Source: a bacterium
Lineage (GTDB): Bacteria > Margulisbacteria > Marinamargulisbacteria > JABIPA01
Length of the DNA stretch: 35,831 bases
Direction: 5' to 3'
Assembly: GCA_018699495.1 (NCBI GenBank)
Contig: JABIQV010000005.1
Location: 1 to 35,831, forward strand
Shown: positions 1 to 35,831 of the stretch, piece after piece
Numbering within the stretch: position 1 is the stretch's first letter
Layout of the letters: the number at the start of each line of letters is the position of its first letter
Made by a program: the position numbers and the translations under genes
Notes under the pieces: model-generated
The model's input: only the letters and a program-made list of their open reading frames with translations
What the model was told of the DNA's origin: nothing
The model's database searches: none

Positions 1-1517
1 TTTTACATATTTTTTCATCGTTTTTTGTTTTCTTGTTATTTCGACTCTTTAGATTTGGTAAAACAGGTGATTGGTTGAGTCTGATTTACGCTGTTCATCC
101 AATGCATGTTGAATCAGTAACCTATATTTCAGGACGTGGAGATTGTTTGTATTTGTTTTTTTCGTTGTTGTTTCTTTTATCTTATTTTTTAGGGAGATTA
201 AAAAATAAATGGTTTTATAGTGTTGCAATTATTAGTTTTAGTTTTGCGATCCTTTCTAAGGAGAATTCTGTTTTAGTTCCTTTTATCATATTGGCTTACG
301 AATGTTCTAATTGGGTAATTGTAAAATTAAAGAAAAAGAGAAACCCTTCGAGTAAGGGTCAATCTGATGATGACGTATTTGGTGGGAAAGGCTCTATTGG
401 CGAGATGACTATATTAGATAAGCCTGGAATCGTTGTTTTACTTATTTTGGTTTTAGTCTCGGCCATATATGGGATGTTCCGAGTGTATTCAGTCGCTAAT
501 GGGAATTCTGTCATGTTGTCACCAATTGCTGAGTTGAATTTCTATCAAAAATGCTTAACACTTACTTATTCGTTTACTACCTATTTTAAACTTTTATTTT
601 TTCCTTATCCGTTGCATATGGAATACTTGTATGTAGTTAAATCCTTTTTTAATAGTTACGTTTTGATTTGGTTTCCCATTATTGTGTTGATATTTTTAGC
701 TGTTTTAACAAAACTTGCTAAGTTTAGTCTTAATTCAATTCCTTTTATATGCTTTTGCTTGGCTTGGTTTTTTGTAGGCTTATTGCCTACCTTAAGTTTA
801 GTAACTCCGATGGCTTCTACGTTAAGAGAACATTGGATTACGTTTCCTGCGTTGGGATTGTTTTGTTTAATAGCATTGCTTCTTCACAACCTTTTCGACA
901 GGGAAATTTTAAATATTAGAATGTTTAGAAGGAGGGTTTTTAATCGAGAAATAGATTTTCTTACTATTGGTTGTGTCGTATTGATTGCATATTTTTCATT
1001 TTTTACGGTACTTCGAAATAAAGATTGGGAATCAGCAAAACGATTATTTAGCCATGATCTGAAGTATGAACCAAATTCTTTTGTTCTTTGGAATAATCTA
1101 GGCGTTGAATATTATCGGGATTTGCAATTTGAATTAGCAAAAGATGCATTTCAAAAATCAGTAGATACATCACCAAATAAAGCGTATGCAATTGCTCTTA
1201 ATAATTTGGGAGGAGTTAACGAATATTTTGGAAATATAGATGAAGCTATTCATTATTATAAATTGGGAATTAAGCATGGTCTCTATAAATTGTCATACAC
1301 GAATTTGGCATCGATTTATATAAGGCAGGGGCACTATCAATTGGCCATAGATCTTCTTATAGAGGCTGAAACGTCGTTTCCTTATGATTATGAATTAAAC
1401 TATTTAATGAGCTTTTGTTATTTTCAAACTGGAAACTATACTTCTTTTCAGCATTATTTGAGGAGGGTTCCTCCTAACTATAAGAATGTAGGAGACTTAA
1501 TTAAATCGCTTCAGTGA
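1..1517 (+). CDS. TMTC-like / DUF1736-type membrane protein with C-terminal TPR repeats (5' truncated by window edge)
   Basis: Frame stays open to the window start upstream of the TTG at 33. HPMHVESVTYISGR motif, many hydrophobic segments, then TPR-like repeats (NNLGVEYYRDLQFELAKDAFQKSVDTSPN). Confidence 0.75.
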   Translation, partial: LHIFSSFFVFLLFRLFRFGKTGDWLSLIYAVHPMHVESVTYISGRGDCLYLFFSLLFLLSYFLGRLKNKWFYSVAIISFSFAILSKENSVLVPFIILAYECSNWVIVKLKKKRNPSSKGQSDDDVFGGKGSIGEMTILDKPGIVVLLILVLVSAIYGMFRVYSVANGNSVMLSPIAELNFYQKCLTLTYSFTTYFKLLFFPYPLHMEYLYVVKSFFNSYVLIWFPIIVLIFLAVLTKLAKFSLNSIPFICFCLAWFFVGLLPTLSLVTPMASTLREHWITFPALGLFCLIALLLHNLFDREILNIRMFRRRVFNREIDFLTIGCVVLIAYFSFFTVLRNKDWESAKRLFSHDLKYEPNSFVLWNNLGVEYYRDLQFELAKDAFQKSVDTSPNKAYAIALNNLGGVNEYFGNIDEAIHYYKLGIKHGLYKLSYTNLASIYIRQGHYQLAIDLLIEAETSFPYDYELNYLMSFCYFQTGNYTSFQHYLRRVPPNYKNVGDLIKSLQ

Positions 1518-1536
1518 CTACTGCAAAAAACGGTGA

Positions 1537-1542
1537 TATAAT
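1537..1542 (+). promoter_or_regulatory. Candidate extended -10 promoter for pckA
   Basis: TGaTATAAT (1534-1542) in the short gap between the upstream stop (1517) and the pckA ATG. No convincing -35. Confidence 0.45.
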
Positions 1543-1577
1543 AATTAGGTTTGAAAAAAAATTAAGAGGTGCTTTTT

Positions 1578-3212
1578 ATGGCTTTAATCGACACAAATAT
1601 TAACAATAAATCGCTTATTGATAGTTTAGGATTATCAAATAAAAATAAAGTTCATTATAACTTGAGTTATGACGAATTATATAAACACGAAACAGATCCC
1701 AGTTTAGAAGGGTATGAGCGCGGTCAAATAACAGAGCTTGGTGCTATTAATGTAGATACAGGTAAATTTACTGGGCGCTCTGCGAAAGATAAATATATTG
1801 TAAAAGACGCAAGGTCTGAGTCGACCGTTTGGTGGTCTGATGATGGGTCTGATAGTAAAGCTTTATCTCAAAGTTCTTGGGAAACCTTAAAAGGGTTGTC
1901 GATTACTCGGTTAAACCAAGCTGAAAAACTTTATGTTATTGATGGGTTTTGTGGAGCAAATGAAAATACACGAATGAGCGTTAGGCTTGTTACGGAAGTA
2001 GCATGGCAAGCTCACTTTTTTAAGAATATGTTTATTCGTCCTTCTGAGGAAGACTTGAAAAGTTTTACGCCTGATTGGACGATTTATAATGCATGTAAAA
2101 CATCATGTGAAAACTTTAAGGAATTGGGACTTCGTTCTGAAACCTATGTGGCCTTCAATATTACTGAAAAGCAGACGGTGATTGGTAACACGTGGTATGG
2201 AGGAGAGATTAAAAAAGGTATTTTTTCTATTATGAATTACTTTTTACCTTTAAAAGGTATTGGAGCTCTTCATTGTTCAGCTAATATGGCGAAAAATGGT
2301 GAGACAGCTTTGTTTTTTGGATTGTCTGGAACTGGCAAAACAACATTATCAGCGGACCCTAAGCGTATGTTGATAGGGGACGACGAACATGGTTGGGATA
2401 ATGACGGTGTTTTTAATTTTGAAGGTGGTTGTTATGCGAAAACTATTGATTTAACAAAAGAAAAAGAGCCTGATATCTATGATGCAATTCGCAAGGATGC
2501 ATTATTAGAAAATGTTGAAGTTTCTGAATCTGGAGTTTTAGATTTTGAATCAGACAAAAAAACTGAAAATACGCGCGTTTCATATCCTATTTATCATATT
2601 GATAATATTGTTAAGCCTAGTTCAAAAGGAAGTCATCCGAATAAAGTGATCTTTTTAACATGTGATGCCTACGGTGTTCTTCCTCCTGTTTCTAAATTGG
2701 ATAATGAGCAAGCTATGTACCAATACTTAAGTGGATATACTGCGAAAGTAGCGGGGACTGAGTTAGGTGTGACAGAGCCAACCGCTACTTTTTCGGCTTG
2801 TTTTGGACAACCGTTTTTGACGCTTCACCCAACTCAGTATGCTGATATTTTGGGAGAGAAGATGCGTGAACATGGGTCTCAAGCTTATTTAGTTAATACT
2901 GGATGGAGTGGTGGACGTTACGGAGAAGGAAGTCGTATTAAGTTGAAATATACGCGGGCTATTATTGATGCTATTTTGGACGGGTCTATTGAAAACTGTG
3001 AGTCTAAATCCATGCCACTTTTTGGATTTGATATTCCTACTGAAATTGAAGGTGTTGATTCTGCTATATTGGACCCACGTAACACGTGGAAAGATAAAGA
3101 AGATTATGATAAAACGTCTGCCAATCTTGCAGGTCAGTTTGTTAAGAATTTTAAGAAATTTGAAAATAATGATAGAGGAAAGCAACTCTCTAAATCTGGG
3201 CCTGCTTTATAG
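1578..3212 (+). CDS. pckA: Phosphoenolpyruvate carboxykinase (ATP)
   Basis: [41 protein letters not shown] and [15 protein letters not shown] motifs. ATG at 1578 preceded by AAGAGGTG Shine-Dalgarno; the track start (GTG 1569) lies within the SD. Confidence 0.97.
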
Positions 3213-3225
3213 TTAGCCTAATTTA

Positions 3226-3286
3226 AAATGACTGCTTTCAGATTTGTATATCTATACACGGAATAGCAATCTGAAAGTAGTCATTT
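3226..3286. repeat. Long inverted repeat / hairpin downstream of pckA
   Basis: AAATGACTGCTTTCAGATT (3226-3244) pairs with AATCTGAAAGTAGTCATTT (3268-3286), one G.U; the loop contains TGTATA-TC-TATACA. Confidence 0.8.
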
Positions 3287-3336
3287 CGATTTATGCTGGA
3301 TATAAATTTTTTATTTGTTGTCTATTAAATATAATG

Positions 3337-3363
3337 AAAGCCTGTCATTGAAGACAGGCTTTT
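3337..3363 (+). terminator. Rho-independent terminator between convergent pckA and the 3436-4035 gene
   Basis: AAAGCCTGTC-ATTGAA-GACAGGCTTT followed by T. Confidence 0.8.
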
Positions 3364-3435
3364 GTGGTTTATGGGGATTATACTGTAATACTTTGTTGGC
3401 TTTGATGAATTGGGAATGTGAAATTTAAATTTTTT

Positions 3436-4035
3436 TTACAAGAAGTCAGAATTGAAATGTTTTTTAATGTTTGAAATATAAGATGCAGAAGCGAGTTTGA
3501 ATGTATCTGCGTTATCAATAATTCCTTTGGACTCTAAGAGAGAAAGTACGTTGTTTTTTGGTGCGTTTTCAATTGTGTATGCATCTTCTAAATGTTCGTT
3601 TGATAAGTATCCAGAAACGTGTTGAAGTTCCTCGTAGTCAAACTGTGTTATATCATTGTTATTCCATTCGTCGGTGGAACCATGATCGGTGTGTATAATG
3701 TTATGTATCAATCCACTAGTTTTTTCATAAATAATTGCATTTTTTGATTCCAAGTCGGAACCAACGTTTTTAATTTTTTGGTCTATTTTATTTATTAAAT
3801 TTTCAGATAATATGGAATGGTTTTTTGACCATGCGTTGTCTATAAATGTGTAGGTATTTTTCTCTGTTTCTGTTTCTTCGTAGAATTCAATATAGTCTCT
3901 ATGAATTTTCAGACAATAAAATTTAAGTGTAGGCGTATTTGATTCCTTACAATTTGTAATTACGTAATATCGACTGAATTCTCCATATTTTAAATTGGAA
4001 AATAAAGACAAGGTCAGATTATTAAGATTGAGCAT
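3436..4035 (-). CDS. Hypothetical protein (199 aa), no recognised family
   Basis: Intact ORF filling the space between the terminator and the MBL gene. Confidence 0.6.
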   Translation of the reverse strand: MLNLNNLTLSLFSNLKYGEFSRYYVITNCKESNTPTLKFYCLKIHRDYIEFYEETETEKNTYTFIDNAWSKNHSILSENLINKIDQKIKNVGSDLESKNAIIYEKTSGLIHNIIHTDHGSTDEWNNNDITQFDYEELQHVSGYLSNEHLEDAYTIENAPKNNVLSLLESKGIIDNADTFKLASASYISNIKKHFNSDFL

Positions 4036-4106
4036 CTACATAGATTGTAGCAAAATATAATTTGAACTCAAAATGGAAAATATATTTTTATTTTTTTAGG
4101 TATGAA

Positions 4107-4754
4107 TTAGAACCCATTTCGTTTCCGAATAAATTCTTTTTCATTTTTGGAGGTGAGAAACCTGTTTGTTGTTTTTTGATTTTTCAGAGTATCTGTTTTT
4201 TTTGTGGAGTAGTTGTGGCCAGGATATATAATTGTTGATTCTGGGAGACGAAGTAGAACATTAAAAAGCGTATTATACATGGCATTTATATTACTACTGG
4301 GTAAGTCACATTGACCACATCCATCTATAAATAGAGCATCTCCGGAAATGAGGTGTGGACGTGAGTAATACGCTATATGGTCGGAAGAATGTCCAGGAGT
4401 CGATAGAACGTTTATGGTTTGATTTCCTAGTTTGATAGTATCGGTGGCGTTTACTTGGATAATGGTAGACGATGAAGGGTAGTCAAATTTTATTTGGCCT
4501 GTTGAGCAATATACTGGACAATTTTTGTAGTTTAAAATTGGTTCTAGGGCATTTGTATGATCGTGATGGCCATGTGTTACTAATATTCCAGATAGATTTA
4601 AATTATATTTCTCAATTGTTCGTGTATATTTCTCAGAATCCCAAGCTGGGTCTACGATCATACAATCATTTGTTTCTTCGCATTGGATGATATATGCAAA
4701 ATTATCCATCGGACCAAGTTCAAATTGGATAATTTTTAATTGTTTAGGTTTCAT
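4107..4754 (-). CDS. MBL-fold metallo-hydrolase (glyoxalase II-like)
   Basis: THGHHDHTNAL, STPGHSSDHIAYY, SGDALF and YPGHNYSTKK motifs. 4-bp ATGA overlap with metW. Confidence 0.9.
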   Translation of the reverse strand: MKPKQLKIIQFELGPMDNFAYIIQCEETNDCMIVDPAWDSEKYTRTIEKYNLNLSGILVTHGHHDHTNALEPILNYKNCPVYCSTGQIKFDYPSSSTIIQVNATDTIKLGNQTINVLSTPGHSSDHIAYYSRPHLISGDALFIDGCGQCDLPSSNINAMYNTLFNVLLRLPESTIIYPGHNYSTKKTDTLKNQKTTNRFLTSKNEKEFIRKRNGF

Positions 4755-5344
4755 TGTCTTTTTTCAATTACGTACATGCCTTTTTTATAGAATAAATTTG
4801 GGAGAAAAGAATTAGGTATTATACTTGAATCAGGGTTTAATTCCTTTACAATTGAAATATTTAAATTTTCGCAGAGCTTTTTAAATTCAACAACTGTAAC
4901 GACTCTAATATTTGGTGTGTCGTCCCAGCTATAGGGAAGTGTTTTTGTTTTTGGCGTTTGTCCAAATAAAAGTTGGCATCGAATTTTCCAGTATGCAAAA
5001 TTTGGAAACAGGACGATTCCTTGCTTTCCTACTCTTAGCATTTCAGATAAAACTAGTTTGGGATTTTTGACTTGTTGAATGGTTTGGCTAAGGATGACAT
5101 AGTCGTATGCCTTGTCTGCGATGTCAGCTAGGCCTTCGTTTATGTCTGCTTGAAAAACAGAGATACCTTTTTCTATGCATGATAAGATATGTTTGAATTC
5201 GATTTCGATTCCATAGCCTTGGATATTTTTTTTCTTTTTTAACATATTTAGTAAACTTCCTGTGCCACAACCAAGATCTAACACGCGCGAGTTTGGTCTT
5301 ATGTGGTTAGAGATATGTTTAAAATCGTTTGACATTTGATTCAT
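4751..5344 (-). CDS. metW: Methionine biosynthesis protein MetW (SAM methyltransferase fold)
   Basis: VLDLGCGTGSLL, QTIQQVKNPKLVLSEMLRVGKQGIVLFPNFAYWKIRCQLLFGQTPKTKTLPYSWDDTPNIRVVTVVEFKKLC. Directly follows metX. Confidence 0.92.
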   Translation of the reverse strand: MNQMSNDFKHISNHIRPNSRVLDLGCGTGSLLNMLKKKKNIQGYGIEIEFKHILSCIEKGISVFQADINEGLADIADKAYDYVILSQTIQQVKNPKLVLSEMLRVGKQGIVLFPNFAYWKIRCQLLFGQTPKTKTLPYSWDDTPNIRVVTVVEFKKLCENLNISIVKELNPDSSIIPNSFLPNLFYKKGMYVIEKRQ

Positions 5345-6441
5345 GAGTTTTTTCCAATTTTATTTTGTTCAAGGTAGTTAGACACTATATCTTTAAGATC
5401 TTGGTTTTCTAGTAAAAAGGCGTCATGCCCAAATTTTGAATTCAGTTCGCAATAGGTTACTTCTTTATTCAGTTTAATTAGTGTTTTAACGATTGCTTTA
5501 CTTTGAGCACTTGGATAAAGCCAGTCTGAGTCGATGGCTATGACTAAAAATTTTGCAGATACGGATTCAAAGGCTTTTAAAAGAGAGCCATGCTTTTTTG
5601 AAAGGTCAAAGTAGCTTAGTGCTTTGGTTATATATAAATATGTGTGTGCATCAAATCTGGTTGCAAATTTGTCTCCTTGATATTTTAAGTAACTCTCTAT
5701 TTGAAAATCGGTGTCAAAGTCGTATCCATAGTCAGTCTTTTTTTGTAGGCGTCTGCCAAATTTTTTATTCATAGAGTCAGTCGATACATATGTGATATGT
5801 CCGATCATTCGAGCGATTGGAAGTCCATTCTTTTCGTCTTTTAGTATGGCATGACGTCCTACGGCATCAAATGCAATGGCTTGAGGAGACAGTTGGTGTG
5901 TGGAGGCAATTGGGATACATGACTCTACCATCTCTGGAAATTGAATGGCCCATTCCATTGCTTGCATTCCACCCATTGACCCACCAATAATCATTTTAAG
6001 TTTTTTTATTTCTAACGAGGAAATTAATTCTTTTTGAGCGTTAACCATGTCACTAATGGTAAGAATAGGAAAATCGAGTCCGTAGGGTTTATTTGTTTTT
6101 GGATTAATCGAACTAGGCCCTGTAGATCCCTTACAGCCACCAAGAACGTTACTACAGATTACAAAATATTTGTTTGTATCAATGGCTTTGTTTGGACCGA
6201 TGAGCCAATTCCACCATCCTACGTTTTCGGGATCATCTTTATAGAGTCCTGCAGCATGGGAATCTCCGGATAACGCATGACAAATTAGTATGGTATTTGA
6301 TTTTTTTTCGTTTAATGTTCCATAGGTCTCATACGCAATTTCAATCGGACCCAACGTTTTTCCACATTCTAGGAGTAATGGCTTGTCTTTGGAAAATAGC
6401 GTCATTTTTAGAAGGTGTATTGGAGGTAATTTATTTTTCAT
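5341..6441 (-). CDS. metX: Homoserine O-acetyltransferase
   Basis: NTILICHALSGDSHAAG, GGSMGGMQAMEWA, IDSDWLYP, GHDAFLLE. Confidence 0.95.
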   Translation of the reverse strand: MKNKLPPIHLLKMTLFSKDKPLLLECGKTLGPIEIAYETYGTLNEKKSNTILICHALSGDSHAAGLYKDDPENVGWWNWLIGPNKAIDTNKYFVICSNVLGGCKGSTGPSSINPKTNKPYGLDFPILTISDMVNAQKELISSLEIKKLKMIIGGSMGGMQAMEWAIQFPEMVESCIPIASTHQLSPQAIAFDAVGRHAILKDEKNGLPIARMIGHITYVSTDSMNKKFGRRLQKKTDYGYDFDTDFQIESYLKYQGDKFATRFDAHTYLYITKALSYFDLSKKHGSLLKAFESVSAKFLVIAIDSDWLYPSAQSKAIVKTLIKLNKEVTYCELNSKFGHDAFLLENQDLKDIVSNYLEQNKIGKNS

Positions 6442-7171
6442 GAAACCATTCCGTTATGTCTTTAATTGTAGGTACAAAATTTGGTGGGTAGGCATGGATA
6501 ATGGTTGAAGATGTTTTTAAATAAGTTCTTATACCATTTTGATCAAGTTGTTTTTTTCCGTAGATTAGTGATTTTTGAGTCAAGTCGTTATTTCCTGTTA
6601 TAAAATAGAAGTTAGATAAATCATAATTGCTATTGTCTATTTCATTTTCGATTCCTTTATTGAAAAAACCAAATATACAAATTATGTTTTTAAATGTTTC
6701 TGGATAGAGAATACCTGTTTCAATTGCAAAGTTTCCACCTCTAGAAAACCCTGCAAGTACACTTTTTGATTCGTCTATTTTATATTTTTTTTTCATTGTA
6801 TTAAAAAGATCAACGAATATTTTACGGTCGTCTATTGGTGTTCTCGTGTAGCCTTGGTTGAAATCACTTCCTTTTGGACAAAGTAGGATTGCATTTAAAT
6901 CGTCTGCTACGGGTTTCCATTTTTCAAATGCAGAATTTGACGTTTGAGCCATTCCATGGAGGGCGATAATTAAGGGATATTTTTTTTCCGGAGAGAAATT
7001 TTTTGGCAAATATTCTATTGCTTCTGCCTTGTTTTCGAAAATTAACGTAGTTTTTTGTTGTGCATTAAGCGGCGTCATTAATAGATAAAATGCGAAAACA
7101 AAAATTAGGTACGGAAATTTAGTTGAGGTATCGAGTGACGTGGCCTTATAGAAGATCCTTAATATGTCCAT
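6431..7171 (-). CDS. Alpha/beta hydrolase (esterase/phospholipase family), probable secretion signal or membrane anchor
   Basis: PLIIALHGMAQTSN, SVLAGFSRGGNFAIETG nucleophile elbow; hydrophobic N-terminus. Confidence 0.8.
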   Translation of the reverse strand: MDILRIFYKATSLDTSTKFPYLIFVFAFYLLMTPLNAQQKTTLIFENKAEAIEYLPKNFSPEKKYPLIIALHGMAQTSNSAFEKWKPVADDLNAILLCPKGSDFNQGYTRTPIDDRKIFVDLFNTMKKKYKIDESKSVLAGFSRGGNFAIETGILYPETFKNIICIFGFFNKGIENEIDNSNYDLSNFYFITGNNDLTQKSLIYGKKQLDQNGIRTYLKTSSTIIHAYPPNFVPTIKDITEWFHEK

Positions 7172-7611
7172 GTATATTCCCGTTCTTCAGGGTCAAATAT
7201 TAGTAATTTCAATACGTTTGGAGATACGGATGATTGGGAATCTGTTTCAAAAGTGGGTGGTATTGGACTAAAAAAAAGAGTTCCTTTTACGTGGTACTTT
7301 GACTGTTGGTAGGGTTTCCACTTTGTCGGTTTAATAAGGTCTGAGTTAATTATTCCAAAGCTTGTTTCTGATAAATCTTGGTCGATTATTTCCGTGTTTT
7401 CGAATGATTCGATGTCTATTTCAAATTTTATTATATGGGTTGATTTTATTTTTTTTATAGAAGGCGTAATTTCTATTTTTATTTTATTCTGGATTTGTGT
7501 TTTATTTATAAGTGTAGTGAATGGTGTTTTTATTTCAGAAGGGTAAATTACAAACAGTCCTATTGCTACTAGTATGAGAAAAATTACTAGCGACGTTTTT
7601 TTTAAATCCAT
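7159..7611 (-). CDS. Hypothetical membrane-anchored protein
   Basis: Single N-terminal hydrophobic helix; overlaps both neighbours by about 10 bp (operonic). Confidence 0.6.
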   Translation of the reverse strand: MDLKKTSLVIFLILVAIGLFVIYPSEIKTPFTTLINKTQIQNKIKIEITPSIKKIKSTHIIKFEIDIESFENTEIIDQDLSETSFGIINSDLIKPTKWKPYQQSKYHVKGTLFFSPIPPTFETDSQSSVSPNVLKLLIFDPEEREYTWTY

Positions 7612-8150
7612 TTAATTGAACAACCCAATGAAGGGTATTGTTTTAATGCGATGCTTTCACCTTCAATTAAGTTTAAAGCGGCAATTTTAAAGTCTTGTTG
7701 GTGTACGTTTTTTTCGTCTTTCCAATTGTCATCAAATCGGCCGTGGTAAACAAGATTCATCGTGTCGTCCAATAAAAATATATCTGGTGTACATTGGGCT
7801 TGGTATTGCTTCGCTGTGTTTTGAGATTTATCGATTAAATATGGAAATGGAATCTCCCATTCCTGGACTTTTTCTTTCATTTTTTCAGCTGAATCATCTG
7901 GGTACAAAGGATTAATATTTGAATTTATTGCAACAAAACCAATTCCGTTTTTATAAAGTTCTAAATATGATCGAATAATTCTTGGCCATATTGCTTTTGC
8001 ATACGGGCAGTGATTACAGGTGAAAAATACAGCGAGTCCCTTAGATTGTAGAAGGGCTTTAGATGTAAACATTTTTCCATCGGGGTCATCAAGATTAAAG
8101 TCTGGCATTCGTGTGTTTATTTTAATGTCTATTGATTCTACTAATGCCAT
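7602..8150 (-). CDS. Thioredoxin-like / AhpC-TSA-type redoxin
   Basis: DFNLDDPDGKMFTSKALLQSKGLAVFFTCNHCPYAKAIWPRI, with CNHC in the CxxC position. Confidence 0.85.
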   Translation of the reverse strand: MALVESIDIKINTRMPDFNLDDPDGKMFTSKALLQSKGLAVFFTCNHCPYAKAIWPRIIRSYLELYKNGIGFVAINSNINPLYPDDSAEKMKEKVQEWEIPFPYLIDKSQNTAKQYQAQCTPDIFLLDDTMNLVYHGRFDDNWKDEKNVHQQDFKIAALNLIEGESIALKQYPSLGCSIKWI

Positions 8151-8184
8151 TTTCTGAGCTCCTATGTATTCTTTTTTAAAAAAA

Positions 8185-9567
8185 TTATATTATTTCAAGA
8201 AATTTTAACATATTTTGTACTGAAATAAATTTTTCTCTTGGCTTGCCTTTTTTTGAACCTTCACGTTTTTCGTGTAAATCTAGTTTTTTCCAGTCATTAA
8301 AAGTGACTTTTTGTTTAATTGTTGAGGCAATGAACTGTTCGAGTCCCCTGTTTTTAGATCGAGTCAATTTGTTTAGATCCTCTGAAAATGCGTTGACGGA
8401 CTCAGATGCACATCGTTTATTAGAGCCTATTACACCCGATGGACCTCGTTTAATCCATCCTGCCACGTATAGACCCTTTTCAGCTTTGTTGTGGCTATTC
8501 GTCACTCTTCCTAATGTATTTGGTATTATTCCTTTTTTTTCATCAAAGGGGATGGTATCAATTTTACTACCTAGATAACCGATGCTTCTAAATACGATGT
8601 TTGTTGAGATGGTTTCTTTTTTTGAAGTTAAAACGGCTTTTCTGTCACTTGCAGGACCTGTCATTTGGTTGACCGAAAACTCAATCGAGTCAATTTTTTC
8701 TATTCCTTTGAATTCTATTGGGCTTAAATGAAAATGGATATTTATGGTTTTTGTTTTGGGGGAGGTTTTATTATTTATTTCTAGGGAATAATTCTTTAAA
8801 AGTTCGATGTTTTTCAGGTTTTTTTTTGTATTTGAAGTAGTAAGATAATCAATAACGCTTTTTTCAATATTTAAATCATTTGGATCCACGATTACTTTTG
8901 CATTTTTAAGGTGTGAAAATTCATTGAACTCGTTTGGAGTAAATTTAGATTGAGCGGGACCTCTTCTTCCTACAATATGGATGGTTTGGATGTTACTTTT
9001 CTTTAGTTTGTTTAGAATAGATTCTGGTATTTCCGAATTCGAAAGTTCGTCGGGTGTTTTTGCTAGAATTCTAGCGATATCTAAGGCAACGTTTCCTTGA
9101 CCAATGATGACGGCGGATTTCCCAGATAGATCGAAGGATTCGTTTACGAAGTCTGGATGACCGTTATACCAAGCGACAAACGACGCAGCCGTGTGGCTAT
9201 TTTTTAAATTTTCGCCGGGAATATTTAAATCTCTACTATGGTTAGCGCCGGTAGTAATAAATGTTGCATCTACATAACGTCTGATGGCACCGATTTTGAC
9301 ATCTTTTTCTATTTCACAGTTGCCAATAAAATGGAATGATTGTGACTTGTACGCGATTTTTTCAAAATAGGATTCTAGATTTTTCATTTTGAAATGGTCA
9401 GGTGCAACGCCACCTCTTAATAGACCATAAGGGGTAGGTAGTTTTTCGAACATAAATATTTCTAGAGGGATATTAAGTTTAAGAAGGGCATCAACAACAT
9501 AAAACCCGCTAGGGCCTGCTCCGATAATTGCAATTTTATATGGAGTATCATTTATTTGGTCATTCAT
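8185..9567 (-). CDS. Ferredoxin/adrenodoxin-type NADP+ reductase (FprA-like)
   Basis: IAIIGAGPSGFYVVDALLK, PYGLLRGGVAPDHFKMKNL, IIGQGNVALDIARIL, VAGWIKRGPSGVIGSNK. Confidence 0.92.
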   Translation of the reverse strand: MNDQINDTPYKIAIIGAGPSGFYVVDALLKLNIPLEIFMFEKLPTPYGLLRGGVAPDHFKMKNLESYFEKIAYKSQSFHFIGNCEIEKDVKIGAIRRYVDATFITTGANHSRDLNIPGENLKNSHTAASFVAWYNGHPDFVNESFDLSGKSAVIIGQGNVALDIARILAKTPDELSNSEIPESILNKLKKSNIQTIHIVGRRGPAQSKFTPNEFNEFSHLKNAKVIVDPNDLNIEKSVIDYLTTSNTKKNLKNIELLKNYSLEINNKTSPKTKTINIHFHLSPIEFKGIEKIDSIEFSVNQMTGPASDRKAVLTSKKETISTNIVFRSIGYLGSKIDTIPFDEKKGIIPNTLGRVTNSHNKAEKGLYVAGWIKRGPSGVIGSNKRCASESVNAFSEDLNKLTRSKNRGLEQFIASTIKQKVTFNDWKKLDLHEKREGSKKGKPREKFISVQNMLKFLEII

Positions 9568-9791
9568 ATTTTTTGAAAACCTTTCTTACATAAGTGATAG
9601 TTGAACAATCTTATATACATTCAAAATATTTGGGAACAATGGTGAGCGACTTACCTTAAAAAATTATTGCTTAGCATGATACCAACGTTTTTAAGTGATA
9701 GTCTCTTATTCTCGTTTCTATATTTTTTTATCTTGAATTCTTTTTTAAATAGTAGCTTAGTTTTTATGTTTGGACTAGGTTTTTGAGTAGT

Positions 9792-10709
9792 TTATGGCTC
9801 AAGTTTAATGTTTTCGAGGAGTCTTTTTTTTGAACGATAGAGTGGAGAGTTTTTTGGTATGGAGGGTGGTGGTGTTTCTGTTTTGAGGCGTTCAATAAAA
9901 TCAAATCCAACCCCTGACGCGGGTTTTAGAGAGTCCCAATTTGTTAAAGGTATAGATGCGTGATTGAATGGACAGACTTCTTGGCATATATCACAACCAA
10001 AAACCCAACCATTATATGTTTTGAATTCTTCATTTTTTAATGGAGTTTTATGTTCGATTGTTTTGTAACTGATACAGTTTTTGACAATCATTTTCCCGTC
10101 TGACGTTAATGCATTTGTCGGGCATTGATCAATGCATTTTGTGCAGGATCCGCAGCTGCCTTTAAGTGGAGTGTCCACTGTAAGGTCGATATCTATAAAC
10201 ATAATAGCTATGAAGAAATATGAACCTAGCTTTGGTCGTATTATCATCGTATTTTTTCCTCTAAAACCGATTCCCGCTTGAATTGCTAAGCTTCTATCTG
10301 CAATTGGACGGCTATCTACGCCGTAATAGGTATTTATTTTTCGTTTCGATTTTACGAATTCGTCTAGTTTTTTAAGTTTGTCCATAATGACGTAGTGATA
10401 GTCTGTTCCAACAGCGTATCTGGAAATTTTGTAAGGTGTATCTAAAAATTTTTTTGACGTATTTTTATAGTTTTTAATTAAAACAATTGCCGTTTTTGCA
10501 TTTTTTAGAAGAAGGGTGGGATTTTCTTTAAAGGGTAGGTGTCGCTTTAGATAGGACATATCTTCTATTTTATCATTTTGAATCCAATCTCTATATTCAT
10601 TGAGTTTGTCGTTTAGAAAAGGTGATGTAAATTTGCATTCGTCAAACGTTAGAGTTTTGGTCGCGTATTCAATGATATTGTTTTTTAAAATTTGTGAAGG
10701 TATGTTCAA
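9792..10709 (-). CDS. queG: Epoxyqueuosine reductase QueG (short form)
   Basis: DSRPIADRSLAIQAGIGFRGKNTMII, two ferredoxin-like Cys clusters (CGSCTKCIDQCP, CDICQEVCPFN). TTG start just after the psd stop. Confidence 0.93.
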   Translation of the reverse strand: MNIPSQILKNNIIEYATKTLTFDECKFTSPFLNDKLNEYRDWIQNDKIEDMSYLKRHLPFKENPTLLLKNAKTAIVLIKNYKNTSKKFLDTPYKISRYAVGTDYHYVIMDKLKKLDEFVKSKRKINTYYGVDSRPIADRSLAIQAGIGFRGKNTMIIRPKLGSYFFIAIMFIDIDLTVDTPLKGSCGSCTKCIDQCPTNALTSDGKMIVKNCISYKTIEHKTPLKNEEFKTYNGWVFGCDICQEVCPFNHASIPLTNWDSLKPASGVGFDFIERLKTETPPPSIPKNSPLYRSKKRLLENIKLEP

Positions 10710-10711
10710 AA

Positions 10712-11569
10712 TTAATTGTTGCTACGATCGATAGTGTGATCTTTTATTATTTGGGTTAGTGTCGCTATTTTTTGACCGTAATTAAGGTGCGATTTTTGTT
10801 CTATAATGAAGTTTGTTTTCATAGATTTTTCTAATAGTAAAACAATAGTAGATCCTAGATTGAACGTGCTTATCCATTCCCCTTTTTTAATGGATATAGG
10901 AGCCGAAAATGTTTTATTTGGAGATGTTTGTTTATCTGAGGATTGGTTAAAGGTTTTATCATATTCTAAGGAAATACTGGATACGTTCATCGCTGCAACT
11001 TTAACTAAAGCTATTTTTCCAAAAGGTGTTTGAATAAAGGTTGTTACTCGTTCATTTTTAATGTAAAGACCGTCTAGATTTTCAATATAAGGAGACCTTA
11101 CGGGATATAGGGCGCCAGGTACGTAAGAATACCCTATAATTTCGCCATCGCAAGGACTAAAAATTCTATGACAATCTTTGGGCGATAAATAGACTGTTAT
11201 AAATTGGCCGTCTTGAAAATGGGAGGAAAGATCGTGGCTAAGCAAATCGTTTACAGAAAAATTGATTCCTTTTGCTTGGATTAGCGTGTTGTTTTTAAAG
11301 TTATCAAAAATAAGAGTTTTGCCGTCAACAGGGCTGGTTAATGATGTGTCTAAAGGATCTATTGTTCGGCAGTCTTTTTTTAGCCCTCGGGTAAAGAATT
11401 TATTAATGCTTGTATAGGTGGATATTGGATTTTCTACTTCATTAAGATTGACACCAAATATTTTTGAAAATGTGTTTAGGATGAATGGTCTTAGGATTCT
11501 TGGAATGTAAAGGGTTGTTATTTTTTCAGTGAGTAGACAAATCCCTTTTGCAATGTTTGATTTATACAT
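10712..11569 (-). CDS. psd: Phosphatidylserine decarboxylase proenzyme
   Basis: TSPVDGKTLIF, YLSPKDCHRIFSPCDGEI, KGEWISTFNLGSTIVLLLE (LGST pyruvoyl cleavage motif). Confidence 0.94.
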   Translation of the reverse strand: MYKSNIAKGICLLTEKITTLYIPRILRPFILNTFSKIFGVNLNEVENPISTYTSINKFFTRGLKKDCRTIDPLDTSLTSPVDGKTLIFDNFKNNTLIQAKGINFSVNDLLSHDLSSHFQDGQFITVYLSPKDCHRIFSPCDGEIIGYSYVPGALYPVRSPYIENLDGLYIKNERVTTFIQTPFGKIALVKVAAMNVSSISLEYDKTFNQSSDKQTSPNKTFSAPISIKKGEWISTFNLGSTIVLLLEKSMKTNFIIEQKSHLNYGQKIATLTQIIKDHTIDRSNN

Positions 11570-11739
11570 AGGGTATTAATATAGCTACCTAAAATTAAAA
11601 TGTCCATTTTCATGTTTTTATTTTGGTATAAATATACATCGCATTCAAGTTTAAAAATGCATCGTTTGACTAGGACTATCTATAGGTATTTTTGAAAAGA
11701 ATTTGAAAAAAAATAGAATTCCTATACCATCAATTTAGT

Positions 11740-12564
11740 ATGTTGGAAAAAAATAAAGGAATTATCGGTCAGCTGAAAAATATTATAGACGATTATCATA
11801 TTTTTGATACTGAATTTCCTAAGCAAATATCAAGAAATATCTTGAATAAATTTTTTTCTTTCTTGTTATCTATTATCATTGGGACAGGATTTTTTTTGGT
11901 ATTATTTTTTGGTTTATATTCATCGTTTATGGATGTAAGTCAGTCGTATAGTTCACAAAATGGAAATAGCATGGATTTATCTGTTCATGTTTCTTTGGAT
12001 GAAACTAGCAATGAACTTGAACGTGATCGGTCTGAGGAGACTTTCTATAATTTGGAAGCAGAAGCAGAAGCAGAAGCAGAAGCAGAAGAACGGACTATCT
12101 CTGACTTTAATTTGGAAGAACCTAAAGGTGGCCTTAAGGAGTCGGGATCCGGGTATGGTCATATTCAAAAAACTTATCGTAGGTTTAAGTCTTTAGATGA
12201 ACGTGAAAATGTTAACCATATTTTGAATTCAACAAGTCATTCAACCCCTATATTTGATTTAAGAAAAGTATCGGGACGTAATGGGGACGTACCTAACTTA
12301 TTAAAGGGAGTCGTAACTCATTATCCTGAATTTGAATATATTCAGAAAATTGAAGGCCAGGTTGTTCTGAAATTGGATATTAATGAAAATGGATATGTAG
12401 AGTCTTGGGAAGTACTTGAAGGAGATTTGAGGCAAGGGTTTGTGCAGGCTTCTATAGAAATGGTTCAAACGTGGCAATTTGAACCTTATTTGGTTCAGTC
12501 CGTTAATTCTGAGTTTAAGGGATCTAAGTTTATACTGATTAAGATGTTTCATTTTAAATTATGA
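11740..12564 (+). CDS. TonB-like energy transducer family protein
   Basis: N-terminal TM segment, acidic low-complexity periplasmic stretch, C-terminal TonB-like domain (IEGQVVLKLDINENGYVESWEVLEGD....MVQTWQFEP). Confidence 0.75.
   Translation: MLEKNKGIIGQLKNIIDDYHIFDTEFPKQISRNILNKFFSFLLSIIIGTGFFLVLFFGLYSSFMDVSQSYSSQNGNSMDLSVHVSLDETSNELERDRSEETFYNLEAEAEAEAEAEERTISDFNLEEPKGGLKESGSGYGHIQKTYRRFKSLDERENVNHILNSTSHSTPIFDLRKVSGRNGDVPNLLKGVVTHYPEFEYIQKIEGQVVLKLDINENGYVESWEVLEGDLRQGFVQASIEMVQTWQFEPYLVQSVNSEFKGSKFILIKMFHFKL
12055..12090 (+). repeat. In-frame hexanucleotide tandem repeat, (GAAGCA)5 + GAAGAA
   Basis: Direct reading; encodes the EAEAEAEAEAEE tract. Confidence 0.95.
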
Positions 12565-12767
12565 AATTGTATTCGTTCGTTTAAATACTATAGGCATGAG
12601 ATTAACAAAGTTGGTCATATATGGGGCAAGTGACGGGTAAAATGATTAACTTATTAAAGCGTATGAACTTACACTTTTTCAAGTCTCATTTCTTTAGAGT
12701 GGTACTCTCTATAAAAAAATACGTTCAAATGATATACGTTGGTTTCTTAACCTCTGAAAATAACACA

Positions 12768-14066
12768 TTAAAATTTTAAACTCATTTGAGACCTTATATC
12801 CAGTGATTTCCCAGTTCCTTTATATTCTGAATTTGAGTCCCCAAAATAATGAATTAGTGAAGTATTAAAAACGAGTTCGTTAATCAACGTATAGCTCCAT
12901 CCAATATTTATTAACCCGGATCCATCGGTAATGTTTTGAAGAACATTTGTAAATGTAGTACTGGAATGGTTGGGGAATTCCGAAAGTGTAATAAAGGCTG
13001 AATGATAGTGTTTAGCTAATTGATTTGGAACGTAAAGATTAGCTTTAATTATGGTGTCCATTAAGGACGCATCCGTCCAGTTTAGTGTTTCAAATCCATT
13101 TGTTTGATAATAGTGTTCGTATGTAAGTCGAACCCTATTTGCTCGTTCCCAATTGATTGTTTTGCTTAATTGCCCCATCCATTGATATTGCCTAGATTCA
13201 GGTTTATATTGAATAGTTGATTCGCTGATATAGGGTTCTTTTCCATTGAATATACTTAATTCGGTTAATAAATCGAATCCAAATATATAAGTCGACGCTT
13301 CTAATCCAAATCGACTTGGTTGATTATATTTTAGTAACGAGGATACGCCCACTTCAATATTTTTTAAAGCGACTTCATATTTTGAGACAAGACTGATGTC
13401 ATTTATATCATCTGATTCCTGTGAATTTAAAAAGAAGTAAAGATTACGTTTAGTTCCATTTGGAATATGAACTTTTAGCCCATACACACCTTCTAGCGCT
13501 TGGTTTAGATTCAAAAAGTCTTTTTTGTCGACATTCACAAAATCAATTGGATTCCAAAAATATCCTTGTCCCCATTTTAGATATTGTTTTCCAACTCTAA
13601 AATAGGATGTGTAATCTAAATTGAAATCGATGAAATATTCTTTAATATTAACAATAAGTGATTGAGCTGTTGGAATGTCTGGATCATTTATTTGACCTAA
13701 ATAGATATCAATATATCCTTTAATTCCTTTTTGGAAGCGAAGGTCTAAGAAAAAATCAGCGTCCGAATATAACTGAAGTTGGTTATTTGATACGGTACGT
13801 TCATATAGATTAGAATTTTTATTTATTTCGTAGAGACCGTACATATTAATTATTCCAGTAAAATTCACTGTATTAGTTTTATCTATTAATGATGTTTTTG
13901 AAGGTTTAATTACGTCTATGGTTGTATCTATAGAGTCATTTTCAAAAAGAGATCCTTTGAAATCAAAAAATGGTTCGTTTACTATATTTTCGTAAGAAAA
14001 TATTGGCGAAAGGGTTAGAGTGGCTACAAGAAGAGATAGTGTAAAAAATTTTTTTAATGATTTCAT
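12768..14066 (-). CDS. Predicted outer-membrane beta-barrel protein (DUF1302-like/porin-like)
   Basis: Signal peptide, alternating hydrophobic strands, FRVGKQYLKWGQGYFWNPIDFVN, C-terminal aromatic (SLKF). Operonic with the LolA-like gene. Confidence 0.7.
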   Translation of the reverse strand: MKSLKKFFTLSLLVATLTLSPIFSYENIVNEPFFDFKGSLFENDSIDTTIDVIKPSKTSLIDKTNTVNFTGIINMYGLYEINKNSNLYERTVSNNQLQLYSDADFFLDLRFQKGIKGYIDIYLGQINDPDIPTAQSLIVNIKEYFIDFNLDYTSYFRVGKQYLKWGQGYFWNPIDFVNVDKKDFLNLNQALEGVYGLKVHIPNGTKRNLYFFLNSQESDDINDISLVSKYEVALKNIEVGVSSLLKYNQPSRFGLEASTYIFGFDLLTELSIFNGKEPYISESTIQYKPESRQYQWMGQLSKTINWERANRVRLTYEHYYQTNGFETLNWTDASLMDTIIKANLYVPNQLAKHYHSAFITLSEFPNHSSTTFTNVLQNITDGSGLINIGWSYTLINELVFNTSLIHYFGDSNSEYKGTGKSLDIRSQMSLKF

Positions 14067-14073
14067 TGTTGTC

Positions 14074-14889
14074 TTAGTTAGATAAATTTTCTAGGTAAGC
14101 TTTTGTAAATATGTGGTCGTCGATAGGACGAAACGTTATGTCTGTAATTTCCCAAACTGTTTTGTTTCCTTTTTCAAAATTATCCATCACCATTTGTTTT
14201 ATGGCAATGAATTTATCATTAATTTTCGAATATTTAAGGAAATATTGAGTAGAAATAAGAGAATTTGAATATGACTTGTTTTGAATTTTTAGAGGGAGTA
14301 AATTGTCTTGTCTGACCCATATTGTTAAGTTTGGGTAAGCAACATTCGGGAGGTCGGAGACAACATCAATTTTGTATGCTGGAATATTGCCTAAATTTAT
14401 TATTTGGATAATATCATTATCATTGGCATCTTTTTTTCCTTTGTATTGCAATTCGTATTTTGGCGTTTCAAAATCGCTTGTATTGGCATCTGAACCGGCA
14501 ATGCTTTCATCTCTACTTATGTGTTGAAATGTTCGAGTATTTCTTCTGTACATCCAAAAATGCTCATCAGATTTTAGGTATCCATTTCCTTTTTCTGATT
14601 CTGGAGCAGTCATTACGATTAAAAATTTGTCTGTGGAATTTTTTGCAAAATAAATCGATTCCATTTGTTTAATTCCTTGCTCTATATCTTGTTGAAGAAT
14701 TGCAACTTTTGCTGTGACATCTTTTTCTATCGTTTGTTGAGTATCTATTTGTTTTAGGATTTCGGTTATAGAAGGTTTTTGTTTAATAGAAGAGGCTGAC
14801 AGTGAAGAGGTTATTAATAACCCCATTAAAAATATAGTTAACGCAGTTGTTCGATTGTTTTGTATTGAGCGGGTTGTTTTATAATTCAT
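14074..14889 (-). CDS. LolA-like outer-membrane lipoprotein-sorting protein family
   Basis: Signal sequence; KGNGYLKSDEHFWMYRRNTRTFQHISRDESIAGSDANTSDF; LPLKIQNKSYSNSLISTQYFLKYSKI. Confidence 0.8.
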   Translation of the reverse strand: MNYKTTRSIQNNRTTALTIFLMGLLITSSLSASSIKQKPSITEILKQIDTQQTIEKDVTAKVAILQQDIEQGIKQMESIYFAKNSTDKFLIVMTAPESEKGNGYLKSDEHFWMYRRNTRTFQHISRDESIAGSDANTSDFETPKYELQYKGKKDANDNDIIQIINLGNIPAYKIDVVSDLPNVAYPNLTIWVRQDNLLPLKIQNKSYSNSLISTQYFLKYSKINDKFIAIKQMVMDNFEKGNKTVWEITDITFRPIDDHIFTKAYLENLSN

Positions 14890-14903
14890 GAAATTGTCCT
14901 TTC

Positions 14904-16604
14904 TTAACGTCTTAGTGCTTCTGATGGGCTTAGTTTTGCCGCATTTCTACAAGGGAAATAAACTGTAATGAGTGTGAAGCCTAGAACTAGCAATAAATTT
15001 TTAATAATATGGGATAGTGTCGGTAAAAAATAAATACTGTTATCTACAAGTATCATATTTAAGGCATTGTCTGTAGTGAATTTTAATAATGAAAGACCTT
15101 TCATAACACCGAAAGAAATGACGATACCAATTAGTGAACTTACGGTTGCCAGGATTAACATTTCTAAAAGAAAAATCCATTGTAGGTGTATTTTTTTAAG
15201 ACCTATTGCTCGTAAGGTTCCAATTTCTCTATATCGTTCTTGTATGGTCATTCTTAATGAGTTTAGGACTCCTATCATAATAATAAAGAAAAGAATGATT
15301 GATACAGAAAGCACGACTAAATTAAACATTTGTTCGAATTGAATGACATCTTTCGCTGTTTCATACATTGACGATACGTCCAAAGTTGGCTGAGCTCGTT
15401 TATTTTTCATGAGTGACTTTAATTTTTTATTGAACGATATTGTGTTTTCCGTTCGATTTGTTAGTGTCCATTCTGTATCTATTAGTTTTAGAATATTTGT
15501 ATTTAAATTATTGGCAGTGAAATATTTTGTTAGGTTAATTCTGTTCTCAGGATAGTTCGTTTGGAATGTTTTAAAGAAAAGTCTGCTTGGCACAAATATG
15601 AGGTTTTTAGGGATATTAGAATATGCGCTTTTGACTGCATTTTTTAAAATTAAATCGGTGTTTGTTTTTGACTCTATTTTTTTGAACGTTATATGTGAAG
15701 ACGTCGTTTGCAATGAATTTGACATGATAGGGACGTTTAGTAATTGGTTGTGTTTTTGAGTTATGGTTACATCTTTGCGATTGATTCCTAAGAACTCTTG
15801 TAACTTGTTTTGTGTAGGAATTATACCGATGGGTACGACTATTACATTTTTATTTCCTAATTTTGCTTGAACTCCAAATTTTCCGGGAGACAACTGTTTA
15901 TGAATGTTATCTGCGGTTTCTTTTGCCTTTTTTGGGTTTTTTAGAAGTAATTTGAAGGCTCCAGATTCTTGGTTTTTATAGCCTAATAGTGTTTTTAATG
16001 TCGATGTTTTTGAAAAGATTGCATAATCCATAAACATATTTTTATTTTTTGTTATGATAGAGAGAATAAATGTTCCTGTATTTGTTTGCCCATTTACGTT
16101 TGTTGTTCGTATATTAACCGAATCACCGATAGATATATTCAGGGTTTCTGCTTTTTTCTCGGAAAGCATAATCGGGTTTTTTATAGATTCAAAGAGGTCA
16201 TAACTTCCCTTTAATGGTTTATATAGTTGTTTAAAATCAGGATGTAAATTTGTATTTGTTATCCAGGCATAATCACCTTTTCCATTTCCAACGACTCTTA
16301 CAAGGCTTCCTATGTCTTCTAATATCGATTGAATGTTTGGGTCGCTTTCTAGAATTATGGATTTGATTCTGTCTTTGTCTCTAAATATGGGAGAAATGAT
16401 TCGGCCATTTTCAATTCCTTGGACTTTTACATGGCCGGTCATGTATATCACCATTTTGTTTAAAATATTATCGGAGATGCCATTTGAGAATGCATTCGCT
16501 AACATCATAATTGCTATACCAAAACTTATAGACCCACCGATCATTAGGTTTCTTCTTTTTTGGCGTAAAAAATTTCTAAAGCTAATTTTCAAAATAGTAA
16601 ACAT
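14904..16604 (-). CDS. FtsX/MacB-type ABC transporter permease
   Basis: ILKISFRNFLRQKRRNLMIGG N-terminus; C-terminal MTIQERYREIGTLRAIGLKK; PCRNAAKLSPSEALRR. Confidence 0.9.
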   Translation of the reverse strand: MFTILKISFRNFLRQKRRNLMIGGSISFGIAIMMLANAFSNGISDNILNKMVIYMTGHVKVQGIENGRIISPIFRDKDRIKSIILESDPNIQSILEDIGSLVRVVGNGKGDYAWITNTNLHPDFKQLYKPLKGSYDLFESIKNPIMLSEKKAETLNISIGDSVNIRTTNVNGQTNTGTFILSIITKNKNMFMDYAIFSKTSTLKTLLGYKNQESGAFKLLLKNPKKAKETADNIHKQLSPGKFGVQAKLGNKNVIVVPIGIIPTQNKLQEFLGINRKDVTITQKHNQLLNVPIMSNSLQTTSSHITFKKIESKTNTDLILKNAVKSAYSNIPKNLIFVPSRLFFKTFQTNYPENRINLTKYFTANNLNTNILKLIDTEWTLTNRTENTISFNKKLKSLMKNKRAQPTLDVSSMYETAKDVIQFEQMFNLVVLSVSIILFFIIMIGVLNSLRMTIQERYREIGTLRAIGLKKIHLQWIFLLEMLILATVSSLIGIVISFGVMKGLSLLKFTTDNALNMILVDNSIYFLPTLSHIIKNLLLVLGFTLITVYFPCRNAAKLSPSEALRR

Positions 16605-16605
16605 A

Positions 16606-18126
16606 TTAGCTCCTTAATACTGAATCGAGAGGCGATATTTTTCTTGCCAAATAAATTGGATATATAGATGAAAGGCATACGATTAGGCCTAATTGAAGTA
16701 CGCAAAGACTAACGCTTATTAAATCTAGACTGGGGGAGAATGTGTCGCCACCATATAGAATTTGTAGCATTTCATGGGTTGTCGATAAATTTAGAAGTCT
16801 ACATCCAATGATTGTGATGGAACCTATAAGAATTCCTAATCCACCGAAAACAAAGGAAAGGAGTCCCGTTTCTGCTAAAAACATCGTTTGTATGAATCTT
16901 TTTTTTGTGCCGATTGCTCGCATCATTCCAATTTCAGGGATTCGTTCCATTGTTGCCATACTTAACGTGTTCATTATTATGATAATGGCGACGATGAAGA
17001 TGAAAAGTACAAATAAAAAAAGTGCGCCTTTCATAAGCATCGCAATTTGACCGAACATTCCGATTGCTTCATTCCATGAAATGGCTTGTAATGGGATTTT
17101 TTTCTCTTTAAGTAACGTGTTTATTTTAGTAATTGTTTTATGTAAATTTAAGTCTTTTTTTAGTTTTACAAAGATAATATTATACGTTCCTAATTCTTCT
17201 GTCAGTGGTGAAGGGGCGATGTTTTTTATTTTTGTTAAATCGTTTTTAATTTCTGTAGTAGATTCATTAATTGTTTCAAATGAATCGTTAAATAATGTGT
17301 CTATAGATTCTAAATCAGAAGTCATTAAGTTTTTATTTTTTTTGCTTATATAAACGGTATTATTGGATGATTCAAAATAGCCCATACATTCTCTAAATGA
17401 ACTCATATCTACAATACAATAAAAGCCCAGGATACTATTTAATTCTTTAAATTTTACGATTCCTATGACGTCCGTTAAGATATCTAGGCTCGCATTTTTA
17501 CTGCTGAGCCCCATATATACAATCGAGTTTTTAATTTGTAAGGAGGTTCCATTTTTTTGTACTTTTTCGGGGGCAGTTGTTATGTCAAAAGGCGTATTTA
17601 TGGGAACGGTCCATGAATCTGTAAAGTCAAAATACCAGTCTCTCATTCGTGTTGAGACAAGAACCCCCCGTTGATCTTTCTTAAGTAAGGACCCTTTTTC
17701 AATGATTAAATTATTATTAAAAAATTTCGAATATGATTCAATGTCGACGCCTAACAAATATTGGTCTAATGGATTACCGTTTTCGTTAAGGACCCAAACG
17801 TAGCCTGCTCCAGCAGGTAAAATTTTGTCTATTGAAGAGATGGTTAGGATTTTGGGTTTTAATTCGGAATAGTTAGTAATTGGTTTTAATGTATGTCCGG
17901 TCATACTCGCTAGAACTGTTTTTTCTATTTGTTTATCTGAAACGAGAACAAGATCTCCTGAAAAGTTGTTGACTATGTTTTCTTGCAGGCCTGTGTTCAG
18001 TCCATTTATGACGCCATTTCCTATTGTCATGATGAAGGTGCCTAAACATAATATTAATCCAATAACCAAGGATTTTCCTTTATGCCTAAATAGGTTTCTC
18101 CATGCGATTTTTAGTTCAATTGGCAT
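16606..18126 (-). CDS. FtsX/MacB-type ABC transporter permease
   Basis: MPIELKIAWRNLFRHKGKSLVIG; MATMERIPEIGMMRAIGTKK; ARKISPLDSVLRS. ATG at 18126 preferred over the track start (18165), leaving an 11-bp overlap with the ATPase. Confidence 0.9.
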   Translation of the reverse strand: MPIELKIAWRNLFRHKGKSLVIGLILCLGTFIMTIGNGVINGLNTGLQENIVNNFSGDLVLVSDKQIEKTVLASMTGHTLKPITNYSELKPKILTISSIDKILPAGAGYVWVLNENGNPLDQYLLGVDIESYSKFFNNNLIIEKGSLLKKDQRGVLVSTRMRDWYFDFTDSWTVPINTPFDITTAPEKVQKNGTSLQIKNSIVYMGLSSKNASLDILTDVIGIVKFKELNSILGFYCIVDMSSFRECMGYFESSNNTVYISKKNKNLMTSDLESIDTLFNDSFETINESTTEIKNDLTKIKNIAPSPLTEELGTYNIIFVKLKKDLNLHKTITKINTLLKEKKIPLQAISWNEAIGMFGQIAMLMKGALFLFVLFIFIVAIIIIMNTLSMATMERIPEIGMMRAIGTKKRFIQTMFLAETGLLSFVFGGLGILIGSITIIGCRLLNLSTTHEMLQILYGGDTFSPSLDLISVSLCVLQLGLIVCLSSIYPIYLARKISPLDSVLRS

Positions 18127-18793
18127 CAATTTGGCCGTCTCGTATCGTGATGGACGAATCGGCATATTTAAGGATTTCTGGATCGTGTGTAGAGAATAAG
18201 AACGTTGTTTTTCTAGTTTTATTTAAATTTTTCATCAGTGTTAGAATGACAGATCCTGTTTCTGAGTCTAAATTTGCGGTTGGCTCGTCTGCAAGAACAA
18301 TTTCTGGGTTAGTTACTAAGGCTCGGGCTATTGCTACTCTTTGACGTTGACCTCCAGAAAGTTCAGGAGGACGATGATTTTTTTGGTCTGTTATTTGGAC
18401 TGCTTCCATCATATCCAATGCTTTCATTCTAATTTCTTTTTTGGAGTACTTATTCATTAAGAGCAGTGGAAATTCTATGTTTTCTAAAACGTTTAAAACA
18501 GGAATTAAGTGAAAGGATTGAAATATGAATCCAATGTTAAAAAGGCGAAGTTCGGTTAGTTGATTGTCTGTTAAGGAATCTATTTGATTACCGTGTATTT
18601 GAACCGATCCTGAATTTGATTTGTCGATACACCCTATTATATTTAGTAGTGTCGTTTTCCCACTTCCTGAAGGACCAACAATTGCAGAAAAGGACCCTTT
18701 TTCGATGGTTAAGTTAATGTTTTTTAGAGCATGAACAACAGTTGTACCTAAATAATAGTCTTTGTTTATATTTTTAAGTTCAACGATAGCCAT
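18116..18793 (-). CDS. LolD/MacB-type ABC transporter ATP-binding protein
   Basis: Walker A GPSGSGKTT, signature LSGGQRQRVAIARAL, Walker B IVLADEPTANLDSETG. AGGAG SD before the ATG at 18793. Confidence 0.95.
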   Translation of the reverse strand: MAIVELKNINKDYYLGTTVVHALKNINLTIEKGSFSAIVGPSGSGKTTLLNIIGCIDKSNSGSVQIHGNQIDSLTDNQLTELRLFNIGFIFQSFHLIPVLNVLENIEFPLLLMNKYSKKEIRMKALDMMEAVQITDQKNHRPPELSGGQRQRVAIARALVTNPEIVLADEPTANLDSETGSVILTLMKNLNKTRKTTFLFSTHDPEILKYADSSITIRDGQIDAN

Positions 18794-18950
18794 TGTTGGT
18801 CTCCTCATTTAGCGATAACCCAATAATAATAGAGTAGAGGTGTGGATTTACGCGGTTACTTTTTTTAGTTTATGTAACACACCTATTTTATAGCTACTTT
18901 GGTAAATATTAAAGCTCGAGAATTTAGAATCAATAAACGGTTTGTATAAG

Positions 18951-19979
18951 TTAAACTAATATTTCATCTTTAATTGGGTGGGATGTTTGAACTTTTTCTA
19001 ATGAAAGGTAAGGAATTATTTTACTTTGGATGCTTTCTCTTTCAATTTTTTCGATTATCATTGATTTTTTTCGTATTCCGTATGTGAACAGTATTTGAGG
19101 TGTGTTTGTTAATGAAAATTTTGTTTGTATGTCGGTGGATGAGTCTTTGTTAAGTAATGGAGCACCATAAAGGCAGGTAGCTATGTTTTGATCCGACAAA
19201 TGAAGTAATATACTTTGTAGGTCTTGCCCCGTTTGAACTAAGCTTTTTATATCTGATTTAGAAGATAATATGATAATACCGTCAGCCGTTAAAATGTCCG
19301 GGTATTTTGTTTTTGCAATTAGTTTTCCTATTGATTGATTCGACGAAAGGATAGGAATCAAATTTGATGTAAAAACGGGGATATTTAGTGCTGAAATTGG
19401 AACTCCTTTTTTGGCTGATGAAAGAATAGATGGGAACATTTTATTTAATGTTTTTTTGAACAGTTTTTCATTAGAACTTGTATTCATTCCTTTTTTTGCG
19501 TGTTTTTCAATAAGTTTAAATGATGATTTTTCTTTTAAAATTTTAATTTCTGAGTCAATTTTTCTTCCAAAAATTATTTTTTCAGTACTTAATATGGGTT
19601 TCTCAATGACTTGTGGTAAATATTTATTTCTATAATTTTGTCTTTTTTTCATAAGTTGAATCAATTTGTTATAGCTGTGTTCATTTGTGACGTGTTGTGA
19701 ATCCAGATTTACCGTTATTTTTGCAATGTTTGGGTACTGATTTTGATACTCTATCGTTATGAATCGTTTGCAGCTTGTTAGCAGCAGTATGACGTTTTGT
19801 ATAAAGCACCCGATGCTTATTAATTGAAAAGAATTGCTTGGGTCAAGATCATTTAAATCTAATTTAGTGTCTGCACTTATTAAAATTGTATTGTCGTGAA
19901 AGGCTAATTTCCATGGTTGCGTATTGTAATAGGATGGCGATAAATTTGCGTATTCAAGCAGTTCGAATAAATTAAACAT
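18951..19979 (-). CDS. Acg/Rv2032-like nitroreductase-family protein
   Basis: LLEYANLSPSYYNTQPWKLAFHDNTILISAD resembles the N-terminus of Acg-type nitroreductases. Next to another nitroreductase-domain gene. Confidence 0.7.
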   Translation of the reverse strand: MFNLFELLEYANLSPSYYNTQPWKLAFHDNTILISADTKLDLNDLDPSNSFQLISIGCFIQNVILLLTSCKRFITIEYQNQYPNIAKITVNLDSQHVTNEHSYNKLIQLMKKRQNYRNKYLPQVIEKPILSTEKIIFGRKIDSEIKILKEKSSFKLIEKHAKKGMNTSSNEKLFKKTLNKMFPSILSSAKKGVPISALNIPVFTSNLIPILSSNQSIGKLIAKTKYPDILTADGIIILSSKSDIKSLVQTGQDLQSILLHLSDQNIATCLYGAPLLNKDSSTDIQTKFSLTNTPQILFTYGIRKKSMIIEKIERESIQSKIIPYLSLEKVQTSHPIKDEILV

Positions 19980-20003
19980 TGGTACTCCTTTTAGTCAATT
20001 TTT

Positions 20004-20678
20004 TTAACATATGATACATGGCAAGGTTGTGTCTTTAATTTTAGATGGGATATCTTTATCGTAATCAATATAATGTATTTCCATGGGAAATTTTTTGGAT
20101 ACGTATTTACTGTGACAAAAATAGTAAGGAAAGTGTTTTAAAAAATGTGTTTTTATTCCTGATGAATGAAAAAAGGCCTTTAAAACGGATCGTTTGCTAC
20201 AAATCAATACAATTTTTTTTGAATCTGTTTTCTTAAATTTTAAAAATTGACTATTTAAGGTCGATTTAACTAAGTTAAGTCCTATTTGTCGAGAATTAAT
20301 AAAGCTTTCGTTTACCACAAGTTTTGTTAACTCTCTGATTTCGAAATTAGAGGTGAGGTCGATTTTTTGGTTGATTTCTTCAAAACTTATATTTCCGTAT
20401 TCTAAGGCATAGCTATTTTCTAGGTAAGCGCCAATAGACCCAATAACTTGTCCATTTGATTTTGCCATCAAAAGGTTGTCTGGGAACCGTTCGATGGGAT
20501 CCTTTGAAATCGGAAGTTGGTTTATTAACGTCACTCCATATTTTTTATAATAAATGGAAGCCATTAACTCTTGGCAGCGTTTTCTTTCTGAGTCATTTTT
20601 AACAATTTCTAGCGTATGGCTAGACGCAAACTTGGTATTTGTATCGTTTAATTTTTTAATTAATGTTTTGCTAATCAT
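20004..20678 (-). CDS. GNAT-fold N-acyl amino acid synthase-like protein (FeeM family-like)
   Basis: ELMASIYYKKYGVTLINQL, FEIRELTKLVVNESFINSRQIGLNLVKSTLNSQFLKF. ATG at 20678 overlaps the upstream TGA (ATGA). Confidence 0.6.
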   Translation of the reverse strand: MISKTLIKKLNDTNTKFASSHTLEIVKNDSERKRCQELMASIYYKKYGVTLINQLPISKDPIERFPDNLLMAKSNGQVIGSIGAYLENSYALEYGNISFEEINQKIDLTSNFEIRELTKLVVNESFINSRQIGLNLVKSTLNSQFLKFKKTDSKKIVLICSKRSVLKAFFHSSGIKTHFLKHFPYYFCHSKYVSKKFPMEIHYIDYDKDIPSKIKDTTLPCIIC

Positions 20679-22939
20679 AAAAACTGACAAACTTTCTCAA
20701 CAGGTCGTTTTAGGGATGCAATGGGTTCTGTCTCTGAATAAAATAGTCGAAACAATAGAATGAGTCCGTTATCGGGCGAATGTGGAATAATAGATGTGAA
20801 TTTTTTTTGTAGTAAAATTAACTCTTTTTTAAGCCAGTTAGGTAGTGTTTCCGGTTTCAGGTAAAGGCGAGTTAATAAATAGCAGATACTTGTCATCGGC
20901 TGTAAACTAAGACCTTCTTTACTTGCCGTTAACCATAGTTTTTCAAGAGCTTGCCCACCATGAAAGAAACTTAACGGGTTATTTTTGTCAGTTAGTATAC
21001 ATCCGATGGCCGGGCTTTTTTCGATTTGTTTTAAGGAAAAGTTTTCAATTCCTTTTCCACCGTTAACTTTTTTTAGAAGTTCGACGACGGACCAGTTTTT
21101 CGATAATTTTAACCCGGCCAAATCTAAGTTTGATAAATAGAGAGTCTCGATATCTATGCCATCTCTCGATTTACCAACTTCTTCTTCATTCCATCTAATT
21201 TCGTTGTACATTTCTTCGTGACATTGTTTGTGAAAGAATCTGCATTTTTCTGATTTAGCAAAAATAGTTGAAAGGTCAGAAATATCTGACGATGAGGTTT
21301 TAAATATTATATTTGTACCAGGTAGATGGTCACAGGCGGATGCAAGCTTTGAAAATGTAGCTGTTTGTATTTTCTGATTTAACGCTTTTTTACGATTTGT
21401 TTTTCGTTTAAATATTTCTTCAAATAAATCTGGCATTTCAGGCGTTAAGTCTAATTTTTTCGTTTGCTTGAAAATGGCGACACATGGAAATGCATCTGGA
21501 TAAATTGTTTCAAAGGTCATTTCATTTTTTCTTGCAGCTATTAGAAAGTTTTCGGAGGCGGCACCAAGTGCGAGATGAGAGGCTAAGTAATTAACGTCTA
21601 AAAATATACCCGCTCTAGATTTATCAATAAAAAGAAAAACTAAGTTATCGTGAATGATCCATTTCCATGGCTGAATATTCCCTCCAGAGGGGGCTTGGTT
21701 TGCACAATTAATACAGTCTGATATTTTTGATTTTATAATTGGAACGGTTGTTGATATTTTTTGCTCAATTATTATATTTTTCGCATATTCGAGTTCAGGT
21801 TTATCAGTTAGGTTATCTTCAGATGGATTAGACTTGATTGGTGGGGTAAATGATTTTTCTGTTAAACGGGGCTGGTTTTTGTCTAATTCTTTATCTATAT
21901 CAAAATAATAACGCCCAGATGGAGTAGGTGTAGATAATAGAAGTCTTCTTGATACGTGGGTAGTAATTCCCGCTCCATTAGAAACCGAAGATGCAAGTTG
22001 AGGCCAAGAATTTATGCTTTGTTCAATTTCTAGCATACTTGATTTTAATCGGTCAGAAGCGTCATTGATTCCAAGAATATCTAAAACTAAGGGGATTTTT
22101 TCTTCATTGCTTAGGTTTTTTAAATTGGTTTTAGTTTCTAAGTTAGTAAGCCCGTGAAATAAGGGTCGGTGGGGCTCTAAGTCGAATCGTTCGATATCTA
22201 AAAGTTCTCTGTCTGTTGTATGCATAATTACTGGAATATTTAAGGCTTTACATTTTTTTCTAATTTCTATTTTTGTTTCAAAACAGTCACATTCTTCTAT
22301 GAGTAGGTCTAGTTGAGATGTTTTTGTAAGAAATTTGGAGTAGTTTTGGCTATCTACCCCTTTGTCGAAAATGGTTAGTTTTAAAAATGGGTCAATTTCA
22401 AGTATTTCTCGGGCCGTTAACACAGCTTTATTCATACCGATATTTTTTACGTTTGTTCTAATTCTATTTAAATTTGAGAGTTCAATTGAATCGAAGTCAG
22501 CGAGTCTGATTTCACCGCAAATTCGTTCTTGAGCGATGGTTAATGCGATTGCATGCCCTACGGAAAGTCCTATAATCCCTATTTTTTTAGCTTTTAACTC
22601 GAGTTGTTCTTCTTCTGAAATTTTGTACATATTTCTCGCGGTTCTCAATTTAACAAATTTATTTTCGTCTAGAAGATGTACGAGGTGATTGTTCCACGGA
22701 TAAAACACCCAAACGCCAATATTATTTTTATTGGAGATGTCAAAATAGTTTTTTATGGAGTTTTGAATAATTTTATCGGATGTTTCGTTTGGAATGAGAA
22801 GTTTTGTGTATTCGACTAATTGACTATCAATTTCATCAAATATTTGAATGTTAGGGGCGGTTTTTAAAAGAGCGAGTTTATTAGCGTTTGTTGGATTAAG
22901 AGGGTCCAATATGTCTACTTGAAATGTGTGTCTTTCCAT
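20675..22939 (-). CDS. ThiF/E1-like adenylyltransferase fused to a nitroreductase domain (Rv1355c/MoeY-like)
   Basis: E1-like half: KKIGIIGLSVGHAIALTIAQERICGEIRLADFDSIELSNLNRIRTNVKNIGMNKAVLTAREILEIDPF. Nitroreductase half: CANQAPSGGNIQPWKWIIHDNLVFLFID. Confidence 0.85.
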   Translation of the reverse strand: MERHTFQVDILDPLNPTNANKLALLKTAPNIQIFDEIDSQLVEYTKLLIPNETSDKIIQNSIKNYFDISNKNNIGVWVFYPWNNHLVHLLDENKFVKLRTARNMYKISEEEQLELKAKKIGIIGLSVGHAIALTIAQERICGEIRLADFDSIELSNLNRIRTNVKNIGMNKAVLTAREILEIDPFLKLTIFDKGVDSQNYSKFLTKTSQLDLLIEECDCFETKIEIRKKCKALNIPVIMHTTDRELLDIERFDLEPHRPLFHGLTNLETKTNLKNLSNEEKIPLVLDILGINDASDRLKSSMLEIEQSINSWPQLASSVSNGAGITTHVSRRLLLSTPTPSGRYYFDIDKELDKNQPRLTEKSFTPPIKSNPSEDNLTDKPELEYAKNIIIEQKISTTVPIIKSKISDCINCANQAPSGGNIQPWKWIIHDNLVFLFIDKSRAGIFLDVNYLASHLALGAASENFLIAARKNEMTFETIYPDAFPCVAIFKQTKKLDLTPEMPDLFEEIFKRKTNRKKALNQKIQTATFSKLASACDHLPGTNIIFKTSSSDISDLSTIFAKSEKCRFFHKQCHEEMYNEIRWNEEEVGKSRDGIDIETLYLSNLDLAGLKLSKNWSVVELLKKVNGGKGIENFSLKQIEKSPAIGCILTDKNNPLSFFHGGQALEKLWLTASKEGLSLQPMTSICYLLTRLYLKPETLPNWLKKELILLQKKFTSIIPHSPDNGLILLFRLFYSETEPIASLKRPVEKVCQFL

Positions 22940-22962
22940 TCGTAAATTTGCCTTATTTTATT

Positions 22963-22982
22963 ATTTGAAAGATATTTCAAAT
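22963..22982. repeat. Perfect 8-bp inverted repeat upstream of the ThiF-nitroreductase gene
   Basis: ATTTGAAA-GATA-TTTCAAAT. Confidence 0.85.
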
Positions 22983-22987
22983 TTTGA

Positions 22988-23024
22988 TTTATAATGCAAC
23001 TAAATTAATAGGGAGCATTATAAA
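22988..23024. repeat. Perfect 10-bp inverted repeat, each arm containing TATAAT
   Basis: TTTATAATGC (22988-22997) ... 17 nt ... GCATTATAAA (23015-23024). Confidence 0.85.
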
Positions 23025-23170
23025 ATTTTGTAATTGAATAAAACTTAATTATATTTTTAATTTTAAGGGAACGCCTTACTAAGATTATAAACTTTATTTA
23101 GATTAAATCAAGTGTTTTAAAAATGTGTTAGCAGGAATAAATTTATATGGTTTCTGAAATTGGAATGCAG

Positions 23171-23176
23171 TATAAT
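23171..23176 (+). promoter_or_regulatory. Candidate -10 element for the SpoIIE phosphatase operon
   Basis: TATAAT about 45 bp upstream of the ATG at 23221. No clear -35. Confidence 0.3.
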
Positions 23177-23220
23177 TAGATTTGATACCAAGTTTCTTAT
23201 TAGCAATAAAAATATAACAT

Positions 23221-24618
23221 ATGAATACAATTACAAATCTTTTGATGCTGTATGGTGGTATTTTATTAATAAATACTATTATTTCAATTTTCCTTTGGAT
23301 AAATGATAAATCTAAAACAAGTTTTTATAAAATTATGTTTTATATTTGGTTTTCAAGCGTTGTCGCGTTTGTTTTTCAAGGAATATTACAGCAAAATGAT
23401 CTTGCGATTGTTTCGGGGTTTTCATTTACCCTATTTACTGTTTTTTCGTTAGTTTTTTTATTTCAGGATATTTATTCCTTTCGAGTGCCTATCAAGAGGT
23501 TAGTCGGCTTTTTCGTATTGTCTTATGGAACAACGCTTTTCCTTTTGATAAATGGCGTTGAATTTGTTTATGCTGTTCTTCCCTTATCATTTAGTATAGC
23601 TTTACCGTTACTTGTTACGGCTTACCATGGTTTTTTTAAACAGTGGAATGACCTTACTTTTCCCGGAAAAGGGTATATATGGGTAGCTGTAATGTTCTCT
23701 ATTCATATTTTAGATTTTCCGTTTCTTCGAAAGGTTGAATCGGCAGCTACTCTTGGTTTTTTAATTGCTATTCTCATTGTGTTTGGTTTTTCTATTTTTG
23801 CGCCTGCAATGGTAATAGAAATTCTTGCAAAACGACAAACTCGGATTGTCGCGGAAATTGATGTTGCGAAGAAAATTCAGACCGAAATTTTGCCTAAAGA
23901 TCCGCATGTTCCAGGAATGGATCTTACTTGTTTTATGAGACCTGCGGATGAAGTGGGCGGCGATTATTACGATATATATTCTGTAGATGACAAGACGTGG
24001 TTGTTTCTAGGCGATGTTACCGGGCATGGACTTGGGTCTGGACTTGTTATGTTTATGGCTCAAAGTATTATTACGTCTATTTTAGAAACTAACCCGGCGA
24101 TAACACCTATGGAATTGAATCTTTTGTTCAATCAAATATTGTTTAACAATTTGGAGCGACTGAATGAAAAACGCCCCATGGCATTAATATCGTTGTGTTT
24201 CGGAAAGGAGAATTCAGTATCTCTTAGTGGTAATCATGATCTCATTTTTGTATATCGCTATAAAACTAAATTGATAGAAAAATTAGCTCTTTATCAGTTC
24301 CCGATGGGGTTGGGGTTTACAGATATATTTGATAAATCTGACATTAAAAATGAATTATTAAGTTTGGAAGATGGCGATATTTTATTTTTGGGTACGGATG
24401 GTATTACAGAAGCGGCGAAGCATGGGGATGTTAATTTGGGAATGTTTGGTGAAGATCTTTTAGAAAAATGGTTAAAAGAAAACTGCGAAAAAACTGTTGA
24501 TGAAATGAAAAAATCATTGTTAGAAACATTGGATGATTATACCTCTGGAAAATATTTTGATGATATTACGTTTGTAATTGCACGTTTAGATTCTAAAAAA
24601 TTGGGTAAAATTATTTAA
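23221..24618 (+). CDS. Membrane-anchored SpoIIE-type PP2C serine phosphatase
   Basis: Multi-TM N-terminus; PADEVGGDYYDIYSVDDKTWLFLGDVTGHGLGSGLVMFM, LFLGTDGITEA, FDDITFVIARL catalytic motifs intact. Confidence 0.92.
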   Translation: MNTITNLLMLYGGILLINTIISIFLWINDKSKTSFYKIMFYIWFSSVVAFVFQGILQQNDLAIVSGFSFTLFTVFSLVFLFQDIYSFRVPIKRLVGFFVLSYGTTLFLLINGVEFVYAVLPLSFSIALPLLVTAYHGFFKQWNDLTFPGKGYIWVAVMFSIHILDFPFLRKVESAATLGFLIAILIVFGFSIFAPAMVIEILAKRQTRIVAEIDVAKKIQTEILPKDPHVPGMDLTCFMRPADEVGGDYYDIYSVDDKTWLFLGDVTGHGLGSGLVMFMAQSIITSILETNPAITPMELNLLFNQILFNNLERLNEKRPMALISLCFGKENSVSLSGNHDLIFVYRYKTKLIEKLALYQFPMGLGFTDIFDKSDIKNELLSLEDGDILFLGTDGITEAAKHGDVNLGMFGEDLLEKWLKENCEKTVDEMKKSLLETLDDYTSGKYFDDITFVIARLDSKKLGKII

Positions 24619-24620
24619 AG

Positions 24621-25229
24621 ATGGATACCAGTGTATTTAAAATTAATCAGTTAAGCTCTGAACATTTATTTTCGGATTCTCAACAATCTTGGTTTTTTGG
24701 CAATTATATTACATTAGAAGAAGATGAAATAATATTTTCTGAATGTCATTTAAAATTTTTGCCACTTCATTTGATATCCAAATGGTCTAGATGTGGGTTG
24801 ACTGCCGAATATCTATCAAAATATATAGCATTGAATTCAGAAAAAGGTAGTGAGGTCGAAAATGTTGCGGCTACAGTAATTAATGAATTGATAGAAAATG
24901 CAGTCAAGTTTTCATTTGATAAGTCGGAATCAATATTAGTCTCCATGTATCAAACGGGGACTGCTGTGTTAGTCAGAATAGAGAATGTAGCTGACTACGA
25001 CTCAGTCAAAAAATTTGTAAAATTTTTGGAGGAAATTGACTTAACGGATATAGAAGAAACCATAGTTAAGCGAATCGAAAAGAGTGCAACGTCGGATGGA
25101 GATGTATCTGGGTTGGGGATTCTCTCTATTATTAATGATAGTGATGTTACGTTTGGAATAAAAATTTGTTCTGATTCTGTTGAAGATAAAACGTTTTCAG
25201 TGGATATAAAAATACTATTTAAAATTTAG
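24621..25229 (+). CDS. HATPase-like anti-sigma/kinase regulator (slr1658/SiaB-like)
   Basis: SKWSRCGLTAEYLSKYIALN, VINELIENAVKFSFD (N-box-like), SGLGILSIINDSDVTFGIKI. Homologous to the 25610-26176 product. Confidence 0.75.
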   Translation: MDTSVFKINQLSSEHLFSDSQQSWFFGNYITLEEDEIIFSECHLKFLPLHLISKWSRCGLTAEYLSKYIALNSEKGSEVENVAATVINELIENAVKFSFDKSESILVSMYQTGTAVLVRIENVADYDSVKKFVKFLEEIDLTDIEETIVKRIEKSATSDGDVSGLGILSIINDSDVTFGIKICSDSVEDKTFSVDIKILFKI

Positions 25230-25247
25230 GGAAGATGGAGAGTTTTG

Positions 25248-25586
25248 ATGTTTAATAAAGATTATCAGATAGTGGATGCAAGTAATGGTGTTATTTGTTT
25301 AACCGGTGTTTTAAGGTTGCCCTCACCAGGTGCTTATGATGCTCCTTTTGCACCGATATATAAAAAAATTCAAAGCGAGGAGTTTTCCACTTTTGTTTTA
25401 GATGTAACAGATCTCGTTTTTTTAAATAGCGCAGGATTAACAGCTTTGGCACAGTTGATAATCTATTGTAGAGAACACACTATTCCTTTAACTTTGAAAG
25501 GAAAGAAAGGTGTTCCTTGGCATGAAAAAAGCATATCAAGGTCATTGGCTCGTTTATGGAAAGAAATGATTGTGGAGCTTGTTTAA
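25248..25586 (+). CDS. STAS-domain regulator (slr1659-like, anti-sigma antagonist fold)
   Basis: FVLDVTDLVFLNSAGLTALAQLIIYC with conserved Ser; KGKKGVPWHEKSISRSLARLW. Confidence 0.8.
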   Translation: MFNKDYQIVDASNGVICLTGVLRLPSPGAYDAPFAPIYKKIQSEEFSTFVLDVTDLVFLNSAGLTALAQLIIYCREHTIPLTLKGKKGVPWHEKSISRSLARLWKEMIVELV

Positions 25587-25609
25587 TAGACAGGTACTGG
25601 ATGGTTTAA

Positions 25610-26176
25610 ATGGAAGAAGTAGTATACGGATTATATAATGAATTAGATAAAGTTGGGGTTGGAAATTCTGAGATAACAATGGATTTTGTGATTCCTCTTG
25701 AGCTAATGTCTGAATGGGAACGGTGTGGATTAATATCCGATTACTTAGCTCGATATGAAGCTTTTACATTTGATGATCAGGAATTGGCAACACAAGTATT
25801 GTCGACGGTCATAAACGAACTTTTAGAAAATGCGGTTAAATTTTCTACGGATAAAAATAAAATAGTTAATATCACGATTAAGCATTTTGGAAGTTTTCTG
25901 TCAGTTGAAGCTGTAAATAATACGGATGAGAAACATGCTTTAAATTTGGAATCGTATATTACTAAGCTAAAAGAATCATCTCCGGAGGATTTTTTTTTCG
26001 CACAGATAGAGAAAAATGCCTTGGTTCAGAGTCACAATTTATCTGGATTGGGGTTGCTAACGTTGGTTAATGATTACGAAGCAAAGTTAGGAATAAAAAT
26101 ACAAAAAAAGATTAAAACGGGATACGATATTTTTACGATGGTTCTTTTTTTTACTAATAATTTTTCAAATTCTTAA
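25610..26176 (+). CDS. HATPase-like anti-sigma/kinase regulator, second paralogue (slr1658/SiaB-like)
   Basis: SEWERCGLISDYLARYEAFT, VINELLENAVKFSTDKN, SGLGLLTLVNDYEAKLGIKI. Confidence 0.78.
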   Translation: MEEVVYGLYNELDKVGVGNSEITMDFVIPLELMSEWERCGLISDYLARYEAFTFDDQELATQVLSTVINELLENAVKFSTDKNKIVNITIKHFGSFLSVEAVNNTDEKHALNLESYITKLKESSPEDFFFAQIEKNALVQSHNLSGLGLLTLVNDYEAKLGIKIQKKIKTGYDIFTMVLFFTNNFSNS

Positions 26177-26199
26177 TGCATGATATTTTTTTTGTTTCT

Positions 26200-27663
26200 T
26201 TAGAAAGAAGATGTTTCGTTGATTGTTTTATTCTTTAGGTGTAGTGGTTCTTGGTTATTTCGAATGATTGAAACATTTCCATTAAACCTGACATTTTTTT
26301 CGATGTACACGTCGCCTTCAATTTTAAGGCTTTTTACATGTTTTAGAGAAGGTGTTTCTAATACTCTGTTATCTAACTTTTCAATTGTTTCAAATTCTTT
26401 TCCAAGTGATATCGAAGGCAGGTTATTTACATCAACATATTTTGAAAATGTGTAAGAATTGTTTTCTTTAATTAAAAAATCAGATCGAAGAAGCATTAAA
26501 TCGGATGTCTTTTTTACTGGTAAAAACCGTGTTCTAGGCACGACACAAGTTATTGCGGTATCAAATAAATTTATAGCCGCGCCCATAGCTGTTTCAAGTT
26601 GAACAATGTTGCGGTTGTTTACTGTTTTCGGGTTTGCAATTAAAGGGAGAAGAAAAGGGTTTTCTTTCATTTTATTTTTTAATTTCTTTAGATTTATCCA
26701 TATATTATTTGTATTAAAAATTTTGAATTTTTGAATATTTTCAAACTCTGGAAGGTGGTTAGTTTCCACTTGTGCTCGTTCAAGGAGGGTTAATTTATTG
26801 TTAAGTCTAACCAATGTTCCTCCTTTGACATCTAATTTTGTTTTTTTCGTTGTTTCCATAAGAAAATCTATATTGTTTTCAGCCATGTAATTTGGGATAG
26901 ATATATCTATAGTCGCGCCTATATTGTCGGAGTTAGAGATGAAAATATAGTCTTTGTCATCGTTTATCAGGTGATCAATCCATCCAGATTCATGTAAGGC
27001 TAAAAATACGTCGCCATGACCTGGAGGATTCCATTCTTGTTCTGGGTTAACGGTTGATATAAATGGGTCGTTGGATAGGGTATCTATTTTTGGAAATTGG
27101 TTTTGGATGATGGCATTGAATGGTTTGTTTTCTTTTTTAAAAAAATGTTCGGTTTGAGAATGTGTATTGAAGCTATTTAATAAGATGAGTGGCATATTTA
27201 TTTTATAGGTTGATTCGAAAAATGAGAGTTGCTCCTGAATGATATTTAAGAAGTTTTTATTTTTGAATATGGGAACCAATGATTTTGGTCCTATACACCC
27301 CATAGATGTGCCTAAACCACCATTTAGTTTAAGCACTGCTATTTTTTTAAGAATAGACGTTGGAGATGTTGGTTTTTTTAAATCGTTATAATTTATTTCA
27401 TCTGATTTGTTTAAGGGGTTTATTTTTGACCACTCTATTTTGGACGCCGGGTTAAACAGGTAGTGTAAATAGAGTAAAGAAAATGTTAACTTTGTCCCTT
27501 TTGATTGCTTTTTCAGGGTCATTTTTTTTAAAAATTTTGGAAGTTTTGTTTGAAACGTTTGATATATTTTTTCGAAGTTTTTATACGAACTATATGAGTG
27601 TACGTTTTGTGTTATTTTATTTATTTCAGAATTGTCAAAATATGGAGAAAAATTGTTTTTCAT
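26200..27663 (-). CDS. UDPGP-type UTP--glucose-1-phosphate uridylyltransferase family
   Basis: KIAVLKLNGGLGTSMGCIGPKSLVPI, NPPGHGDVFLALHESGWID, FISNSDNIGATID. Confidence 0.9.
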   Translation of the reverse strand: MKNNFSPYFDNSEINKITQNVHSYSSYKNFEKIYQTFQTKLPKFLKKMTLKKQSKGTKLTFSLLYLHYLFNPASKIEWSKINPLNKSDEINYNDLKKPTSPTSILKKIAVLKLNGGLGTSMGCIGPKSLVPIFKNKNFLNIIQEQLSFFESTYKINMPLILLNSFNTHSQTEHFFKKENKPFNAIIQNQFPKIDTLSNDPFISTVNPEQEWNPPGHGDVFLALHESGWIDHLINDDKDYIFISNSDNIGATIDISIPNYMAENNIDFLMETTKKTKLDVKGGTLVRLNNKLTLLERAQVETNHLPEFENIQKFKIFNTNNIWINLKKLKNKMKENPFLLPLIANPKTVNNRNIVQLETAMGAAINLFDTAITCVVPRTRFLPVKKTSDLMLLRSDFLIKENNSYTFSKYVDVNNLPSISLGKEFETIEKLDNRVLETPSLKHVKSLKIEGDVYIEKNVRFNGNVSIIRNNQEPLHLKNKTINETSSF

Positions 27664-27671
27664 AGTTGATA

Positions 27672-29177
27672 TTATAAAAATAACTGATAGGCTGGATTTT
27701 TTGATTCGTTTTTTGTGAAGAACCCGGTTGATTTAAGAAATATGTCGAACCTTTCAGAATCGATGTTCGGAACCTGAATACCAGCCAATACCCTTCCATA
27801 AGCAGCCCCATGGTTTCTGTAATGAAAAAGACTGATATTCCAATTATCTCCTAATTTTTTTAAAAATGTTAAAAGTGCACCTGGTCGTTCAGGAAATTGA
27901 AATCGATAAATTTGTTCGTCCGTCAAATTGCTTGTTTTACCACCAACCATATGCCTGATATGAATTTTTGCTAATTCATTATCAGATAAGTCTTGTGCTT
28001 TAAAATTTAATGAATCAAACAGTTTTATCAATTCTGCACGTTCGGATGGTCCATTTGTAAGTTCAATACCTACAAAAATATGGGCATTTTCAGAATCTGA
28101 ATATCTGTAATTAAATTCAGTTATTGACCGGTTTCCAAGAGACTTGCAAAATTTGTTAAAACTACCTGCTTTTTCAGGAATTGTTACCGCGAATAAAGCT
28201 TCTTTGTTTTCTCCAATTTCGGTTCGTTCAGAGACATGTCGGAGTCGATCAAAATTTATGTTGGCTCCGGAATTGATAGCTACGTATGTCTGGTTTTTTT
28301 TAGAATGGGCATATTTTTTTAAGCCAGCTAGGGCTAAGGCCCCTGATGGCTCTGCAATTGAACGTGTATCATCAAATATATCCTTTATTGAGGCACATAT
28401 TTCGTCAGTTGTGACTAGAATTACGTCATCAACGGTTTGGGTTATTATTTTGTAAGGTTCTTTCCCAATTTGTTTTACAGCGACGCCATCTGCAAATATT
28501 CCTACATGTTCAAGAATCTCTCTTTTTCCTGATTTTAATGAATTGTAGAGTGCTGGCGAATCTTCAGGTTCGACGCCAATAATTTTGATAGAAGGATCAA
28601 CAAACTTTAGGTAGGCACTGATTCCAGCTATTAACCCACCCCCTCCGACTGGGATAAAAACTGCATCAATTTTTTCTTTTTTTTGGCGCATAATTTCCAT
28701 TCCTATTGTGCCTTGCCCGGCGATTACCTCTTCGTCGTCATAGGGGTGAATAAATGTAATATTTTTTGTTTTTGCATAGTTCGAAGCAAATTCAAAAGAC
28801 TCGTCATAGCTGTCTCCGTGTAGAATTACAGTCGAGCCTAATTCTTTAACTGCTGACACTTTAATTGACGGTGTTGTTTTTGGCATGATAATTGTTGCTT
28901 TTAAATTTAATGTCTTTGCAGATAGAGCAACCCCTTGCGCATGATTTCCGGCAGAAGCGGTTACGACTTCTTCAATTTTTTTAGTTTTTAAAATAGATGA
29001 AATCTTGTTGTAGGCGCCTCTTATTTTGAACGAAAATACGGGTTGAAGGTCTTCTCTTTTTAAATAAACAGTGTTGTTTGTATGTGAAGAAGCTAGAGAT
29101 AGTTTTTGAAGAGGTGTTTCTGTAATGATCTCATATACGTAGGATCTTAGTATTTTTTCTACAATTTTATTTAGCAT
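27672..29177 (-). CDS. ilvA: Threonine ammonia-lyase, biosynthetic (two C-terminal ACT-like domains)
   Basis: VYLKREDLQPVFSFKIRGAYNKI, ASAGNHAQGVALSA, VPVGGGGLIAGI; C-terminal PEKAGSFNKFCKSLG and PERPGALLTFLKKLG repeats. Confidence 0.95.
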   Translation of the reverse strand: MLNKIVEKILRSYVYEIITETPLQKLSLASSHTNNTVYLKREDLQPVFSFKIRGAYNKISSILKTKKIEEVVTASAGNHAQGVALSAKTLNLKATIIMPKTTPSIKVSAVKELGSTVILHGDSYDESFEFASNYAKTKNITFIHPYDDEEVIAGQGTIGMEIMRQKKEKIDAVFIPVGGGGLIAGISAYLKFVDPSIKIIGVEPEDSPALYNSLKSGKREILEHVGIFADGVAVKQIGKEPYKIITQTVDDVILVTTDEICASIKDIFDDTRSIAEPSGALALAGLKKYAHSKKNQTYVAINSGANINFDRLRHVSERTEIGENKEALFAVTIPEKAGSFNKFCKSLGNRSITEFNYRYSDSENAHIFVGIELTNGPSERAELIKLFDSLNFKAQDLSDNELAKIHIRHMVGGKTSNLTDEQIYRFQFPERPGALLTFLKKLGDNWNISLFHYRNHGAAYGRVLAGIQVPNIDSERFDIFLKSTGFFTKNESKNPAYQLFL

Positions 29178-29199
29178 AGATTACACCTTATCAAGCGTA

Positions 29200-29907
29200 T
29201 TATTTGTCGTCAAATAAATGTGTAAAAGAGGGGTCCTTTTTTAAAAAATTTAAAGTGAGTAATGGATATATCGTGTCAGGGGGTGATAGGTTTGGGAGGT
29301 TGTTTTTTTGTGTCGAAATTAGGTTGCTTAAGTCCTGCAATGTATCGATGTCAGATAATTTGGGGAGTATGTGAAGGGTTCTGTTATGGGAAAGAATTTT
29401 TTTTTTCGTTTCATTGAAAACGGATTCAGTACTCCAATTTATGTCGTTAAACATGTCATCAAAAAATGCCTTTTTGTTAAGTCCTATTAAATAGTAGCCA
29501 CCATCAAAAGCGGGGCCAATGACCGTATCACTCCTCGTTAGATAGTCCATTGCTTTATGAATTAAAGAGCCAGAAATTTGCGGACAGTCTGTTCCAATAA
29601 CTATTAGTTTAGAATAGCCATTTTTAAATTCTTGTTTACAGGCATGGATGAGTTTGTCACCAAGATTACCGGCGCATTGGAATTTAATTTTGAAAGAAGT
29701 ACCTAGCCATTCTTTGTAGTCATTTAACGATTTGTTTTTTTTTGCATAGATGATTGGCTCAATTTTATTTATTGTTAACGTATTTAAAATATCGGAGGTG
29801 AATTTTTTGTAGATTGACGATGAAAATGTCATCGACGTTTCGTTTCCCAGTCTAGATTTGACGTCTCCGATAGTGGGGTATTTTAGGAAGACAATAAGTT
29901 TAGTCAT
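29200..29907 (-). CDS. DUF2064 / TIGR04282-type glycosyltransferase-like protein
   Basis: FLKYPTIGDVKSRLG, VIGTDCPQISGSLI, VIGPAFDGGYYLIGL, INWSTESVF, LSDIDTLQDL. Confidence 0.9.
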   Translation of the reverse strand: MTKLIVFLKYPTIGDVKSRLGNETSMTFSSSIYKKFTSDILNTLTINKIEPIIYAKKNKSLNDYKEWLGTSFKIKFQCAGNLGDKLIHACKQEFKNGYSKLIVIGTDCPQISGSLIHKAMDYLTRSDTVIGPAFDGGYYLIGLNKKAFFDDMFNDINWSTESVFNETKKKILSHNRTLHILPKLSDIDTLQDLSNLISTQKNNLPNLSPPDTIYPLLTLNFLKKDPSFTHLFDDK

Positions 29908-29993
29908 TTGTTAAGTTTATTTTTCAATATTAAACTTTTCAAGTATTTTTTTGAACGTTAGGTCTGAATCATACGGCAGTAGTCACGTTATTT

Positions 29994-30182
29994 CTAATGA
30001 TTTCTATTGAAGTGTTTATAGAATATAGTTTGGAAGTCTTTATCTTCGGTTTTTGAAGAAAGATGTGAAATTAATTCGCCTAATATTAAGCTCGCAGCCG
30101 AAGGTTCATGACTATATATATGTCCTGATTGGTTCGGTTTTTTAAATAATTTATTTTTTGATAGTAAGTTCTTTTTAATCAT
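29994..30182 (-). CDS. Small hypothetical protein (62 aa)
   Basis: Short ORF with plausible SD (AAAAAAGGGGTG) and no competing ORF. Confidence 0.4.
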   Translation of the reverse strand: MIKKNLLSKNKLFKKPNQSGHIYSHEPSAASLILGELISHLSSKTEDKDFQTIFYKHFNRNH

Positions 30183-30230
30183 TGAGGCACCCCTTTTTTA
30201 TCCCTAGTTACTTTTCTATATGTTAAATTT

Positions 30231-30704
30231 TTATTTTTTGTATAAATGAATCTCTTTTTGTTCTGTTTGTGTTGAACGATTGAATTTAAAGCTAATGGGT
30301 CTATGGCAATACATACGTAATTTATTTTTTTCTAAATCGTTAAATATCTGGATTATGTAGTGAATAAATAGAAGGTTATAGGTATCGTTCGATGATACGC
30401 CATCAAGTGTTAGTTTGTCTGTTTTAAAATTGTATAAAAATATGTGTTTTGCTTTTGCCGTGTCGACGCTTAGTCTCACGTCGTTTCTCGAGATCATCAT
30501 ATTAAAATTTATAGCATGATTTTTTTCTTCTTGTGTTATGAACAATTTATCTACTTTTCTACCAAACGAATCGTTAAAAATATCTTTTATTAGGGGTGAT
30601 AAGTGTGTCGAATTGGTGGAATTTGTTAGAAGACCTTTTTGTAGCTCTTTTGTTTTAAAAATGTTAATATTTATTGCTAAATAATTTGTGTCATTTGGGT
30701 TCAA
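30231..30704 (-). CDS. Hypothetical protein (157 aa)
   Basis: ORF in otherwise empty space; no recognised motif. Confidence 0.55.
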   Translation of the reverse strand: MNPNDTNYLAININIFKTKELQKGLLTNSTNSTHLSPLIKDIFNDSFGRKVDKLFITQEEKNHAINFNMMISRNDVRLSVDTAKAKHIFLYNFKTDKLTLDGVSSNDTYNLLFIHYIIQIFNDLEKNKLRMYCHRPISFKFNRSTQTEQKEIHLYKK

Positions 30705-30812
30705 TTTATGGTCCTTTTAGATTGATTTTATGCAAGTAGTCAAAGTTGCTATTACAATATGAATACCCAGTACGTTAATTGTTAAAACATGTTTTTTTTG
30801 GAGGATCTTCTT

Positions 30813-32216
30813 ATGAGTAAAGAATTTGATTTGATTGTAATAGGTGGCGGGCCTGGTGGCTACGTTGGCGCAATTCGAGGTGCTCAATTGGGGCAGTCGG
30901 TTGCTATTGTTGAAAAAAGGAAAACATTGGGTGGAACGTGCCTTAATGTGGGATGTATCCCATCAAAGGCTTTATTAGATTCTAGCGAACATTATTTTCA
31001 GGCGAAAAATGATTTTAAGGTACACGGCCTTAATATCAAAGGATTAAGCATAGATTTTAAGCAGATGATTCAACGTAAAAATGATGTTGTTACGCAGACT
31101 ACTGGTGGAATTGATTTTTTAATGAAGAAAAATAAAATTCAACGGTTTTATGGGGAAGGGTCTTTTGTGGATAGTACAACTATTCAAGTGAAAGAGGGCA
31201 AATCGATTGAAACGATAAAGGGCAAATCGATAGTGATAGCTACTGGGTCAGAAACGACGCCTCTTCCTCCAGTTCCTTTTGATGGGACGCAAATTATTTC
31301 ATCCGATGAAGCACTCTCTTTATCTAAAATTCCTAAGTCTATGTCTATCGTAGGTGGTGGTGTGATTGGTGTTGAAATGGGGTCGATTTTTGCCAGATTA
31401 GGCACGAAAGTTACTATTGTTGAATTTATGGATAGATTAATTCCAACTATGGATAAACAGCTTGGTAAAACGTTAGAACGGTCTCTTAAAAAATATGGTA
31501 TGACGTTTCATTTTAAAACTAAAGTCACTGGGGTTAAGAAGACAAAATCTTCTGTTGAACTAAATGCAGAAAATAAAAAAGGTGAATCTGTTTCTATTAA
31601 AAGTGATTTGGTTTTAGTGTCTATAGGGCGTCGTCCATTTACAGCAGGACTTGGATTAGACAAAATTTCTGTTTCCCTAGATGAAAGAGGACGCGTTCCT
31701 GTTGATTCTAATTATCAAACAACGACTGCGGGTGTTTATGCGATTGGGGATGTTATTGAAGGACCCATGTTAGCGCATAAAGCGTCAGAGGAAGCGGCTG
31801 TCTGTATTGAAAAAATTGCTGGGCAGAAGCCTCATTTAAATTATCACACAATTCCTGGAGTGGTTTATACATGGCCAGAGGTTGCATCGGTTGGCTATAC
31901 AGAAGAACAGTTGGTAGAGAAGAAAATTGCGTTTAAGAAGGGTAGTTTTCCTTTTAAAGCAAGTGGACGGGCTAGAGCAGCTGAAGAATCAGAAGGTTTT
32001 GTAAAGGTTTTAGCAGATAAGGAAACCGATGAAGTTTTAGGTGTTCATATGATAGGGCCTAGAGTTTCCGATATGATTGGAGAAGGAGTTTTGGCTATTG
32101 AATATCGAGCGTCAGCCGAAGATCTTGGAAGTATTGTTCATGCGCACCCTACGTTTTCTGAGGCGTTAAAAGAAGCTGGGTTGGGAGCTACATCTAATAG
32201 GTCTATTCATATTTAG
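30813..32216 (+). CDS. lpdA: Dihydrolipoyl dehydrogenase
   Basis: DLIVIGGGPGGYVGAIRGAQLG, GGTCLNVGCIPSKALL redox site, VVYTWPEVASVGYTEEQL, HAHPTFSEALKEA. GGAGG SD before the ATG at 30813. Confidence 0.96.
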   Translation: MSKEFDLIVIGGGPGGYVGAIRGAQLGQSVAIVEKRKTLGGTCLNVGCIPSKALLDSSEHYFQAKNDFKVHGLNIKGLSIDFKQMIQRKNDVVTQTTGGIDFLMKKNKIQRFYGEGSFVDSTTIQVKEGKSIETIKGKSIVIATGSETTPLPPVPFDGTQIISSDEALSLSKIPKSMSIVGGGVIGVEMGSIFARLGTKVTIVEFMDRLIPTMDKQLGKTLERSLKKYGMTFHFKTKVTGVKKTKSSVELNAENKKGESVSIKSDLVLVSIGRRPFTAGLGLDKISVSLDERGRVPVDSNYQTTTAGVYAIGDVIEGPMLAHKASEEAAVCIEKIAGQKPHLNYHTIPGVVYTWPEVASVGYTEEQLVEKKIAFKKGSFPFKASGRARAAEESEGFVKVLADKETDEVLGVHMIGPRVSDMIGEGVLAIEYRASAEDLGSIVHAHPTFSEALKEAGLGATSNRSIHI

Positions 32217-32269
32217 GAAAGCGCGTTGTTTTTAAGTTGTTGATAAAGTGTAGTGCAATTTAACTTACC

Positions 32270-32294
32270 GTGTTAAATGGAGGAACACTTTTTT
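32270..32294 (+). terminator. Weak candidate terminator/attenuator after lpdA
   Basis: GTGTT-aaatggagg-AACAC followed by TTTTTT. Confidence 0.3.
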
Positions 32295-32342
32295 GATGCC
32301 TTAAAAAGGTGGGCGTTTCATTAATTTAAAGGTAGGGGAAAT

Positions 32343-33017
32343 ATGAGAAAATTTCTTAAGTTTGGGCTAATTTTTTTTTTAGTTTTGGTTGTTGGTTTAG
32401 TTTTAAAAATGGGATGGGTGTCTCATCTTTCACTTGATTCTATAAAAGCAAATCAATCTCAGTTGAGTTCTTTTTATACTGACCATCAGTTTCTATTTAT
32501 TTTTGTTTATATGATGGTTTATATTATGTCGGCAGCGTTATCCTTGCCTGGAGCTACTGTTCTTAGTTTGTTAGGAGGGGCATTGTTTGGCGCACTACTT
32601 GGCTCAGTTATTGTTATATTTAGTGCGACAGTTGGTGCGTCCTTGGCTTTTTTAAGTGCACGGTTTATTTTTAGGGATTTTTTAGAAGAAAAATATAAAT
32701 CTACTTTATATACATTTAATGAAAAATTAAAAGATAACGATTTTCAGTATTTACTTTTTTTAAGACTAGTTCCAGCTTTTCCCTTTTTTCTTATTAATTT
32801 GGTTATGGGCTTAACTCGTATGAGATTGAGAACATTTTTTTTAGGGAGCGCCATTGGAATGTTTCCTGGCTCTTTTGTTTTTTGTAATGCAGGGAAACAG
32901 TTGAGTTCTATATCGTCATTTAATGACTTTGTCTCAGTTCAATTGTTGATTGCGTTTTCACTTCTTGGATGTTTAGCATTAGCTCCTTCGGTGTATACTA
33001 AACTTAAGTCGAAATGA
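32343..33017 (+). CDS. TVP38/TMEM64 (DedA-like, SNARE-associated) membrane protein
   Basis: LPGATVLSLLGGALFGALLGSVIVIFSATVGASLAFLSARFI; LFLRLVPAFPFFLINLVMGLTRMRLRTFFLGSAIGMFPGSFVFCNAGKQL. Confidence 0.92.
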   Translation: MRKFLKFGLIFFLVLVVGLVLKMGWVSHLSLDSIKANQSQLSSFYTDHQFLFIFVYMMVYIMSAALSLPGATVLSLLGGALFGALLGSVIVIFSATVGASLAFLSARFIFRDFLEEKYKSTLYTFNEKLKDNDFQYLLFLRLVPAFPFFLINLVMGLTRMRLRTFFLGSAIGMFPGSFVFCNAGKQLSSISSFNDFVSVQLLIAFSLLGCLALAPSVYTKLKSK

Positions 33018-33052
33018 TTGTGAAAAAAGATATGGTAGGTTAAGATAAATTT

Positions 33053-33331
33053 ATGTCAATCCAAAATTTAGGACAGCCTTTAGCTAACAACAGTAGTGGA
33101 CCTTTACATAATGCCGGTGAAGTTGGTTCTGTTTTATTAAACTTTAATAAGAAAAAGGTTAGAGTTGAAAAAGGCGGGGTTAAGGAAATGGCGAGAGGCT
33201 TGGCAAAGATTATGAAAGACCTTGGGGAAACTAATGATGAAGAAAGTTTTGCAGAAGATATTACTGAAGATCTCATGGAAGCGTTTAAGAAAGTAGAAGA
33301 ACGCCAAAAAAAGAAAAAGAAAAAAAGATAA
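33053..33331 (+). CDS. Small hypothetical protein (92 aa) with polylysine tail
   Basis: ORF ending ERQKKKKKKR; stop abuts the mfd stop. Confidence 0.55.
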   Translation: MSIQNLGQPLANNSSGPLHNAGEVGSVLLNFNKKKVRVEKGGVKEMARGLAKIMKDLGETNDEESFAEDITEDLMEAFKKVEERQKKKKKKR

Positions 33332-33342
33332 TTATCTTTTTT
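33321..33342. terminator. Perfect palindrome / bidirectional terminator at a stop-stop junction
   Basis: AAAAAAGATAA|TTATCTTTTTT: 11-bp arms, no spacer, A/T tracts on both flanks. Confidence 0.7.
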
Positions 33343-35434
33343 GGAGTTGTGACTGAATGCAGCGAAGAAATGATAATATTAGCTCCGGAAGCCTTCCAAA
33401 TCTATCCTCCATTTCATTAAATAAATCTTCAATTTCATCTCTGTATTTAAATGATAATAGCCGCTGGTAAATGGATAAACGCTCGTTTTCGCATGGAATA
33501 TAATTTGTAGGAAAATAGGTCATAATATCTGCAGCAAATCGAACGGGTCTTTTCTTCACTTCTTTTTTTGAATGTGTAATATTTTCAACAGCGGTTTCTA
33601 ATAGCTTGCAATAAAGTTCGAATCCAATTGAAGTCATATGACCATGTTGTTTATTTCCTAACAGTGTTCCTGAACCACGTATTTCTAAATCTTTAAGTGC
33701 TAATTGATAACCTGATCCTAGTGCAGCATAAGCTTGAATCGCAGTTAACCTATTTTTTCCTTTATCTGTAATTTTTTCTGGGTTGAAAAGTAAATATGCA
33801 AAGCTTTGTCTGTTTGATCTACCGACTCGTCCTCTAAGTTGATGTATTTGAGAAAGACCAAGGTACTCTGTTTTTTCTACGATGATTGTATTTGCGTTAG
33901 GTAAATCAATACCTGATTCTATGATTGTAGAACAAAGAAGTATGTTTGTTTTTCCGGTTTTAAAATCAGTAAATATTTGTTTTAGATCTTTTTCATTCAT
34001 TTGTCCGTGCGCCATTTGAATTGATAGGTCAGGGAACGTATGTTTTAGTTTTACAAGTTTTGCATCCATTGTTTGAACATTGTTATAAAGGTAAAAGATT
34101 TGCCCATTTCTTTCGAGTTCCTTTTTTACAGCTTGTTTAACAATGTCGTTTTTATAGGGAGCGACGTACGTGAGAACAGGCTTTCTGTTTGTCGGAGGTG
34201 TTTTGATGAGAGATAAGTCTCTTGCTCCTGATAGTGCCATATAAAGGGTTCTTGGTATTGGAGTGGCACTGATGGATAAAAAGTCTACAAGAGGATGTTT
34301 GTACTTTATTTTTTCTTTATGAGTCACACCAAATCGTTGTTCTTCGTCAATGACTAGTAGCCCTAAATTCGAAAACTCTATGTCTTTTTGTAATAGGCGG
34401 TGGGTTCCAATAATGATGTTAATTTTGTCCTCTTTTAGTTTTTCGATGGTAATTTTTTGATTTTTTTTAGGTTGCATCCTAGATAAAATTCCAATTTTAT
34501 ACGGGAAATTGATAAATCGTTTTTTGAATGTTTGATAATGTTGGTCGACGAGTAGAGTAGTGGGCGCAATAATGGCTACTTGTTTATTGTTTTCTACTGC
34601 TTTAAATGCCGCGCGTAACACGATTTCTGTTTTTCCATAACCAACATCGCCACAAATTAATCGTTCCATTGGTGCGGTTGATTCCATGTCTTTTTTGACT
34701 TGATCAATTGATAGTAGTTGATCTCTCGTTTCTTTGAATTCAAACTCTTGTTCGAAGTCGATTTGGTTTTCGGTGTCTTCTTGAAAAGGGAACCCTGGTT
34801 TAGATTGGCGGATTTTGAACGTCATTACCACTTCTTTTGCTAGTTGTATAATTTGTTTTTCGGCTTTTTGGATATTCTTTTTCCATGATCCATCATGTAA
34901 TTTGCCAATTTTTGGCGAATCAGCATTTGTATATTTATGGACGAGGTTCATTTGTTCAAAAGGGACGTAAACTTTGTCTTCACCTTGATATTGAATATGG
35001 ATGAAGTCTCCGTCCCGTCCGCAGACTGTTAGATGTTTTAGTCCTTTGTAAATTCCGATTCCAAATGTTTCGTGGACAACGAAATCTCCATGTTGTAATT
35101 GGTTAAACAGGTTTTCATTTTTTGGGACATCGATAAATTCGAAAAATGGCATTGATGTAGATGGTTCTTTATGTATTGTTGTTGATGTTAGAGACGTTAC
35201 AGACCGTTGAGTAGCAATAGAAAAAGAACAGACTCTGTCTAATTCATTTCCAAAATATTCGAGTCTCAAAGGAAGGCTATGGTCATAGCTAAAAATATCT
35301 ATGATTCCCCCACGTACGCAGAACTCTCCAGGTTTCATGAGCATTGTAACGCGTTCGTAGTTATTGTCGATTAGTGTTTTTTTTAGTGTTTCAAAAGATG
35401 GATATTCTTTTTTGCTTATGTCTATATTTATCAT
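33332..35434 (-). CDS. mfd: Transcription-repair coupling factor (Mfd), apparently a minimised form
   Basis: RID-like (GDFVVHETFGIGIYKGLKHL....DKVYVPFEQMNLVHKY), GDVGYGKTEIVLRAAF Walker A, DEEQRFGVTHKEKIK, SATPIPRTLYMALSGARDLSLI, IESGIDLPNANTIIVE, QLRGRVGRSNRQSFAYLLF, truncated TRCF C-terminal domain. In-frame TAG 7 codons upstream of the ATG. Confidence 0.9.
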   Translation of the reverse strand: MINIDISKKEYPSFETLKKTLIDNNYERVTMLMKPGEFCVRGGIIDIFSYDHSLPLRLEYFGNELDRVCSFSIATQRSVTSLTSTTIHKEPSTSMPFFEFIDVPKNENLFNQLQHGDFVVHETFGIGIYKGLKHLTVCGRDGDFIHIQYQGEDKVYVPFEQMNLVHKYTNADSPKIGKLHDGSWKKNIQKAEKQIIQLAKEVVMTFKIRQSKPGFPFQEDTENQIDFEQEFEFKETRDQLLSIDQVKKDMESTAPMERLICGDVGYGKTEIVLRAAFKAVENNKQVAIIAPTTLLVDQHYQTFKKRFINFPYKIGILSRMQPKKNQKITIEKLKEDKINIIIGTHRLLQKDIEFSNLGLLVIDEEQRFGVTHKEKIKYKHPLVDFLSISATPIPRTLYMALSGARDLSLIKTPPTNRKPVLTYVAPYKNDIVKQAVKKELERNGQIFYLYNNVQTMDAKLVKLKHTFPDLSIQMAHGQMNEKDLKQIFTDFKTGKTNILLCSTIIESGIDLPNANTIIVEKTEYLGLSQIHQLRGRVGRSNRQSFAYLLFNPEKITDKGKNRLTAIQAYAALGSGYQLALKDLEIRGSGTLLGNKQHGHMTSIGFELYCKLLETAVENITHSKKEVKKRPVRFAADIMTYFPTNYIPCENERLSIYQRLLSFKYRDEIEDLFNEMEDRFGRLPELILSFLRCIQSQLQKR

Positions 35435-35570
35435 AATGATTGAATGCGTAGGCTAATTCCTTTTACTTGAACTATTAATTTTTTATTACTTTATTTAATT
35501 TTAGTAATATTTTTCTAGTTATACAAACGTCGTCGAATATAATTAGGGTAGGCGTCTCGTTTTTAGTCTC

Positions 35571-35780
35571 TTATTTATTATAATGGGAAGACCATTTGTT
35601 TAGAATAGTTGGGTCTGATAAAGATGCAGAATTAGATGCTCTGTATTTGATTATATAAGGTATTTTTTTTGAAGCTCTAAGAATGGCTTTTATGTCTCGC
35701 AGTTGAATCGTTACTATTTTTAATAGCACAGTGATTATATGTGATAGTAAGAAAGGGGGGTAGGTTAAGTTTTTCCACAT
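35571..35780 (-). CDS. Possible small hypothetical ORF (69 aa)
   Basis: Only ORF between the mfd start and the window end; no motif, AT-rich surroundings. Confidence 0.2.
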   Translation of the reverse strand: MWKNLTYPPFLLSHIITVLLKIVTIQLRDIKAILRASKKIPYIIKYRASNSASLSDPTILNKWSSHYNK

Positions 35781-35831
35781 AAATATATATAGATTAGCAA
35801 GATGAAATTGATCAATTTGTTTTTTAGAAAA

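Follow-up and report, generated by a model that had tools for sequence, protein, structure and literature searches.

What does a bacterium make with a ThiF-flavin oxidase fusion and a GNAT-fold protein encoded side by side, and what is the role of the membrane sensor encoded divergently from them? The window analyzed here is a stretch of 35,831 nucleotides (contig JABIQV010000005.1, assembly GCA_018699495.1) from a bacterium of the Marinamargulisbacteria. We propose that the locus produces, and probably senses, an N-acyl oxazolone, thus encoding both the synthase and the receptor of a signal (probability roughly 0.55). The oxazolone chemistry is well supported, and synteny suggests the signaling role. 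The following features are involved:

20675–22939, minus strand: trzS-type gene, ThiF-flavin oxidase fusion (754 aa; NF005901 match, conserved active-site residues)
20004–20678, minus strand: trzA-like gene, GNAT-fold candidate N-acyl amino acid synthase (224 aa; predicted fold, Foldseek, VIA)
18951–19979, minus strand: stand-alone Acg-like flavin-dependent oxidoreductase (342 aa; NF047509, weak 2ymv match, ribosome-binding site)
23221–24618, plus strand: 7TM sensor with a PP2C (SpoIIE/SiaA-type) phosphatase domain, candidate receptor (seven helices, linkage)
24621–25229, plus strand: HATPase protein, RsbW/SiaB-like anti-sigma-type kinase (weak HATPase Pfam matches)
25245–25586, plus strand: STAS-domain anti-anti-sigma-type protein (PF01740, 5.8e-5)
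25610–26176, plus strand: second HATPase protein (PF19788 (DUF6272), 3.2e-4, below the cut-off; HATPase, 0.0065)
12768–18808, minus strand: ABC ATPase, two FtsX permeases, LolA-like lipoprotein and a 432-aa protein of no known family (Pfam)

The initial annotation had described three consecutive minus-strand genes, the first two coupled by ATGA. The coordinates were confirmed, as was the overlap of the trzS stop codon with the GNAT start codon, where the minus strand reads ...TTTTTATGATTAGC... The 224 aa of the GNAT protein are counted from this ATG; in the ORF list an upstream TTG at 20690 is an alternative start. The Acg-like gene begins 24 bp past the GNAT gene, is preceded by AAAAGGAGTACCAATG (ribosome-binding site) and, given the short gap, probably shares an operon with the other two. 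All three genes are found in the same order in another genome of the genus (G012), with 83, 87, and 78% identity, respectively. The divergent sensor operon (23221–26176) lies outside the region covered by the initial annotation and also belongs to the picture. Promoter and terminator scans of the locus gave scores no better than shuffles. The downstream set at 12768–18808, a possible exporter, keeps its order in G012. This set is not found beside trzS in genomes G023 or G003, and an ABC exporter as a conserved partner of trzS was rejected since the linkage is confined to the genus.

The 754-aa protein matches the Rv1355c family model NF005901 (1.7e-212, 707.6 bits against a curated cut-off of 476) over residues 4–751, i.e., its full length, and contains the Pfam domains ThiF (PF00899, 3e-19) and nitroreductase (PF00881, 6.4e-6). 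The Rv1355c-like fusion that had been recognized in this gene thus stands, and these matches place the protein firmly in the Rv1355c/TrzS family. As this family is already functionally characterized, it was wrong to call the pathway uncharacterized. Work from 2025 demonstrated that TrzS and the acyltransferase TrzA together produce N-acyl tryptazolones (PMC12856293).

The ATP-site residues G124, G128, D148, D150, R159, K171, and D218 are kept in 82–83 of 83 relatives, which answers the call for a check of the E1 half. In an alignment with ThiF 1zfn, D218, which is invariant (83/83), falls at the conserved Asp; on this basis it was taken as the counterpart of D217 in M. smegmatis TrzS. The residues N421, Q423, W425, R512, T514, R516, and E580 of the flavin domain (FDO) are conserved to the same extent (82–83 of 83), and P424 is conserved as well; the ATP-site residues and these flavin-domain residues are intact. 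Use of O2 by the flavin domain is plausible in this organism because its genome has two heme-copper oxidases.

The GNAT-fold protein is more distant from its known counterparts. Its predicted model (pTM 0.73) has a GNAT fold, and Foldseek ranks LasI (1ro5) and FeeM (2g0b) first and second, as expected from the proposed resemblance to N-acyl amino acid and AHL synthases. The resemblance holds at the level of the fold: VIA gives a Z of 13.5 to FeeM over 166 residues, with generic GNATs within 1 Z of FeeM. No family match was obtained with Pfam or NCBIfam models, including those for FeeM and AHL synthases (identity to these best structural matches is ∼11%), and the sequence itself resembles neither FeeM nor TrzA. 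A profile comparison with the trz-linked GNATs of Bacteroidota was colinear and not significant. A GNAT homolog sits within the trzS operon of G023, and an acyltransferase-like gene is found beside trzS at most of the 83 loci, so this part of the expected co-occurrence was borne out. Moorena trzS adjoins a clear FeeM (PF21926, 8.8e-17), and the Rhodococcus and Streptomyces trzS neighbors, considered as possible TrzA homologs, show just 9–16% identity. On the basis of the model, we regard the 224-aa protein as a candidate N-acyl amino acid synthase of the TrzA/FeeM type.

The 342-aa protein had been read as a stand-alone Acg-like nitroreductase. It matches NF047509 (3.6e-32), and since its 112 bits fall under the curated cut-off of 199 we class it as Acg-like and not as Acg. 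It also matches TM1586_NiRdase (1e-6) and, weakly, the Acg structure 2ymv. The name can therefore be kept, but not the place of the enzyme in a conserved three-family cluster: the gene is conserved in the genus and beyond it was seen only at the related ThiF locus of G003. The Acg-like enzyme is absent from trzAS as described and is not conserved as a third part of that system.

The window locus shares with TrzAS of M. tuberculosis (Rv1356c-Rv1355c), M. smegmatis and Rhodococcus the full-length ThiF-flavin oxidase fusion, the adjoining N-acyltransferase gene and the conserved catalytic Asp (PMC12856293). It differs in that its host is not an actinobacterium, its GNAT has no sequence similarity, and it has the extra Acg-like enzyme and the neighboring 7TM-PP2C partner-switch genes; the M. 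tuberculosis trz cluster is adjoined by c-di-GMP genes (PMC12856293). OxzAB of Pseudoalteromonas rubra and TyzACB of M. tuberculosis follow the same logic of N-acyltransferase, ThiF cyclase and flavin oxidase (PMC10404671), although the published network places their ThiF domains in a different subcluster from TrzS, and TyzB and TyzC are separate proteins. The chemistry first proposed for the locus was N-acylation of an amino acid, adenylation and oxidation, with a lipid-like signal or cofactor as the outcome. It is very close to that of these three systems (PMC10404671, PMC12856293), and of the refuting outcomes named in advance (a GNAT outside the FeeM/AHL-synthase group, an E1 half without ATP-binding residues, no conserved co-occurrence) none was observed.

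Two other products may be considered. The pairing of an E1-like with a nitroreductase-like enzyme superficially recalls the McbB/C/D pathway for azole-modified peptides, which would imply a precursor peptide that escaped notice. This reading, already disfavored, is highly improbable, as TrzS is by far the best family match and acts on N-acyl amino acids (PMC12856293), and as the gene beside trzS at most loci is acyltransferase-like; neither a YcaO/McbD partner nor a precursor peptide was found among the neighbor genes examined at the locus. The analogy is also needless because the ThiF domain of the TrzS family itself cyclizes an N-acyl amino acid to the oxazolone (PMC12856293). An open-chain N-acyl dehydroamino acid, as in proposals for stieleriacines, thalassotalic and kyonggic acids, is an unlikely end product but a less remote one. 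The oxazolone would then be a hydrolyzing intermediate, and the Acg-like oxidase would perform a second desaturation or modify the acyl chain. Dehydrotyrosine producers share conserved NAS, ThiF and nitroreductase genes (PMC12479983), and conservation of the extra FDO in the genus fits this idea, whereas TrzS fusion enzymes yield the intact oxazolone in vitro (PMC12856293). The oxazolone ring does not survive acid or methanol (PMC12856293).

The protein encoded at 23221–24618 has seven N-terminal helices in the predicted model (pLDDT 84.7) and a PP2C domain closest to that of SiaA (6k4e). HATPase and STAS partners are common to the SiaAB(CD) and RsbU/RsbW/RsbV partner switches and the window operon, but in place of the SiaA sensor the window protein has a 7TM domain for which Pfam offers no model. 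The 7TM part gave no Pfam match even at E = 1, and a comparison with 7TMR-DISM showed no homology (no PF07695 match; hhalign probability 0.5%). The domain is found in 7 of the 74 genomes of the phylum, with one copy each. Outside its class no member was found on plasmids or phages, nor in 198 Bacteroidota genomes, where the search was run without a positive control and shows little. Homologs of the first HATPase lie next to the sensor in G023 and G003, and the STAS protein has a homolog in the G023 operon.

Four genomes of the phylum encode a TrzS-type cyclase, and in each of them a 7TM-PP2C sensor gene adjoins the cyclase gene; the gene order in G023 is trzS, 7TM-PP2C, GNAT, HATPase, STAS. 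No PP2C/STAS linkage was seen at the other 78 trzS loci, outside the class of the window, and two Mycolicibacterium plasmid loci have no sensor gene adjoining trzS. Downstream gene context was complete for 67 trzS loci; 60 of them, all from Bacteroidota, have a 7TMR-DISM histidine kinase 1–3 genes downstream of trzS. Six genomes with such a kinase carry just 2–6 PF07695 genes each. The trz-linked receptors score 264–316 bits on their own profile, compared to at most 116 for others, and group on one side of a single branch, and thus form a distinct subfamily. In two lineages, trzS is tied to two unrelated types of 7TM sensor. The synthase gene thus keeps a membrane sensor gene as its neighbor across lineages, as would be expected of a quorum-sensing synthase/receptor pair.

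In CqsA/CqsS and LuxI/LuxR, the gene for a small-molecule synthase lies beside that for a sensor. The window locus resembles them in this adjacency of genes, and its chemistry differs. New here is the sensor linkage; the TrzS-family chemistry was already known.

The family membership, catalytic residues, folds and gene linkage reported above come directly from the tools, and the sequence of three enzymatic steps would carry over from published homologs. The GNAT enzyme would N-acylate an amino acid. Within the TrzS-type protein, the ThiF domain would then adenylate the carboxylate and close the ring to an oxazolone, after which the flavin domain would desaturate the product using O2, as mycobacterial TrzAS was shown to do. 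The oxazolone may then exit the cell or enter the membrane and be sensed by the 7TM-PP2C protein, which would dephosphorylate the STAS protein and so shift the HATPase/STAS partner switch to control target genes. What we infer is the identity of the acyl group and amino acid, the export, the binding of a ligand to the 7TM domain and the output.

The same enzymes might instead make the oxazolone as a membrane lipid, a defensive compound or a stress metabolite, with the 7TM sensor detecting an outside condition and turning the biosynthetic operon on without binding its product. This is possible, if on the unlikely side. The literature leaves the role of these compounds open and reports links to stress (PMC12856293), and the divergent sensor and synthase genes of the window are a common arrangement for regulator-target pairs. 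A lipid or stress role fits less well with the G023 operon, where the 7TM-PP2C gene lies between trzS and the GNAT gene, with the recurrence of two unrelated sensor types at trzS, or with the occurrence of the window 7TM family beside other small-molecule synthases, since it adjoins a chorismatase in G001 and lies near a BioF/CqsA-like synthase in G016. The linkage as such could also reflect control of the operon by the sensor and not sensing of its product. This counts against the synthase-receptor reading, as do the mainly intracellular location of tryptazolones (PMC12856293) and the two Mycolicibacterium plasmid loci at which no sensor gene adjoins trzS.

Beyond the production and sensing of an oxazolone by this one locus, we tentatively suggest that N-acyl oxazolones might be widespread bacterial signals with dedicated 7TM receptors encoded next to the synthase. 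These would be 7TMR-DISM histidine kinases in Bacteroidota and, in the class of the window, a 7TM-PP2C partner-switch family not described before, the latter swappable among autoinducers and paired also with a chorismatase and a CqsA-like enzyme. The authors who reported N-acyl oxazolones from M. tuberculosis call their physiological role a major unresolved question (PMC12856293). The two unrelated synthase-sensor linkages give concrete candidate receptors in culturable Pedobacter and Algoriphagus, and because the linkage names such candidates a signaling role is directly testable.

The initial annotation described three consecutive genes on the minus strand, with the first two coupled through an ATGA overlap, and both points were confirmed in the window. 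The third gene begins 24 bp past the second and has a good ribosome-binding site in front. All three genes keep their order in the same-genus genome G012, with identities of 83, 87, and 78%. They lie next to a divergent operon:

18951-19979, minus strand, stand-alone Acg-like flavoenzyme (342 aa)
20004-20678, minus strand, GNAT protein (224 aa)
20675-22939, minus strand, trzS, ThiF-FDO fusion (754 aa)
23221-26176, opposite strand to trzS, divergent operon encoding 7TM-PP2C, HATPase, a STAS protein and a second HATPase

The pathway had been called uncharacterised. However, the 754-aa protein matches the Rv1355c/TrzS family over its full length and above the curated cut-off (1.7e-212), and the window's enzymes are a new member of an already known kind. 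TrzS (Rv1355c in M. tuberculosis) makes N-acyl tryptazolones together with the N-acyltransferase TrzA, by ATP-dependent cyclisation followed by O2-dependent desaturation (PMC12856293). The same logic is seen for TyzACB and OxzAB (PMC10404671) and for proposed N-acyl dehydrotyrosine pathways (PMC12479983). Across 83 aligned TrzS sequences, residues of the ATP site (G124, G128, D148, D150, R159, K171, and D218) and of the FDO domain (N421, Q423, W425, R512, T514, R516, and E580) show no or almost no variation, and D218 pairs with the conserved Asp of E. coli ThiF. Two heme-copper oxidase genes in the window's genome make it plausible that O2 is available to the flavin oxidase. Four Nannocystis genomes (loci L087, L096, L103, and L113) carry two TrzS-like genes, the second of which is divergent and lies ≈2 kb upstream of the other. 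A Nitratidesulfovibrio plasmid (L055, 7101-10025) encodes, in an exosortase/PEP-CTERM region, a ≈970-aa protein with an N-terminal extension followed by ThiF and nitroreductase domains, which may be an acyltransferase-ThiF-FDO fusion.

For the 224-aa protein (ACYLTRANSFERASE) a family match was sought by sequence and none was found. Its predicted structure (pTM 0.73) has a GNAT fold, and Foldseek ranked LasI (an AHL synthase) first and FeeM (an N-acyl amino acid synthase) second. Membership of the FeeM/AHL-synthase subgroup is likely from the model but not proven, because generic GNATs come within one Z unit of FeeM, the top VIA-align match (Z 13.5, 166 residues, 3.3 Å). A GNAT-like gene is found near trzS in 66/83 loci, nearly always directly downstream, and a clear FeeM adjoins trzS in a cyanobacterial locus (L125).

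The stand-alone flavoenzyme, proposed as the third pathway gene, is indeed Acg-like (NF047509, 3.6e-32, under the model's cut-off) and differs from the FDO half of TrzS. Within the genus the gene is conserved, and a distant relative lies by the ThiF gene of genome G003. It is not a general trzAS component. After the cluster on the same strand (12768-18808) are genes for an ABC ATPase, two FtsX permeases, a LolA-like lipoprotein and a 432-aa protein with no Pfam match. This set is conserved in the genus and might export a lipid.

Seven membrane helices are predicted for the divergent sensor, and the nearest match to its PP2C domain is SiaA. Its 7TM domain was found in only 7/74 genomes of the phylum, one copy each, and lies within a few genes of a TrzS-type cyclase (E < 1e-50) in all four genomes of the phylum that have one. 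Chance co-occurrence, C(7,4)/C(74,4), is ≈3e-5, or ≈3e-4 with one genome per genus (by hand arithmetic, leaving out adjacency). In genome G023 the operon reads trzS, 7TM-PP2C, a homolog of the window's GNAT, HATPase and STAS, and the trzS and sensor genes overlap; a fusion of HTH and Y1/IS200-type transposase domains is divergent from it (L033, 8319-9263). The G003 variant cluster (L034, 74-7031) has, in order, an alpha/beta hydrolase, a ThiF-only cyclase and a CoA-ligase-like gene, followed on the opposite strand by 7TM-PP2C, a HATPase-like gene and a stand-alone FDO; no GNAT gene was seen in it.

The same sensor family has other neighbours. In genome G001 (L050, 228-2735) its gene starts 19 bp past an FkbO/Hyg5-type chorismatase gene. 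Chorismatases of the XanB2 type make hydroxybenzoate diffusible factors, and the G001 genes may form a separate signal-receptor pair. In genome G016 (L051, 6736-15912) a window-type 7TM gene has a BioF/CqsA-like synthase and a further 7TM-PP2C in its neighbourhood; the synthase has a long N-terminal extension and is directly followed by a HisKA_7TM-PP2C protein, with three further 7TM kinases close by, one carrying the window's 7TM domain. The 7TM gene of genome G004 is at a contig end.

Scanning one genome per species with a TrzS profile gave 80 loci, mostly from Bacteroidota. Loci there typically begin with trzS and GNAT, followed by a histidine kinase of ≈700 aa that carries 7TMR-DISM extracellular and 7TM domains. 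Next come a response-regulator/kinase protein and a response regulator, and one more response regulator is divergent and upstream. Among the 67 loci having three downstream genes, 60 have a 7TMR-DISM kinase on the same strand at most three genes downstream of trzS. The seven exceptions are all outside Bacteroidota, and in one of them (L080) trzS is immediately followed by a HisKA_7TM kinase gene. Six of the kinase-linked genomes hold only 2–6 PF07695 genes each. The trz-linked receptors score 264–316 bits on their own profile against at most 116 for all others tested, a gap that is partly expected because trz-linked members were used to build that profile. They also fall on one side of a single tree branch (support 52/86; 0/500 shuffles as low).

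Two 7TM sensor types with no detectable homology to each other are linked to the same synthase, one of them inside the trzS operon, and for this reason the data are best explained by the oxazolone product acting as a signal that the 7TM protein receives. On a weaker reading, the sensor may do no more than regulate the synthase operon. The c-di-GMP genes flanking the M. tuberculosis trz cluster (PMC12856293) and a GGDEF gene near two Rhodococcus plasmid trzS loci point the same way as the signal-receptor reading; no sensor gene was seen at two Mycolicibacterium plasmid trzS loci. Among the papers in the library searched, none was found that links oxazolones to these 7TM sensors. The linkage to dedicated 7TM sensors and the small 7TM-PP2C family are new aspects of the locus, and together they make the question of the role of oxazolones testable.

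Follow-up and report, generated by a model that had tools for sequence, protein, structure and literature searches.

The window, which is the whole stretch of 35,831 nucleotides analysed here, carries on its minus strand an open reading frame of 700 codons (33332-35434). The frame begins at an ATG at 35434, with an in-frame stop six codons 5' of this start. The encoded protein scores 867 bits against the Mfd equivalog TIGR00580 (NCBIfam cut-off 800). Two other identities were considered and rejected: the best RecG equivalog reaches only 379.9 bits (cut-off 711), and the UvrB model NF003673 only 57 bits against 743, the genuine UvrB of this genome being a separate gene (G000:C98). The features of the gene are as follows.

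33332..35434, minus strand: mfd, putative minimal transcription-repair coupling factor of 700 aa (ORF, Pfam, NCBIfam, alignment to E. coli Mfd)
35171..35419, minus strand: D2 / UvrB_inter, residues 6-88, putative UvrA-binding module (Pfam PF17757; UvrB profile positions 156-241)
35312..35314, minus strand: codon of R41, equivalent of E. coli R165 (UvrA contact and latch; alignment)
35264..35266, minus strand: codon of R57, equivalent of E. coli R181 (UvrA contact and latch), invariant (alignment)
35099..35170, minus strand: linker, residues 89-112, in the place of D1b and D3 (Pfam limits; pLDDT <50 at 92-108)
34931..35098, minus strand: RID, the RNA-polymerase-interacting domain, residues 113-168 (Pfam PF02559)
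33575..34909, minus strand: relay helix and RecG-like motor D5-D6 with TRG region, residues 176-620 (Pfam, alignment, model)
33401..33415, minus strand: E674..D677-R678, equivalents of E. coli E1045/D1048/R1049, which hold D2 (alignment; PMC3025350)
33335..33562, minus strand: D7 remnant, residues 625-700, proximal half of the TRCF domain (Pfam PF03461 positions 3-60 of 95; model)

All of the Pfam domains score above their cut-offs. UvrB_inter is found at residues 6-88 (63 bits, cut-off 22.9), CarD_TRCF_RID (PF02559) at residues 113-168, directly before the motor (60.5 bits, cut-off 23), DEAD and Helicase_C at residues 238-397 and 431-540, both above their cut-offs, and TRCF (PF03461) at residues 637-694 (50.7 bits, cut-off 25), where profile positions 3-60 of 95 are matched. 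The motor belongs to the RecG-like SF2 translocases, its ATPase motifs are intact and a TRG region is present; RecG itself has a related motor and TRG region, but neither RID nor D2.

The limits of D1a, D1b, D3 and D7 in E. coli Mfd are those in general use. In a phmmer comparison with that protein, residues 13-84 correspond without gaps to 137-208, and residues 112-691 to 476-1062. D2 and RID are separated by about 24 residues, as opposed to about 260 in E. coli Mfd, and the protein ends at approximately E. coli residue 1071, with about 76 residues of D7 kept and about 77 missing. The protein thus has D2, RID, the RecG-like motor, the relay helix, TRG and the start of D7 in common with full-length Mfds (1148 aa in E. 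coli, a 1235-residue chain in Mycobacterium smegmatis), but is without D1a, D1b, D3 and the remainder of D7. Because D1a and D1b are absent, leaving D2 at the N-terminus in place of a complete D1a-D2-D1b UvrB homology module, it is a variant rather than a standard member of the family. The D3 family (PF21132, MFD_D3) has no Pfam match in the protein and does match a full-length control (L037), but it also misses a 978-aa relative (L027); the absence of D3 therefore rests mainly on the missing residues and on a D1b-D3 profile (see below). The first-pass annotation, made from this DNA alone, had described a naturally minimised Mfd lacking most of D7 as well as D1a, D1b and D3. As regards D7 this was an overstatement, since about half of the domain remains, including the stretch that in E. 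coli touches D2.

Several other genes in the window may be mentioned. A 92-aa ORF with a lysine-rich end (33053-33331, plus strand) is convergent with mfd; it has no Pfam match and is conserved in a congener (L191:2900-3178). A 754-aa protein with ThiF/E1-like and nitroreductase-like domains is encoded at 20675-22939 (minus strand), adjoining a second nitroreductase-like gene at 18951-19979. Finally, a four-gene cluster headed by a SpoIIE-type phosphatase lies at 23221-26176 (plus strand). By eye it includes two anti-sigma-kinase-like proteins with a STAS-like protein between them, and it is possibly a partner-switching module; the one anti-sigma-kinase-like protein tested has no Pfam match.

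Integrity and distribution of the short gene

A gene of this kind could be what is left of a full-length mfd after decay, truncation or misassembly, and the state of the assembly gives some reason for asking: the genome is in 171 contigs and 85.5% complete, and mfd lies about 400 bases from a contig end. However, a genome of the same genus (G001) has a 700-aa mfd of identical architecture inside an 86-kb contig, where it adjoins a gene reading as a glycosyltransferase. The two proteins are 94.7% identical in amino acids, with a dN/dS of 0.035 overall, 0.044 in D2 and 0.021 in the D7 fragment, and purifying selection is acting on the short Mfd. Nothing Mfd-like is found in the 400 bases upstream of the gene, and no second mfd was detected in the assembly, where only RecG-like and other helicase matches were obtained. 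Given that the assembly is 85.5% complete and that an rpoB match is also missing from it, the argument from the lack of a second mfd rests on more complete relatives.

Those relatives point the same way. By our own count, the short architecture is present in about 36 of 75 genomes of the window's phylum, including near-complete ones (97-100%; for example G028 at 99%, and G031 and G036 at 100%), and every member of the class with a usable mfd gene has the short form. An Mfd query finds a match at E <= 1e-60 in 70 of the 75 genomes, a few of these matches being only RecG-like. A D1b-D3 profile matches 29 genomes, all in lineages with longer Mfds, and none of the short-Mfd genomes, so a stand-alone protein supplying D1b and D3 is rejected as well. 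Together with the congener's gene and the dN/dS values, these observations rule out an assembly error, a frameshift or a split gene, and a decayed copy, contradicted as it is by the relatives, is hardly credible. The first-pass annotation had named a frameshift or misassembly, a full-length mfd elsewhere in the genome and full-length Mfds in all close relatives as grounds on which its reading would fall; none of the three was found, and the related genomes in which it had proposed to look for the same architecture do contain it. Its description of an Mfd without D1a, D1b and D3 is borne out by Pfam, alignment, lineage-wide conservation and purifying selection.

In other families of the phylum, Mfd is mostly 978-1083 aa in length. 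These longer proteins resemble the 700-aa Mfd in having D2 and the complete set of latch residues (described below), and differ from it in that D1a is kept, the D1b/D3 stretch is present in shortened form and the D7 tail is longer. The nucleotide excision repair partners are widespread: UvrA is above its family cut-off in 63 of the 75 genomes and UvrB in 65, and the window's own genome has both (UvrA, C57, 1344.6 bits; UvrB, C98, 1022.8 bits).

Some individual sequences in the phylum are unusual. An 841-aa Mfd (G035; L034 / L175), which has part of D1a and a gap of 51 residues between D2 and RID, is sister to a 1003-aa form (G074) and is a possible stage of reduction. The frame of one short Mfd (L017, in G011) ends soon after the motor, at about residue 617, with D7-like sequence readable past an in-frame TGA, which may be a real stop ahead of D7 or a sequencing error. 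An apparent 1309-aa SecD-Mfd fusion (G184, L190) is probably an assembly artefact, as it has an unknown residue in the frame and its likeness to SecD is lost before Mfd begins; it was set aside.

The putative UvrA-binding face and D2:D7 latch

The role of D2 and D7 is best understood in E. coli, where R165, R181 and F185 of D2 form the UvrA surface, and R165 and R181 are buried against D7 (PMC3025350). E1045, D1048 and R1049 of D7 hold D2 in place, and ATPase activity goes up when either face is mutated; coupled repair cannot do without the UvrA surface of D2 but can do without D7 (PMC3025350). The equivalents in the 700-aa Mfd are R41, R57 and F61 on the UvrA face and E674, D677 and R678 in the latch, so that both sets of residues are shared with full-length Mfds. 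Among the 33 short Mfds of the phylum that were aligned, the R41 position is always R or K and R57 is always R, and the E674 position is always E or D while D677 and R678 are invariant. The F185 position, however, is not conserved in many of the relatives. In the RID, L135 is the counterpart of E. coli L499, whose role we take to be that generally attributed to it in Mfd; the position varies among relatives and is only partly conserved. In the congener, the beta1 segment of RpoB has the sequence EVVEQEV.

An AlphaFold2 model of the protein has a mean pLDDT of 82.5 and a pTM of 0.67. Linker residues 92-108 fall below a pLDDT of 50, a long helix (H183-211) stands at the place of the relay helix, and the D7 remnant comes out as three helices with a pLDDT of about 83. 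In a Foldseek comparison the model is nearest to Mfd in its apo, latched state (6ac8_A and 2eyq_A, TMq 0.73-0.76), with the loaded L2 state farther away (TMq 0.54), a likeness to apo Mfd that may stem from the training of AlphaFold on those structures.

Taken as a whole, these data suggest that the product of mfd is probably a minimal but functional transcription-repair coupling factor, with D2 as its means of recruiting UvrA. This reading is based on the domain order (D2, linker, RID, motor, half of D7), the conserved contact residues, the purifying selection and lineage-wide conservation, the presence of UvrA and UvrB in the same genome where a separate D1b/D3 gene is absent, the proximity of the model to structures of Mfd in the apo, latched state, and the E. 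coli evidence that the UvrA surface of D2 is essential and D7 dispensable (PMC3025350). Against it are the lack of conservation of F185 in many relatives, the partial conservation of L499 and the pTM of 0.67. The retention of the UvrA-binding face, RID and motor, which had been proposed from the DNA alone, agrees with both Pfam and the aligned contact residues.

In such a factor, the RID would take hold of a stalled RNA polymerase at its beta1 protrusion. The RecG-like motor would walk on the upstream DNA, with the relay helix unwinding round the DNA and the polymerase being pushed off. Loading and displacement would presumably proceed as in E. coli, with D2 serving as a tethered UvrA hook: the flexible linker of about 24 residues would hang D2 directly from the polymerase-anchored RID, so that UvrA would be docked near the lesion. 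In the resting state, R41 and R57 of D2 would pack against the D7 cluster of E674, D677 and R678. An autoinhibitory latch would thus be retained in the absence of the D1-D3 module, a bulky unit that E. coli Mfd must shift during loading; there, the first large step of loading cannot proceed until the module swings away or detaches (PMC7864632). Processivity is explained by a wrapping of the DNA, for which the relay helix connecting RID and motor is responsible (PMC7864632, PMC12424862). The function of D3 has been described as unknown, and the D1a-D2-D1b scaffold of E. coli moves as a rigid body (PMC7385628), which is why a D2 held by nothing but a linker may not behave like its E. coli counterpart.

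It had been proposed instead that an enzyme stripped of its scaffold and of the D7 clamp could be constitutively open, with D2 always unmasked and the motor deregulated. Half of D7 is indeed absent, and engineered E. coli proteins provide a precedent: when Mfd is deprived of D7, or of the UvrB homology module in its entirety, its ATPase and translocase activities are deregulated, and the form without D7 still supports coupled repair (PMC3025350). However, loss of the clamp does not follow, as all 33 aligned short Mfds of the phylum retain the latch residues, and the D7 remnant, itself under strong purifying selection, is predicted to be ordered. For the window's protein a permanently open state is accordingly unlikely, and the D2:D7 latch may persist. 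The retention of the D1048 and R1049 equivalents could reflect folding rather than a latch, since both lie in a stretch that is conserved in all Mfds. Coupling by the short Mfd is plausible with or without the latch, because the E. coli mutants require the D2 surface and not D7.

The E. coli delta-D7 protein is similar to the natural short Mfd in being a domain-deleted form that keeps D2 and supports coupled repair. Nevertheless, both it and delta-BHM are laboratory truncations (PMC3025350), unlike the natural protein, and delta-BHM loses D2 too, whereas the 700-aa Mfd has lost D1a, D1b and D3 around a D2 that is kept. An engineered construct with exactly this domain arrangement was not found in the literature searched.

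Omnitrophota and the history of reduction

A more extensive reduction is found in the Omnitrophota. A scan of named genomes returned two Omnitrophota Mfds, with frames of 633 and 636 residues, among the matches listed, and a sample of 144 Omnitrophota genomes gave 133 Mfd matches at E <= 1e-100. By our own count, 125 of the 133 are continuous from D2 through the whole of the motor (about 620-680 aa); the remaining eight start later, several of them at contig ends. These proteins, including the 631-aa Mfd of Velamenicoccus archaeovorus (NZ_CP019384), share the D2-RID-motor arrangement and have a linker of 20-30 residues. They differ from the 700-aa Mfd in that D7 is wholly absent and in forming a clade of their own. 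The two named Mfds have Pfam matches to UvrB_inter, RID, DEAD and Helicase_C and none to TRCF, and the D7 cluster is found in none of 30 aligned Omnitrophota Mfds. In the one genome searched on its own, a single Mfd occurs in addition to RecG. The two named genes (L107:4962-6854, in NZ_CP019384, and L105:3128-5035) lie between secD/secF-like genes and a surA-like chaperone gene, followed by pdxA and rsmA.

Despite the missing D7, R57 is present in 30 of the 30 aligned Omnitrophota Mfds and R41 in 27, and UvrA is matched at E <= 1e-100 in 137 of the 144 genomes. As the arginines are kept where there is no D7 to contact, their retention points to UvrA binding as the reason, and D2 appears to be kept for something other than the latch. 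This bears on another alternative, in which the short Mfd is a polymerase-displacing motor uncoupled from repair, with D2 an intramolecular regulator or structural leftover that does not recruit UvrA. The poor conservation of F185, an exposed residue of the UvrA surface that has been mutated in E. coli, would be in keeping with such a motor, but the Omnitrophota arginines, the presence of UvrA and UvrB throughout and the purifying selection on D2 make it quite improbable. The D7-less proteins do show that an unlatched D2 is tolerable for a lineage, and they fit an open architecture better than the window's Mfd does.

Trees were built on the RID-motor region, with the columns of the trait itself excluded. 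The 33 short Mfds of the window's phylum form one clade (support 99 in a quick tree and 96/97 in a careful tree from which three long branches were left out and in which the Omnitrophota were fewer), and the Omnitrophota short Mfds form a separate one (98 and 100/98, respectively), with longer Mfds between the two. Forcing all short Mfds together was not rejected in a first test (p 0.157) and was marginally rejected with the careful tree (p 0.0425). Two independent reductions, one in each lineage, are therefore favoured over a single origin, but are not proven. The existence of intermediate-length Mfds supports loss rather than an ancestral short form. No account of a naturally shortened Mfd, in Margulisbacteria, in Omnitrophota or through truncation or domain loss in general, was found in the open-licence literature, a result that speaks only weakly for novelty.

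Work on Mfd has dealt with a machine of about 1150 residues, in which the N-terminal scaffold, the C-terminal clamp and the large rearrangements are thought to be regulatory, and lineages without D1a, D1b and D3 reveal which of its parts are essential. The short Mfds offer compact natural material for structural and single-molecule studies of UvrA recruitment, the purpose of autoinhibition and the need for a scaffold in processivity, and the D7-less Omnitrophota are a natural control in which UvrA binding and the latch can be told apart as causes of arginine conservation. As a tentative broader proposal, two lineages may have independently stripped Mfd to D2, linker, RID and motor, the window's phylum keeping the D2:D7 latch on half of D7 and the sampled Omnitrophota coupling with a permanently exposed UvrA dock and without classical autoinhibition. 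If this is true, the D1-D3 scaffold, and in the Omnitrophota even the latch, would be dispensable for transcription-repair coupling in nature.
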